64,000 nucleotides of DNA from NCBI RefSeq assembly GCF_003751635.1, contig NZ_RJVI01000001.1, positions 970,726 through 1,034,725 on the forward strand. Direction: 5' to 3'. Made by a program: the position numbers and the translations under genes. The stretch comes from Inmirania thermothiophila. Lineage in GTDB: Bacteria; Pseudomonadota; Gammaproteobacteria; DSM-100275. Positions 1 through 64,000 of the stretch are shown here, in pieces. Below the pieces are notes generated by a model. It was not told the DNA's origin. It worked only from the letters and a program-made list of their open reading frames with translations, and did no database searches. Each line of letters opens with the position of its first letter. The first letter of the stretch is position 1.

Positions 1-1
1 C

Positions 2-562
2 ATGGACCGGCTCGGGATCGGGCGCGCGGCGCTCCTCGGCCACAGCATGGGCGGCAAGACCGCCATGACCCTGGCCCTGACCCGGCCCGAGCGGGTCGAG
101 CGCCTGGTGGTGGCCGACATCGCCCCCGTGCGCTACGGCCACAGCTTCGAGGACCTGCTGGCGGCCATGGAGTCGCTGGACCTGGGCCATCTGGGAAGCC
201 GGCGCGAGGCCGACGCGGGGCTTGCCGCGCACATCGGGGACGCCGCCCTGCGGGCCTTCCTGCTCACCAACCTCGACGGGCGCCCCGGGCAGTGGCGCTG
301 GCGCGTGGATCTGCCCGCCATCCACGCCGCGCTGCCGCAGCTGCTGGACTTTCCCGCGGTGATGCCGGGGCGGCCCTATCCGGGGCCGGCCCTCTTCGTC
401 GCCGGCGGCGCCTCCCACTACGTGCGGCCCGAGCACGAGGCGCGCATCCGCGCCCTCTTCCCGCAGGCGCGCATCGCGCGCATCGAGGGGGCGGGCCACT
501 GGCTCCACGCCGAGCGCCCCGAGGCCTTCCTCGCCCTCGTGGAGCCCTTCCTCGCGGCCTGA
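2..562 (+). CDS. Alpha/beta-fold hydrolase (YbfF-like esterase), 5' end missing
   Basis: This is the 3' part of an alpha/beta-hydrolase gene that starts before the window, so the first visible ATG is internal. The 186 visible residues hold the nucleophile elbow GHSMGGK (Ser15), DIAP with the probable acid Asp39, and a C-terminal GAGHW with His166. The GHSMGGK wording and spacing resemble YbfF-type acyl esterases of about 255-270 residues, so roughly 75-80 N-terminal residues are missing. The substrate cannot be read from sequence. The following gene starts 46 bp downstream on the same strand. Confidence 0.8.
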   Translation: MDRLGIGRAALLGHSMGGKTAMTLALTRPERVERLVVADIAPVRYGHSFEDLLAAMESLDLGHLGSRREADAGLAAHIGDAALRAFLLTNLDGRPGQWRWRVDLPAIHAALPQLLDFPAVMPGRPYPGPALFVAGGASHYVRPEHEARIRALFPQARIARIEGAGHWLHAERPEAFLALVEPFLAA

Positions 563-608
563 GGCGGCGGCTCAAGGCGCCGCCGCGCGCGCCGATAAGG
601 GGGGCGTG

Positions 609-1430
609 ATGCGAGCGATCCTCCTGGCAGTCCTGATCCTCGCCGCGGCGCCTGCACGGGCCCTGCAGAGCGTCTACGAGGCGCCCCTGGACGAGGCGGT
701 CTGGCGCGGCGGCGGCACCCCGGCGCGCTGCGAGCTGGTCCACCAGGTGCCGGGGTGGGGGCGGGTGCGCTTCGTCCACGAGGCGGGCGGGGGCCTGCGC
801 TTGCGGCTGGAACCTGCCGCCGCCGCACCCGTGCGCGTGGCGCTCGCGGCGGTGCCGCCGGAGTGGCGACCGGGGATGATGATCGAGGATCTCGCCGAGA
901 CCGCCCTCGCCGGGCGGCCGGCGGCGGCGGAGGTTGCGGGCGAGGCGGCCGGCCGTCTCCTCGCCCGCCTGGAGGCGGGGATCTACGGGCTTGCGAGCTA
1001 CGCCCGCGGCGGCGACGAGGTGATGGTCTTCCTCTCCGCGGTCCGCTTCGCCGACGGGCTCGAGGCCTTCCGCGCCTGCGAGGCGCGGCTGCTGCCCTGG
1101 TCCTTCGCCGAGGTGGCGCGGCGCGAGGTGCGCTTCGACAGCGGCAGCGCCGCGCCGCCGCCGGCGGCGCGGGCGGCGCTCGCGCCGCTTGCGCGCTGGG
1201 CGGCGGCCGACCCGGAGGTGCGGGTGCGGGTGGAGGCCTCGGCGGACCCGCGCGGGGATGCCCGTGCCAACCTCGCGCTGTCGCGCCGCCGCGCCGAGGC
1301 GGTGCGCACGCTGCTGGTCGCCCTCGGGGTGCCTGCGGCGCGCATCGAGCTCGTCCCCCGCGGCGAGGTGGCGGCGCCGCGCCCGCGCTGGGCGGCGGTG
1401 CGCCGGGCCGAGGTGCGGCTGCTGCGGTGA
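609..1430 (+). CDS. MotY-like flagellar protein with OmpA-type peptidoglycan-binding domain
   Basis: The predicted 273-residue exported protein has a Sec signal peptide of about 18 residues ending ARA. Its N-terminal domain has the MotY pattern ([21 protein letters not shown]). The C-terminal OmpA-like domain contains the helix [12 protein letters not shown] used for peptidoglycan binding. MotY stabilises the stator of sodium-type polar flagellar motors in the periplasm (family knowledge). ATG at 609 follows a purine-rich AAGGGG; GTG at 606 is an in-frame alternative. No other motility gene lies in the window, so the role rests on domain architecture alone. Confidence 0.75.
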
Positions 1431-1445
1431 GGCCTGCCGCCGCCG

Positions 1446-1451
1446 TATAAT
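1446..1451 (+). promoter_or_regulatory. Candidate -10 element upstream of argG
   Basis: A perfect TATAAT hexamer lies in the 76-bp gap before argG, 55 bases ahead of its ATG. No good -35 hexamer is visible 16-18 bases upstream, where the sequence is GC-rich. This is a weak promoter call based on the -10 alone. Confidence 0.35.
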
Positions 1452-1506
1452 CCCCGCCTTCGCGCCCGCCGGCGCGCCTTCCCCATCGGACCGCGGAGCT
1501 GATCCC

Positions 1507-2724
1507 ATGAGCAAGATCCGGAAAGTGGTGCTCGCCTACTCGGGCGGCCTCGACACCTCGGTCATCCTCAAGTGGCTGCAGGACACCTACGGCTGCGAGG
1601 TGGTCACCTTCACCGCCGACATCGGCCAGGGCGAGGAGGTGGAGCCGGCCCGCGCCAAGGCCGAGGCCCTCGGCGTGCGCGAGATCTACATCGAGGACCT
1701 GCGCGAGCCGTTCGTGCGCGACTACGTCTTCCCCATGTTCCGGGCCAACGCCGTCTATGAGGGCGAGTACCTGCTCGGCACCTCCATCGCGCGGCCGCTG
1801 ATCGCCAAGCGCCTGGTGGAGATCGCCGAGGAGACCGGCGCCGACGCCATCGCCCACGGCGCCACGGGCAAGGGCAACGACCAGGTCCGCTTCGAGCTCA
1901 CCGCCTACGCCCTCAAGCCCGACATCCGCATCATCGCGCCGTGGCGCGAGTGGGACCTCACCTCGCGCGAGAAGCTGCTCGCCTACGCCGAGGCTCACGG
2001 CATCCCGGTGGAGCGCAAGCCGGGCGGCGGCTCGCCCTACTCCATGGACGCCAACCTGCTCCACATCTCCTACGAGGGCGGCGTCCTGGAGGATCCCTGG
2101 GCCGAGCCCGAGCCCGACATGTGGCGCTGGACCCGCGCGCCGGAGCAGGCCCCGGACGAGCCCCGCTACCTGGAGCTGACCTTCCGCCGCGGCGACGCGG
2201 TGGCGGTGGACGGCGAGGAGATGACGCCCGCCGGCGTGCTCGCGACCCTCAACCGCATCGGCGCCGAGCACGGCATCGGCCGCATCGACATCGTCGAGAA
2301 CCGCTACGTGGGCATGAAGTCGCGCGGCTGCTACGAGACCCCCGGCGGCACCATCCTGCTCAAGGCCCACCGCGCCATGGAGTCCATCACCCTCGACCGC
2401 GAGGTGGCCCACCTCAAGGACGAGCTGATGCCGCGCTACGCCAGCCTCATCTACAACGGCTACTGGTTCAGCCCCGAGCGGGAGATGCTCCAGCGCATGA
2501 TCGACGCCTCCCAGGAGTGCGTCAACGGCGTCGTGCGGCTCAAGCTCTACAAGGGCAGCGTCCAGGTGGTGGGGCGCCGCTCCGACCGCGACAGCCTCTT
2601 CGACGCCACCGTGGCCACCTTCGAGGACGACGCCGGCGCCTACGACCAGGCCGACGCCGCGGGCTTCATCCGGCTCAACGCCCTGCGCCTTCGCATCGGC
2701 GCGCGCCGGCGCGGGCGGCGCTGA
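1507..2724 (+). CDS. argG: Argininosuccinate synthase
   Basis: The 405-residue protein condenses citrulline and aspartate with ATP to give argininosuccinate, the penultimate step of arginine synthesis. The N-type ATP pyrophosphatase loop AYSGGLDTS is at residues 10-18. Further conserved segments are [20 protein letters not shown] and [13 protein letters not shown]. Length equals that of typical bacterial ArgG. The ATG start gives [14 protein letters not shown]; a much longer in-frame extension upstream has no conserved sequence and was discarded. No other arginine gene is nearby. Confidence 0.98.
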
Positions 2725-2729
2725 CGGGC

Positions 2730-3152
2730 GTGGCCCTGCGGCGCACGCGCTTCGAGGACCTGCGCCCGGGGCAGCGGGCCTCGGTGACCAAGACGGTCAC
2801 CGAGGCCGACCTCGAGCGCTTCATCGCCATCACCGGCGACACCAACCCCCTGCACACGGACGAGGCCTTCGCCGCCGCGACCCGCTTCGGCGGGCGGATC
2901 GTGCACGGGATGCTCACCGCCTCGCTGCTCTCCACCCTGGTGGGGATGCACATCCCGGGCACGGGTGCGGTCTACCGCAGCCAGCGCATGGCGTTCCTGC
3001 GCCCGGTGCGCATCGGCGACACCCTCACCGCCTGGATCGAGGTGATCGCGGCGGACCCCGCGCGCAACCGCGTGCGCCTCGCCACCTGGATCGAGAACCA
3101 GCACGGCGAGCGGGTGCTGGAGGGCGAGGCCGAGGCGGGCCTGCTACGCTGA
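2730..3152 (+). CDS. phaJ: MaoC-like (R)-specific enoyl-CoA hydratase
   Basis: The 140-residue hot-dog-fold protein has the hydratase-2 signature GDTNPLHTD, giving the catalytic Asp and His pair, followed by GGRIVHGML. PhaJ enzymes hydrate trans-2-enoyl-CoA to (R)-3-hydroxyacyl-CoA and can feed fatty-acid intermediates into PHA synthesis. The assignment fits the PHA cluster 15 kb away but is not proven by proximity. GTG at 2730 starts 5 bp after argG, so the two are probably cotranscribed. A general MaoC hydratase with another substrate remains possible. Confidence 0.8.
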   Translation: MALRRTRFEDLRPGQRASVTKTVTEADLERFIAITGDTNPLHTDEAFAAATRFGGRIVHGMLTASLLSTLVGMHIPGTGAVYRSQRMAFLRPVRIGDTLTAWIEVIAADPARNRVRLATWIENQHGERVLEGEAEAGLLR

Positions 3153-3184
3153 GGCGCAGGGGCCCGCACCAGGGAGGGACGGAG

Positions 3185-4141
3185 ATGGCGGCCAAGCGCA
3201 TCCTGCTCGTCCACGGCCTCGCCTCGAAGCCGCCGGCGCGGGATCTGCACGCCCTCTGGACGCGCTGCCTCACGGCCAACCTGCGCGCGGAGGCGCCGCA
3301 GGCCGTGGCCTCGCTCGGGCGCGCCGACCTCGAGGCGCTGTTCGAGACCGTCTACTGGGCCAACGCGGTGCCGAGCCACCTGGAGGATCCGCCGGAGGCG
3401 GTGGCGGCGCTGCGCCGCGCGGTGGACCGCGTCATCCGCGAGCGCCGCCGCCGCGGCGGCGACTTCCACATCCGTCCCGGCGCGCGGTTCAAGGCCTTCG
3501 TCAAGGACCGGGCGGTGGATCTGGTGGACGCCCTGAGCACCGCCCTCACCATCAAGGACGAGGTGGTGCAGAAGGTGCTGGAGGAGGTACGCCTCTACGC
3601 CCACGACCAGTACGTGGCCGACCGCATCCGCGCGCCCCTGGAGCAGGCCCTGCGCCGGGCCTGGGACGAGGGCGCCGAGGTCGCCGTCCTCGCCCACAGC
3701 ATGGGCACCTTCGTCGCCTACGACGTGCTCTGGCGCTTCTCCTGGCGCAGCGAACCGGAGTACGCCGCCTACCGCGACCGCCGCGTCGCCCTCTTCGCCA
3801 CCCTGGGCAGCCCCCTCGGCGACCGCGAGGTGCAGCGGCTGCTCTTCGGCGAGCGCTACCGCGGCGAGGCGCGCCGCTTCCCGGTCAACGTGCGCCGCTG
3901 GCACAACTACGCCGCCCTCGGCGACATCGTCGCCCACGACTCGACGCTGACCGACGACTTCTTCGCGCCCATGCGCAGCCTGGGCCTGCTGGGGCCGGAG
4001 GAGGAGGCCACCCGCGACTACGTCCGCCTCGCCAATCCCTACGTCAGCCCCCGCACCGGCCGTCCCAATCCCCACAAGAGCTACGGCTACCTGGTCCAGC
4101 CCAAGCTCGCCAAGTGGCTGGGCCGCTTCCTGGAGGCGTAG
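3185..4141 (+). CDS. Alpha/beta-hydrolase-like protein of unknown substrate
   Basis: The 318-residue protein opens with KRILLVHGLASKP, the oxyanion strand of alpha/beta hydrolases. It has a lipase-type elbow AHSMGTF near residue 177, a later acid candidate in the GDIVAHDS segment, and a possible C-terminal His in NPHKSYGYL. There is no signal peptide, so it is probably cytoplasmic. A long helical insert between the first strand and the elbow, rich in charged residues, separates it from simple esterases. The ATG is preceded by GGGAGGGACGGAG, a strong ribosome site. I do not recognise a named family. Confidence 0.6.
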   Translation: MAAKRILLVHGLASKPPARDLHALWTRCLTANLRAEAPQAVASLGRADLEALFETVYWANAVPSHLEDPPEAVAALRRAVDRVIRERRRRGGDFHIRPGARFKAFVKDRAVDLVDALSTALTIKDEVVQKVLEEVRLYAHDQYVADRIRAPLEQALRRAWDEGAEVAVLAHSMGTFVAYDVLWRFSWRSEPEYAAYRDRRVALFATLGSPLGDREVQRLLFGERYRGEARRFPVNVRRWHNYAALGDIVAHDSTLTDDFFAPMRSLGLLGPEEEATRDYVRLANPYVSPRTGRPNPHKSYGYLVQPKLAKWLGRFLEA

Positions 4142-4147
4142 CCGGCC

Positions 4148-4516
4148 GTGGGCGACGTCCTGCCCTGGATCGTCGGCGTCCTGGCGGCGCTGGTGGCGGG
4201 CCTGCAGCTTGCGCTGTGGTGGCGCATGCGCCGCGCCGTGGGGCGGCGCCTCGAGGGCCTGCCGGCAGGGCGCAGGCTCTACTACTTCCACAGCCCGCGG
4301 TGCGGGCCCTGCCGCGGGGTGACGCCGGTGGTGGCGCGGCTTGCCGCCGAGCGCGGCGACGTCGAGCTGGTGGACGTGAGCGCCGAGCCGGAGACGGCGC
4401 GCCGCTTCGGCGTGCTGGCCACGCCCGCCTTCGTCCTCGTGGAGGGCGGCCGCGTCGTGCAGGTGCTGGTGGGGGCGCAGTCGGAGCGCAGGCTGCGCGC
4501 CCTGCTCGGGGCCTGA
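4148..4516 (+). CDS. Membrane-anchored thioredoxin-like protein
   Basis: The 122-residue protein has one N-terminal transmembrane helix (residues about 6-25, VGVLAALVAGLQLALWW) and a thioredoxin fold. The active site is CGPC in SPRCGPCRGV, with a downstream ATPAF cis-proline loop. It probably acts as a membrane-tethered disulfide reductase. Which face of the membrane the domain occupies is unclear; the positive RMRR after the helix would favour the cytoplasm. GTG at 4148 is 6 bp after the preceding stop, so it is likely cotranscribed with the hydrolase. Confidence 0.75.
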   Translation: MGDVLPWIVGVLAALVAGLQLALWWRMRRAVGRRLEGLPAGRRLYYFHSPRCGPCRGVTPVVARLAAERGDVELVDVSAEPETARRFGVLATPAFVLVEGGRVVQVLVGAQSERRLRALLGA

Positions 4517-4521
4517 GGCCC

Positions 4522-5583
4522 TCAGGCGAGCGCCGAGGCGACGGCGCGCGCCACCTCCGCGGTGCCCGCGTTGCCGCCGAGATCGGGGGTGCGCGGGCCG
4601 CCCTCGGCGAGGACCTGCGCCACCGCCGCTTCCACCGCGTCCGCCGCGCGCGCCTGCCCGAGGTGGCGCAGCATCATCGCCCCGGAGAGGATCTGCGCCA
4701 TGGGGTTGGCGATGCCCCGCCCGGCGATGTCGGGGGCCGAGCCGTGCACCGGCTCGAACATGGACGGGTGCTCGCGCTCGGGGTTGAGGTTGGCCGAGGG
4801 GGCAAGGCCGATGCTCCCGGTCACCGCCGCCGAGAGGTCGGAGAGGATGTCGCCGAAGAGGTTGCTCGCGACGACCACGTCGAAGCGCTCGGGGCGCTGC
4901 ACGAAGTGGGCGGCGAGGATGTCGATGTGGTACTGCTCCACCGCCACCTGGGGGAAGTCGCGGGCGACGGCGGCGACGCGCTCGTCCCAGAAGGGCATGG
5001 TGTGGACGATGCCGTTGGACTTGGTGGCCGAGGTGAGGCGGCCGCGCCGCGCGGCGGCGAGCGCGAAGGCGTAGCGCAGGACGCGGTCCACCCCGCGGCG
5101 GGTGAAGACCGCCTCCTGCACCGCCATCTCCTCCTCGGTGCCGGGATAGAGGCGGCCGCCGATCTCGGAGTACTCGCCCTCGTTGTTCTCGCGCACGATG
5201 ACCATGTCGATGCCGCCGGCGGGCACGGCGGCGAGCGGCGAGGGCACGCCCGGGAGGAGGCGGGCCGGGCGCAGGTTGACGTACTGGCGGAAGCGCCGGC
5301 GGATCGGGATCAGCAGCCCCCACAGCGAGACGTGGTCCGGCACGCGGGGATCGCCCACGGCGCCGAGGAAGATGGCGTCGAGGTCCGCGAGCGCCTCCAG
5401 GCCGTCGGCGGGCAGCATCGCCCCGGTGCGCAGCAGCCGCTCGCAGCCCCAGTCGAGCTCCTCCCAGCGCAGGGCGAAGCCGAAGCGGCGCGCCGCCGCC
5501 TCGAGCACCTCGGCCGCGGCCGGGACCACCTCGCGGCCGATGCCGTCGCCGGGGATCAGGGCGATGCGGTGGACGACATCCAT
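4522..5583 (-). CDS. ttuC: Tartrate/D-malate dehydrogenase-type decarboxylating dehydrogenase
   Basis: The 353-residue protein belongs to the isopropylmalate/isocitrate dehydrogenase superfamily. Visible markers are IALIPGDGIG at the N-terminus, the REN(N)EGEYS loop, the active-site Lys and Asn in TSATKSNG, the metal-binding Asp residues in ASNLFGDILSDL, and the NAD-site EPVHGSAPD. The REN-N-EGEYSEIGGR wording and the HVSLWGLLIPIRR helix are typical of tartrate dehydrogenase/decarboxylase (TtuC, also D-malate dehydrogenase DmlA) rather than LeuB. It would oxidise tartrate or D-malate with NAD. Its stop faces the preceding + strand gene 5 bp away. Confidence 0.82.
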   Translation of the reverse strand: MDVVHRIALIPGDGIGREVVPAAAEVLEAAARRFGFALRWEELDWGCERLLRTGAMLPADGLEALADLDAIFLGAVGDPRVPDHVSLWGLLIPIRRRFRQYVNLRPARLLPGVPSPLAAVPAGGIDMVIVRENNEGEYSEIGGRLYPGTEEEMAVQEAVFTRRGVDRVLRYAFALAAARRGRLTSATKSNGIVHTMPFWDERVAAVARDFPQVAVEQYHIDILAAHFVQRPERFDVVVASNLFGDILSDLSAAVTGSIGLAPSANLNPEREHPSMFEPVHGSAPDIAGRGIANPMAQILSGAMMLRHLGQARAADAVEAAVAQVLAEGGPRTPDLGGNAGTAEVARAVASALA

Positions 5584-5593
5584 GGCGGTCTCC

Positions 5594-7125
5594 TCAGCCC
5601 GGATCGGCGGCGAGGTCGCGCCACAGCGCGGGATCCGGCTGCGGTGGCGGGTAGAGGCGGTCGAGGGGCACCGAGATCCCCCGCTCGGTGACCACGCGGG
5701 CATGGAACCGGCGCAGGGCGCGCGGCTCGGGGACGCCGCAGGCGTGGGCGATCACGCCCACCTCGCGCACCATGTTGCGGACATAGTTGGCCACGCGCCG
5801 CGCCTTGTCCTCGGGCACCAGGCCGCGCTGCAGGCACGAGTTGTGGGTGGTGATCCCGGTGGGGCAGGTGTCGCGGTTGCACTGCATGGCCCGGATGCAG
5901 CCGAGGGCGAACATGAAGCCGCGGGCGGAGACGGCGAAGTCGGCGCCCACGCACAGGGCCCAGGCCACCTCCACGGGCGTGACGAGCTTGCCCGAGGCGA
6001 TGACGCGGACGCGATCCCGAAGGCCCCACAGCGTCAGCCGGTCCACCAGCAGCGGCAGGGCCTCGCGCAGCGGCAGGCCCATGTTGTCGGCGAGGCTCAT
6101 GGGGGCGGCGCCGGTGCCGCCCTCGGCACCGTCCACGGTGATGAAGTCGGGGGCGGATGCGATGCCACGGCGGTGGATCTCGGCAAAGAGCTCGTCGAGC
6201 CAGCCCCAGGCGCCCAGCACCGCCTTGAAGCCCACCGGCTTGCCCGTGACCTGCCGCACCCGGGCGATCATGTCCAGGAGATCGGCGGTGCTGTCGATCT
6301 CGGGGTGGCGGTTGGGGCTGATGGAGTCGCGATGCGGCGGGATGCCGCGGATGCGGGCGATCTCCTCGGTCACCTTCACCGCCGGGAGGATGCCGCCCTT
6401 GCCGGGCTTGGCGCCCTGGGAGAGCTTGATCTCGAACATGCGCACGCGCTCGCGGGCGGCGAGCTCGCGCAGCCGTGCCTCCGACAGCCGCCCGTGCGCG
6501 TCGCGCACGCCGTACTCGGCGGTGCCGATCTGGAAGACGAGGTCGCAGCCCCCCTCCAGGTGGTAGGGCGAGAGGCCGCCCTCGCCGGTGTTGAGCCAGC
6601 AGCCGGCCTCGGCGGCGCCGCGCGAGAGTGCCCGGACCGCCGGGCGCGACAGGGCCCCGTAGCTCATCCCCGAGATGTTGAACAGGCTGCGCGTGTGTAG
6701 GGCGTGGGGCAGTCGGGCCCGATGGTGACCTCGCGCGGTGCGACCGCGTCCGTCTCCAGGGTCGGATAGGGGCAGTTGACGAAGAACACCGTGCCCACCG
6801 GCCGCAGGTCCCGGGTCGAGCCGAAGGCCTGGGTGGTGTCCACGTTCTTGGCCGCGCGGTAGACCCAGCCCCGCTCGGCGCGGTTGAAGGGCAGCTCCTC
6901 GCGGTCCATGGCGAAGAAGTACTGCCGGAAGAACATCCCCAGGTGCTCGAACCAGTAGCGGAAGCGCCCGATGACCGGATAGTTGCGCCGGATGGCGTGG
7001 CGGGTCTGGGTCACGTCGATGACGTAGAGGACCACGACGCCGAGCACGCCGAGCCCGATCACGAACACGAACAGCGCCGCCAGGATCTCCACCGCGGCAA
7101 GGCCGAACTGCTGCCAATCGCTCAC
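5594..7125 (-). pseudogene. Glutamate-synthase-like FMN protein, interrupted by a frameshift
   Basis: Two reading frames together encode one protein of about 510 residues. The N-terminal part starts at GTG 7125 behind a GGAGGA site. It has a transmembrane helix (AALFVFVIGLGVLGVVVLYVI) and runs to GPDCPTPYTR, then hits a stop at 6664. Frame changes between about 6687 and 6697, after which the second frame continues with SLFNISGMSYGALS, NTGEGGLSPYHLEGG and VDGAEGGTGAAP. These are the FMN-binding barrel of the GltB-like glutamate synthase family. One base appears missing in a GCGCGC run. The protein may be lost, split, or intact if the base is a sequencing error. Confidence 0.8.
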
Positions 7126-7177
7126 CTGTGCTCCTCCCGTGCCGTCCGCCCGGCGGACCGGGTGCGGACCCCGGGTC

Positions 7178-7612
7178 TCACCCGCCCTCGTCCAGCAGCC
7201 CCCGCAGGCAGGCCAGATAGTCCGCCTCGTCGGGCTCGCGGCCGGCCTGCTGGGCCTCCCAGACGGTGCGTGCAAGGCACTCCATCATGCGGTGCTCGGC
7301 GGCGTGGGCGTCGGGCGAGCGCGCGAGCAGCCGCCGGTAGAGCGCCACGATGCCGCGGGGGCGGTCGGTGGCGAGCTGCTCCTCCAGCGCCAGGTGCAGC
7401 GACAGGTGCAGGAACGGGTTCGCCTCGCCCAGCTCGGCGTGGAAGTCGCGTGCGAGCGCCTCCTCGTCCTCCAGCCAGCGGTGGTACTCGGGGTGGCGGG
7501 CGACGACGCCCGCGATCTGGCGCTGCAGCGGCTCCAGCGGCTCGCCCGCGCAGTGTCTGCGCCAGGCCTCGCGGAAGTAGCGGCGAAGCCGCGTGCGGTC
7601 GGTGGTGAACAC
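7178..7612 (-). CDS. DUF1841 family protein
   Basis: The 144-residue cytoplasmic protein is mostly helical and matches the DUF1841 pattern: RRYFREAWRRH near the start, HPEYHRWLED, NPFLHLSLHLALEEQL and HRMMECLARTVWEAQ. The conserved HLSLHLALEEQ segment and closing acidic tail are typical of the family. No biochemical function is known. The GTG start at 7612 follows AGAGGAGC. It sits between nth and the FMN protein, and in many gammaproteobacteria this family also lies near nth or rnf, so the linkage may be ancestral. Confidence 0.8.
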   Translation of the reverse strand: MFTTDRTRLRRYFREAWRRHCAGEPLEPLQRQIAGVVARHPEYHRWLEDEEALARDFHAELGEANPFLHLSLHLALEEQLATDRPRGIVALYRRLLARSPDAHAAEHRMMECLARTVWEAQQAGREPDEADYLACLRGLLDEGG

Positions 7613-7672
7613 GCTCCTCTCCCCCAGGGGATCCGCGGCGAAAGGTAGGCCTTTGCCGCCCCGGCGTCCAGC

Positions 7673-8311
7673 TCAGCCGGGCGCCGCCTTGCCCTCCCAG
7701 GCGCAGAGGTCGGCCACGGGGCAGGCGCCGCAGCGCGGGCGGCGCGCGGTGCAGACGTAGCGCCCGTGCAGGATCAGCCAGTGGTGGGCGTGGCGGCGGA
7801 AGGTCTCCGGCACCACCTCCAGCAGCCGGCGCTCCACCTCCCGCGGCGTGCGCCCGGGGGCGAGGCCGGTGCGGTTGGCGACGCGGAAGATGTGGGTGTC
7901 GACGGCGATGGTGGGCTCGCCGAAGGCGACGTTGAGGACGACGTTGGCGGTCTTGCGTCCGACCCCGGGCAGGGCCTCCAGGGCCTCGCGCGAGCGCGGC
8001 ACCTCGCCGCCGTGGCGCTCGAGGAGGATGCGGCAGGTGGCGAGGATGTTGCGCGCCTTGCTGTTGTGCAGGCCGATGTGGCGGATGTGCCGCCGCAGCC
8101 CCTCCTCGCCGAGGGCGAGCATCTTCTCCGGGGTGTCGGCGACGCGGAACAGGGTCTCGGTGGCCTTGTTGACGGAGGCGTCGGTGGCCTGGGCCGAGAG
8201 GATCACCGCCACCAGGAGCTCGAAGGGGGTGCGGTAGCGGAGCTCGCTGCGCGGCTCCGGCCGCTCGGCGCGCAGGCGCGAGAAGAACGTCCGGACCGCC
8301 TCCGGGGGCAC
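7673..8311 (-). CDS. nth: Endonuclease III (DNA glycosylase/AP lyase)
   Basis: The 212-residue base-excision repair enzyme removes oxidised pyrimidines and cleaves the abasic site. The helix-hairpin-helix is LPGVGRKTANVV, including the catalytic Lys; the catalytic Asp is in VDTHIFRV. The C-terminal four-cysteine [4Fe-4S] motif, C-x6-C-x2-C-x5-C, is complete in CTARRPRCGACPVADLC. It lies directly downstream of rnfE with a 4-bp gap, reproducing the rsxABCDGE-nth order of enterobacteria. Confidence 0.97.
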   Translation of the reverse strand: MPPEAVRTFFSRLRAERPEPRSELRYRTPFELLVAVILSAQATDASVNKATETLFRVADTPEKMLALGEEGLRRHIRHIGLHNSKARNILATCRILLERHGGEVPRSREALEALPGVGRKTANVVLNVAFGEPTIAVDTHIFRVANRTGLAPGRTPREVERRLLEVVPETFRRHAHHWLILHGRYVCTARRPRCGACPVADLCAWEGKAAPG

Positions 8312-8315
8312 CGCC

Positions 8316-9008
8316 TCAGCCGGCCTCCGGCGCCGGGGCGGCGACCGCGACGGCGGCCGTGCGGCGCCGGGCGGCGCGGCGGTCGATGACGTTCTTCAGG
8401 GCGATGAGCAGCCCCATGCCGAGGAAGGCCCCCGGGGGCAGGATCGCCACCAGGAAGCCCCGGTAGTCGGGGATGACGGTGATCTCGAGCCCCGCCAGGG
8501 CCTCGCCGAACATCACGCCCATCTGGCTGAACAGCGTGCCCTGACCCACCACCTCGCGCAGCCCGCCGAGCGTCACCAGCACCGCGGTGAAGCCGAGGCC
8601 CATGGCGAGCCCGTCGAGGGCGGCGGGTAGGACGCGGTTGCGCGAGGCGAAGGCCTCGGCGCGGCCGATGATGGTGCAGTTGGTGACGATGAGGGGGACG
8701 AAGATGCCGAGCACCTTGTAGAGGTCGTAGAACCAGGCGTTCATGAGGAGCTCGACGGCGGTGACGAAGGAGGCGATCACGAGCACGTAGACCGGGATGC
8801 GCACCTCGGGCCGCACCAGCCCCCGGATCAGCGACACGGTCACGTTGGAGGCGACGAGCACCGCGGTGGTCGCAAGCCCCATCCCGAGCCCGTTGGCCAC
8901 CGAGCCGGTGACCGCGAGCAGCGGGCACAGGCCCAGGATCTGCACCAGGGCGGGGTTGTTGTGCCAGAGGCCGTCGGCGAGGAGGCGGCCGTAGCGCGTC
9001 TCAGCCAT
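8316..9008 (-). CDS. rnfE: Rnf electron transport complex subunit E
   Basis: The 230-residue inner-membrane subunit has about six transmembrane helices and is related to RnfA in inverted topology. Conserved stretches include [17 protein letters not shown] and [16 protein letters not shown], each with a cysteine proposed to ligate an intramembrane iron-sulfur cluster between RnfA and RnfE. It carries electrons across the membrane in the ferredoxin:NAD oxidoreductase. The start overlaps the end of rnfG by 8 bp, so translation is probably coupled. The Ala-rich C-terminal tail is not conserved. Confidence 0.97.
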
Positions 9009-9639
9009 CCCGGGACTCCTCCGGTTGCGCCGCGAAGAGCTCGTTGCGGTGCGCCTCGTAGTACTCCAGCGCCTTGCGCACCGCCTTGACCACCGCGCGC
9101 GGGGTGATGGTGGCGCCGGTGAACTGGTCGAAGACCCCTCCGTCCTTGCGCACCTTCCAGTGCGCCGGGTCCGGGTCGCGAAGCGAGCGGCCGCGGAAGG
9201 CGTGGATCCAGTCGGACTTCTCCACCTCGATGCGGTCGCCGAGGCCGGGGGTCTCCTTGTGGGCGAGCACGCGGACCCCGGCGAGGGTGCCGTCGACGCG
9301 GATCGCCACCATCAGGCGGATGGGTCCGCCGTAGCCGTCCGGGGCCACCGGCGTCAGGACCACCGCCACCGGCGCGCCGCCGCGTCGCGCCCGATACACG
9401 GTGACCGGCTCGTCGGTGCCCAGCAGCGCCCGGTCGCGCACCTGGAGGGTGTCGCCGGCGAGGTCGTTGTCGTACCACTCGGGCGGGACCAGGGCCCCGA
9501 GCGTGCGCAGCAGGTTCTCACGCTCCACCTGAGCGATGCGCTCGCGGGTGAGCCCGTAGGTGGCCGCCACCAGCCCCGTCCCCACGAGGGCGAAGCCCGC
9601 GAGCACCAGCGCCGCCCCGCTCATGTGCCGCGCCGCCAC
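9001..9639 (-). CDS. rnfG: Rnf electron transport complex subunit G, flavoprotein
   Basis: The 212-residue protein has one N-terminal membrane helix and a periplasmic FMN-binding domain. FMN attaches through phosphodiester linkage to a Thr in the motif seen here as FTGATITP, consistent with the family SGAT-type consensus. [12 protein letters not shown] is the other conserved block. GTG at 9639 is chosen because AGGAGG lies 8 bases upstream; an internal ATG at 9624 lacks such a site. It is fourth or fifth in the rnf operon, 3 bp after rnfD. Confidence 0.95.
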
Positions 9640-9642
9640 CGC

Positions 9643-10677
9643 TCAGCCCTCCTGCTCGCCGAAGACCCGCGGGCGGGTGTACTGGTCGATGGTGGGGGCG
9701 GCCATGTTCATGAGCAGCACGGCGAAGGCGACGCCGTCGGGGAAGCCGCCCCAGGTGCGGATGACGTAGGTGATGGCGCCGACGCCGGCGCCGAAGAGCA
9801 GGCGCCCGCGCGGGGTGGTGCTCGCCGTCACCGGGTCGGTGGCGATGAAGAAGGCGCCGAGCATCGCCGCCCCGCTGAAGAGGTGGAAGAGCGGCCCGGC
9901 GTAGCGCGCCGGGTCCAGGAGGTGGAAGACCGTCGCCAGCCCGGCCAGCGCCCCCAGCATCCCGGCCGGGATCTGCCAGGCGATCAGGCGCCGCGCCGCG
10001 AGATAGAGGCCGCCGGCGAGGTAGGCGAGGGCCACCCACTGCCAGGCGGCGCCCCCGAGCAGCCCGTAGGCGGCCCCGGAGAGCACCTCCGGCACCGCCT
10101 TGTCCAGGGTGAGGGCCGTGCGCACCTCGTCCAGGGGGGTCGCCATGGTGATGGCGTCGAGGCCGAGCCCGGATGGGGGCGTGCCGCCGAAGATGAGCCT
10201 CAGGACCTCGCCGGGCGCGAGCGGCAGCGGCGCGAGGATGGTCGGCGCCGGCCACGCCGTCATCTCCCGCGGGAAGGCGATGATGAGGACCACGAAGCCC
10301 ACCATCGCCGGGTTGAAGGGGTTGTAGCCGAGACCGCCGTAGAGGTGCTTGGCGACGACGATGGCGAAGGCCGCGCCCACCACGGCGATCCACCACGGCG
10401 CCGTGGGCGGCAGGGCGAGGGCCAGCAGCACCCCGGTGAGCACGGCGCTGAGGTCGGTGAGGAAAGGCCGCAGGGGGCGGCCGCGCAGGCGCAGCATGGC
10501 GGCCTCGCAGGCCACCGCGGTGACCGCCGCAAGCGCGATCTGCACCGGCACCCCGGGGCCGTAGAGCCAGGTCGCCGCGGCCGCCCCGGGGACGAGGGCA
10601 AGCAGCACCCGGCCCATCAGGCGCGTGACCGAGGCCGGACCGTGCAGGTGCGGCGAGGACGGGGTCGGAAAGCGCAT
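9643..10677 (-). CDS. rnfD: Rnf electron transport complex subunit D
   Basis: The 344-residue polytopic membrane subunit is homologous to NqrB. Conserved parts include KHLYGGLGYNPFNPAM, the likely flavinylation segment DAITMATPL, and FFIATDPVTASTTPRGR near the C-terminus. It is thought to form the ion channel with a covalently bound FMN. The ATG overlaps the rnfC stop in an ATGA arrangement, so the two are translationally coupled. A long in-frame upstream extension lies antisense to conserved rnfC sequence and was trimmed. Confidence 0.95.
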   Translation of the reverse strand: MRFPTPSSPHLHGPASVTRLMGRVLLALVPGAAAATWLYGPGVPVQIALAAVTAVACEAAMLRLRGRPLRPFLTDLSAVLTGVLLALALPPTAPWWIAVVGAAFAIVVAKHLYGGLGYNPFNPAMVGFVVLIIAFPREMTAWPAPTILAPLPLAPGEVLRLIFGGTPPSGLGLDAITMATPLDEVRTALTLDKAVPEVLSGAAYGLLGGAAWQWVALAYLAGGLYLAARRLIAWQIPAGMLGALAGLATVFHLLDPARYAGPLFHLFSGAAMLGAFFIATDPVTASTTPRGRLLFGAGVGAITYVIRTWGGFPDGVAFAVLLMNMAAPTIDQYTRPRVFGEQEG

Positions 10678-12227
10678 CACTCCTCCCCGGCCTCCTCGTG
10701 GCGGCGCACGCGCTCGCGCACCGCCACCGCCTTCGGCGGCTCCCCCGCCGCCGGCCGCGTGCCGTCCTCGGCCTTCTTGGCCGCGGCGGCCTCGCGCAGC
10801 ATGCGCATGCGCTCGGCCTTCTCCCGCCGCGCCCGCTCGAGCCGCTCCTGCTTGGCCTCGTGGCGGCGGCGGGCGCGCTCGGCGCGGCGGCGCTCGCGCT
10901 CGCGCGCCCAGATCTCGGTCTTGGCGTAGCGGAAGTACTGCACCAGCGGGATGCGGCTGGGGCAGACGTAGGCGCAGCAGCCGCACTCGATGCAGTCGAA
11001 CAGCCGCAGGGCCTGGGCGCGGTCGAGGTCGCGGGCGCGCGCGTACCAGTAGAGCTGCTGGGGCAGCAGCCGCATGGGACAGGCGTTCATGCACTGGCCG
11101 CAGCGGATGCAGGGCAGGGCCGGGCCGGTCGCGGCCACCTCGGCCTCGGAGGCCACCAGCACGCAGTTGGTGGCCTTGACCACCGGGACCTCGTCGCTCG
11201 CCAGGGCCACGCCCATCATCGGCCCGCCCATGATCAGCCGCGCCGCCTTGGGGGTGTAGCCGCCGGCCTCCGCGACCAGATGGCGCACGGGCGTGCCCAG
11301 CGCCACCTCCAGGTTGCGCGGGCGGGCCACGCCCTCGCCGGTGACGGTGACGATGCGCGAGACCAGGGGCTCGCCGCGGGTCACGGCGCGGTACACGGCG
11401 GCCGTGGTGGAGAGGTTCTGGCAGACCACGCCGACGTCGATGGGCAGCCCCCCGCTCGGGACCACGCGCCCGGTGAGGACGTGGATGAGCTGCTTCTCGC
11501 CCCCCGTGGGATAGCGGGTGGGCACGGGGCGGACCTCCACCGCGGGATCGCCGAGCCGCGCCACCGCCGCCTCCATCGCGGCGATGGCCTCGGGCTTGTT
11601 GTCCTCGATGCCGATGAGGCAGCGTCCGGCGTCGAGGATGCGGCGCAGGATCTGCATGCCGCCGACGATCTCGTCGGCGTGCTCGCGCACCAGCATGTCG
11701 TCGGCGGTGATGTAGGGCTCGCACTCGGCGCCGTTGAGGATCAGGTACTCGACGGCGTGGCGCTGCCCGGGATTGAGCTTGACGTGGGTCGGGAAGGCGG
11801 CGCCGCCGAGGCCCACGATGCCGGCCTCGCGCACCCGCTCGCGCAGCCGCGCGGGATCCGCCTCCGCCCAGTCGGCGATGGGCTCGGGCCGCTCCGCCCA
11901 GCGGTCCTCGCCGTCGGTCTCGATGACGATGCAGGGCGCGGAAAGACCCGAGGGGTGGGGCACCGGGCGCGGCTCCACCGCCACCACCGTGCCCGAGCTC
12001 GCGGCGTGGATGGGGACGCTCACCACGCCGCCGGCGTGGGCGATCACCTGGCCCTTGAGGACGCGCTCGCCGGGCTGCACCACGGGCTCGGCGGGCTGGC
12101 CGATGTGCTGGTGCACGGGCTGGACGAGCAGCGGCGGCAGCGAGGCGCGGGCGAGGGGCACCTCGAGGCTCATCTCCTTGCGCCCCGGCGGGTGGATGCC
12201 GCCGGGGAAGCGCCACAGGCGGCCCAT
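10677..12227 (-). CDS. rnfC: Rnf electron transport complex subunit C, NADH-interacting
   Basis: The 516-residue peripheral subunit resembles the NADH-binding Nqo1/NqrF entry modules. It has GLGGAAFPTHVK in the nucleotide/FMN region and two [4Fe-4S] motifs, CIRCGQCMNACP near residue 371 and CIECGCCAYVCP near 410. The last 90 residues are a highly charged Arg/Glu/Ala tail predicted to be helical, as in other gammaproteobacterial RnfC proteins. The ATG overlaps the TGA of rnfB. It connects NADH with RnfD/RnfG flavins. Confidence 0.96.
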   Translation of the reverse strand: MGRLWRFPGGIHPPGRKEMSLEVPLARASLPPLLVQPVHQHIGQPAEPVVQPGERVLKGQVIAHAGGVVSVPIHAASSGTVVAVEPRPVPHPSGLSAPCIVIETDGEDRWAERPEPIADWAEADPARLRERVREAGIVGLGGAAFPTHVKLNPGQRHAVEYLILNGAECEPYITADDMLVREHADEIVGGMQILRRILDAGRCLIGIEDNKPEAIAAMEAAVARLGDPAVEVRPVPTRYPTGGEKQLIHVLTGRVVPSGGLPIDVGVVCQNLSTTAAVYRAVTRGEPLVSRIVTVTGEGVARPRNLEVALGTPVRHLVAEAGGYTPKAARLIMGGPMMGVALASDEVPVVKATNCVLVASEAEVAATGPALPCIRCGQCMNACPMRLLPQQLYWYARARDLDRAQALRLFDCIECGCCAYVCPSRIPLVQYFRYAKTEIWARERERRRAERARRRHEAKQERLERARREKAERMRMLREAAAAKKAEDGTRPAAGEPPKAVAVRERVRRHEEAGEE

Positions 12228-12769
12228 CAGGCGGCCTCCCCGATCCCCGCCGGCCGCGGCCAGCGCCAGCCCGCAAGGCCCTCGTCCACCGGCTCCATGC
12301 GGATGCACTCCACCGGGCAGGCCGGCACGCACTTCTCGCACCCGGTGCACTCGGCCCGGATCACGGTGTGCATCTGCTTGGTGGCGCCGACGATGGCGTC
12401 CACCGGGCAGACGAGGATGCACTTGGTGCAGCCGATGCAGTTCTGCTCGTCGATGACGGCCACCTCCGGGCCCTTCTCCTCGGCCTCCTCCACCGGCTTG
12501 GGCTCGCGGCCCAGCAGGTCGGCGATGGCCCGCATCACGGGCTCGCCGCCGGGGATGCAGAGGTTGATCTCGGCCTCGCCGGCGGCCACCGCCTCGGCGT
12601 AGGGCCGGCAGCCCGGGTAGCCGCACTGGCCGCACTGGGTCTGGGGCAGCAGTCCGTCCACCTGGTCGGCCACCGGGTCGCCCTCGACCCGGAAGCGCAG
12701 GTCCGCATAGCCCAGCAGCAGGCCGAAGCCCAGCGCGAGCACCGTCAGGGATGCAACCGCCACGATCAT
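12227..12769 (-). CDS. rnfB: Rnf electron transport complex subunit B, ferredoxin-type
   Basis: The 180-residue protein has one N-terminal transmembrane helix, then a CGQCGYPGC module (Cys46, 49, 54 with Cys71 as the probable fourth ligand). Two ferredoxin-like [4Fe-4S] motifs follow, [12 protein letters not shown] and [12 protein letters not shown]. It takes electrons from reduced ferredoxin and passes them to RnfA/E. The gene ends on the rnfC start codon and begins 4 bp after rnfA. Size matches the usual 170-200 residues. Confidence 0.97.
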
Positions 12770-12773
12770 CGCC

Positions 12774-13355
12774 TCACCCCCTGACCAGCCCCGAGAAGCC
12801 CATGAAGGCGAGCGACATCAGGCCCGCCGTGATCATGGCGATGGCCGCGCCCTGGAACGGGCCGGGCACGTCCGCCACCGCGATGCGCTCGCGCAGGGCG
12901 GCGAAGAGCGCCAGCACGAGCGAGAAGCCGAGCGCGGCCCCGAAGCCGTAGACCGCCGACTCCAGGAAGGTGCGCTGCTCCTGCACCAGCAGCAGCGCCA
13001 CCCCCAGCACCGCGCAGTTGGTGGTGATGAGGGGCAGGTAGATGCCGAGCACCTGGTAGAGCACGGGGCTGGTCTTGTGCACCACCATCTCGGTGAACTG
13101 GACCACCACGGCGATGACGAGGATGAAGGCGACGGTGCGCAGGTAGCCGATGCCCAGCGGCTCCAGCAGATAGGTGTTGACGAGGTAGGCGAGGATGGAG
13201 GAAAGGGTGAGCACGAAGGTGGTGGCCAGCCCCATGCCGAGGGCGGTCTCCACCTTGCGCGACACGCCCATGAACGGGCAGAGCCCGAGGAACCTCACGA
13301 GCACGAAGTTGTTCACGAGCACCGTGCTCACGAGGATGAGCGCGTACTCGGCCAT
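12774..13355 (-). CDS. rnfA: Rnf electron transport complex subunit A
   Basis: The 193-residue subunit has six predicted membrane helices. [16 protein letters not shown] and [15 protein letters not shown] contain the conserved cysteines paired with those in RnfE. It is the first gene of a complete rnfABCDGE operon, the standard gammaproteobacterial order; no rnfH is present. The 216-bp region upstream holds the only good promoter candidate for the operon. Confidence 0.97.
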
Positions 13356-13399
13356 CGCCTCTCCCTCGTCGCCACGCCCTCGGTCGGGGCGGCTGTTTT

Positions 13400-13416
13400 T
13401 GTTCGATGAGCAAACA
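13400..13416. promoter_or_regulatory. Imperfect inverted repeat in the rnf leader
   Basis: TGTTCG-5-CAAACA forms an imperfect 6-bp inverted repeat (five of six bases match) inside the 5' untranslated region predicted for rnfA, about 50-65 bases downstream of the proposed start site. It lies in an AT-rich island unusual for this window. It could be an operator, but it does not fit the FNR or Crp consensus and no regulator is assigned. Confidence 0.25.
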
Positions 13417-13470
13417 ATCTAGCGCGTCGCCCTGCCCCGGAAAACACACCGCGGCAGGGGGATGTATCCG

Positions 13471-13500
13471 ATGCTAGCAGGGTTTGACGCGGTGCAACAA
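13471..13500 (-). promoter_or_regulatory. Putative rnf operon promoter with extended -10
   Basis: On the minus strand TTGTTG (13495-13500) is separated by 18 bases from TAGCAT (13471-13476), which has an upstream TGC forming an extended -10. An A-rich tract at about 13526-13537 lies further upstream and could act as an UP element. The predicted transcript start near 13464 leaves a leader of about 108 bases before rnfA. The core TGCTAGCATCGG is identical to that of the nifJ promoter at 22944. Confidence 0.5.
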
Positions 13501-13571
13501 CGGGGTCGGCGCCGCTCGCGGCTAGTAATTTTTTATGCCGCGATAAGCCCCAATGCGGCGGTGCGGGCGGC

Positions 13572-15605
13572 TCAGCGCACGCGCATGCCGGGCTCGGCCC
13601 CCTCGTCGGGGCCGATGAGCCAGAGCCGCTCACCGCCGGGGCCGGCGGCGAGGACCATGCCCTCGGAGACGCCGAAGCGCATCCGGCGCGGGGCGAGGTT
13701 GGCCACGACCACGGTGAGCCGGCCCACCAGCTCCTCGGGGCGGTAGGCCTGGCGGATGCCCGCGAAGACGGTGCGCCGCTCGCCGCCAAGGTCCACGGTC
13801 AGGCGCAGCAGCCGGTCGGCGCCCTCCACCTCGGCGGCCTCGACGATGCGGGCGACCCGCAGGTCGATGCGGGCGAACTCGTCGATGCCGATGGTGGGGG
13901 CGGCCTCCTCCTCGGTGCGGGCAGGGGCTGCGGCCGTGCCCGCCGCGGCGGGGCGGGGCTCGAGGCTCTCGCGCGAGGCCTCCACCATGGCCTGCACCTG
14001 CTTCGGGTCGACCCGGTGCAGGAGCGGCTGGAAGGGGCGGATCTCGCAGCCGAGCAGCGGCTGCAGGCGCGTCTGCCAGTCGAGGGCGGGGCCGCCGAGG
14101 AAGGCCTCGGCGCGCTGGGCGAGCCGCGGCAGGATCGGCTTGAGGTAGGTGACCAGGACGCGGAAGAGGTTGAGCCCCTGGGTGCAGACGGCCTGCACCT
14201 CGCCGCGCCGCGCCGGCTCCTTGATCGCGACCCAGGGCTTGCGCTCGTCGATGTACTGGTTGGCGCGGTCGGCGAGCGCCATGATCTCGCGCACGGCGCG
14301 GCCGTACTCGCGCGCCTCCATCCACTCGGCGATGATCTCGCCGGCGGCGACGAAGCCCTGGTAGAGCTCGGGCGCGGGCAGGGCCTCGGCGAGCCGCCCG
14401 CCGAAGTCGCGCTCGATGAAGCGGGCGCAGCGCGAGGCGATGTTGACCAGCTTGCCGACGAGGTCGCTGTTGACCCGCTGTACGAAGTCGTCGAGGTTGA
14501 GGTCGATGTCCTCGACGCGCCCGTTGAGCTTGGCCGCGAAGTAGTAGCGCAGGTACTCCGGATCCAGGTGGTCGAGGTAGGTGCGGGCCTTGATGAAGGT
14601 GCCGCGCGACTTGGACATCTTCTGCCCGTCGACGGTGAGGAAGCCGTGGGCGAAGACCGCGGTGGGCTTGCGGAAGCCCGCCCCGTGCAGCATCGCGGGC
14701 CAGAACAGGGCGTGGAAGTAGATGATGTCCTTGCCGATGAAGTGGTAGACCTCGGCCTCCGAGTCCGGCCCCCAGTAGGCGTCGAAGTCGAGGCCGCGGC
14801 GCGTGCAGAGGTTGCGCAGGCTGGCCATGTAGCCGATGGGGGCGTCGAGCCAGACGTAGAAGTACTTGCCCGGGGCGTCCGGGATCTCGAAGCCGAAGTA
14901 CGGCGCATCGCGCGAGATGTCCCAGGGCTGCAGCCCGGCCGCGAACCACTCGTCGAGCTTGTTGCGCACCTCCTCCTGGAGGTGGCCGCCCGCGGTCCAC
15001 TCCCGCAGCATGGGCTCGAAGTCGGCGAGCCGGAAGAAGTAGTGCAGCGACTCGCGCGCCTCGGGCCGCACCCCGGACAGCACCGAGACCGGGTTGCGGA
15101 GCTCGCCCGGCGAGTAGGTGGCGCCGCAGACCTCGCAGGAGTCGCCGTACTGGTCGGGGGCGCCGCAGCGCGGGCACTCGCCGCGGATGTAGCGGTCGGG
15201 CAGGAAGATCCCCTGCACCGGGTCGTAGGCCTGGGTGATGGTGCGGGTCTCGATGTGGCCGGCGTCGCGGTTGCGGATGTAGATGAGCTCGGCGAGCTCG
15301 CGGTTCTCCGGCGAGTGGGTGGTGTAGTAGTTGTCGAACTCGATCAGGAAGTCGGCGAAGTCGGCCCGGTGCTCGCGGCCGATGCGCTCGATGAGGGCCT
15401 CGGGCGTGACGCCCTCCTCGCGCGCCTTGAGCATGATGGGCGTGCCGTGGGCGTCGTCGGCGCAGACGTAGATGCAGTCGTGGCCGCGCAGGCGCTGGAA
15501 GCGGGCCCAGATGTCGGTCTGGATGTACTCGACCAGGTGGCCGACGTGGATCGGGCCGTTGGCGTAGGGCAGGGCGCTGGTGACGAGGATCTTTCGCTGC
15601 TTCAT
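13572..15605 (-). CDS. metG: Methionyl-tRNA synthetase
   Basis: The 677-residue class I synthetase equals E. coli MetG in length. HVGH at residues 20-23 is the HIGH signature and KMSKS near 326 closes the active site. A zinc knuckle with CPRCG and CEVCG motifs lies in the connective peptide, and a C-terminal tRNA-binding/dimerisation domain begins near [11 protein letters not shown]. The start [17 protein letters not shown] is unambiguous; a 464-codon upstream extension in the same frame is antisense to apbC and was removed. It is divergent from apbC, a frequent gammaproteobacterial arrangement. Confidence 0.98.
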
Positions 15606-15791
15606 CGTGCTTCCGGGTCGCCGGGGCGGGGCCGCGCCGCAGGGCGGAATAAGGTAGCACCGGGGCGGAGGCGGTGCCATAACCATTCCCAATGGGGGGT
15701 GAGGCGCGGTGGCGCGCTCGTGTAGAATCCGCAGCCCTGCGGCGGCCTCGCGCGGCTGCCGCGCCGGTTTCTCGTCGAGGAGGTCAGCGGC

Positions 15792-16883
15792 ATGGCGGAG
15801 GTCACGCGCCTGCAGGTGGAGACGGCCCTCAAGGAGGTGGTCGACCCCCACATCGACAAGGACGTGGTGAGCGCCAAGGAGGTCCGGGGCATCGACATCG
15901 ACGGCGGGCGGGTGCGCGTCGAGCTGGTGCTCGGCTATCCCGCCGCGGGCTGGGCCGACGCCCTGGCGCAGGCCGTGCGCGAGCGCGTGGGCGCCATCGA
16001 CGGGGTCTCGGAGGTGGCGGCGGAGGTGCGCTGGGAGGTGGCCTCCCACGCCGTGCAGCGCGGTCTCAAGCCCCTGGAGGGGATCAAGAACGTCATCGCC
16101 GTCGCCTCCGGCAAGGGCGGTGTCGGCAAGTCCACGGTGGCGGTCAACCTGGCGCTCGCCCTCAAGGCCGAGGGTGCGCAGGTGGGCATCCTCGACGCCG
16201 ACATCTACGGGCCGAGCCAGCCCCGCATGCTGGGCATCCAGGGGCGGCCCCAGAGCAAGGACGGGCGCACCCTCGAGCCCATGGTCAGCTACGGCGTCCA
16301 GGCCATGTCCATCGGCTTCCTGGTGGACGAGGAGACGCCCATGATCTGGCGCGGGCCCATGGTCACCCAGGCCCTGCAGCAGCTGCTGGGCGACACCAAC
16401 TGGCGCGACCTCGACTACCTGGTCATCGACCTGCCGCCAGGCACCGGCGACACCCAGCTCACGCTGGCCCAGCGGGTGCCGGTGGCGGGGGCGGTGATCG
16501 TGACCACGCCCCAGGACATCGCCCTGCTCGATGCCCGCAAGGGGCTCAAGATGTTCGAGAAGGTGGAGGTGCCGGTGCTCGGCATCGTCGAGAACATGAG
16601 CATCCACATCTGCTCGCGCTGCGGCCACGAGGAGCCCATCTTCGGCGAGGGCGGCGGCCGGCGCATGGCCGAGCAGTACGGCGTGCCCTTCCTCGGCGCG
16701 CTGCCGCTCGACATCTCCATCCGCGAGCACGCCGACGGCGGGCGGCCGACGGTGGTGGCGGACCCCGACGGGCGCATCGCCCAGATCTACCGCGAGATCG
16801 CCCGCCGGGTGGGGGCGCGGCTGTCGCAGCAGGCCAAGACCTACGCCCACAAGTTCCCCACCATCGTCATCGAGAACACCTGA
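15792..16883 (+). CDS. apbC: Iron-sulfur cluster carrier, Mrp/ApbC-type ATPase
   Basis: The 363-residue protein has an N-terminal MIP18-like domain (residues about 1-90) and a ParA/MinD-type ATPase domain. The deviant Walker A is GKGGVGKST near 111-119, and the Walker B region is [17 protein letters not shown] near residue 275 is the paired cysteine motif that bridges the cluster in the dimer. It delivers [4Fe-4S] clusters to apoproteins, which suits a neighbourhood with Rnf, PFOR and Nth. It is divergent from metG. Confidence 0.96.
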
Positions 16884-16904
16884 GCCGCCTTCGCGGCCGC
16901 GGCG

Positions 16905-16933
16905 TTGCCGGGCGCGGGCCGGCCTGCTAGGCT
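16905..16933 (+). promoter_or_regulatory. Putative dcd promoter
   Basis: TTGCCG at 16905-16910 and TAGGCT at 16928-16933 are separated by 17 bases, with TGC directly before the -10 hexamer. The predicted transcript start near 16940 gives a leader of about 23 bases ending at a GGGGGG ribosome site. The extended TGCTA pattern recurs at other promoters in this window. Confidence 0.45.
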
Positions 16934-16962
16934 TCCGCCTCCTTGCGCGAGGGGGGTGGAAG

Positions 16963-17529
16963 ATGCCGGTGAAGTCCGACCGCTGGATCCGCCGCATGGC
17001 CGAGGAGCACGGGATGATCGAGCCCTTCGAGCCCGCGCAGGTGCGCGAGGTGGAGGGCCGGCGCGTGATCTCCTACGGCACCTCGAGCTACGGCTACGAC
17101 ATCCGCTGCGCCGACGAGTTCAAGATCTTCACCAACATCAACTCCGCCATCGTCGACCCCAAGGCCTTCACCGAACGCAGCTTCGTGGACTTCAAGGGCG
17201 AGGTCTGCATCATCCCGCCCAACTCCTTCGCCCTCGCGCGCACGGTGGAGTACTTCCGCATCCCCCGCAACGTCCTCACCATCTGCCTCGGCAAGAGCAC
17301 CTACGCCCGCTGCGGCATCATCGTCAACGTCACCCCGCTGGAGCCGGAGTGGGAGGGGCACGTGACCCTCGAGTTCTCCAACACCACGCCGCTGCCGGCC
17401 AAGATCTACGCCAACGAGGGGGTGGCGCAGGTGATCTTCCTCGAGTCCGACGAGCCCTGCGAGGTCTCCTACCGCGACCGCGGCGGCAAGTACCAGGGCC
17501 AGCGCGGCGTCACCCTGCCGCGGGCCTGA
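16963..17529 (+). CDS. dcd: dCTP deaminase
   Basis: The 188-residue protein deaminates dCTP to dUTP, the main gammaproteobacterial route to dTMP precursors. [18 protein letters not shown], the STYARCGI substrate loop and [13 protein letters not shown] with the catalytic Glu are all present. Length equals the typical trimeric Dcd of 188-193 residues. The ATG is preceded by GAGGGGGGTGGAAG. It lies 79 bp after apbC, with its own putative promoter in the gap. Confidence 0.97.
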
Positions 17530-17609
17530 GCCCCGCGGCCCCGTGGCCGCCTCGCCGATCCCCGCCCATAATGGGTCGGGGGGCAAGGCCCGGTACGGGA
17601 GGTACACCG

Positions 17610-18509
17610 ATGACGGAGCAGCGAGCAGGGGCGGATGCGCTCGCCGGTGTGGCGCGCGCCTGGGTCGAGGCGGTGCAGGCGCTCGCCGGGGGCGGGGGGA
17701 CGGCGTGGGCGGAGCTTGCCCGCGCGTGGGCGGGGGCGCTTCCGGGCGGGACCGCGCGGGAGGTCTTCGAGCGCCATCTGGCGCAGGGGCGGATCCTGCA
17801 GGAGATGGGCGAGGCCCTGATCGCCGCCCAGCGCGCCGCCGCCGCGGGTGAGGCCGGCTGGCAGGAGGCCTTCGAGCGGGCGGTGGCGCCGCTGCGCACG
17901 CGCATGACGGAGATCCTGACCGCAGGTGCGCCGGGCGCCCCGGGGGGGCGGGCGCCGTGGGAGGCGCTGCTTGCGGCCCCGCCCCTGGGCTACACCCGCG
18001 AGTGGCAGGAGAAGCTGCAGCGCCTGGAGCGGGCGCGGCGGGCCCTCGAGGAGGCGTGGGCCGCCTACCGGCGCGAGCTGGACAAGGTGGCCACGGGCAC
18101 CGCGCGCCGCTTCGGCGAGCGGCTGCGCGCGCGCGCCGAGGCGGATCGGCCGGTGGGCAGCCTGCGCGAGCTCTACGACCTGTGGGTGGACGCCGCCGAG
18201 GAGGCCTACGCCGAGGTGGTGGCGGGAGAGGACTACAGCGTGGTCTACGGGCGGCTGGTCAACGCCATGATGGCGCTGCGCCGCTGCCAGCGCGTGCTCG
18301 GCGACGAGCTGGCCGAGGCCTGGGACCTGCCGGGGCGGGCGGAGCTGGATGCGGCGCACCGGCGCGTGCACGACCTGCGCGCGCGGGTGCGGGGGCTGGA
18401 GCAGGCGCTCGCGGCCGTCCAGGCCGAGGTGGCGGCGCTGAAGGGCCCCGCCCGCGCCCGCGGCACGAAGGTGCGCGGGCGTGCCGGCGCGAAGAAGAAG
18501 GAGGGTTGA
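17610..18509 (+). CDS. phaE: Class III PHA synthase subunit PhaE
   Basis: The 299-residue PhaE subunit pairs with PhaC to form the class III synthase of purple sulfur bacteria. Recognition rests on the conserved segment around LGYTREWQEKLQRL, the FGERLRARAEAD and SLRELYDLWVDAAEEAYAEV helices, and position directly before phaC. The rest is alanine/arginine-rich and poorly conserved, as usual. It ends with a coiled coil and a basic KKK tail that could contact the granule. The start at 17610 follows GGGAGG. phaC starts 2 bp after its stop. Confidence 0.92.
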   Translation: MTEQRAGADALAGVARAWVEAVQALAGGGGTAWAELARAWAGALPGGTAREVFERHLAQGRILQEMGEALIAAQRAAAAGEAGWQEAFERAVAPLRTRMTEILTAGAPGAPGGRAPWEALLAAPPLGYTREWQEKLQRLERARRALEEAWAAYRRELDKVATGTARRFGERLRARAEADRPVGSLRELYDLWVDAAEEAYAEVVAGEDYSVVYGRLVNAMMALRRCQRVLGDELAEAWDLPGRAELDAAHRRVHDLRARVRGLEQALAAVQAEVAALKGPARARGTKVRGRAGAKKKEG

Positions 18510-18511
18510 GC

Positions 18512-19573
18512 ATGCTGCCGCTGGATCTTCGACCCGAGCGGGTGGCGGAGGAGCTCGCCGGCTACCAGGAGCGGCTCGCGCGGGGGCTCGGCACCCTGGC
18601 CGCCATCGGCGAGATCGACGTCGGCGCCAGCCCCCGCGACGCCGTCTACGCCGAGGACAAGCTCGTCCTCTACCGCTACCGCCCGCAGGTCAGGCGCCCG
18701 CATGCGGTGCCGCTGCTCATCGTCTACGCCCTCGTCAACCGCCCCTACATGGCCGACCTGCAGAAGGGGCGCTCCCTGGTGGAAGGGCTGCTGCAGGCGG
18801 GGATCGACGTCTATCTCATCGACTGGGGCTACCCCGACCGCGGCGACCGCTACCTCACCCTCGCCGACTACATCGAGGGCTATCTGCACCGATGCGTCGA
18901 GGAGGTCTGCCGCCGCCACGAGCTGGAGGCGGTCAACCTCCTCGGCATCTGCCAGGGCGGCACCTTCAGCCTCTGCTACGCCGCCCTGCATCCGGAGCGG
19001 GTGCGCAATCTGGTCACCATGGTGACGCCGGTGGACTTTGCGGTCCCGGACTTTCTCCTCGCCCACCTGGTGCGCCACATCGACGTCGACCTCCTCGTGG
19101 ACACCCTGGGCAACGTGCCGGGCGAGCTCCTCAACTGGCTCTTCCTCACCCTCAAGCCTTTCCGCCTCACGGGGCAGAAGTACGTGGGGCTGGTGGACCT
19201 GATGGACGATCCGGAGCAGGCGCGCAACTTCCTGCGCATGGAGAAGTGGATCTTCGACAGCCCGGATCAGGCGGGCGAGGCCTTCCGCCAGTTCGTCAAG
19301 GGCTGCTTCCAGGAGAACCGGCTCGTGCGCGGCGCCCTCGAGATCGGCGAGCGGGTGGTGGAGCTCGGCCGCGTCACCATGCCGGTGCTCAACATCTACG
19401 CCACCGAGGACCATCTGGTGCCGCCGGCCTCCTCGGTGGCGCTGGAGCGGCACGTGGGCACCGACGACTACACGGTGCAGGCCTTCAAGGGCGGGCACAT
19501 CGGCATCTACGTCAGCGGCCGCTCGCAGCGCGAGGTGCCGCCGGCCATCGCGTCCTGGCTCAAGGCGCGCTAG
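18512..19573 (+). CDS. phaC: Class III poly(3-hydroxyalkanoate) synthase subunit PhaC
   Basis: The 353-residue catalytic subunit polymerises (R)-3-hydroxybutyryl-CoA. The lipase-box variant GICQGG places the nucleophile at Cys147. The Asp of YATEDHLVPP and the His of KGGHIGIYVSG complete the triad, matching the C149/D302/H331 arrangement of Allochromatium PhaC. The short length, against about 590 residues for class I, and the adjacent phaE define class III. An AAGGAGGG ribosome site overlaps the end of phaE, implying coupled synthesis of the two subunits. Confidence 0.97.
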   Translation: MLPLDLRPERVAEELAGYQERLARGLGTLAAIGEIDVGASPRDAVYAEDKLVLYRYRPQVRRPHAVPLLIVYALVNRPYMADLQKGRSLVEGLLQAGIDVYLIDWGYPDRGDRYLTLADYIEGYLHRCVEEVCRRHELEAVNLLGICQGGTFSLCYAALHPERVRNLVTMVTPVDFAVPDFLLAHLVRHIDVDLLVDTLGNVPGELLNWLFLTLKPFRLTGQKYVGLVDLMDDPEQARNFLRMEKWIFDSPDQAGEAFRQFVKGCFQENRLVRGALEIGERVVELGRVTMPVLNIYATEDHLVPPASSVALERHVGTDDYTVQAFKGGHIGIYVSGRSQREVPPAIASWLKAR

Positions 19574-19577
19574 GGCC

Positions 19578-19605
19578 ACCGGGGGCGGGCCGTGCCGCCC
19601 CCGGT
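19578..19605. terminator. Strong symmetric hairpin between convergent phaC and phaB
   Basis: A perfect 11-bp inverted repeat (ACCGGGGGCGG and its complement) with a 6-base loop sits 5 bp after the phaC stop and 10 bp after the phaB stop on the other strand. There is no T-run on either side. It probably marks the 3' ends of both converging transcripts, either by stabilising RNA or assisting termination. Confidence 0.5.
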
Positions 19606-19614
19606 CGCGCGGGG

Positions 19615-20361
19615 TCAGTGGTGCATGTGCTGGCCGCCGTTGATGGAGAAGTTGGCGCCGGTGATGAAGCCGGCCTCGTCGGCGGCGAGGAAGACCACGG
19701 CGCGGGCGATCTCCTCCGGCCTGCCGAGCCGGCCCACCGGGATCTGGGCGATGATCTTCTCGCGGATCTCCTCCGCGATCGCCATCACCATGGGCGTGCC
19801 GATGTAGCCCGGCGAGATGGTGTTGACGGTCACCCCCTTGGCCGCGCCCTCCTGGGCCAGGGCCATGGTGAAGCCGTGCATGCCGGCCTTGGCCGCGGCG
19901 TAGTTGGCCTGGCCGAACTGGCCCTTCTCGCCGTTGAGGGAGGAGATGTTGATGATGCGCCCGAAGCCGCGCGCGAGCATGCCCTCCCACACCTGCTTGG
20001 TGACGTTGAAGCAGCTGTCGAGGTTGGTGCGCAGCACCGCCTGCCACTGCTCCGGGGTCATCTTCCGGAAGGTGGCGTCGCGGGTGATGCCGGCGTTGTT
20101 GACCAGGATCTCCACCGGCCCGAGCTCCGCCTCCACCTGCGCCACCATGGCGCGGCAGGAGTCGAAGTCGGTGACATCCCCCGGCACCACCAGGATCTCG
20201 TGCCCCTCGGCGCGGCGCGCCTCCTGCCACTCGCGCGCCTTGTCCTCGTGACCGGGCAGGAAGTTCGCGGCGACGCGCGCGCCGGCCTCGGCCAGGGCGA
20301 CGCAGATGGCGGTGCCGATGCCGCCCGTTCCCCCGGTCACCAGTGCCACACGGTTCTTCAT
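19615..20361 (-). CDS. phaB: Acetoacetyl-CoA reductase
   Basis: The 248-residue short-chain dehydrogenase reduces acetoacetyl-CoA to (R)-3-hydroxybutyryl-CoA with [16 protein letters not shown] is the dinucleotide loop, NNAG is conserved, and the catalytic Ser-Tyr-Lys occur in [20 protein letters not shown]. The NGEKGQFGQ loop is typical of PhaB rather than FabG. ATG at 20361 follows GGAGGAG; an upstream in-frame ATG gives a non-conserved extension. It is downstream of phaA on the same strand with a 40-bp gap. Confidence 0.96.
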
Positions 20362-20401
20362 CGTTGCTCTCCTCCCTCGCTGGATGGGTTGCACACTTCG
20401 C

Positions 20402-21583
20402 TCAGCGTTCCACCGCCAGCGCCACGCCCTGGCCGCCGCCGATGCAGAGGGTGGCCAGGCCGCGGTGCGCGCCGCGGCGGGCCATCTCGTGCAGCAGGGT
20501 CACGAGGATGCGGGCGCCGGAGGCGCCGATGGGGTGGCCGAGGGCGATGGCGCCGCCGTTGACGTTGACCCGGGCCGTGTCCCAGCCCATGTCGCGGTTG
20601 ACGGCGATGGCCTGGGCGGCGAAGGCCTCGTTGGCCTCGACGAGGTCGAGGTCCTCCACCTGCCAGCCGGCCCGCTCCAGGCAGCGGCGCGAGGCGGGGA
20701 CGGGCCCGATGCCCATGATCTTGGGATCGACCCCGGCCTTGGCGTAGGCGGCGATGCGGGCCATGGGCTCGAGGCCGAGCTCGCGCGCCCGGCGCGCGGT
20801 CATCACCAGCACTGCGGCGGCGCCGTCGTTGATCCCCGAGGCGTTGCCCGCGGTGACGGTACCGTCCTTCTCGAAGGCCGGGCGCAGCGCCGCGAGCCGC
20901 TCCAGGGTGGTGCCCCGGCGGGGGTGCTCGTCGGTGTCGAAGACCCGGGTCTCGCCCTTGCCCGCCGGGACCTCGACGGGGACGATCTCGTCGCGGAAGC
21001 GCCCCGCATCGATGGCGGCGAGGGCCTTCTCCTGGGAGGCCAGGGCGAAGGCGTCCTGCTCCTCGCGGCTGATGCCGTACTGGCGCACCAGGTTCTCCGC
21101 GGTGCAGCCCATGTGGATGTCGTGGAAGGCGTCGATGAGCCCGTCCACGAGCATGGTGTCCAGGAGACGCCACTCCCCGAGGCGCTGTCCGGTGCGCGAG
21201 CCCGGCAGCACGTGGGGCGCCCCGCTCATGTTCTCCTGGCCGCCGGCGACGACGATCTCGGCGTCGCCGTCGCGGATCGCCTGCGCGGCCAGATGCACCG
21301 CCTTGAGACCGCTGCCGCAGACCTTGTTGATGGTCATCGCGGGGACGTGGTGGGGGAGGCCGGCGCGGATGGCGGCCTGCCGCGCCGGATTCTGGCCCGC
21401 GCCCGCGGTGAGGACCTGCCCCAGGATCACCTCGTCGATCTGCGCGGGATCGATCCCGGTGCGCTCGACGAGGGCGCGGATGACGCGGGCGCCGAGCTCC
21501 GGCGCCGGGATCCCGGCGAGGGATCCGCCGAAGGTGCCGATGGCGGTGCGTGCCGCCGCGACGATGACGATGTCCTGCTCCAT
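20402..21583 (-). CDS. phaA: Acetyl-CoA acetyltransferase (beta-ketothiolase)
   Basis: The 393-residue thiolase condenses two acetyl-CoA molecules into acetoacetyl-CoA, the first PHB step. The active-site nucleophile Cys lies in [10 protein letters not shown], His in [10 protein letters not shown], and the second Cys in CIGGGQG. Length is standard for PhaA. An SD of GGAGGAGC precedes the ATG. With phaB directly downstream it forms a two-gene operon converging on phaEC, so the PHB route from acetyl-CoA to polymer is complete here. Confidence 0.97.
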
Positions 21584-21643
21584 GCCTTGCTCCTCCCGGC
21601 CCCGGGGGGCCGCATCCGCCGCCGTGTCCCGGCGGCCTCGACG

Positions 21644-21679
21644 AAAAGGGCCCCGTGCCCGCGCCGGGCAGGGGCCCTT
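21644..21679 (-). terminator. Rho-independent terminator after the phasin gene
   Basis: On the minus strand a stem of AAGGGCCCC with TGCCC, a short loop and the complementary arm is followed by TTTTCG. It lies 49 bp after the phasin stop and 60 bp before the phaA start, so it should end the phasin transcript and insulate phaA. Confidence 0.65.
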
Positions 21680-21727
21680 CGGTCAGTCGCGTGGCGCCGC
21701 CCCTGCGGGCGGACGCGCTTGACGCAC

Positions 21728-22144
21728 TCAGGCGGCCTTCTTGCCCGCCTTGGCGACGGCGGCGACGCCCTGCTCGAGGCGGCTCACCACCTTGCGCGCC
21801 TCCTCGCCGGCGGTGGAGGCGGCGCTGCGCAGGGCCTCCTCCATCAGCGCCACCAGCTCACCCTGGGTCTCGAGGGCGATGTCCAGCAGGGCCTCGGCCT
21901 GGGCGCGGGCCTTGGCGGCGTACTCGGCGGCGAAGCCCGCCTGCGCGGCGTAGAGATCCTGATAGCCGCGCACCTCGCCCGCCGCCTTGAGCTGGCGGGC
22001 GGCGAGATCGGCGTAGTCGCCGAAGGCCGCCACCTGCTGGCGGGCGACCTTCTCGGCGGCCTTGCGCGCGATGGCCTGGTAGCGCAGCGCGTTCTCCAGC
22101 GCGGCATTCTGGTACGACGTCCACTGCTCGAAGAGCTCGTTCAT
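21728..22144 (-). CDS. phaP: Phasin family protein
   Basis: The 138-residue, almost entirely helical protein matches the phasin family: NELFEQWTSYQNAALENAL at the start, heptad-like alanine/glutamate helices with many Gln and Lys, and a KAGKKAA tail typical of granule-associated proteins. Phasins coat PHA granules and limit coalescence. A strong AAGGAGG lies 7 bases ahead of the ATG. The promoter region carries a perfect inverted repeat that fits control by PhaR, whose gene lies next upstream on the same strand. Confidence 0.88.
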   Translation of the reverse strand: MNELFEQWTSYQNAALENALRYQAIARKAAEKVARQQVAAFGDYADLAARQLKAAGEVRGYQDLYAAQAGFAAEYAAKARAQAEALLDIALETQGELVALMEEALRSAASTAGEEARKVVSRLEQGVAAVAKAGKKAA

Positions 22145-22175
22145 GGCCTGACCTCCTTGAAGGGTCCTTGGATAT

Positions 22176-22203
22176 TGCACTGCAACATGATTGCTGCAGT
22201 GCA
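22176..22203. promoter_or_regulatory. Probable PhaR operator upstream of the phasin gene
   Basis: A perfect 9-bp inverted repeat, TGCACTGCA-10-TGCAGTGCA, lies 32-59 bases before the phasin start in a locally AT-rich segment. PhaR repressors in other bacteria recognise paired TGC/GCA half-sites near phasin genes and are released by binding nascent PHA (family knowledge). The location beside phaR makes this the best operator candidate in the cluster. A shorter TGCTGCAGC element is just upstream of phaR at about 22767-22775. Confidence 0.6.
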
Positions 22204-22227
22204 CAATAGACCCCCCGCGGGCGGAAG

Positions 22228-22743
22228 TCAAGCGCCTTTGCGGCGGCTGCGGGCGGTGTGGTCGCGGGTCTCGGCGGTGCCGTCGCCGCCCTCCTGCGGC
22301 GGCTTGACGCCCTGGAGGAAGGCCTCCTGCATCTCGCGCCAGAGCTCGAGGTTGCGCTGGGTCAGCTCGGCCATGACCGAGACCGGGGTGCGGCTGACCA
22401 GCTCGCGCATCTGCTCGCGCAGGGTCTGCTGCTGCTCGACGAACAGCTCCATGCTCCGCTCCAGGTAGCGGGTCATGACCCCCTGCAGGCTGTCGCCGTA
22501 GAAGCGGATGATCCGCGTGAGGAGGTCGGTGGTGAAGACCGGGGTGCCGCCCTCCTCCTGCTCGGCGATGATCTGGAGCAGGATGCTGCGGGTGAGGTCC
22601 TCGCCGCTGCGGGCGTCGACGACGCGGAAGTCGACGCCGTCGAGCACCAGCTGGCGGACGTCGCCGAGGGTGATGTAGCTGCTGATGGCGGTGTCGTAGA
22701 GGCGCCGGTTGGGGTACTTCTTGATGATGCGTGGGTCGGACAT
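22228..22743 (-). CDS. phaR: Polyhydroxyalkanoate synthesis repressor PhaR
   Basis: The 171-residue regulator has the family N-terminal DNA-binding domain IIKKYPNRRLYDTAISSYITL, followed by the PHB-accumulation regulatory domain with IIAEQEEGG, DLLTRIIRFYGDSLQGVM and YLERSM. PhaR binds PHA granules and represses phasin and its own gene when polymer is absent. The C-terminal tail is basic. It is divergent from nifJ and sits 83 bp ahead of the phasin gene. Confidence 0.96.
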   Translation of the reverse strand: MSDPRIIKKYPNRRLYDTAISSYITLGDVRQLVLDGVDFRVVDARSGEDLTRSILLQIIAEQEEGGTPVFTTDLLTRIIRFYGDSLQGVMTRYLERSMELFVEQQQTLREQMRELVSRTPVSVMAELTQRNLELWREMQEAFLQGVKPPQEGGDGTAETRDHTARSRRKGA

Positions 22744-22923
22744 CGCTCGGGCTCCCGCCGCGGGGCATGCTGCAGCGCGGTAGTGGATCGGGCGATGGTA
22801 CCAGAAAGAAGCCGGGGAAGGCGCGGGCGGGGGTCGCGCAGCCGCCGGAAGACGCGCCCCGGCTCTCTGCGTTGCAGGAAAAATCATTCTCAAGACATTG
22901 AATCTCCGCGGAAATATCGATTG

Positions 22924-22952
22924 TTGCGATGCAATAACAGCCGTGCTAGCAT
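22924..22952 (+). promoter_or_regulatory. Putative nifJ promoter with extended -10
   Basis: TTGCGA (22924-22929) and TAGCAT (22947-22952) are spaced by 17 bases, with TGC before the -10. The stretch TTGCGATGCAA overlapping the -35 is a short inverted repeat and could be an operator. Predicted start is near 22960, leaving a leader of about 72 bases that contains a perfect 20-base palindrome at 22985-23004. The core TGCTAGCATCGG equals the rnf promoter core. Confidence 0.55.
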
Positions 22953-23031
22953 CGGGACCACAAGCGTCATCGACAACCACACGAGGGCCGGCCGCGGCCG
23001 GCCCGCGAGCACGAAGCAGCGAGGGGGAGCC

Positions 23032-26651
<3,620 letters not shown>

Positions 26652-26652
<1 letters not shown>

Positions 26653-27668
26653 TGGCGGTGGATCTCGGCACCGACTACCTGGGGCTTCGCCTGCGCAGCC
26701 CCCTCGTGCCCTCGGCCTCGCCGCTGACGCGGTCGCTGGACACGGCGCGCAGGCTGGAGGATGCGGGGGCGGGCGCGGTGGTCATGTACTCGCTGTTCGA
26801 GGAGGACCTCGCCGCCGAGGAGGAGGCGCTCGCGCGCTTCGTCGAGGGGCACGAGGCGGGGCACGCCGAGGCGAGCGGCCTGGTGCCGCCGCTCGAGGGC
26901 TACCGCACCGGGCGCGACGAGTACCTCGAGCAGCTCCGCCGCCTCAAGGAGGCGCTGGAGATCCCGGTGATCGCCAGCCTCAACGGCACCACCGTGGGCA
27001 GCTGGCTGGATCACGGCCGCGCCCTCGAGGAGGCGGGCGCGGACGCCCTCGAGCTCAACCTCTACTACGTCGCCGCGGACCCCGGCGAGAGCGGCCGCGA
27101 CGTCGAGGCCCGCTACGTCGAGGTCACGCGCGCCCTGCGCGAGGCGGTCTCCATCCCCATCGCGGTCAAGCTCGGCTACCAGCTCAGCGCGATCCCGCAC
27201 CTGGTGCGGGAGCTGGAGGCGGCGGGGGCCGACGCCGTGGTCCTCTTCAACCGCTTCTACCAGCCCGACATCGATCTCGAACGGCTGGAGGTGGTGCCGG
27301 TGCACCGCCTCTCCACCTCGGCGGAGGCGTTGCTGGCGATCCGCTGGATCGCCATCCTCTACGGCCGCGTACGGCTCGGGCTCGCCGCCACCGGCGGGCT
27401 GCACACGGCCGAGGACGTGCTCAAGGTGCTGCTCGCCGGGGCCGACGCGGCGCAGCTCTGCAGCGTGCTCCTGCGCGAGGGTCCGCGCGCCCTCGGGCGG
27501 ATCCGCGAGGACATGGTGCGCTGGATGGAGGACCGCGAGTACGCCTCGGTGGCCGAGCTGCGCGGCAGCCTCAGCCAGCGGCACGTGGAGGATCCGGCCG
27601 CCTTCGAGCGCGCCAACTACATGAAGGTGCTCTCGAGCTACGAGCCGGCCGCCGGCGTCTGGCGCTGA
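26652..27668 (+). CDS. Dihydroorotate-dehydrogenase-like protein linked to PFOR
   Basis: The 338-residue TIM-barrel flavoprotein of the PyrD superfamily opens LGLRLRSPLVPSASPLT. It has ASLNGTTVGSW, LELNLYYV and VKLGYQL strands, and ends with GLAATGGLHTAEDVLK, the usual FMN phosphate site. It is shorter in pyrimidine-pathway features than true PyrD and belongs to the group found directly after nifJ in many anaerobes and sulfur bacteria. The ATG overlaps the nifJ stop, so they are coupled. Its electron donor or acceptor is unknown; a redox partner of PFOR is inferred from context. Confidence 0.8.
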
Positions 27669-28396
27669 GGGGCGGCGGCCGCGGGCGCCGCCCGCCGGTG
27701 CCGCACCAGCACCATGCGCATGCGCTCGCGCCCGTCCTCGTCGAGGCGGGCGACGCGCACGGGCAGGTAGTCGAGGGCGGGGGCGCACCAGAAGCGCAGC
27801 GCCCCCTTGGCGCGGGGGCGCTCGATGAGCACGGTCTCGAACCGCCCCGCCGGGGTCTCCACCACCTCCCCGCCGAGGCGCCGGAAGCGGTAGGCCTTGA
27901 GGCGGCCGCCGTCGGCGATGCGGTAGGCGAGCGTCTCGGCGCCGGCGGCGAGGTCGGCCATCACCGCAAGCTGCACCGAGAGCTTGTCGAGGACGCCCGC
28001 CTCCAGGGGCAGGACCCAGCGCTCGCCGTCCACCTCGTGCACGGCCCGCCCCTGGGCCCACTGGAAGTCGATGGCCACGGTGCGGGCCTTGCGCCCCTCG
28101 CGCCGGTAGTGGTAGCGCAGCGGCCGCAGGCGCCCCGCCACCACCTCGAGCAGGCTCTCCTCGACGCTGCGCCCGTCCCCCACGAGGGCCGCCGCCAGCC
28201 CCTGGGGGATCAGCTCGGCGCGGTAGCGCAGCCGTCCCTCACCGGTCCGGGAGAGGGCGTAGCGGGCCTCGCCCAGGCGCAGGACGCCGGCGTGGACCGC
28301 ATAGACCGCCTCATGGGGTGCGGCGACACCTGCCGAGGCCGCGGGCAGGGCGAGAAGCAGGGCGAGCGCCGCGAGCGCCGCGAGCGCCGCCCGCAT
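27638..28396 (-). CDS. DUF3108 domain-containing exported protein
   Basis: The 252-residue protein has a signal peptide ending near SAG and a DUF3108 domain marked by HEAVYAVHAGVLRLGEARY, PLRYHYRREG and YRIADGGRLKAYRFRRLG. Function is unknown; homologues are predicted periplasmic beta-strand proteins often encoded after purN. ATG at 28396 overlaps the purN stop as TGATG; the GTG one codon earlier is less likely. Its last 31 bp overlap the end of the DHOD-like gene on the opposite strand. Confidence 0.82.
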   Translation of the reverse strand: MRAALAALAALALLLALPAASAGVAAPHEAVYAVHAGVLRLGEARYALSRTGEGRLRYRAELIPQGLAAALVGDGRSVEESLLEVVAGRLRPLRYHYRREGRKARTVAIDFQWAQGRAVHEVDGERWVLPLEAGVLDKLSVQLAVMADLAAGAETLAYRIADGGRLKAYRFRRLGGEVVETPAGRFETVLIERPRAKGALRFWCAPALDYLPVRVARLDEDGRERMRMVLVRHRRAAPAAAAPQRQTPAAGS

Positions 28397-29049
28397 CACG
28401 GCCCCTCGCCCTCGAAGCGCACCGGTGCCGCCAGCGGCAGCCCGTCGAGGAGCACGCGCGCCCCGTCCTGCCGGATCCGTCCCTCGGCGAACCAGCGCAC
28501 GGCGAGGGGGTAGATCCGGTGCTCCTGGCGCAGCACGCGGGCGGCGAGGCGGGCCTCGTCGTCGCCGGGCAGCACCGGGACGCGGGCCTGCACGATCACC
28601 GGCCCGCCGTCGAGGTCGGCGGTGACGAAATGCACGCTCGCCCCGTGCTCGCGCACCCCCGCCTCCAGGGCGCGGCGGTGGGTGTGGAGACCGCGGAAGG
28701 CGGGCAGGAGCGAGGGGTGGATGTTGAGCATGCGCCCGGCGTAGCGGGCCACGGTCTGCGCCGAGAGCACGCGCATGAAGCCCGCGAGGAGCACGAGGTC
28801 GGGGCGGTGGCGGTCGATGGCCTCGGTCAGCGCCGCCTCGAAGGCGAGCCGGTCCGGGAAGGCGGTGTGGTCCACCACCTCGGTGGCGATCCCCGCCGCC
28901 TGCGCGCGCGCGAGTCCCTGGGCCTCGGGGCGGTTGCTGATCACGGCACGCACCTGCACCGGCAGCCGTCCGGCCGCGGCCTCGTCGAGGATCGCCTGGA
29001 GGTTGCTGCCGCGCCCCGAGATGAGGGCGACGACGCCGATGCCGCTCAA
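28396..29049 (-). CDS. purN: Phosphoribosylglycinamide formyltransferase
   Basis: The 217-residue enzyme transfers the formyl group of 10-formyl-THF to GAR in purine synthesis. [15 protein letters not shown] forms the phosphate loop. The catalytic Asn-His-Asp set is seen in [12 protein letters not shown] and [14 protein letters not shown] choose TTG at 29049 because GGGGGAGG lies 4-5 bases upstream and the codon overlaps the purM stop. The longer in-frame extension is arginine-rich and not conserved. Confidence 0.95.
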
Positions 29050-30122
29050 CGCGCCTCCCCCCGCCAGCGCACCGGGGCCCCGTCGGCGCCGCGCGGCTCG
29101 ATGCGGCCGAGGCACCAGACCGTCTCCCCGGCCGCCTCCAGCAGCGCCTGCGCCCGCGCCGCCTCCTCCTCGGCGACGCAGACCACCATGCCGATGCCGC
29201 AGTTGAAGGTGCGCAGCATCTCGCCCTCCTCGATGCCGCCCGCCTCGGCGAGCCAGCGGAAGACCGGCGGCCAGGCCCAGGCGCCGCGGTCCAGCACCGC
29301 CGCGCAGTCCTCGGGCAGCACCCGCGGCAGGTTCTCCGGGATGCCGCCGCCGGTGATGTGGGCGGCGGCGTGCACCTCCACCTCGGCGATCAGGGCGAGG
29401 AGGGCGCGGGCGTAGATGCGCGTCGGCGCGAGCAGGGTCTCGCCCAGGGTGGAGGCGCCGAAGGGGGCTGCGAGGTCGGCGCCGCTCTGCTCGAGGACGC
29501 GGCGGATCAGCGAGTAGCCGTTGGCGTGCGGCCCCGACGAGGCGAGACCGAGGACGACGTCGCCGGGGCGGACGCGGCGGCCGTCCACGAGGCGGGCGCG
29601 CTCGGCGATGCCGACGCAGAAGCCGGCGAGGTCGTAGTCGCCCGGCGCATAGAGGCCGGGCATCTCCGCGGTCTCACCGCCCACGAGGGCGCAGCCGGCG
29701 AGCTCGCAGCCGTGCGCGATGCCGGCCACCACCTCCGCCGCGGCCTCCACCTCGAGCCGCCCGGTGGCGAAGTAGTCGAGGAAGAAGAGCGGCTCGGCCC
29801 CCTGGACCACGACGTCGTTGACGCACATGGCGACGAGGTCGATGCCGATGGTGTCGTGCCGCCCCAGCGTCCGGGCGAGGAGCAGCTTGGTGCCGACGCC
29901 GTCGGTGCCGGAGACCAGCACCGGCTCGCGGTAGCGCTCCAGCGGCACGCGCACGAGGGCGGCGAAGCCGCCGATGCCGTCGAGGACCTCGTCGCGGCGG
30001 GTGCGCGCGGCGAGGGGGCGGATGCGGTCGACGAGCCGGTTGCCGGCGTCGATGTCGACCCCGGCGTCGCGGTAGGTCAGGCCCCGCGGGCGGGGCGGCG
30101 TGGATCCGGACAAGGCGCTCAC
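29046..30122 (-). CDS. purM: Phosphoribosylformylglycinamidine cyclo-ligase
   Basis: The 358-residue AIR synthetase uses ATP to close the imidazole ring. Conserved blocks are [61 protein letters not shown] and [17 protein letters not shown] start at 30122 is used since no ATG precedes the conserved region. It overlaps purN, giving the usual purMN order. A perfect -10 TATAAT lies about 25 bp upstream, so the leader would be short. Confidence 0.97.
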
Positions 30123-30146
30123 CGTTCGGATGGGGACAGGGCCTGC

Positions 30147-30152
30147 ATTATA
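30147..30152 (-). promoter_or_regulatory. Candidate -10 of the purMN promoter
   Basis: The minus strand reads TATAAT here, 24 bases before the purM GTG, in a gap shared with the divergent DUF2066 gene. The region 17 bases upstream is GC-only and lacks a recognisable -35. No PurR-like operator was seen. Confidence 0.4.
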
Positions 30153-30183
30153 CGGCGCGCGCCGGGCGCCCGCGGGCTTGTGC

Positions 30184-30189
30184 TATCTT
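30184..30189 (+). promoter_or_regulatory. Candidate extended -10 for the DUF2066-pgsA pair
   Basis: TGCTATCTT gives an extended -10 (TATCTT with TGC upstream) 33 bases before the DUF2066 start codon. A -35 is not convincing. It shares the TGCTA form of other promoters in the window. Confidence 0.35.
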
Positions 30190-30221
30190 TGGCCGCGCTT
30201 TCGTCCTTGCACGCGAGGCCC

Positions 30222-31271
30222 ATGAGGCGCAGCGCTTCTCTCCTCTCCGGCGTGGCGGTGGCGTGGCTGCTCCTGGCGGGGCCGCGGCCGGCGGCGGCCG
30301 TGCCCGTGCCGGAGCTGCACCGCGTCGAGGTGCTGGTGGAGGGGCGCGACCCTGCGCTGCGCGAGGAGGCCATCCGCGCGGCCCTGGCCCAGGTGCTGGT
30401 GCGGGTGGCGGGCCGTTCGGCGGTGCTGGGCACGGAGGCCGCGCGTGCGGCGCTCGCCGACGCCTCGCGCCTGCTGGTGCGCTACGCCTACCGCGACCGC
30501 GGTCCGGGCGACGAGGCGACGGTGCTCGCGCTGCGCTTCGACGAGGCGGCGGTGGCGGAGGTGGTGCGCGCCGCCGGCCTCCCGGTGTGGGGCGAGGAGC
30601 GTCCGCTGACGCTGGTCTGGGTGGCGGCGGAGACGGCGGACGGGGCGCGCCGGCTGGTGGTGGCGGACGACGAGGCGGGGCTGGCCCAGGCCCTGGCCCT
30701 GGCGGGGCAGCGGCGCGGGCTGCCGCTGGTGGTGCCGCTGGGGGATCTCGCCGACCGTGCGGCGGTGGACGTCGCCGATCTGTGGGCGGGCTTCGACGCC
30801 CCGGTGATGGAGGCCTCGCGCCGCTACGGCGCGGATCGCATCGCCGTGGTGCGCCTCGGCGCCGCAGGGGGCGGCTGGCGGGCCTCGTGGCGGCTGCTGG
30901 GCGAGGGCGGCACGGCGTGGGAGGCGTTCGGGGCGAGTCCGGCGCAGGCCCTCGGCGCGGGCATCGACGGGCTCGCCGAGCGTCTCGCCGAGCTCTACGC
31001 GCCGATCGGCGCGGGTGATGCGGTGCAGACGCTGCATCTGCGCGTCGAGGGGGTGCAGACCCTCGCCGACATCGTGCGCGTGGAGCGGTATCTCGCGGGG
31101 CTGCCGGCGGCGGCCGGGGCGATGCTGGTGGCGCTGGAGGGGGAGCGGGCCGAGTTCCGGCTGCGGCACGAGGGCGGGCTTGCGGCGCTGCGCCGCGGCC
31201 TGGAGGTGGCGGACCTCTTCGCCGAGGTGCGCGCCACCGACCAGGGTATCGCCGTCCGGCTGCGGCGATGA
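30222..31271 (+). CDS. DUF2066 domain-containing exported protein
   Basis: The 349-residue protein has a signal peptide ending PAAA and the DUF2066 pattern: VLVEGRDPALREEAIRAAL, LVRVAGRSAVLG, VLALRFDEAAVAEVVRAAGLPVWGEERPLTLVW. In proteobacteria this family is encoded upstream of purM-divergent or hda-linked loci, and its role is unknown. It is probably periplasmic. It ends on the start codon of the pgsA-like gene (ATGA overlap), so the two are coupled. Confidence 0.85.
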   Translation: MRRSASLLSGVAVAWLLLAGPRPAAAVPVPELHRVEVLVEGRDPALREEAIRAALAQVLVRVAGRSAVLGTEAARAALADASRLLVRYAYRDRGPGDEATVLALRFDEAAVAEVVRAAGLPVWGEERPLTLVWVAAETADGARRLVVADDEAGLAQALALAGQRRGLPLVVPLGDLADRAAVDVADLWAGFDAPVMEASRRYGADRIAVVRLGAAGGGWRASWRLLGEGGTAWEAFGASPAQALGAGIDGLAERLAELYAPIGAGDAVQTLHLRVEGVQTLADIVRVERYLAGLPAAAGAMLVALEGERAEFRLRHEGGLAALRRGLEVADLFAEVRATDQGIAVRLRR

Positions 31272-31891
31272 GGGGAGGCCGACCGGGCGCCTCGCCGTGG
31301 CGCCACATCCCCAACGCCCTCAGCCTGCTGCGCATCGTGCTGGTGGTCCCCATCGTCATGGCCGCCGCGCGCGGCCGCTACTGGGAGGCGCTGGTCTGGT
31401 TCGTCCTCGCCGCGGTCACCGACGGGCTCGACGGCTATCTCGCGCGCCGCTTCGGCTGGCGCTCCCGGCTCGGCGGCTTTCTCGACCCGGCGGCGGACAA
31501 GCTGCTGCTGGTGGCGAGCTACCTGCTGCTGGCGCGGCAGGGCCTGCTCCCGGCGTGGCTTGCCGCCCTCGTGGTGGGGCGCGACCTCTTCATCGTCGGC
31601 GGCAGCCTCCTCTTCCGCCTCATGGTGGGGCGCTTCGAGGCCGCCCCGAGCCTGCTGAGCAAGCTCAACACGGTGGTGCAGATCCTCCTCGTGGCCGCGG
31701 TCATCGCCGACCATCTCCGTGCGGGGCTGCTGCCGCCTGCGCTGCGCGAGGCGGGCATCGCCGCGGTCGCCGCCACCACCGTGGCCAGCGGCGCGGGCTA
31801 CGCGTGGGTCTGGGGGCGCAGGGCGTGGCGTGCCCGCCGCCCTGCCGGAGCGCTCAGGGACCGAGGAGATCGCGCACGAAGGGCAGGGTGA
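31268..31891 (+). CDS. CDP-alcohol phosphatidyltransferase family protein
   Basis: The 207-residue membrane enzyme has the full CDP-alcohol signature D-G-x2-A-R-x8-G-x3-D-x3-D in DGYLARRFGWRSRLGGFLDPAADK. The N-terminal HIPNALSLLRIVLV resembles PgsA (phosphatidylglycerophosphate synthase). In gammaproteobacteria this gene next to hda is usually a second CDP-alcohol transferase, so its lipid product is uncertain. Its last 38 bp overlap the 3' end of hda on the other strand, where the arginine-rich tail is poorly conserved. Confidence 0.85.
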   Translation: MRGGRPGASPWRHIPNALSLLRIVLVVPIVMAAARGRYWEALVWFVLAAVTDGLDGYLARRFGWRSRLGGFLDPAADKLLLVASYLLLARQGLLPAWLAALVVGRDLFIVGGSLLFRLMVGRFEAAPSLLSKLNTVVQILLVAAVIADHLRAGLLPPALREAGIAAVAATTVASGAGYAWVWGRRAWRARRPAGALRDRGDRARRAG

Positions 31892-32540
31892 GGCGCCGGC
31901 CGGCGGCGAGGCTCTCGCGGTCGAGGCGGGCGAGAAGGTCCACGAGGCGGTCGAGCCGCCGCGGATGGCGGGCGAGGAGGAAGCGGGCCACCTCGCGCGG
32001 GAGCTCGATGCCGCGGGCCTCGGCATGCAGGCGCAGGGCCTCGGCGAGCTCGTCGTCGGCGAGGGGTTCGAGCCCGTAGACCCCGCCCCAGGCGAGCCGG
32101 CTGCGCAGGTCGGGGAGGGCGAGGTCGAGACCGGCGAGGGGTGCGCGGGAGGCGGCGATGACGCCGCCGCCGCGGCCCGCGGCGTCGAGAAGGAGCAGGG
32201 CTGCGCCCTCCCAGGCGCGGTTGCCGGCCACATGCTCGAGGCCGTCCAGGCACACCAGGTCCATGCGCTCGAGCCCCTCCAGGGCCGCCTCGCTGCGGCA
32301 GGCGGGGTCGGCCAGATCCAGATAGGCCGCGCGCCGGCCCGCCTGCGCCGCGCGGTGACAGGCCCCCTGCAGCAGATGCGTCTTGCCGCTGCCGGCCGCG
32401 CCCCAGAGGTAGAGGATGCCGCCGGCGAGGGCCGCCTCGGCCACCCGCTCCCAGGCCGCGCGGTTCGGCCCGGGGTGGAAGCGCTCGAGGTCCGCGGGCG
32501 AGGCGCAGACGAGGGGCAGGGGGAACTGACGGGGTTGCAC
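31854..32540 (-). CDS. hda: DnaA regulatory inactivator Hda
   Basis: The 228-residue DnaA-related AAA+ protein binds the sliding clamp and promotes hydrolysis of DnaA-ATP after initiation. The N-terminal QPRQFPLPL supplies the clamp-binding QL-SLPL-like motif. Walker A is LWGAAGSGKTHLL and Walker B is LVCLDGLEHV. GTG at 32540 places the clamp motif at residues 2-10 as in E. coli Hda. Longer in-frame extensions run antisense to other genes. It is 14 bp inside the arsC-hda pair, converging with the pgsA-like gene. Confidence 0.93.
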   Translation of the reverse strand: MQPRQFPLPLVCASPADLERFHPGPNRAAWERVAEAALAGGILYLWGAAGSGKTHLLQGACHRAAQAGRRAAYLDLADPACRSEAALEGLERMDLVCLDGLEHVAGNRAWEGAALLLLDAAGRGGGVIAASRAPLAGLDLALPDLRSRLAWGGVYGLEPLADDELAEALRLHAEARGIELPREVARFLLARHPRRLDRLVDLLARLDRESLAAGRRLTLPFVRDLLGP

Positions 32541-32554
32541 GCCGGGACGGCGGT

Positions 32555-32908
32555 TCAGGGCAGCACCGCCAGCACCGCCTCCGGCGGCCGGCCGATGGCG
32601 GCACCGCGGGGGGTGACCACGATGGGCCGCTCGATCAGGATCGGGTGTTCCACCATGGCGCGGATGAGGGTGCGCCGGTCGAGGCCCGGGTCGTCCAGCC
32701 CGAGCTCGCGGTAGGGGGCCTCCTTGCGGCGCATGAGCTGGCGCGGCTCCATCCCCAGCAGATCCAGGATCCGCTCCAGCTCCGTCTCGTCGGGCGGGGT
32801 CCTGAGGTACTCCACGATGCGCGGCTCCACACCCCGCTCGCGCAGCAGCGCCAGGGTCTGGCGCGACTTGGAGCAGCGCGGGTTGTGGTAGATGGTGACC
32901 TCGCTCAT
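32555..32908 (-). CDS. arsC: ArsC-type (glutaredoxin-dependent) arsenate reductase
   Basis: The 117-residue protein starts TIYHNPRCSKSRQTLALL, with catalytic Cys12 and the CSKSR loop. It also has EYLRTPP and the conserved arginines for oxyanion binding (LMRRKE, IERPIVV). It reduces arsenate to arsenite with glutathione and glutaredoxin. No arsB or arsR is adjacent, and copies beside hda are common in gammaproteobacteria, so it may be a housekeeping paralogue rather than part of an ars operon. Confidence 0.93.
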   Translation of the reverse strand: MSEVTIYHNPRCSKSRQTLALLRERGVEPRIVEYLRTPPDETELERILDLLGMEPRQLMRRKEAPYRELGLDDPGLDRRTLIRAMVEHPILIERPIVVTPRGAAIGRPPEAVLAVLP

Positions 32909-32918
32909 GGGGGGTTCC

Positions 32919-32947
32919 TTGACCGGGTGGGGTCCGGGTGCTAGCGT
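32919..32947 (+). promoter_or_regulatory. Putative promoter of the DUF4398 lipoprotein
   Basis: TTGACC (32919-32924) and TAGCGT (32942-32947) are spaced by 17 bases, with TGC before the -10. The predicted transcript start near 32954 lies only about 5 bases before the ATG at 32959, implying a very short leader or a slightly different start. Confidence 0.5.
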
Positions 32948-32958
32948 CGCCCGGCATT

Positions 32959-33255
32959 ATGGCGGAGCTCGCCACGTACACCAAGGGGGGGGTCGCCGCG
33001 GTCCTCCTCGCCCTCCTGCTCGGCGCCTGCGCCACCGCACCGGTGCAGGAGATGAGCGATGCGCGCCAGACCGTGGAGGCGGCGCGGCAGGCCGGCGCCG
33101 CAGAGCGGGCGCCGGCCCTGCTCGAGGAGGCCGAGCGGCTGCTGGAGCAGGCGGAGCGCGCCCTCGAGGCGAGGCGCTTCCGCGAGGCGCGCGAGGCGGC
33201 GCTGCGTGCCCGCGAGCGGGCCGCGCAGGCGCGGCGCGAGGCCGCGGGGCGCTGA
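32959..33255 (+). CDS. Small DUF4398-type lipoprotein
   Basis: The 98-residue protein has a signal peptide with lipobox LLGAC followed by a helical, alanine/arginine/glutamate-rich domain of DUF4398 type (SDARQTVEAARQAGAAERAP, ALEARRFREAREAALRARE). It should be a lipid-anchored periplasmic or outer-membrane-facing helical protein. The ATG at 32959 is preferred over an upstream in-frame start that overlaps the promoter. The next gene encodes a larger lipoprotein with a related helical region. Confidence 0.75.
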   Translation: MAELATYTKGGVAAVLLALLLGACATAPVQEMSDARQTVEAARQAGAAERAPALLEEAERLLEQAERALEARRFREAREAALRARERAAQARREAAGR

Positions 33256-33301
33256 GCATCCGGTCCCGCCCGGGTGACGACCGGGGTCGCGCCGACCCAC
33301 C

Positions 33302-33331
33302 TTGACACTTGCGGATATCGGGTGCTACGGT
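33302..33331 (+). promoter_or_regulatory. Putative promoter of the LysM lipoprotein
   Basis: A perfect TTGACA (33302-33307) is separated by 18 bases from TACGGT (33326-33331), which has TGC immediately upstream. The leader to the ATG at 33436 would be about 98 bases. This is one of the strongest sigma-70-type promoters in the window. Confidence 0.6.
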
Positions 33332-33435
33332 CCGAATGATGCAGGATGCCGGCCTGCGCGTGCGGCCGACGGCGCGCGGCGGGCCGGCAGCGGAGCAAGA
33401 GAGCAAGAACAAGGATCCCCAAGGGAGCACGCACC

Positions 33436-34242
33436 ATGAGATCGGCCACCTTCTTCCGCACCGCGCTGGCGCTGGCCGCCGCCGGCGGACTCCTCGCCGG
33501 CTGCGCAAGCGCCCCCAAGGAGGCGCCGCGCGAGCAGGCGCAGCTCGAGGCGCCGCAGCAGCCCAGCGGGCCGACCGAGGAGGAGAAGCGTGCCGCGGCG
33601 CGCGCCGCCGCGGCCCAGGCGATCGCCGACGCGCGCGCGGCGGTGGCCCGCGCCGAATCCGTGGACGGCCTCCAGCCCGGCACCAGCGCGACCCTGCAGG
33701 CGGCGGAGCGGGCCTTCGACGCCGGCGACTACGAGCGCGCCAAGACCCTCGCCGACCAGGCCCGTGCGGAGGCCGAGCTGGGCTACAACCAGGCCCTGCT
33801 GGAGAAGGCCAAGGCGCTCATCGAGCAGGCCAAGGTCTACGAGGCCGACATGACGCCGGCGCAGCGCCAGACGCTGGCGGACGCCGAGGCGGCGGTGCGC
33901 CAGGCCCAGGGCGAGCGCGCCTACGCCCTCGCGAGCGGACTGCTGGCGGAGCTTCGCGCCTCGGTCCTGCGCTACACCGTGGTCCGGGGCGACAGCCTGT
34001 GGAAGATCTCCGGGCGTGAGGAGGTCTACGGCGATCCCTTCCGCTGGCCGCTGATCTACAAGCGCAACCGCGACCAGATCCGGGACGCCGATCTCATCTA
34101 CCCGGGGCAGGTGTTCACCATCGACCGGTTCCCGAGCCCGGACGCGGTGGCGGCGGCGGTGGAGCACGCCCGCAACCGGGGCGCCTGGTCGCTGGGGGAG
34201 GTGGAGGCCTCGGACCTCGATTACCTCAACCGCAGTCCCTGA
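33436..34242 (+). CDS. Lipoprotein with DUF4398-like helices and C-terminal LysM domain
   Basis: The 268-residue protein has a signal peptide with lipobox LLAGC. A helical middle region follows (ADARAAVARAES, AFDAGDYERAKTLADQARAEAE) resembling the preceding DUF4398 lipoprotein. The LysM domain begins YTVVRGDSLWKISGREEVYGDPFRWPL with IYPGQVFTI, so it should bind peptidoglycan while anchored to a membrane. ATG at 33436 gives a proper signal peptide; 30 upstream codons in frame are basic and unconserved. A terminator follows. Confidence 0.85.
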   Translation: MRSATFFRTALALAAAGGLLAGCASAPKEAPREQAQLEAPQQPSGPTEEEKRAAARAAAAQAIADARAAVARAESVDGLQPGTSATLQAAERAFDAGDYERAKTLADQARAEAELGYNQALLEKAKALIEQAKVYEADMTPAQRQTLADAEAAVRQAQGERAYALASGLLAELRASVLRYTVVRGDSLWKISGREEVYGDPFRWPLIYKRNRDQIRDADLIYPGQVFTIDRFPSPDAVAAAVEHARNRGAWSLGEVEASDLDYLNRSP

Positions 34243-34260
34243 GGCCCGGCGGGTTCGGGT

Positions 34261-34294
34261 GACGGCGGCCCGCCCCGGCGGGCCGTCTTCGTTT
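34261..34294 (+). terminator. Terminator between the LysM lipoprotein and PilZ-like genes
   Basis: GGCCCGCC-CC-GGCGGGCC forms an 8-bp stem (34267-34284), extended by GAC/GTC with a bulge, and is followed by TCTTCGTTT. It lies 24 bp after the lipoprotein stop and just before the 3' end of the opposing gene. Confidence 0.55.
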
Positions 34295-34304
34295 CGGCGT
34301 CCGC

Positions 34305-35888
34305 TCAGAGCCGGACCGCGAGGAAGCGGTCGAGGGTGCGGGTGGTCTCCACGAGCCCGCGGGGCTCGAGATGGGTCGCGCCGTCGCCGGCCTCGAGGCG
34401 GATGGTGGCACCGGGCCGGTAGAGGCCGTGGGGGGCGACGACCTCGACCATCCCGTCGCCGCGCTCCACGGCGAGGGCGGGCTGCTGCGTCCGCGTGGGC
34501 CCGTCCTCGCCCTCGACGCTGACCTCGCACCCGAAGGCGCCGCCCGGCAGATATTCGACGCCGATGCGGACCTCGTCGCCGTGGGCGTGGCTGAGCCACC
34601 GCACGATGCCGGTCAGCCACGCCTCGCCTTCGGCCGCCGGATTGCGGAAGGCCACGAGGTCGCCCACGCGCAGCGCACCGGACTGCTCCGCGGGAACCCC
34701 GAGCGCGACGCCGTTCGGGCCGTGGTTGAGCAGCCGCCACTGGTGGGCCTCCTCGCCCGCTCCCGCGAGCGCCTCGGCGCTGTGCAGCCCGCTCAGGCTG
34801 CGGATCTCGATCTCGCCGCCGAGGCTCGGTTCCGCCTCCCGGCGCCGCAGCCGGGCCTGCGCGGCGCGCAGGCCGCAGACCGCGGCCACCTGGACCAGCC
34901 GCTCGCGGCGGCCGTGGCGGCGGCGCGGCGCCGCCCACCAGGCCCGCAGCAGATGGCGGACGAGGTGCAGGGCGTGCATGGGCGGGGTCGCCTCGCCGAA
35001 GGCCGCGGCCGGCGCCGCGTCCCCCGCCTCGAGGGCCTCCGCGCTGCGCCGCAGCGCCGCCACCGGCCCGGCGCTGTCGAGAAGGCGGTGACGCGCGGGC
35101 TCGAGCGGCGCGGTGACCTCCGTCAGGGGCAGCGGGCGCGCGTTGGCCGCGAGGTCGACCACGAAATAGCCCTCCGGCGCGGGGCGGGCGGGCTGCGGCG
35201 GCAGCAGCGGCGCGGCCGGCGCGGCCTCCTCCAGGTAGCGGGCCACCTGCCACAGGCCGCCCGCGGGAAGCCGGTAGGGGTCCGCGAGGGCGAGCAGCGC
35301 CGTGCGGACGTAGGCGATGCGCGGCGCCGGGATGTCGCGCCGGGGTTGCCGCTCGAGGATGCCGCGTGCGCAGCCGTGGGCGAGGAGGGCGTGCAGCTCG
35401 CGCCAGGCGTGGGTCGGCGCGGGCAGATAGGCCTCCCAGGCATGGGCGAGCTCGAGGGAGAGCATCTCCAGGGCCCGGGTGATGGCGAGGGCGAGATGCC
35501 GCGGCCCGCCCCCGTGGTCCCCGACGTCCGCCAGCACCGCCTGCTTGTAGCCGTATCCCATCTCGCGCACGAGCCGGCGCAGGGGGGCCAGGCCCTCGCG
35601 GACGCGGCTGCGGCGGACGGCGTTGGGGTCGGCGCGAAGCGGTGCCCGCAAAAGCTGCTGCACCGTCTCCATCCCCTCGCGGTAGATCTCCAGCAGGGCG
35701 AGGCGCTCGGCCACCGCCAGCGGCTGGCGGTTGAGCCGCGCCACCGCCTCGGCGAGGCGCGCCGCCGCGCCGCGTGGGTCGGCGAGCGGGAGCTCGGCGA
35801 TGAAGGCCCGCACCTCGCCGGGCCGGACCGGCACCCGCGGGTCGCGCACCTCGCTGACCGGGGGCACCGTGAGCGGAAGCTGGGCCAT
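34305..35888 (-). CDS. PilZ-like domain protein with a long N-terminal helical region
   Basis: The 527-residue cytoplasmic protein has an N-terminal helical region that I cannot name (LPLADPRGAAARLAEAVARLN, IYREGMETVQQLL, REMGYGYKQAVL). Its C-terminal domain resembles PilZ: WRLLNHGPNGVALGV, LRVGDLVAFR, WLTGIVRW and RIGVEYL. The usual D/N-x-S-x-x-G motif reads N-H-G-P-N-G, lacking the Ser, and the upstream RxxxR is not obvious. Binding of c-di-GMP is therefore uncertain. It stands alone, convergent with the LysM gene and divergent from a thioredoxin gene. Confidence 0.6.
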   Translation of the reverse strand: MAQLPLTVPPVSEVRDPRVPVRPGEVRAFIAELPLADPRGAAARLAEAVARLNRQPLAVAERLALLEIYREGMETVQQLLRAPLRADPNAVRRSRVREGLAPLRRLVREMGYGYKQAVLADVGDHGGGPRHLALAITRALEMLSLELAHAWEAYLPAPTHAWRELHALLAHGCARGILERQPRRDIPAPRIAYVRTALLALADPYRLPAGGLWQVARYLEEAAPAAPLLPPQPARPAPEGYFVVDLAANARPLPLTEVTAPLEPARHRLLDSAGPVAALRRSAEALEAGDAAPAAAFGEATPPMHALHLVRHLLRAWWAAPRRRHGRRERLVQVAAVCGLRAAQARLRRREAEPSLGGEIEIRSLSGLHSAEALAGAGEEAHQWRLLNHGPNGVALGVPAEQSGALRVGDLVAFRNPAAEGEAWLTGIVRWLSHAHGDEVRIGVEYLPGGAFGCEVSVEGEDGPTRTQQPALAVERGDGMVEVVAPHGLYRPGATIRLEAGDGATHLEPRGLVETTRTLDRFLAVRL

Positions 35889-36041
35889 GGATCCTTGCGC
35901 GCTCCTCGGGCCGCGCACCAGGCGGCCTGCGACGATGATAGCGGCGGCCACCGTCCCCCGCCAGCGCGGCCCCCCGGCGGGGGATTGCGCGGCCGCCGGC
36001 TTGGTGGCACGGTGAGACGCACCACCGAAGGAGGTGCCGCG

Positions 36042-36515
36042 ATGCGAAGAGTCTGGCTGCTGGCCGTGCTGCTGTGGGCGCCCGTCGTCGGGTGGCCGGC
36101 GCCCATCGACTTCGCGCTCCCCGACCTCCAGGGGCAGGTCCACCGCCTGTCCGACTTCCGCGGCCGCTGGGTGGTGCTCAACTTCTGGGCCACCTGGTGC
36201 CCGCCCTGCCGCAAGGAGCTGCCGGAGTTCGCCGCCTTCCACGAGCGCCACAAGGACCGCGACGCGGTGGTCGTCGGCCTCAACTACGAGGAGGCCGACC
36301 CGGAGGCGGTGGCCATGTTCCTGGAGGACTACGACGTCGGCTACCTCATCCTGCGGGCGCCACCCTCGGTGCGGCTGCCGCTGCCGTCGCTGTTCGGGCT
36401 GCCCACCACCTTCCTGATCTCGCCGCAGGGGGAGCTCGCGGCGACCCATGTCGGTCCCATGGACGGCGAGCAGCTGGAGGCCATGCTGCGCGAGGCGAAG
36501 GCCAAGGAGGAATGA
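36042..36515 (+). CDS. TlpA/ResA-type periplasmic thioredoxin
   Basis: The 157-residue exported protein has a signal peptide ending GWPAP and a redoxin domain with active site ATWCPPCRKELPEF. The FxLPDxxGxxxxLSDFRGRWVVLNFW strand pattern, NYEEADPEAV and PTTFLISPQG with the cis-proline are all typical of TlpA family reductases. It probably reduces apocytochrome c or other exported thiols. GAAGGAGG is an excellent ribosome site. The next gene is 14 bp downstream, so the pair is likely an operon. Confidence 0.88.
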   Translation: MRRVWLLAVLLWAPVVGWPAPIDFALPDLQGQVHRLSDFRGRWVVLNFWATWCPPCRKELPEFAAFHERHKDRDAVVVGLNYEEADPEAVAMFLEDYDVGYLILRAPPSVRLPLPSLFGLPTTFLISPQGELAATHVGPMDGEQLEAMLREAKAKEE

Positions 36516-36529
36516 AGGGAGGCGGGGCA

Positions 36530-37060
36530 ATGCGGATGCGCTGGGTGGTGGCGGGGATGCTCGCGCTGGCCTGGGGTCTGGCCGCCGGCCAGGGGCGCGA
36601 TCCGGACACGCACTTCTTCGAGCCCAGCTTCGGCGACTTCCGGGAGGAGCTCGCCACGGCCCGAGCGGAGGGCAGGCGGGGGGTGATGGTGTTCTTCGAA
36701 TCGGACACCTGCCCCTACTGCAAGCGGATGCGGCGCACGGTGCTCAACCGCCCGGAGGTGCAGCGCTACTACCGGGAGCGCTTCCGCTGCCTGACGGTGG
36801 ACGTGGAGGGCGACGTGGAGGTGGTGGACTTCGACGGCACCCCCACCATCGAGAAGGCGATGGCGCGGCGCTACCGTGTCTGGGCGACCCCGGTGATCGC
36901 CTTCTTCGACCTGGAAGGCCGGCTCGTCTTCCGCTACACCGGTGCCACGAGCACACCGGAGCACTTCCTGTGGCTTGCCGAGTACGTCGCCGAGGGGCAT
37001 TACGAGATGATGCCGTTTCTCGAGTACAAGCGGCGCAAGCAGGCCGGGGGCGGCTCGTGA
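36530..37060 (+). CDS. SoxW-like periplasmic thioredoxin
   Basis: The 176-residue exported protein has a signal peptide ending AAG and a thioredoxin fold with active site SDTCPYCKRM. The AWATPVIAFFDLEGRLVFRYTGA-like C-terminal part carries the cis-proline in WATPV. The RRTVLNRPEVQRYYRERF helix and the C-terminal YVAEGHYEMMPFLEYKRRK are typical of SoxW/DsbD-partner thioredoxins in sulfur-oxidising bacteria. Such proteins keep SoxY or related carriers reduced, but no sox genes are present here. It is followed by a 4-bp overlapping gene. Confidence 0.8.
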   Translation: MRMRWVVAGMLALAWGLAAGQGRDPDTHFFEPSFGDFREELATARAEGRRGVMVFFESDTCPYCKRMRRTVLNRPEVQRYYRERFRCLTVDVEGDVEVVDFDGTPTIEKAMARRYRVWATPVIAFFDLEGRLVFRYTGATSTPEHFLWLAEYVAEGHYEMMPFLEYKRRKQAGGGS

Positions 37061-37905
37061 CCGCCCAGAGGAACGGCGCCGCGGGGCGCAGGGCGCCGCG
37101 CGGTGTCCTCGGCTGGTGTGCGGCGTGGCTCGGGGCGCTGGCGCTCTGGGCGTCGTCCGAGGCGGCGGCCCAGGAGCTGACGCTGGAAGCGGCCATGGCG
37201 CGTGCGGTGGCGGCGGCGGGGCTTGCCGCCGACGCGGCGGGTGCGGCGCGGGTGCGGCTGGAGGCGGCGCGGGCCTTCCTCGGGGCGGTGGCGGCGGATC
37301 TCGCCCATGCGCGTCACGAGGAGATGAGCGCGGCGGAGTTCCTGCGTGCGCGCCGCCTGGCGCGGCGCACGGTGCAGGCGTCGGATCAGGCCTCGCTGGA
37401 GGTGGAGATCGCCCAGGCGCAGGCCGCCTACCGGCGCGCCGTCGCCGGACGGGTCCGTGCCGAGACCGAGCAGCGCCTGCAGCGGATGCGGCTGGCGGAG
37501 CTCCTGGGTGCCGCGGAGCCCCCGGCGGAGCTTGCGGCGCCTGCGCTGCGGGCGAAGGGGCTGCCGCGCCCCGAGCTGGATGCGCTGCTCGCGGCCGGCG
37601 GGGCGGGGCGCGGGACGGCGATCGCGCAGGCGTGGCAGCGCCTCGTGGTGGCGATGGCCGAGCGCGAAGCGGCGGTGGCGGAGTTCGCGTATCGCGACCT
37701 TGCTCTGGATCAGGTGCGGATCCGCTACGAGCGGGGCGAGGCCGCGGATCTGGCGCGCGCCGAGGCCGAGGTGAGCGCCGCGCTCCACGGGAAGGCCCTT
37801 GCCGAGCACGGCATCATCCTGGCCTGGCTGGAGCTCGCAGCGCTGGGGGCGGTGCCGGCGGACGCCTGGAAGGCGGTGGTGGCGCCGCCTGCGGGAGGGC
37901 CGTGA
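37057..37905 (+). CDS. Short TolC-like outer membrane efflux protein
   Basis: The 282-residue protein has a signal peptide ending AAAQ. ELTLEAAMARAVAAAGLAAD is the start of an outer membrane efflux (OEP) repeat, followed by coiled-coil helices and the conserved DLALDQVRIRYERGEAADLARAEAE segment. Typical TolC-family proteins have about 400-480 residues with two repeats, so this one is about two-thirds length and appears to lack one barrel-helix unit. GTG at 37057 overlaps the upstream stop. Whether it forms a channel is doubtful. Confidence 0.65.
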   Translation: MTAQRNGAAGRRAPRGVLGWCAAWLGALALWASSEAAAQELTLEAAMARAVAAAGLAADAAGAARVRLEAARAFLGAVAADLAHARHEEMSAAEFLRARRLARRTVQASDQASLEVEIAQAQAAYRRAVAGRVRAETEQRLQRMRLAELLGAAEPPAELAAPALRAKGLPRPELDALLAAGGAGRGTAIAQAWQRLVVAMAEREAAVAEFAYRDLALDQVRIRYERGEAADLARAEAEVSAALHGKALAEHGIILAWLELAALGAVPADAWKAVVAPPAGGP

Positions 37906-38171
37906 TGCGCTGCCTGCGCTGCCGCGTCACGGGGCGCGTCCAGGGCGTGTTCTTCCGCGCCACGGCGCGGGAGGAAGCGCAGCGGCTCGGGATCACGGGC
38001 TACGCCCGCAACCTGCCCGACGGCAGCGTGGAGGTGCTCGCCTGCGGCCCGGAGGAGGCCCTCGCGGCCTTCCGCGACTGGCTCCGGCGGGGTCCCCCCA
38101 CGGCGCAGGTGCACGAGGTGCGCTGCGAGGAGGCGCCGGTGACGCCGCCGGCGCAGTTCCGCATCCGCTGA
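37905..38171 (+). CDS. acyP: Acylphosphatase
   Basis: The 88-residue enzyme hydrolyses acyl phosphates. It has the complete signature GRVQGVFFRATAREEAQRLGI, with the catalytic Arg in FFRA, and GYARNLPDGSVEVLACGP with the catalytic Asn. The ATG overlaps the previous stop as TGATG, so it ends the four-gene operon beginning with the TlpA-type thioredoxin. Whether this coupling is functional is unknown. Confidence 0.95.
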   Translation: MRCLRCRVTGRVQGVFFRATAREEAQRLGITGYARNLPDGSVEVLACGPEEALAAFRDWLRRGPPTAQVHEVRCEEAPVTPPAQFRIR

Positions 38172-38215
38172 GCGGCCGGCGCGGGAAGGACGGGCGGCGG
38201 CGGGGGGGCGACGGC

Positions 38216-38965
38216 ATGGGCGGGTTCGCGAGGCGCTGGTGGGTGGTGCTGGGGGTGGCCCTCGCGGTGGGGGCACCGGCGCAGGCGGGCTGGCTCGACC
38301 GGCTCAAGGGCGCCCTCGGGAAGGCGGCGCCGGGGCAGGCGGGGGAGGCGCCCGCCGGGCTTTCCACCGAGGAGATCACGGCGGGCCTGCGCGAGGCCCT
38401 GATCGAGGCGGCGCGCCGTGCGGCGCAGCGGGCCTCGGCCCCCGGCGGGTTCCTGGACGACCCGCGCATCCATGTCCCGCTGCCGGAGAGGCTGGAGAAG
38501 GCGGCGGCGCTGGCGCGCCGCTTCGGCCTCGGGGGGCAGGCCGACGCCTTCGAGGAGACCCTCAACCGGGCCGCCGAGCGGGCGGCGGCGGAGGCCTTTC
38601 CGGTCCTCGCCGAGGCCGTGCGGGGGCTGACCTTCGAGGACGTGCAGGCGGTGTGGCAGGGCGGCGAGACCGCGGCCACCGATTACCTGCGCCGGACCAC
38701 GCGCGATGCGCTCTACGCCCGCTTCCTGCCGGTGGTGCGGCAGGCCGCCTCCGAGGTCGGGGTTACCCGCGCCTACCAGCGGCTCGCCGGCCGCCCGGAG
38801 ATCGCCTCCTACGTGGCGGGTTCGGACCTCGACCTCGACCACTACGTCACGGAGAAGGCGCTGGACGGGCTCTTCACCCTGGTGGCCGAGGAGGAGCGGC
38901 GGATCCGCACCGACCCCGTGGCGCGGAGCACCGATCTGCTGCGGCGGGTCTTCGGCGCCCTCTGA
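38216..38965 (+). CDS. DUF4197 family exported protein
   Basis: The 249-residue protein has a signal peptide ending APAQA and the DUF4197 pattern: STEEITAGLREALIEAARRA, DDPRIHVPLPERLEKAA, FEDVQAVWQGGETAATDYLR and LDLDHYVTEKALDGLF. It should be periplasmic and mostly helical. No function is established for the family. It starts 44 bp after acylphosphatase and converges with the transglycosylase gene, leaving an 8-bp gap. Confidence 0.87.
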   Translation: MGGFARRWWVVLGVALAVGAPAQAGWLDRLKGALGKAAPGQAGEAPAGLSTEEITAGLREALIEAARRAAQRASAPGGFLDDPRIHVPLPERLEKAAALARRFGLGGQADAFEETLNRAAERAAAEAFPVLAEAVRGLTFEDVQAVWQGGETAATDYLRRTTRDALYARFLPVVRQAASEVGVTRAYQRLAGRPEIASYVAGSDLDLDHYVTEKALDGLFTLVAEEERRIRTDPVARSTDLLRRVFGAL

Positions 38966-38973
38966 GGGGGGCG

Positions 38974-39528
38974 TCAGCGGAACCAGCGGCGGTTGAGGGC
39001 GTCGAGGACGCGGCCCGGGTAGCGGGGGCTGCCGAGGCTGCCGTTGTAGCGGGCGAGCGCCCGCACGAGGTCCCCGTCCTCGCGGTCCAGGTAGTAGCGC
39101 AGGATGGTGCAGCCCAGGCGCAGGTTGGTGCGGGGGTCGAAGAGGTTGTCCTCGGGGTGGCCGATCTCCTCGAGCCAGAAGGGCATCACCTGCATCAGCC
39201 CCTGGGCGCCGCTTTCGGAGATGGCGAAGCGGTCGAAGCCGCTCTCCACCTCGATCACCGCGAGCACGAGCTCCGGGGGGAGGCCGGCGCGGGTGGCCTC
39301 GCGGTGCACGAGGCGCAGGAGCCGGAGGCGCTCGTCGGGATCGGGCAGGAACGGGGCGAGGCGCGTGGCCATGTCCAGCAGCCAGACCTCGGCCTCGAAG
39401 CGGTCGCCGAAGCTGTCCGCTGCCTCGATCGCCGCGCGCAGGGCCGCGCGCAGGGCGGGATCGACCGGGGGCGCGGCGTAGGCGGCGAGGGCGGAGGCGA
39501 GGAGCAGCGCCGGCAGCGCCCGGCGCAC
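38974..39528 (-). CDS. Lytic transglycosylase domain protein
   Basis: The 184-residue exported protein has a signal peptide ending AYA and a compact SLT domain: LAVIEVESGFDRFAISESGAQGLMQVMPFW. The catalytic Glu lies in VIEVESGF. The GCTILRYYLDR and ALARYNGS segments complete the fold. It would cleave the glycan strands of peptidoglycan. It lacks the LysM or substrate modules of the large MltD/Slt70 enzymes. GTG at 39528 follows the proS stop by 4 bp, so the two are cotranscribed. Confidence 0.88.
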   Translation of the reverse strand: MRRALPALLLASALAAYAAPPVDPALRAALRAAIEAADSFGDRFEAEVWLLDMATRLAPFLPDPDERLRLLRLVHREATRAGLPPELVLAVIEVESGFDRFAISESGAQGLMQVMPFWLEEIGHPEDNLFDPRTNLRLGCTILRYYLDREDGDLVRALARYNGSLGSPRYPGRVLDALNRRWFR

Positions 39529-39532
39529 GGGC

Positions 39533-41242
39533 TCAGCCCCCCGCGCCCACCCCGAGCCGCTCGAGGAGGGCCTGCGGCGGCAGCGCCTCCGCCTCGGCCT
39601 CGCCGCGGCGCTTGTACTCCACGACCCCGCGCCCGAGCCCGCGCTCGCCGACGACGACGCGGTGCGGGATGCCGATGAGGTCGAGGTCGGCGAACATCAC
39701 GCCGGGACGGACGTCGCGGTCGTCCAGCAGCACCTCCACGCCGGCCGCGCACAGCCGCGCGTAGAGCGCGTCGGCGGCCTCGCGCACCGCGGCCGAGCGG
39801 TGGTACTGGATGGGGGCGATGGCGACGCGGAACGGGGCGATGGGCTCGGGCCAGACGATGCCGTGCTCGTCGTGGTTCTGCTCGATGGCGGCGGCGACCA
39901 CGCGGCTGACGCCGATGCCGTAGCAGCCCATGGTGAGGACCACGGAGCGTCCGGCCTCGTCGAGCACCGTGGCGCCCATGGCCGCGCTGTACTTGTCGCC
40001 GAGCTGGAAGATGTGGCCGACCTCGATGCCGCGGCGGATGCGCAGGCGCCCGCGCCCGTCGGGGCTGGGATCGCCCTCCACCACGTTGCGGATGTCGGCG
40101 GTGCGCGGCTCGGGCAGGTCCCGCCCCCAGTTGACGCCCCGCAGGTGGAAGCCCTCCTCGTTGGCGCCGCAGACGAAGTCGGCCACGTGCGCCGCGGCGT
40201 GATCCACGATCACCGGCATCTGCAGGCCCACCGGGCCCAGCGACCCGGGCCCGCAGCCCACCGCAGCGGCGATCTCCTCGGCGGTGGCGAAGCGCAGCGG
40301 GCTCGCCACCTCCGGCAGTTTCGCCGCCTTGACCGCGTTGAGCTCGTGGTCGCCCCGCACCACCAGCGCCACCAGTCCGCCCTCGGCGCCGGCCACGAGC
40401 AGGGTCTTGAGGCAGCGCGCGGGTTCGACGCCGAGAAATGTCGAGACCGCCTCGATGGTGTGCGCCCCCGGGGTCGCGACCCGCTCCATGGCCTGCGCCG
40501 GGGCCGGGCGCGCGCCCTCGGGGGGAAGCGCCTCGGCGAGCTCGACGTTGGCGGCGTAGTCGCTCTCGTCGGAGAAGGCGATGGCGTCCTCGCCCGAGTC
40601 GGCGAGGACCATGAACTCGTGGGAGACGGCGCCGCCGATGGCGCCGGAGTCGGCGCGCACGGCGCGGAACTCGAGGCCGCAGCGGCGGAAGACCGCGCTG
40701 TAGGCCTCGTGCATGCGGGCGTAGGTCTCCTCCAGCGAGGCCTGGTCGAGGTGGAAGGAGTAGGCGTCCTTCATCAGGAACTCGCGCGCCCGCATGACGC
40801 CGAAGCGGGGGCGGATCTCGTCGCGGAACTTGGTCTGGATCTGGTAGTAGAGCAGCGGGAGCTGGCGGTAGCTGGAGATCTCGCGGCGCACCAGGTCGGT
40901 GATCACCTCCTCGTGAGTGGGCCCGAAGCAGAAGTCGCGCTGGTGGCGGTCGCGGACGCGCAGAAGCTCCGGCCCGTACTGCTCCCAGCGCCCCGACTCC
41001 TGCCACAGCTCCGCCGGCTGCACCGCGGGCATCAGGACCTCGAGCCCGCCGATGCGGTCCATCTCCTCGCGCACGATCTGCTCGACCTTGCGCAGGACCC
41101 GCAGCCCCAGCGGCAGCCAGGTGTAGATGCCGGCGGCCAGGCGCCGGATGAGCCCGGCCCGCAGCATGTAGCGGTGGCTGACCACCTCGGCGTCCGCCGG
41201 GCTCTCCTTGAGGGTGTGAAGGGGAAACTGGCTGGTGCGCAT
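39533..41242 (-). CDS. proS: Prolyl-tRNA synthetase
   Basis: The 569-residue bacterial-type class II synthetase includes the editing (INS) domain. Motif 1 is in [20 protein letters not shown], motif 2 in [21 protein letters not shown], and motif 3 in [13 protein letters not shown]. The editing domain spans roughly residues 230-390 and the C-terminal anticodon-binding domain follows. Length is typical (about 570). It heads a two-gene unit with the transglycosylase gene. Confidence 0.97.
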
Positions 41243-41258
41243 GGGCTCTCCTGCGGGT

Positions 41259-41609
41259 TCAGCGGGCGAAGGTGCGGCGGTTCCAGCCGAAGAGGTCGCG
41301 CTCGAGGTCGGTGAACTCGATGTAGGTGCGCTCCGCGGGCACGCCGAGGTGCTTCTCCACCAGGCCGCAGAGCGCCGCGGAGAGCTCCTCGGTGCGATGG
41401 CGGGGCAGTCCGATGCTCTTGAGCTCGAGGTAGGCGCAGGGCGCGTCCTCGCCGGCGAAGGCCATGGGCACGCCGTCCTCCAGCGCCACCATCATGTAGC
41501 GCTCGGGCTTGCCGAGGATCTCGGCCACCGCCCGCGAGAGGGCGCGCAGGACCGGCGCACGGTCCTCCGCGGCGAGCGTGGCGCTCGTCTGTAGGCGCAG
41601 GTACGGCAT
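41259..41609 (-). CDS. MIF/tautomerase-superfamily protein
   Basis: The 116-residue protein starts MPYLRL, exposing Pro2 as the catalytic N-terminal proline after Met removal. The phenylpyruvate-tautomerase/MIF fold is supported by [31 protein letters not shown] and [18 protein letters not shown]. Substrates in bacteria are unknown; the resemblance to MIF is structural. It lies 16 bp upstream of proS on the same strand and 10 bp after the DUF4124 gene. Confidence 0.88.
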
Positions 41610-41619
41610 GGCGGAATCC

Positions 41620-42042
41620 TCAGGAGTCGGTGCAGAAGCGGCGGATCTGCGCCCGGGCGGCCTCGATTCTCCGTTGGCGCTCCTCGGCCGTCAAGGTGAC
41701 GACCCGCCCGTCCGGCAGGCGGTAGCGGCGCACTGCGGTGATGGTGAGCTGGCCGAGGTTGGCGCGGGCGCGGCGGCAGTTCTCGGCCGCGACCTCGGGC
41801 GGGACGCGCGCCTGCGGCGCGGCCGGGGCGGGCGCCGCCTGGCGCTGCGGCGCAGGCGGTGCCGCGGGCGGGCGGGGCGGCGGGGCCGGCCCGCGGCCGA
41901 GCTGCAGCGGGGTCGCCTCGCGGCCGGGCGGCGGGGCCGCCCCGTAGTGGACCACGCCCTCGTCGTCGGTCCAGCGGTAGACCGTCGCCGCCATGGCCGG
42001 CGGCAGCGCGAGCACGGCGGCGAGCACGAGCAGCGGACGCAT
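41620..42042 (-). CDS. DUF4124 domain-containing exported protein
   Basis: The 140-residue protein has a signal peptide ending AMA and the DUF4124 start [17 protein letters not shown] proline/alanine-rich linker follows, then a conserved C-terminal part with [13 protein letters not shown] and a closing RRFC. The paired cysteines may form a disulfide in the periplasm. The ATG is preceded by GGGAGGT. The function of the family is unknown. It heads an apparent operon with the tautomerase and proS. Confidence 0.82.
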
Positions 42043-42073
42043 GGGCGGGACCTCCCTGCGGCGATGCGGCGCC

Positions 42074-42102
42074 TTGACCGCATCATGGGAACACCATATA
42101 AG
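42074..42102 (+). promoter_or_regulatory. Putative ilvBHC promoter
   Basis: TTGACC (42074-42079) and TATAAG (42097-42102) are separated by exactly 17 bases. The predicted start near 42109 gives a leader of about 96 bases before the ilvB GTG. That leader has a GC-rich hairpin around 42143-42162, but I saw no leader peptide rich in Ile, Val or Leu. Confidence 0.65.
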
Positions 42103-42204
42103 AGACCTTCGCCCGGGGAAACTCCAGCCTTTTCGGAGCACGGTCCGCCCGTGCGGGCCGAAGCCCGTCGTCGCAACCGCGCCGCAGCCGAGGAGAGCGC
42201 AGCA

Positions 42205-43905
42205 GTGGAACTCAGTGGTGCCGAGATCTTCGTGGAGTGCCTCAAGCAGGAGGGGGTGGAGCACATCTTCGGCTATCCCGGCGGCGCGGTCCTGCACATC
42301 TACGACGCCCTGTTCAGCCAGGAGGACGTCAAGCACGTCCTCGTCCGCCACGAGCAGGCGGCGGCCCACGCCGCCGACGGCTACGCCCGCGCCACCGGGC
42401 GCCCGGGCGTGGTCCTGGTGACCTCGGGCCCGGGCGCCACCAACGTGGTCACCGGCATCGCCACCGCCTACATGGACTCCTCGCCGCTGGTGGTCTTCAC
42501 CGGCCAGGTGCCGACCCAGCTCATCGGCAACGACGCCTTCCAGGAGGTCGACACCGTCGGCATCACGCGCCCGTGCGTCAAGCACAACTTCCTCGTCAAG
42601 CGGGTCGAGGACCTCGCCCTCACCATCAAGAAGGCCTTCTACATCGCCACCAGCGGACGCCCGGGGCCGGTGGTGGTGGACATCCCGAAGAACGTCACCG
42701 ACCCCAACGTCAAGGTGCCGTTCCACTACCCGAAGCGCATCTCCATGCGCTCGTACAACCCCGTGCGCAAGGGGCACACCGGGCAGATCAAGCGCGCCGT
42801 CGAGCTCATGCTCTCGGCCCGGCGCCCGGTGATCTACACCGGCGGCGGCGTGGTGCTGGGCGGCGGCTCGAAGCTGCTGACGGAGCTGGCGCGCATGCTC
42901 GGCTTCCCCGTCACCAACACGCTCATGGGGCTCGGGGGCTATCCCGGCACCGACCGGCAGTTCCTCGGCATGCTGGGCATGCATGGCACCTACGAGGCCA
43001 ACATGGCGATGCACCACTGCGACGTGCTCATCGCCATCGGCGCCCGCTTCGACGACCGCGTCACCGGCAACGTCGCCAAGTTCTGCCCCTACGCCAAGAT
43101 CATCCACGTCGACATCGACCCCTCTTCCATCTCCAAGAACGTGCGCGTGGACATCCCCATCGTGGGGCCGGTGGACGACGTCCTGCGCCAGATGATCGGC
43201 CTCATCCGCGAGAGCGGGCGCCGGCCCGACGAGGGCGCCCTGCGCGAGTGGTGGGAGCAGATCGAGGAGTGGCGCGCCAAGCAGTGCCTGCGCTACCGCC
43301 CGAGCAAGGAGGTCATCAAGCCGCAGTACGTCATCGAGACCCTCTACAAGGTCACCCGCGGCAAGGCCTACGTCACCTCCGACGTCGGCCAGCACCAGAT
43401 GTGGGCGGCGCAGTACTACCGCTTCGACGAGCCCTACCACTGGATCAACTCCGGCGGCCTCGGCACCATGGGCTTCGGCCTGCCGGCGGCGATGGGGGTG
43501 CAGATCGCGCACCCGGACGCCGACGTCGTCTGCGTCACCGGCGAGGGCAGCATCCAGATGAACATCCAGGAGCTGTCCACCTGCCGCCAGTACGGGCTGC
43601 CGATCAAGATCGTCAATCTCAACAACCGCTACCTGGGCATGGTGCGCCAGTGGCAGGAGCTCTTCTACCAGGGGCGCTACGCCATGTCCTACATGGACGC
43701 GCTGCCCGACTTCGTCAAGCTGGCCGAGGCCTACGGGCACGTGGGGATGCGCGTCGAGCGGCCGGAGGAGGTGGAGCCCGCCCTGCGCAAGGCCCTCGAG
43801 ATGAAGGATCGGCTCGTCTTCCTCGACTTCGTCACCGACCAGACCGAGAACGTCTACCCGATGATCCCCGCCGGGGCGGGGCTGGACGAGATGATCCTGC
43901 TCTGA
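42205..43905 (+). CDS. ilvB: Acetolactate synthase large (catalytic) subunit
   Basis: The 566-residue ThDP enzyme forms acetolactate or acetohydroxybutyrate, the first common step of branched-chain amino acid synthesis. Catalytic Glu50 is in [19 protein letters not shown]. The FAD/substrate loop [12 protein letters not shown] and the ThDP/Mg motif beginning [12 protein letters not shown] and ending [12 protein letters not shown] are present. GTG at 42205 follows GAGGAG by about 9 bases and gives the standard N-terminus [12 protein letters not shown]. ilvH and ilvC follow on the same strand. Confidence 0.96.
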
Positions 43906-43943
43906 GGCGGCAAGGGGCGGGGGCACGGATTCAGGTAGGGACC

Positions 43944-45501
<1,558 letters not shown>

Positions 45502-45509
45502 GCACGGCC

Positions 45510-46142
45510 ATGATCCTGCCGGAGGGGCGCTACCTGGCGGCGCTCGGCGTGGCGGCGGCCCTCGCCGCGGCCGCCGCCGACCGCCCCCTGGCGGCCGCGG
45601 CCGCGGCTGCGCTCGGGACCGCCGCGGCCTGGCTCTTCCGCGATCCCGAGCGGGCGGTGCCGGCGGTGCCGCTGGGCATCGTCAGCCCCTGCGACGGGCG
45701 GGTGCTGCGCGTCGGGCGGGTGCGGGACCCCTTCCTCGGGCGCGAGGCGGTGGAGGTGGCGATCCGCATGCCGCTGCTCGGCGGCTACGTCCTGCGTGCG
45801 CCGGTGGAGGGACGGGTGATGGAGCTGGGGCGCCCCCCCTTCGTGCCGGAGGGGGAGGACGGGGATGCCGTCGGGGTGTGGCTGCGCACCGACGAGGGTG
45901 ACGACGTGGTGCTGGTGCTGCCGGGCCGCATCGGGCGCGGGCGGGTGCGGCTTGCGGTGCGCGCGGGCGAGCGGCTCGGCCAGGGCCAGCGCTGCGGCCG
46001 GGTGCGCCTCGGCACCGAGGTGGGGCTGCTGCTGCCGGCGACGAGCCGGATCGGCGTGCAGCCGGGGACGCGCCTGCTCGCCGGCAGCCACCTCGTGGGC
46101 GAGCTGGTGCACGCGCAACCGCGGGAGGCGGCGACGGCATGA
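45510..46142 (+). CDS. Degenerate phosphatidylserine-decarboxylase-like protein
   Basis: The 210-residue protein aligns with short bacterial Psd proenzymes: WLFRDPERAVP, IVSPCDGRV with the catalytic Asp62, RAPVEGRV and GLLLP. Two critical sites are altered. The H-V-N-R block, which carries the catalytic His in Psd, reads GGYVLR here. The self-processing G-S of FGSR reads LGTE, with Thr169 in place of the Ser that becomes the pyruvoyl group. It sits between ilvC and pssA, the normal Psd position, with the pssA ATG overlapping its stop. It is probably not a normal decarboxylase; pseudoenzyme or altered processing is possible. Confidence 0.7.
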   Translation: MILPEGRYLAALGVAAALAAAAADRPLAAAAAAALGTAAAWLFRDPERAVPAVPLGIVSPCDGRVLRVGRVRDPFLGREAVEVAIRMPLLGGYVLRAPVEGRVMELGRPPFVPEGEDGDAVGVWLRTDEGDDVVLVLPGRIGRGRVRLAVRAGERLGQGQRCGRVRLGTEVGLLLPATSRIGVQPGTRLLAGSHLVGELVHAQPREAATA

Positions 46143-46897
46143 GCGGACCCGACGGCACCGGCGGGCGGGTGCGCCGCCGCGGCGTCTACCTCCTGCCCAA
46201 CCTCTTCACCACCGCGGCGCTCTTCGCCGGCTTCTACGCCATCGTCGCCGCCATGGGCGGGCGCTACGAGGCGGCGGCGGTGGCCGTCTACGTCGCCATG
46301 CTCATGGACGGGCTCGACGGACGCGTGGCACGCCTGACCCAGACCCAGTCCGAGTTCGGCGTCCAGTACGACAGCCTCGCCGACGTCGTCTCCTTCGGCC
46401 TCGCCCCGGCCCTGGTGGTCTACCAGTGGGCGCTGGTGGGGCTCGGCAAGCCGGGCTGGCTGGCGGCGTTCCTCTACGCCGCCTGCGCGGCGCTGCGCCT
46501 TGCGCGCTTCAACACCCAGGTGGGGATCGTCGACAAGCGCTTCTTCCAGGGGCTGGCGAGCCCGCCGGCGGCGGCGCTGGTGACGGGCCTGGTGTGGGTC
46601 GGCGCCCAGGCGGGGTGGGACGGGCGGGCGCTGGCGCTGCCGGCCTTCGCCCTCACCATCGCCGCCGGCCTGCTCATGGTCAGCAACATCCGCTACTACA
46701 GCTTCAAGGACATCGACCTCAAGGGTCGTGTCCCCTTCATGGCCGCGGTGGCGGTGGCGGTCCTCTTCGCCGTGGTCTTCGTGCAGCCGGCCGTGGTCCT
46801 GTTCACCATGGCGGCGGTCTACGCCCTCTCGGGACCGGTGTGGACGGTGGCCGGGCTCCGGCGCCGGCGCGCCGCCCGCCGCGGCGGGCAGGGCTGA
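46139..46897 (+). CDS. pssA: CDP-diacylglycerol-serine O-phosphatidyltransferase
   Basis: The 252-residue type II (membrane) phosphatidylserine synthase has the full CDP-alcohol motif in DGRVARLTQTQSEFGVQYDSLAD. It also has YLLPNLFTTAALFAGFYAI and ALRLARFNTQ helices and about eight membrane segments. It makes phosphatidylserine for phosphatidylethanolamine synthesis. The start overlaps the psd-like stop (ATGA). A promoter for the leuA leader starts 4 bp after its stop. Confidence 0.95.
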   Translation: MSGPDGTGGRVRRRGVYLLPNLFTTAALFAGFYAIVAAMGGRYEAAAVAVYVAMLMDGLDGRVARLTQTQSEFGVQYDSLADVVSFGLAPALVVYQWALVGLGKPGWLAAFLYAACAALRLARFNTQVGIVDKRFFQGLASPPAAALVTGLVWVGAQAGWDGRALALPAFALTIAAGLLMVSNIRYYSFKDIDLKGRVPFMAAVAVAVLFAVVFVQPAVVLFTMAAVYALSGPVWTVAGLRRRRAARRGGQG

Positions 46898-46900
46898 GTG

Positions 46901-46929
46901 TTGGCAGGCGGGGGGCGAGGGGCTATAGT
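46901..46929 (+). promoter_or_regulatory. Putative promoter of the leuA leader
   Basis: TTGGCA (46901-46906) and TATAGT (46924-46929) are spaced by 17 bases. The predicted transcript start near 46935 lies about 5 bases before the leader-peptide ATG. It separates leuA from the upstream ilv-pssA genes and makes leuA an independently controlled unit. Confidence 0.6.
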
Positions 46930-46939
46930 GGACTGCATC

Positions 46940-47053
46940 ATGGACCACCGCACCGGGCGCAGCACCGTCTCCCGCCGCACCGGCCTTCCGCGCCGGGGCC
47001 TTGCGCTCGGCCTTCGCCTGCTGCGACTCCTGCCGCCGCACGGCGGCAACTGA
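46940..47053 (+). CDS. leuL: Probable leuA leader peptide (attenuator)
   Basis: A 37-codon open frame directly after the promoter encodes a short basic peptide with seven Leu residues among the thirteen following its central region (LALGLRLLRLL), in codons CTT, CTC and CTG. It ends at TGA 47053, 96 bp before leuA. A stem TGCCGCC-4-GGCGGCA (47031-47048) overlaps the end of the coding part, and a second CCCCC-GC-GGGGG stem lies at 47067-47078. The arrangement fits leucine attenuation as known for leu operons. The absence of a U-run means the termination mode is uncertain. It was not long enough to stand out as a normal gene. Confidence 0.65.
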   Translation: MDHRTGRSTVSRRTGLPRRGLALGLRLLRLLPPHGGN

Positions 47054-47149
47054 ACCCACCTCACAACCCCCGCGGGGGACACCGATACGAGAGAGGCCAG
47101 GCCGGACCGGCGCAGGTCCGGGAGTCGGACACGAGCGAAGGGCAGGAAC

Positions 47150-48694
47150 ATGAGCGATCGGCTGATCATCTTCGACACCACCCTGCGCGACGGGGAGCAG
47201 AGCCCCGGCGCCTCCATGACGCGGGACGAGAAGGTGCGCATCGCCAAGGCGCTGGAGCGGCTGCGCGTCGACGTCATCGAGGCCGGCTTCCCCATCGCCA
47301 GCCCCGGGGACTTCGAGGCCGTGCAGGCGGTCGCGGAGGCGGTGCGCGAGAGCACCGTCTGCGGCCTCGCGCGGGCCAAGGACGCCGACATCGACCGCGC
47401 CGCCGAGGCGTTGCGCCCGGCGGCGCGGGCGCGCATCCACACCTTCATCGCCACCTCGCCCATCCACATGCGGGAGAAGCTGCGGCTCGAGCCCGACGAG
47501 GTGGTGGCGCACGCCGTGCGGGCGGTGCGGCGGGCGCGCCGCTACACCGACGACGTGGAGTTCTCGCCGGAGGACGCCGGCCGCTCGGAGCCCGACTTCC
47601 TCTGCCGCATCCTGGAGGCGGTGATCGCCGCCGGCGCCACCACGGTCAACATCCCCGACACCGTGGGCTACGCCCTGCCGGACCAGTTCGGGGCCCTCAT
47701 CGCCGAGCTCATGGCGCGGGTGCCCAACGCCGACAAGGCGGTGTGGTCGGTGCACTGTCACAACGACCTGGGGCTCGCGGTGGCCAACTCGCTAGCCGCG
47801 GTGCTCGCCGGCGCGCGCCAGGTGGAGTGCACCATCAACGGTCTCGGCGAGCGCGCCGGCAACGCCGCCCTCGAGGAGGTGGTGATGGCGGTGCGCACGC
47901 GCCAGGACCGCTTCCCCTGCGACACCGGCATCGACACCCGCCAGATCGTGCCCTGCTCGCGCCTGGTGGCCTCCATCACCGGCTTCCCGGTGCAGCCCAA
48001 CAAGGCGGTGGTGGGCGCCAACGCCTTCGCCCACGAGTCGGGCATCCACCAGGACGGGGTGCTCAAGAAGCGCGAGACCTACGAGATCATGCGCGCCGAG
48101 GACGTGGGCTGGAGCGCCAACCGCATCGTGCTCGGCAAGCACTCGGGCCGCAACGCCTTCCGCACGCGGCTGCGCGAGCTGGGCATCGAGTTCGACTCCG
48201 AGGAGGCCCTCAACGAGGCCTTCGCCCGCTTCAAGGAGCTCGCCGACAAGAAGCACGAGATCTACGACGAGGACCTGCAGGCCCTCGTCAGCGAGACCGC
48301 GGTGGTGACGGGGCAGGAGCGCCTGCGCCTGGTGTATCTGCGGGTCTGCAGCGAGACCGGCGAGACCCCCGAGGCCACGGTCACCGTCGCCGTGGACGGC
48401 GAGGAGCGCACGGCCACCGCGCGCGGCGACGGCCCCGTGGACGCCAGCTTCCGCGCCATCGAATCCATCGTCGCCAGCGGCACCGAGCTGCTCCTCTACT
48501 CGGTCAACAGCATCACCACCGGCACCGACGCCCAGGGCGAGGTCACGGTGCGGCTGCGCAAGAACGGGCGCGTGGTCAACGGCCAGGGGGCCGACACCGA
48601 CATCGTCATCGCCTCGGCCAAGTCCTACATCAACGCCCTCAACCGGATCCTGCAGGGCGAGCCCAAGACCCACCCCCAGGCGGGCGACGTCTGA
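47150..48694 (+). CDS. leuA: 2-Isopropylmalate synthase
   Basis: The 514-residue enzyme condenses acetyl-CoA with 2-ketoisovalerate to start leucine synthesis. [16 protein letters not shown] is at residues 8-23, the metal-binding HCHNDLG and the [17 protein letters not shown] block follow, and the C-terminal LeuA dimer domain responsible for leucine feedback begins near residue 390. Length matches the proteobacterial long form. It acts downstream of ilvBHC products encoded 3 kb upstream. leuBCD are not in the window. Confidence 0.97.
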
Positions 48695-48768
48695 GCGGGC
48701 GGCCCGGGGTGGTCTTCCATCCGGTGCGGCCTTAGGCTAGGGCCCTGGGCGGCCGCGCGGTTCGGGCC

Positions 48769-49473
48769 ATGGACGCACGCCGACTCGCAGTTCTGCAGGC
48801 CATGGGCATCACGGTGTGGGTGCGCCGCACGGCGCACCCGCCCGTGGCCGCGGCGCCGCCGGGGACACCCGCCGGGGCGGGGGCGGCGCCCGACGGGCCG
48901 CAGAGCGCGGACTGGGAGCGGCTGGCCTCGCTGGTGGAGGGCTGCACCCGCTGCCCCCTGCACCGCGGCCGCACCCGCACGGTCTTCGGGGTCGGGGACC
49001 GCACCGGCCCGTGGATGGTGGTGGGCGAGGCCCCGGGGGCGGAGGAGGACCGGCGCGGCGAGCCCTTCGTGGGCCGGGCGGGTCAGTTGCTCGACCGCAT
49101 GCTCGCCGCCATCGGCCTCGTCCGCGGGCGCGGGGTCTACATCGCCAACGTCCTCAAATGCCGCCCCCCGGACAACCGCGACCCGCTGCCCGAGGAGGCG
49201 GCCGCCTGCCGGCCGTACCTGGAGCGGCAGCTCGCCCTGGTGGCGCCGCGGGTCGTCCTCGCCGTGGGCCGCATCGCGGCGCAGAACCTGCTCGGCACCG
49301 CGGAGGGTCTCGGGCGGCTGCGCGGGCGCGTCCACCGCCTGCCCGGCACCGGCGTGCCGGTGGTGGTGACCTATCACCCGGCCTACCTGCTGCGCTCGCC
49401 GCAGCAGAAGCGGCGGGCGTGGGAGGACCTGTGCCTGGCCCGCCGCGTCGCCGCCGGGGAGGCGGGGCCGTGA
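48769..49473 (+). CDS. Uracil-DNA glycosylase family protein (type 4/5-like)
   Basis: The 234-residue protein removes uracil from DNA. It has an iron-sulfur-type cysteine set ([22 protein letters not shown]) and the motif [24 protein letters not shown]. The closing active-site motif is YHPAYLL. The N-terminal 45 residues include a proline-rich linker, as in phage-SPO1-like annotated homologues. It begins 74 bp after leuA and its stop overlaps the rimI start. Confidence 0.9.
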
Positions 49474-49931
49474 ACGCGGTGGCCCGGCGGCTTGCGGCGC
49501 TGCGCCCGCTGCGCGCGGCGGACCTCCCTGCGGTGATCGCCATCGAGCGTGCCGCCTACGCCTTCCCCTGGAGCGAGGGCATCTTCCGCGATTGCCTGCG
49601 CGCGGGCTATCCGGGCTGGGTCTACGAAGAGGGCGGCGAGATCCGCGGCTACGGGCTGATGTCGGTGACGGTGGGGGAGTGCCACATCCTCAACCTCTGC
49701 GTGCGCCCGCAGGACCAGGGGCGGGGGATCGGGCGGCTCATCCTCGAGCACCTCATCGACCAGGCCCGCCGGGCCGGCGCCGACAGCGCCTTCCTCGAGG
49801 TGCGCCCCTCCAACCGGGTGGCGATCCGCCTCTACCGCGATCTCGGCTTCGACACCGTGGGCGTGCGCCGGGACTACTACCCGGCGGCGGACGGACGCGA
49901 GGACGCGCTGATCATGGCCCGCGCCCTTTGA
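49470..49931 (+). CDS. rimI: Ribosomal protein S18-alanine N-acetyltransferase
   Basis: The 153-residue GNAT acetyltransferase has the RimI features VIAIERAAYAFPWSEGIFRDCL, the acetyl-CoA loop VRPQDQGRGIGRLIL, LEVRPSNRVAIRLYRDLGF and RRDYYPAADGREDALIMA. It acetylates the N-terminal alanine of S18. GTG at 49470 overlaps the TGA of the glycosylase gene. Length equals the family norm of about 150 residues. Confidence 0.93.
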   Translation: MNAVARRLAALRPLRAADLPAVIAIERAAYAFPWSEGIFRDCLRAGYPGWVYEEGGEIRGYGLMSVTVGECHILNLCVRPQDQGRGIGRLILEHLIDQARRAGADSAFLEVRPSNRVAIRLYRDLGFDTVGVRRDYYPAADGREDALIMARAL

Positions 49932-49945
49932 GGGCGGGGCGGGTG

Positions 49946-49951
49946 TATACT
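49946..49951 (+). promoter_or_regulatory. Candidate -10 upstream of cmk
   Basis: TATACT lies 23 bases before the cmk start codon, directly after the rimI stop region. The -35 region is GC-rich and not convincing. If active it would start a very short leader before cmk. Confidence 0.35.
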
Positions 49952-49973
49952 GCGGGGCCTTCGAGGTCCGGAC

Positions 49974-50672
49974 ATGACCCAGGCGCCACCCTCCGACACC
50001 CCCGTGATCGCCGTCGACGGGCCCAGCGGTTCCGGCAAGGGCACCGTGGGGCGCCGTCTGGCCGGGATCCTCGGCTGGCACTACCTGGACAGCGGCGCCC
50101 TCTACCGCGCCCTCGCGCTGGCCGCCCGCAGAGCGGGCGTCGACCTCGCCGACGGCGCGGCGGTGGCGGCGCTGGCGCCGGGGCTCGATCTCGCCTTCGA
50201 GGGGGATCGGGTGCGGCTCGCCGGCGAGGACGTCACCGCGGCGCTTCGCAGCGAGCGCTGCGGCGAGGCGGCCTCGCGCATCGCCGCGCTGCCCGAGGTG
50301 CGCGAGGCGCTGCTCGCGCGCCAGCGCGCCTTCCGCCGTGCGCCGGGGCTGGTCGCCGACGGGCGGGACATGGGCACGGTGGTCTTCCCGGACGCGGTGG
50401 CGAAGTTCTTCATCACCGCGAGCGTGGAGGAGCGCGCCCGCCGGCGCCATAAGCAGTTGTTGGAACAAGGGCTGGATGCTAAGCTTCCAGATCTTTTTGG
50501 GGAGCTTGCCGCGCGGGATGCCCGCGACGCCGGGCGGCGGCATGCCCCTCTTGTCGCCGCCCCGGACGCGGTGGTGATCGACACCACCGGGATCGGGGTC
50601 GAGGAGGTGGTGGCGCGCGTCCTCGCCGAGGTCCGCTCGCGGCTCGGCGGGGCGGTGCCGGATGCCTCCTGA
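49974..50672 (+). CDS. cmk: Cytidylate kinase
   Basis: The 232-residue kinase phosphorylates CMP and dCMP. The P-loop GPSGSGKGT spans residues 16-24; [26 protein letters not shown] and the [14 protein letters not shown] lid are conserved. A stretch of about 60 bp coding for the lid and following residues (50450-50512) has markedly AT-rich codons, unlike the rest of the gene, and contains a putative promoter for rpsA. cmk-rpsA-ihfB is a conserved gammaproteobacterial order. Confidence 0.97.
50457..50485 (+). promoter_or_regulatory. Putative rpsA promoter inside cmk
   Basis: TTGTTG (50457-50462) and TAAGCT (50480-50485) are spaced by 17 bases, with TGC before the -10. It lies in an AT-rich patch within the coding sequence of cmk. 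In E. coli several rpsA promoters are also inside or near cmk (established). The leader to rpsA would be about 364 bases, including a 183-bp GC-rich intergenic region able to form several hairpins. Confidence 0.55.
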
Positions 50673-50855
50673 GCCTGCGGCGCGGGCGGGAGCGCCCGGC
50701 CGGCGCAGCGACGGCAGGGAGCCTGGGCGGCGCGGCGGCGCCGCGTCGAAGGGTGGGCCGGGGGCGCAGGGCCGCCGGCCCGGGGTACGGATCCGCGGTC
50801 GCGAGGCCGCGGCACAACCGGGGGTCCCGGCGACGGGGCCAGGGTATGGCAACTC

Positions 50856-52538
50856 ATGAGTGAGAGCTTCGCGCAGCTGTTCGAGGAGAGTCTCGCCGGG
50901 ACGGAGATGCGTCCGGGCACCATCGTCAAGGCCGTGGTGGAGGACATCCGTCCCGAGGGGGTGGTGGTCAACGCCGGGCTGAAGTCGGAGGCGGTGATCC
51001 CCCTGTCCCAGTTCACCAACGAGCAGGGCGAGCTGGAGGTCAAGGTGGGCGACGAGGTGGAGGTCGCCCTCGACGCCGTGGAGGACGGCTTCGGCGAGAC
51101 GCGCCTGTCGCGGGAGCGGGCCAGGCGGCTGCGCACGTGGATGCGCCTGCAGGAGGCGTTCGAGAAGGGCGAGCCGGTCACGGGGCGGCTCACGGGCAAG
51201 GTCAAGGGCGGCTACACCGTGGACATCGGCGGCATCCGCGCCTTCCTGCCGGGCTCGCTGGTGGACGTGCGGCCGGTGCGCGACCCCACCTACCTGCAGG
51301 GCAAGGACCTCGAGTTCAAGGTCATCAAGCTCGACCAGCGGCGCAACAACGTGGTGGTCTCGCGCCGCGCGGTGGTGGAGCAGGAGTACAGCGCCGAGCG
51401 CGAGGCCCTGCTCAACAGCCTCCAGGAGGGCCAGGTCCTCAAGGGGATCGTCAAGAACCTCACCGACTACGGCGCCTTCGTGGACCTCGGCGGCATCGAC
51501 GGCCTGCTTCACGTCACCGACATGGCCTGGAAGCGGGTCCGCCACCCCTCGGAGGTGGTCAACATCGGCGACGAGATCGAGGTCAAGGTCCTCAAGTTCG
51601 ACCGCGAGCGCGAGCGCGTCTCCCTCGGCCTCAAGCAGCTCGGCGAGGATCCGTGGGAGGACATCTCCCGCCGCTACCCGGTGGGCACGCGGCTCTTCGG
51701 CAAGGTCACCAACCTCGCCGACTACGGCGCCTTCGTGGAGATCGAGGAGGGGGTCGAGGGCCTCGTCCACGTCTCCGAGATGGACTGGACCAACAAGAAC
51801 ATCCATCCCTCCAAGGTCGTGCAGGTGGGCGACGAGGTGGAGGTGATGGTGCTCGAGGTGGACGAGGAGCGGCGCCGCATCTCGCTCGGCATCAAGCAGT
51901 GCCTGCCCAACCCGTGGGAGGAGTTCGCGGCCAACCACAACAAGGGGGAGCGCGTCACGGGCAAGGTCAAGTCCATCACCGACTTCGGCATCTTCATCGG
52001 CCTCGAGGGCGGCATCGACGGACTCGTCCACGTCTCCGACCTGACCTGGGAGGGCGACCCGGAGGAGGCCCTGCGCCAGTACAAGAAGGGGGACGAGGTC
52101 GAGGCGGTGATCCTCTCCGTGGACCCGGAGCGGGAGCGGATCTCGCTGGGCATCAAGCAGCTGCAGCAGGATCCCTTCTCGGCCTACGTCGCCGAGCACC
52201 CCAAGGGGAGCATCGTGCGCGGCGTGGTCAAGGAGGTCGAACCCAAGGGGGCGGTGATCAGCCTCGCCGAGGGTGTGGAGGGCTACCTGCGCGCCTCCGA
52301 GATCGCCCGCGACCGCGTCGACGACGCACGCAACCATCTGAAGGCGGGCGACGAGGTGGAGGCCAAGTTCGTCGGCGTCGACCGCAAGAACCGCCTCATC
52401 ACGCTCTCGATCCGGGCCAAGGAGAGCGAGCAGGAGGCAGCGGCGCTGCAGGACTACCGGCGCTCGGCGCCGCGGCCCACCAAGACCACCCTCGGCGACC
52501 TCATCAAGGAGCAGCTCGAGGGCGGCAGCGAGGAGTGA
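50856..52538 (+). CDS. rpsA: 30S ribosomal protein S1
   Basis: The 560-residue protein has six S1/OB repeats. The first two are divergent ribosome-binding domains, then repeats start near [56 protein letters not shown] and [19 protein letters not shown]. It binds mRNA and promotes initiation on weak ribosome sites, relevant here given many GTG/TTG starts. Size matches gammaproteobacterial S1. The long upstream leader suggests autoregulation. Two GC hairpins follow the stop (52539-52573 and 52574-52593). Confidence 0.98.
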
Positions 52539-52626
52539 CGGCGGGCGGGCGCGGGCGAGGCCCGTGCCCGCCGCCCCGCCCCGTGCGGCGGGGTGTTGCC
52601 GAGGGCGTCCGAGGGGGAGCGGGAGG

Positions 52627-52932
52627 ATGACCAAGTCCGAGCTGATCGAGAACCTGGCGCGCAAGCAGAGCCATCTCGCCTATCGGGACGTGGAGCTCGC
52701 GGTCAAGAGCCTGATCGAGCAGATGAGCGAGGCCCTGGCCTCGGGCGAGCGGATCGAGATCCGCGGTTTCGGCAGCTTCTCCCTCCACTACCGCCCCCCG
52801 CGCATCGGCCGCAACCCCAAGACCGGCGCCCCGGTGGCGCTGCCGGGCAAGTACGTGCCCCACTTCAAGCCGGGCAAGGAGCTGCGCGAGCGGGTCAACG
52901 CCGCCCGCGAGCGGGCTCTCGCCGGGCGCTGA
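52627..52932 (+). CDS. ihfB: Integration host factor subunit beta
   Basis: The 101-residue HU-family protein has [23 protein letters not shown] and the DNA-bending arm sequence [21 protein letters not shown], with the intercalating Pro in RNPKTG. It pairs with IhfA, encoded elsewhere, to bend DNA at promoters and recombination sites. It starts 88 bp after rpsA, behind GGGAGG, and the gap holds GC-rich hairpins that may reduce read-through from rpsA. Confidence 0.95.
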
Positions 52933-52947
52933 GCCGGGGGGGCGACG

Positions 52948-53241
52948 GTGCGGCTGCTGCGCTTCCTGGTCCTTGCGGCCGCCTTCGTGGTCGCCCTCGG
53001 CTTCGCCTCCATCAACGCCGGCCCCGTCTCCATCGACCTCTACGTGGCGCGGGTCGAGGTGCCGCTGGCCCTGGCCCTGGCGCTGGCCTTCGCCGCCGGC
53101 GCCGCCGTCGCCCTGGTGGCGGCGGTGGGGCAGTGGCTGCGCCTGCGCCGCGAGAACGCCCGGCTGCGCCGCAGCGCGCGGCTGGCGGAGCAGGAAGTGG
53201 CGAATCTGCGCGCCATCCCGATCCGCGAAGACCAGCGGTAG
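52948..53241 (+). CDS. lapA: LapA family (DUF1049) membrane protein
   Basis: The 97-residue inner-membrane protein has two transmembrane helices (residues about 2-20 and 38-63) around a short periplasmic loop, then a basic coiled cytoplasmic tail. The ASINAGPVSIDLYVARVEVPLALAL pattern is typical of LapA (YciS). LapA and LapB help assemble lipopolysaccharide and control LpxC turnover. GTG at 52948 is 15 bp after ihfB. The lapB GTG overlaps its stop codon by one base. Confidence 0.88.
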   Translation: MRLLRFLVLAAAFVVALGFASINAGPVSIDLYVARVEVPLALALALAFAAGAAVALVAAVGQWLRLRRENARLRRSARLAEQEVANLRAIPIREDQR

Positions 53242-54419
53242 TGCTGGAGCTTTTGTGGCTGCTGCTGCCGCTGGCCGCGGCCAGCGGCTACCTCGCCGGC
53301 CGGCGCCGCCCGCCGGCCCCGCCCCCCGTCTCGGCGCGCGACTACCTGCGCGGCATCAACCACCTCCTCAACGACGAGACCGACAAGGCGGTGGAGCTGC
53401 TCATCCGCATGGTGGAGGCGGACTCCGAGACCGTGGAGACCCACCTCGCCCTCGCGAGCCTGTTCCGCCGCCGCGGCGAGCTGGAGCGGGCGATCCGCAT
53501 CCACCAGAACCTCATCGCCCGCCCCACCCTGGAGCCCGCGCAGCGCACCCAGGCACTGCTCGAGCTCGGCCGCGACTATCTCCGCGCCGGTCTCTACGAC
53601 CGCGCCGAGGCGATCTTCCAGGATCTGGTGGGGGACGGCCGCGTGGGTGCGGAGGCGCTGGAGCAGCTCATGGCGATCTACGAGCGCGAGCGGGAGTGGC
53701 CCCAGGCCATCGCCGCGGCACGCCGCCTCGCCCGGCAGGGCCGCGACCAGCGCGCGCGCATCGCCCACTACCTCTGCGAGCTGGGCGAGGAGGCGCGGGC
53801 GGCGGGTGACCTGCGCGGCGCCGAGGCGCGCGCGCGCGAGGCCCTGGCCGCGCACCGCGGCTGCACGCGCGCGGCGCTGCTCGTCGCCGACGTGGCGCTG
53901 GCGCGGCGCGACCCGCGCGGTGCGCTGCGGGCGCTGCGCGAGATCCGCCGCGAGGCGGCGGCCGAGGTGGCGCCGGCGGTGGTGGAGCGGCTCGAGGCGG
54001 CCTTCGCCATGCTCGGCGACGAGGCGGGCCTGATGCGGGAGCTCTACGCCCTCGGCCGTGAGCCCGGGGCGGAGGCGGCGCTGCTGCGCCTTGCCGAGCT
54101 GCGGCGGGACCGGGAGGGCTCCGAGGCGGCGGCGGCCCTGCTGCGCGAGGCGCTGGCGCACCGGCCGGGTCTCGAGGCGGCGCACGCCCTGCTTGCGCTC
54201 CGCGCCGACGGCGATCCCACGGGCGAGGACGGGCGTGCGGTGGCGGCGGCGCTTGCGCGGATGCTCGCCGAGCGCGCCCGCTACCGCTGCCGCGGCTGCG
54301 GCTTCCGGGCCCGCGCCCTGCACTGGCAGTGCCCGCGCTGCAAGGCCTGGGGGGCGATGCGGGCCTTCACCAGCGAAGAGGGCGTGGATCGGGTGCAACG
54401 GGGGGTGATCCAGCCATGA
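53241..54419 (+). CDS. lapB: LPS assembly protein LapB, TPR plus rubredoxin-like domain
   Basis: The 392-residue protein has one N-terminal membrane helix, a series of tetratricopeptide repeats ([41 protein letters not shown] and others), and a C-terminal rubredoxin-type metal site CRGCGF with CPRCKAWG. LapB (YciM) recruits FtsH to degrade LpxC and organises LPS enzymes. GTG at 53241 overlaps the lapA stop. The pyrF start overlaps its own stop, so lapA-lapB-pyrF form a tightly coupled unit, as in enterobacteria. Confidence 0.95.
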
Positions 54420-55129
54420 GCGCGGACCGACGCATCATCGTGGCCCTGGACGTGGCCGGGGCGGAGCAGGCGCTGGCGCTGGCGGGGCGGCTCGACCCCG
54501 CGCTGTGCCGCGTCAAGGTGGGCAAGGAGCTCTTCACGCGCTGCGGGCCCGGCGTGGTGGAGGCCCTGCAGCGGGCCGGCCACGAGGTCTTCCTGGATCT
54601 CAAGTTCCACGACATCCCCAACACCGTGGCGGGCGCGGTGCGCGCGGCCGCGGCGCTCGGGGTGTGGATGGTGAACGTGCACGCCCTCGGGGGGCGGCGC
54701 ATGATGGAGGCCGCGCGGGAGGCGGCCGAGCGCGCGGGCGGGCGGCGCCCGCTGCTCACCGCGGTGACGGTGCTCACCAGCATGGAGGCGGCGGATCTGG
54801 CCGAGGTGGGGATCGGCGGCTCGCCCGCCGAGGCCGCGATGCGGCTTGCCCGGCTCGCGCAGGCGAGCGGTCTCGACGGCGTGGTCTGCTCGCCGCGCGA
54901 GGCGGCCAGCCTCCGCCGCGCCCTCGGGGCGGGCTTCCTGCTGGTGACCCCTGGGGTGCGGCCGGCGGGCAGCGGGCGCGGCGACCAGCGGCGGGTGGCG
55001 ACGCCGGCGGAGGCGGTGCGGGCCGGGGCCGACCATCTCGTGGTGGGCCGGCCGGTGACGCAGGCGGACGATCCGGATCGGGCGCTGCGGACGATCGCAT
55101 CGGAGATCGCCGATGGCGGGGCGGGCTGA
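54416..55129 (+). CDS. pyrF: Orotidine 5'-phosphate decarboxylase
   Basis: The 237-residue TIM-barrel enzyme decarboxylates OMP to UMP. The catalytic D-x-K-x-x-D motif is in [12 protein letters not shown], and VKVGKELF and TPGVRP with the phosphate-binding [10 protein letters not shown] are conserved. The ATG overlaps the lapB stop (ATGA), matching the enterobacterial yciS-yciM-pyrF order. A strong GC hairpin lies 18 bp after the stop. Confidence 0.97.
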
Positions 55130-55146
55130 GGCGCGGCTACGCTATC

Positions 55147-55173
55147 GGCGCCGGGCCGGCGCGGCCCGGCGCC
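55147..55173. terminator. Perfect 11-bp GC hairpin after pyrF
   Basis: GGCGCCGGGCC, a 5-base loop and its exact complement form a stable stem between pyrF and the comEA-like gene. It is not followed by a T-run. It could be a 3'-end stabiliser or a weak terminator for the rpsA-to-pyrF transcript. Confidence 0.4.
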
Positions 55174-55206
55174 CAGGGAAGAGACCGGCGACAGGGAGGA
55201 TGCCGC

Positions 55207-55497
55207 ATGCGACGGGCACGTCTGCTTCTCGCCCCGATCCTGCTTCTGGCCGCCCTCGGCGCCCGTGCCGGGGTGGATCTCAACAGCGCGGACGCCGAGA
55301 CCCTCGCCCGGGCGGTGCCCGGGGTGGGGCCGGCCCGGGCCGAGGCCATCGTCCGCTACCGCGAGACCCACGGGCCGTTCCGCAGCCTCGAGGACCTGCT
55401 CGCGGTGCGCGGCATCGGCCCGAAGCTCCTCGAGCGCATGCGGGGGGTCGTGGAGGTCCGGCCGCCCGAGCCGCAGGAGGCGGCCGCCGCGCGCTGA
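55207..55497 (+). CDS. ComEA-like helix-hairpin-helix protein
   Basis: The 96-residue exported protein has a signal peptide ending ARAG and a ComEA-type tandem helix-hairpin-helix: VDLNSADAETLARAVPGVGPARAEAIVRYRE and SLEDLLAVRGIGPKLLERMRG. It should bind double-stranded DNA without sequence preference outside the inner membrane. Small ComEA-like proteins in gammaproteobacteria support DNA uptake or have unknown roles. GGGAGG precedes the ATG. No other competence gene is nearby. Confidence 0.88.
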   Translation: MRRARLLLAPILLLAALGARAGVDLNSADAETLARAVPGVGPARAEAIVRYRETHGPFRSLEDLLAVRGIGPKLLERMRGVVEVRPPEPQEAAAAR

Positions 55498-55534
55498 GCC
55501 CGGCGCCACGGGGGCCGCGGCCGTGAGCGGCGGC

Positions 55535-55906
55535 ATGCGGCTCGACAAGTGGCTGTGGGCGGCGCGTTTCTTCAAGACGCGCGCCCTCGCCGCGGAGGCG
55601 GTCGCCGGCGGCAAGGTCCACGTCAACGGCGTGCGCTGCAAGCCCGCCAAGGAGATCCGCCCCGGCGACCGCCTCCGCATCACCCGCGGCGAGCACACCT
55701 ACGAGGTGATCGTGCGCGCGCTGGAGCGCCAGCGCCGCCCCGCGCCGAAGGCCCGCCTGCTCTACGAGGAGACGGAGGAGAGCGCGGCGCGCCGCCGCGA
55801 GGAGGTGGAGCGGCGCCGCCTGGAGGGGCGTTCCGCGGTGCACCGGCCGGGGCGGCCCGACAAGCGGGCGCGGCGGATCCTGCAGCGGCTGCGACGCGGC
55901 GGCTGA
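55535..55906 (+). CDS. hslR: Ribosome-associated heat shock protein Hsp15 (S4 domain)
   Basis: The 123-residue RNA-binding protein starts with an S4 domain, MRLDKWLWAARFFKTRALAAEAV, GKVHVNG and GDRLRITRGEHTYEV, followed by a basic, arginine-rich tail (RPGRPDKRARRILQRLRR). Hsp15 recycles 50S subunits carrying a stalled nascent chain. An in-frame GTG four codons upstream at 55523 has a slightly better purine-rich site; the conserved protein begins at the ATG. Confidence 0.9.
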   Translation: MRLDKWLWAARFFKTRALAAEAVAGGKVHVNGVRCKPAKEIRPGDRLRITRGEHTYEVIVRALERQRRPAPKARLLYEETEESAARRREEVERRRLEGRSAVHRPGRPDKRARRILQRLRRGG

Positions 55907-55915
55907 GAGGCGCGC

Positions 55916-56578
55916 TCAGAAGCGCCAGTCCAGGCGCAGGCGGTAGGCGGGCGCCTCGCCGCCCACGTCGCCCTCGAGGTCCAGATGCAGACCGCCCAGC
56001 CCGAGGCGGGCGCCGAGGAAGTAGCGGTCCTGCCGGGGCTGCCGCTCGCCGTCCTCGCGCAGCCACAGGCGCCCCCAGCCGGCGTAGGGCGTGACCAGGG
56101 AGAAGTCCCGGCTCACCGCGAGCTCGACGCCGCGGCTCGTGAGCTCGCCGCCGTCCGCCTCGGAGAGGCCGCCGATCCCGCCCCGCAGCGACAGTGCGAA
56201 GGTCTCGGCGCCGGGCGGGCGGAGGTGATAGCCCGCCTCCGCCCCCCAGACGCGCAGTTCCCCGCCGCCGCCCAGGAAGCCACCCAGCCGCAGGCTGGCG
56301 CGCGGGCCCGCGAGGAGCGTGAAGGCATCGCCCGTCAGCGCCGGGGCCCCGGCGTCCACCGCGGGATCCGCCTCGGGCGCGGCGGCAAGCCGCGGCGCGA
56401 GGAGCTCGGCGCCGAGTTCGAACGAGCCCGCAGGCGTTGCCTCCCCCGCGCTCGGGCGCAGGAGGAAGAGCTCGCGGGCGGCGAGGCCGTCCGCGGACAG
56501 GGGCTCGGCGGGGGCCGCCGCGGCCGCGGCGAGCAGCACGGCGGCGAGGGTGGGAAGGGCTGCGGATCGCGCCTTCAT
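55916..56578 (-). CDS. Putative outer membrane beta-barrel protein of unknown function
   Basis: The 220-residue protein has a signal peptide ending APAEP and alternating hydrophobic strands through its second half (GPRASLRLGGFLGGGGELRVWG, YFLGARLGLGGLHLDLEG). It ends in RLDWRF, the C-terminal aromatic signature of outer-membrane barrels recognised by the Bam machinery. An eight-strand-sized barrel is plausible. I do not recognise a family. It is convergent with hslR and 56 bp downstream of ypjD. Confidence 0.6.
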   Translation of the reverse strand: MKARSAALPTLAAVLLAAAAAAPAEPLSADGLAARELFLLRPSAGEATPAGSFELGAELLAPRLAAAPEADPAVDAGAPALTGDAFTLLAGPRASLRLGGFLGGGGELRVWGAEAGYHLRPPGAETFALSLRGGIGGLSEADGGELTSRGVELAVSRDFSLVTPYAGWGRLWLREDGERQPRQDRYFLGARLGLGGLHLDLEGDVGGEAPAYRLRLDWRF

Positions 56579-56633
56579 GCGGTGGATTCTAGCCCGTCCG
56601 CCGGCGGCTTCCGTGACCGGCGTCGCAGGCCCG

Positions 56634-57443
56634 TCATGCCGTGCGGTGGAGGACGAGCTCGAGGACCAGCTTGGAGCCGAAGTAGGCGAGGGCGAGGCTC
56701 GCGAAGCCGCCCAGGGTCCAGCGGATGGCGGTGCGCCCGCGCCAGCCGAAGCGCAGGCGGCCCGCGAGCAGCGCCCCGAAGACCAGCCAGGAGAGCAGCG
56801 AGAGCACGGTCTTGTGCACCAGGTGCTGGGCGAAGAGGTCCTCGACGAAGAAGAAGCCGGTGAGCAGGGCGAGGGTGAGGAGCGCGAATCCCACCCCGAT
56901 GAACTGGAAGAGCACGCCCTCCATCACCTGCAGCGGCGGCAGCGCGCGCACCACGCCGGTGGGGCGGTGTGCGCGCAGGAGGTGGTCCTGCAGGGCCAGC
57001 AGCGCCGACTGCACCGCCGCCAGCGTGAGCACCGCGTAGGCCGCCACCGAGGCGAGGATGTGAAGGTCCAAGGCCCAGTGGCGCGAGGTGTCCAGCGGCC
57101 GGTGGGCGGGGAAGAGCAGGTCGAGCAGGAGGGCGAGTGCCGCCAGCGGCAGGATCACCGCGCCCAGGTTCTCCACCGGCCGGAACAGGGCCGCGGCCAC
57201 CAGCACCCCGGCCGCGCCCCAGGCGAAGAGGGAGGCCGCATTGAAGATCCCGAGGTCGAGGCCGGTCCCGGTGGGGAGCCGCTCCAGCAGCGCCGCCCCG
57301 TGCAGGAGGAGGGCGAGCAGGGCCAGGCCCAGGATCAGCGGCCGCGGGGATTCGGCGGGCGGTCCCGCGCGGAGGAGGCGCGCCGCGAGGAGCGTTCCCG
57401 CGACCAGGTAGAGGGCGATGGCTGCGGCGGCGGTCAGGATCAT
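56634..57443 (-). CDS. ypjD: Cytochrome c assembly-family inner membrane protein YpjD
   Basis: The 269-residue protein has about eight transmembrane helices and belongs to the CcsA/HemX-like cytochrome c assembly family. DLHILASVAAYAVLTLAAVQ, PPLQVMEGVLFQFIGVGF, HKTVLSLLSWLVFGALL and a conserved His in the second half match YpjD/YtpI proteins. It may handle haem but its role is unproven. Homologues often lie beside ffh, as here. ATG at 57443 is preferred to an upstream in-frame ATG at 57473 because the first membrane helix begins right after it. Confidence 0.85.
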   Translation of the reverse strand: MILTAAAAIALYLVAGTLLAARLLRAGPPAESPRPLILGLALLALLLHGAALLERLPTGTGLDLGIFNAASLFAWGAAGVLVAAALFRPVENLGAVILPLAALALLLDLLFPAHRPLDTSRHWALDLHILASVAAYAVLTLAAVQSALLALQDHLLRAHRPTGVVRALPPLQVMEGVLFQFIGVGFALLTLALLTGFFFVEDLFAQHLVHKTVLSLLSWLVFGALLAGRLRFGWRGRTAIRWTLGGFASLALAYFGSKLVLELVLHRTA

Positions 57444-57597
57444 GGCGTGGGTCCGGCTGCCGGTCCGCGGCATGATCGCACAGTTCGCCGAGGCGAAAAA
57501 CGCCCGCCGGGGTCCGCCGCGGCTGTGATCCGCTTCCCTTCCTTGCCCCCACGCGGTGTGCAAGAATCGACGCCGGTGCGGGCGACGGAAGCCATCG

Positions 57598-58362
57598 ATG
57601 CGACTGCAGGTGCTCGGCTGCAGCGGCGGGATCGGGCAGGGGCTGAGGACCACGGCGCTGCGCCTGGACGAGGACGTGCTCCTGGATGCGGGCACCGGCG
57701 TCGGCGAGCTCGCGCTCGAGGACCTGGCGCGCATCCGCCACGTCTTCCTGACCCACGCGCATCTGGACCACGTCGCGAGCATCCCGCTCCTCGTCGACAG
57801 CATCTTCGACCGCATCGCGGAGCCGGTGCAGGTGCACGCCCTGCCCGAGACCCTCGAGGTGCTGCGGCGGCACGTGTTCAACTGGGCGCTGTGGCCCGAC
57901 TTCACGCGCCTGCCGACCCGCGCGCGCCCGGTGCTGCGGCTCCTCCCCATGCGCCACGGCGAGGTGGTCGAGCTCGGCGGGCGGCGCATCGAGATGCTGC
58001 CCGTCCGCCATAGCGTCCCCGCCGCGGGCCTGCGCATCGAGGCCGGCGGGCGGGTCCTCGCCTTCAGCGGCGACACCGGGCCCAGCGAGGCCTTCTGGGA
58101 GGCCCTGGACGCCGGTCCCGCCCTTGACGTCCTCATCGTCGAGTGCGCCTTCCCCGACCGCGACCGGGCCCTCGCCGAGCAGGCGGGCCACTACGTGCCC
58201 CGGGCGCTGGCCGCGGATCTGGCGCGGCTGCGCCACCGCCCGCGCATCCTGCTCACCCACCTCAAGCCGGGCGAGGAGGCGCGCATCGTCGAGGAGGTGC
58301 GTGCCGCGCTGCCCGGGCGGGCGGTGGAGCCGCTGCGCGCCGGCTCTCTCCTTCACCTATAA
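57598..58362 (+). CDS. Cyclic-nucleotide phosphodiesterase-like metallo-hydrolase
   Basis: The 254-residue metallo-beta-lactamase-fold protein has LTHAHLDHVASIPLLVDSIF as metal motif, GCSGGIGQGLRTTALRLD at the start, FSGDTGPSEAFWEAL and ILLTHLKPGEEARI. The H-x-H-L-D-H wording and the HVFNWALWPDF segment match bacterial proteins annotated as class II 3',5'-cyclic-nucleotide phosphodiesterases. Whether the substrate is cAMP is inferred from family name only. It is divergent from ypjD and 43 bp upstream of ffh. Confidence 0.8.
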   Translation: MRLQVLGCSGGIGQGLRTTALRLDEDVLLDAGTGVGELALEDLARIRHVFLTHAHLDHVASIPLLVDSIFDRIAEPVQVHALPETLEVLRRHVFNWALWPDFTRLPTRARPVLRLLPMRHGEVVELGGRRIEMLPVRHSVPAAGLRIEAGGRVLAFSGDTGPSEAFWEALDAGPALDVLIVECAFPDRDRALAEQAGHYVPRALAADLARLRHRPRILLTHLKPGEEARIVEEVRAALPGRAVEPLRAGSLLHL

Positions 58363-58363
58363 T
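58358..58363 (+). promoter_or_regulatory. Candidate -10 for ffh
   Basis: A perfect TATAAT overlaps the stop codon of the phosphodiesterase-like gene, 43 bases before the ffh GTG. No -35 is visible in the GC-rich sequence 17 bases upstream. Confidence 0.4.
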
Positions 58364-58405
58364 GGCGCCTCCGCAGCCACCGCATCGCCCGCCGCCGGAG
58401 GGGCC

Positions 58406-59758
58406 GTGTTCGACAACCTCACCCAGCGCCTGACGCGGACCCTGGACCGCCTGCGCGGCCAGGGACGCCTGACCGAGGACAACATCCGCGACACCCTGCG
58501 CGAGGTGCGCATGGCGCTGCTCGAGGCCGACGTGGCGCTGCCGGTCGTGCGCGCCTTCATCGAGCGGGTGCGCGAGCGGGCCCTGGGGCAGGAGGTGACG
58601 AGGAGCCTGACCCCCGGCCAGGCCCTGGTCAAGATCGTCCACGACGAGCTGGTGGCGGTCATGGGGGGCGCGGCCGAGGGGCTGCGCCTGGCGGTGGAGC
58701 CGCCGGCGGTGATCCTCCTCGCCGGCCTGCAGGGCGCGGGCAAGACCACCACCGCGGCCAAGCTCGCGCGCCTGCTGCGCGAGCGCGAGCGCCGCTCGGT
58801 GATGCTGGCGAGCTGCGACGTCTACCGCCCCGCCGCCATCGATCAGCTGCGCACCCTCGCCGCCGAGCTCGGGGTGCCGTTCCACGAGCCGGGCGGGACG
58901 CGTGATGCGGTCGCCATCGCCCGCGAGGCCCTGGCCGAGGCGCGCCGCCGCGTCGCCGACGTCCTCGTCGTCGACACCGCCGGCCGCCTCCACGTGGACG
59001 AGGCCATGATGGCCGAGGTGCAGGCGCTGCACGCGGCCCTGAACCCGGCCGAGACGCTGTTCGTGGTGGACGCCATGAGCGGCCAGGACGCGGCCAACGC
59101 CGCCCGCGCCTTCGGTGCCGCCCTGCCGCTCACCGGCGTGATCCTCACCAAGGCGGACGGCGACGCGCGGGGGGGCGCCGCCCTCTCGGTGCGGCACATC
59201 ACCGGCCGCCCGGTCAAGTTCCTCGGCGTCGGCGAGCGCAGCGACGCCCTCGAGCCTTTCGACCCCGCGCGCATGGCCTCGCGCATCCTCGGCATGGGCG
59301 ACGTCCTCAGCCTCGTGGAGGAGGTCCAGCGCAAGGTCGACCGCGACAAGGCCGAGAAGCTCGCGCGCAAGGTGCGCAAGGGCGAGGGCTTCGACCTCGA
59401 GGACTTCCGCGACCAGCTCGAGCAGATGAGCCGCATGGGCGGCGTGGCGGCACTGCTGGACAAGCTCCCGGGGGCGGCCTCGCTGCCCGAGGGGGTGCGG
59501 GCGCAGATGGATGACCGCGAGCTGCGGCGCGTCATCGCCATCATCAACTCCATGACCCCGCGCGAGCGGCGCCGGCCCGACATCATCAACGGCTCGCGCA
59601 AGCGGCGCATCGCCGCCGGCTCGGGGACGCGCGTGCAGGACGTCAACCGGCTGCTGAAGCAGTTCCACCAGGCGCAGAAGCTGATGAAGCGCATGCGCCG
59701 CAAGGGCGGCATGCGCAACCTGCTGCGGGGGCTGGGGCCGGGGCTGCCGCCCCTGTGA
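58406..59758 (+). CDS. ffh: Signal recognition particle protein Ffh
   Basis: The 450-residue GTPase targets nascent membrane proteins. The N-domain precedes the P-loop GLQGAGKTTTAAKLA; DTAGRL, TKADGDARGGAAL and the methionine-rich M-domain with the RNA-binding SGSGTRVQDVNRLLKQF-type helix (GSGTRVQDVN) follow. GTG at 58406 has GGAGGGG 3-9 bases upstream. Length matches bacterial Ffh. The GC-rich tail is basic. Confidence 0.97.
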   Translation: MFDNLTQRLTRTLDRLRGQGRLTEDNIRDTLREVRMALLEADVALPVVRAFIERVRERALGQEVTRSLTPGQALVKIVHDELVAVMGGAAEGLRLAVEPPAVILLAGLQGAGKTTTAAKLARLLRERERRSVMLASCDVYRPAAIDQLRTLAAELGVPFHEPGGTRDAVAIAREALAEARRRVADVLVVDTAGRLHVDEAMMAEVQALHAALNPAETLFVVDAMSGQDAANAARAFGAALPLTGVILTKADGDARGGAALSVRHITGRPVKFLGVGERSDALEPFDPARMASRILGMGDVLSLVEEVQRKVDRDKAEKLARKVRKGEGFDLEDFRDQLEQMSRMGGVAALLDKLPGAASLPEGVRAQMDDRELRRVIAIINSMTPRERRRPDIINGSRKRRIAAGSGTRVQDVNRLLKQFHQAQKLMKRMRRKGGMRNLLRGLGPGLPPL

Positions 59759-59765
59759 GCTTCGT

Positions 59766-59795
59766 TTGACCCGCGCCCGGCGCGGCCGCTAGAAT
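59766..59795 (+). promoter_or_regulatory. Putative rplU-rpmA promoter
   Basis: TTGACC (59766-59771) and TAGAAT (59790-59795) are spaced by 18 bases just after the ffh stop. The leader to the rplU ATG at 59850 would be about 48 bases. Confidence 0.6.
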
Positions 59796-59849
59796 TCCGC
59801 TTTTCCGTGGTTTGGCATGGGACCCAGTTCTTCCAAGGGGCGACGGACG

Positions 59850-60161
59850 ATGTATGCGGTGATTCAGACCGGAGGCAAGCAGTACCGGGTGCGCGAGGGC
59901 GAGCGGCTGCGTGTGGAGCGGCTTGCGGTCGAGCCCGGCGCCGAGGTGACCTTCGACCGGGTGCTCATGGTCTGCGACGGCGGGGAGGTGCGGGTCGGTG
60001 CCCCCTTCGTCGAGGGCGGCCGGGTGCGGGCCACGGTGCAGGCGCACGGGCGCGGGCCCAAGATCCGCATCATCAAGCTCAAGCGGCGCAAGCACCACAT
60101 GAAGCGGATGGGCCACCGGCAGGACTACACCGAGGTGCGCATCACCGGCATCGAGGTCTGA
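59850..60161 (+). CDS. rplU: 50S ribosomal protein L21
   Basis: The 103-residue protein has [35 protein letters not shown] and the basic [23 protein letters not shown] region that binds 23S rRNA. ATG at 59850 gives the normal N-terminus; 11 upstream in-frame codons are not conserved. It precedes rpmA by 13 bp in the universal rplU-rpmA-obg order. Confidence 0.98.
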
Positions 60162-60174
60162 GGGGAGAGCACCC

Positions 60175-62670
<2,496 letters not shown>

Positions 62671-62739
62671 GGGGGGCCAAAGCAAGCCGCCCGCACCGGC
62701 GCGCGGTGCGGGCGGGCGCGGCGGCGAGGCGTGGGCGGC

Positions 62740-63024
62740 TCAGGCGCCGGCCGACTGCTGCTCGCCGAGGGCCTTGATGTGGCGGTTGAGCCGGCTCTTG
62801 TGACGGGCCGCCTTGTTCTTGTGGATCAGCCCCTTGGCCGCCATGCGGTCGATCACGGGCACCGCCGCCCGGTAGGCCTCGCGGGCGCGCTCGAGGTCGC
62901 CGGCCTGGACGGCGCGGTAGACCTTCTTGATGTAGGTGCGGACCATCGAGCGCAGGCTGGCGTTGTGCCGGCGGCGCTTCTCCGCCTGGCGGGCGCGCTT
63001 TCTCGCTGACCGGGTGTTGGCCAA
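62740..63024 (-). CDS. rpsT: 30S ribosomal protein S20
   Basis: The 94-residue basic protein starts [25 protein letters not shown]-like sequence after the initiator and has [19 protein letters not shown] near the end. It binds 16S rRNA near the 5' domain. The initiator is TTG with AGGAGAG 6-7 bases upstream. E. coli rpsT likewise uses UUG, which limits translation and is part of its autoregulation (established). It is divergent from murJ, the usual gammaproteobacterial arrangement. Confidence 0.97.
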
Positions 63025-63063
63025 GGCCGTCTCTCCTGCTGGTCGTCCCGAACGAAAGGCCGC

Positions 63064-63094
63064 ATACTATGCGGATTCTCCCGGGCCGTGTCAA
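63064..63094 (-). promoter_or_regulatory. Putative rpsT promoter
   Basis: The minus strand has a perfect TTGACA (63089-63094) followed after 17 bases by CATAGT, or after 19 by TAGTAT (63064-63069). The predicted leader to the TTG start is about 35 bases. Confidence 0.55.
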
Positions 63095-63129
63095 CGCGCG
63101 CGAGGGGCGCGCAGGGGGATCGCTCGCCG

Positions 63130-64000
63130 GTGGGACGGGATCTTGCGCGCTCCACCGCCGTGGTGGGGGGGATGACGCTCATCTCGCGCGTGCTGGGGTT
63201 CGCGCGCGACGTCACCATCGCGGCCCTGTTCGGCGCCGGTCCGGCCACCGACGCCTTCTTCGTCGCCTTCAAGATCCCCAACTTCTTCCGCCGCATGTTC
63301 GCCGAGGGGGCCTTCTCGCAGGCCTTCGTGCCGGTGCTGGCGGAGTACCGCACGCACCGGCCCGAGGCGGTGCGGGCGCTGGTGGGGCGCGTCGCCGGCA
63401 CCCTGGGGGCCTTTCTCCTCGCGCTGACGGTGCTGGCGCTGGTGGCGGCGCCGGCGGTGGTGGCGCTCTTCGCGCCGGGCTTTGCCGCCGACCCCGGGCG
63501 GCGCGGGCTCGCCGCCGCGCTCCTGCGCCTGACCTTTCCCTACCTACCCCTCATCGCCCTCACGGCCCTCGCCGCCGGGGTCCTCAACACCTGGGGCCGC
63601 TTCGCGGTGCCCGCGGCGACGCCGGTGCTGCTCAACCTCTCGCTGATCGGCTCGGCGCTGCTCCTTGCGCCGCGGCTCGACCCCCCGGTGGCGGCGCTCG
63701 CCGTGGGCGTGCTCCTCGCCGGCCTCACCCAGCTCGCCTTCCAGCTGCCCTTTCTCGCCCGCCTCGGCCTCCTCGCCTGGCCGCGGCCGGCGCCCCGCGA
63801 CCCCGGGGTGCGGCGCATCGTCCGCCTCATGGGCCCGGCCCTCTTCGGCGCCTCGGTGACCCAGATCAACCTCCTCGTGGACACCCTGATCGCCTCCTTC
63901 CTCGTCGCCGGCAGCATCTCCTGGCTCTACTACGCCGACCGCCTGGTGGAGTTCCCGCTGGGCGTCTTCGGCATCGCCCTGGCCACGGTGGTGCTGCCGC
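63130..64000 (+). CDS. murJ: Lipid II flippase MurJ, 3' end beyond window
   Basis: The gene runs off the window; 290 residues are visible. The start reads GRDLARSTAVVGGMTLISRVLGFARDV, then ATDAFFVAFKIPNFFRRMFAEGAFSQAFVPVL and TQINLLVDTLIASFLVAGSISWLYYADRLVEFPLG, all diagnostic of MurJ (MviN). The conserved arginines of the central cavity are in FKIPNFFRR. It flips lipid II across the inner membrane for peptidoglycan synthesis. I choose GTG at 63130, which gives the family N-terminus. Full length should be about 510 residues. Confidence 0.95.
   Translation, partial: MGRDLARSTAVVGGMTLISRVLGFARDVTIAALFGAGPATDAFFVAFKIPNFFRRMFAEGAFSQAFVPVLAEYRTHRPEAVRALVGRVAGTLGAFLLALTVLALVAAPAVVALFAPGFAADPGRRGLAAALLRLTFPYLPLIALTALAAGVLNTWGRFAVPAATPVLLNLSLIGSALLLAPRLDPPVAALAVGVLLAGLTQLAFQLPFLARLGLLAWPRPAPRDPGVRRIVRLMGPALFGASVTQINLLVDTLIASFLVAGSISWLYYADRLVEFPLGVFGIALATVVLP

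Follow-up and report, generated by a model that had tools for sequence, protein, structure and literature searches.

The main membrane lipid of many bacteria is a product of phosphatidylserine decarboxylase (Psd). The bacterial short-chain Psd (PRK05305/COG0688), as encoded between ilvC and pssA in Burkholderiales, is the closest described relative of the protein reported here, termed PsdX, and probably belongs to the same fold family. Both share two N-terminal helices, the FRDPxR and SPxDG motifs and the slot ilvBHC-psd-pssA-leuA, whereas PsdX lacks the His, FGSR, NA..DKA...NERN and Q.AGL.ARR elements of the short-chain enzyme and possesses E100, TDExD, R155-x-GQG and H201 instead. The E. coli-type long Psd (TIGR00163) is a member of the same superfamily but of a different subfamily; it is characterized by H..H and LGST-type motifs and is encoded at an unlinked locus; TIGR00163 matched 2 of 95 aligned short-type proteins, and these weakly. 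For the E. coli enzyme a D90/D142-H144-S254 triad was reported, and H144 mutants were found to form no PE, even where cleavage eventually occurs (PMC7952604).

Pseudoenzymes in general are already known. For comparison with PsdX the prozyme is relevant, the fold of which is unrelated to that of Psd. Like PsdX, which coexists with a long Psd that is intact by sequence, it is a dead paralogue of a pyruvoyl decarboxylase retained next to an active one. For the prozyme allosteric activation is proven (PMC5201418), whereas any partner of PsdX is putative. Within the open-access literature searched, no description of a Psd pseudoenzyme, of an inactive homologue or of an ilvC/pssA-linked paralogue was found.

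The psdX gene and its surroundings

The window, i.e. the 64,000-nucleotide stretch of Inmirania thermothiophila DNA analysed here, encodes one member of the previously undescribed PsdX family (Table 1). An earlier reading of the sequence only had proposed a PSD homologue without processing serine and catalytic histidine, and this description holds true: in place of HVNR there is G-Y93-V94-L95-R96, L-G168-T169-E170 stands at the FGSR site, and the match to PF02666 is genuine (E 4.6e-14, 53 bits, above the gathering cut-off of 22). Translation of 45510-46142 likewise agrees with the retention of Asp62 within SPCDGRV. The protein scored far below the cut-off for all 11 NCBIfam Psd models (best 82.7 of 262 bits), none of the NCBIfam models is specific to PsdX, and a phmmer search against solved structures gave no match. 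The position ahead of pssA with an overlapping start, also part of the earlier reading, is found at the nucleotide level, with the pssA ATG (46139-46141) overlapping the psdX TGA (46140-46142), an arrangement which may couple the translation of both genes.

Table 1. Features of the psdX locus (window positions) and the evidence for each
Feature	Position	Strand	Evidence
ilvC, upstream neighbour of psdX	44485..45501	+	Synteny conserved in related loci
psdX, 210-aa pseudo-phosphatidylserine decarboxylase, predicted short-Psd fold	45510..46142	+	Translation, PF02666, AlphaFold2 model
Presumed membrane anchor formed by two helices at the N-terminus (residues 4-22, 26-42)	45519..45635	+	Model secondary structure, hydrophobic sequence
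Asp62 (SPxDG), retained acid, equivalent to E. coli Asp90	45693..45695	+	55/64 PsdX, 28/28 canonical
Tyr93 replacing catalytic His (E. coli His144 equivalent)	45786..45788	+	Tyr/Phe 53/64 PsdX; His 28/28 canonical, 4/4 transitional
Glu100, PsdX-specific invariant	45807..45809	+	64/64 PsdX, 4/4 transitional; Asp/Ala/Asn mixed in canonical
Acidic motif T-D-E-G-D-D, residues 127-132, PsdX-specific	45888..45905	+	4/4 transitional; unconserved in canonical
GERLGQG motif, residues 153-159, PsdX-specific	45966..45986	+	R155 64/64, G157 63/64, Q158 59/64
Thr169 at lost processing-Ser position (FGSR to LGTE)	46014..46016	+	Ser 28/28 canonical; Gly/Ala/Arg/Ser and others in PsdX
ATGA overlap, psdX stop and pssA start	46139..46142	+	Sequence
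pssA, CDP-alcohol phosphatidyltransferase-type phosphatidylserine synthase	46139..46897	+	TIGR00473 121.6 bits, cut-off 107
leuA, downstream neighbour	47150..48694	+	Synteny conserved
udg (uracil-DNA glycosylase-like), ancestral gene-order marker	48769..49473	+	Directly after psdX in 7 of the Woeseiaceae-like loci, after leuA elsewhere

The AlphaFold2 model of PsdX (pLDDT 92.2, pTM 0.86) consists of the two N-terminal helices, for which a role at the membrane appears plausible, and a beta domain. A Foldseek comparison with the PDB returned the PSD-family protein PsiD with a probability of 1.00, but the match was weak (E 6.5e-3, TM-score 0.40); other matches were LytM-type barrels with weak E values. 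In the order of the predicted strands, Glu100 lies ahead of strand 101-107 and Asp128 comes after strand 120-126; a hairpin formed by these strands would make the two acids neighbours.

Between pssA and leuA an ORF of 37 codons with a Leu/Arg-rich end was noticed (46940-47053, plus strand; GLALGLRLLRLLPPHGGN), which could encode a leu-type leader peptide. An Rfam search of the window from 41 to 50 kb, including the pssA-leuA gap, matched no family, and a plasmid search gave no match.

Spread, gene order and selection of the PsdX family

A profile built from the first relatives identified 175 related places in a species-level genome collection. The 80 best of these were retained, and nearly all of these 80 loci possess the order ilvB-ilvH-ilvC-psdX-pssA-leuA on a single strand. 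PsdX was defined by E100, T/S-D-E-x-D and R155-x-GQG, by the absence of HxNR and FGSR, and by a position adjoining pssA or udg; the window protein shows these residues, lacks both motifs and occupies such a position. When 232 gammaproteobacterial genomes were sampled, profile matches were obtained for 79, which by their residues comprise 65 with PsdX, 10 with a canonical short Psd, two with a transitional form and two in which the match was a weak one to part of a long Psd. The 65 PsdX genomes represent about 44 family codes, between which PsdX identity ranges from 24 to 50%, and many lineages do not possess PsdX. Its typical neighbourhood is ilvBHC-psdX-pssA-leuA-udg-rimI, synteny of psdX and pssA is near-universal, and the psdX stop is separated from the most upstream pssA start by a median of 24 nt (71 loci). 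In Burkholderiales and other classes the same slot holds a short Psd of active appearance, with His and FGSR present and the acidic motif absent in 19 of 19.

Among close relatives the pairwise dN/dS of psdX reached at most 0.31 and mostly lay between 0.05 and 0.2, which is near that of pssA and higher than that of ilvC. As none of the pairs measured exceeded 0.31, a pseudogene was ruled out. Reading frames are open across about 44 families, and frequent frameshifts in relatives were not seen. The low dN/dS and the conserved slot thus bear out the earlier assumption that the gene is maintained. One extremely divergent PsdX-like protein (L191, genome G088) adjoins pssA and carries TDEGGK, no GQG and a very long branch; this copy is possibly decaying.

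Residues lost and residues gained

For residue comparison, 64 PsdX proteins were set against 28 canonical ones, next to four transitional proteins. PsdX was found to lack the F.MNVF.VH run, the NA..DKA...NERN loop, Q.AGL.ARR and FIRFGSR, and dozens of near-invariant canonical positions are gone, so that the loss extends far beyond two sites. The window protein, too, is devoid of the NA..DKA...NERN loop and Q.AGL.ARR, most positions of which are found in 28/28 canonical proteins; His and the processing Ser are each present in all 28 canonical short Psds from this slot. The alignment check confirmed that the substitutions first noticed in the window protein are common to its relatives, the losses being family-wide. 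A sequencing error concealing Ser and His is excluded, because the losses recur in dozens of independent genomes.

PsdX has, in turn, gained residues of its own. Besides Glu100, Arg155, Gly157 and Gln158, near-invariance was identified for Asp128 and Glu129 (64/64 each) and Asp131 (61/64), and His201 is found in 53/64. The earlier option that the protein acts in another way can now be narrowed to these PsdX-specific invariant residues. Since the canonical motifs are lost and the alignment places Tyr93 at the position of E. coli H144, the sequence makes it very unlikely that PsdX decarboxylates PS. Processing via Thr, which had also been considered, finds no support, as the residue at the Ser site is Thr in 2 of 92 relatives and Gly, Ala, Ser, Arg, Cys or Lys elsewhere, and as loss of His144 abolishes decarboxylation in E. 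coli (PMC7952604).

Co-occurrence with an intact long Psd

The search for a second, complete psd in the same genome was successful. An E. coli-type long Psd with intact HRIH and VGST is encoded at G000:C2:880369-881016 (187.8 bits), and psdX is therefore a paralogue and was ruled out as the genome's sole Psd. Across the sampled genomes, a long Psd (strong PF02666 match) was identified in 61 of the 65 with PsdX and in none of the 12 where this position is taken by a canonical or a transitional short Psd (Fisher p 5e-11, a value which overstates independence as the genomes are related). TIGR00163 gives the same split, which is as expected if PsdX cannot make PE. All four PsdX genomes without detected long Psd (G080, G175, G196 and G217) are fragmented assemblies, for which either assembly gaps or PE being made differently or not at all would account. 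Conversely, many genomes, indeed most of those with long Psd, do not possess PsdX, and for this reason PsdX is not generally needed by long Psd. Two PsdX genomes encode a further PSD-type protein away from the ilv locus (L193 in G074 and L192 in G138), with HINR/HVQR and WGS/LGS, possibly representing a third PSD kind.

Loci without the operon partners

In Woeseiaceae-like loci psdX is followed by udg and rimI, and ilvBHC, pssA and leuA are gone. Here udg lies directly 3' of psdX (seven loci), whereas elsewhere it follows leuA. As psdX was kept after ilvBHC, pssA and leuA had left, it is not merely an operon passenger. Both PsdX and long Psd are found in 8/8 of these genomes, six of which hold a homologue 33-36% identical to the window PssA and the others nothing comparable; a search for the PLD-type PssA of E. 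coli in them gave no convincing match. It follows from the persistence of PsdX without its cognate PssA that a PssA of the window type is not the sole possible partner, and the assumption of PssA as exclusive partner is weakened by these genomes holding a divergent PssA homologue or none. A divergent CDP-alcohol phosphatidyltransferase of Woeseia, 33% identical to the window PssA, is encoded at L217 (G522) 1456-2262 on the minus strand, adjoining the gene of a PDZ-domain-like protein.

Transitional proteins and the origin of PsdX

Four proteins (L082, L088, G098 and G205) occupy the same slot as PsdX and combine all canonical invariants with E100, D128, E129, D131, R155, G157 and H201. They hence share the PsdX-specific residues, and differ from PsdX in keeping every canonical catalytic motif. 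In G098 and G205 the transitional short Psd is the only Psd found and, as a consequence, is presumably active. In the tree, PsdX is set apart by a branch with an SH-aLRT of 100, or 98 when all diagnostic columns and the loop are left out, and the transitional rows fall on the canonical side. The simplest explanation is that the PsdX-specific set arose in an active Psd and that catalysis was lost later; the position of the transitional rows fits that order but, the tree being unrooted, does not prove it.

Proposed role of PsdX

Considering the family-wide loss of catalytic motifs, the low dN/dS, the conserved slot and the intact second Psd, the suggestion of a pseudoenzyme made in the sequence-only reading is supported: PsdX is very probably both dead and under selection, and thus neither a pseudogene nor a sequencing error nor a Thr-processed enzyme. 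With regard to its role, a non-catalytic regulator or partner in PS/PE synthesis is, on balance, slightly favoured. The model assumes an active short Psd as the former occupant of the ilvC-psd-pssA slot; in one lineage this enzyme would have gained a second feature comprising Glu100, T/S-D-E-x-D, Arg155, GQG and His201. Once decarboxylation had passed to an E. coli-type long Psd, the catalytic parts, i.e. His, the Gly-Ser site, the NA..DKA...NERN loop and Q.AGL.ARR, would have been free to decay, and the second function would have kept PsdX under selection. Nowadays PsdX may be an uncleaved, membrane-anchored protein which senses or binds PS or another anionic lipid and which, by binding PssA and/or long Psd, might adjust their activity or hand over PS.

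That PsdX acts like a prozyme, forming a hetero-oligomer with long Psd and thereby activating or maturing it, is considered unlikely. The trypanosome S-adenosylmethionine decarboxylase provides the precedent of a dead paralogue (PMC5201418), the assumed partner would be a pyruvoyl decarboxylase as well, and it co-occurs with PsdX in 61/65 genomes and in all eight Woeseiaceae-like ones, where PsdX persists with the cognate PssA gone. This co-occurrence, however, would also follow simply from cells having to possess some enzyme that makes PE; moreover, most long-Psd genomes do without PsdX, the long Psd of the window genome is complete by sequence, and psdX sits with pssA and not with the long psd.

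Somewhat more doubtful is a new enzyme in which Glu100, Asp128, Glu129 and Asp131 together with Arg155 and His201 would form a site for catalysis or metal binding, with a phospholipid head group as its target. Invariance of charged residues in 61-64 of 64 proteins is more than a loose scaffold needs, and a hairpin as suggested by the strand order would join Glu100 and Asp128. Yet the transitional proteins hold the same set alongside an intact decarboxylase site, no known lipid enzyme with this motif was found here, and Foldseek pointed, with weak E values, to PSD-family and LytM-type barrels only.

A working PS decarboxylase which self-processes via Thr169 or another route is highly improbable: the predicted fold, Asp62 and the gene position are kept and FGS is present in some PsdX proteins, but His is gone in nearly all of them, the Ser site is occupied by Gly, Ala, Arg or further residues, both the NERN loop and AGL.ARR are missing, His144 mutants of E. 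coli make no PE (PMC7952604) and the genome encodes a complete long Psd. Least credible of all is a decaying remnant or operon passenger, as which the fast divergence between families and the many lineages without psdX might be read; against it stand dN/dS values that exceed 0.31 in no pair, reading frames that are open in about 44 families, the newly gained invariant residues and the retention of psdX once its operon partners had left.

Returning to PsdX as a pseudoenzyme, a more specific scenario can be put forward tentatively, namely that an active Psd gained a second function with a near-invariant charged site, was freed from decarboxylation by a non-orthologous long Psd and might now, as a prozyme-like activator or a new enzyme acting on lipids, control the synthesis of PE in many Gammaproteobacteria.

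With PsdX, Psd would join the enzymes with a pseudoenzyme counterpart retained under selection, a case for which the open-access papers searched hold no description. As a practical consequence, psdX genes may carry a wrong name, phosphatidylserine decarboxylase, in databases. PsdX offers a rare chance to see how an enzyme gives up catalysis and is yet preserved for another function, and points to a further layer of control in PS/PE synthesis.
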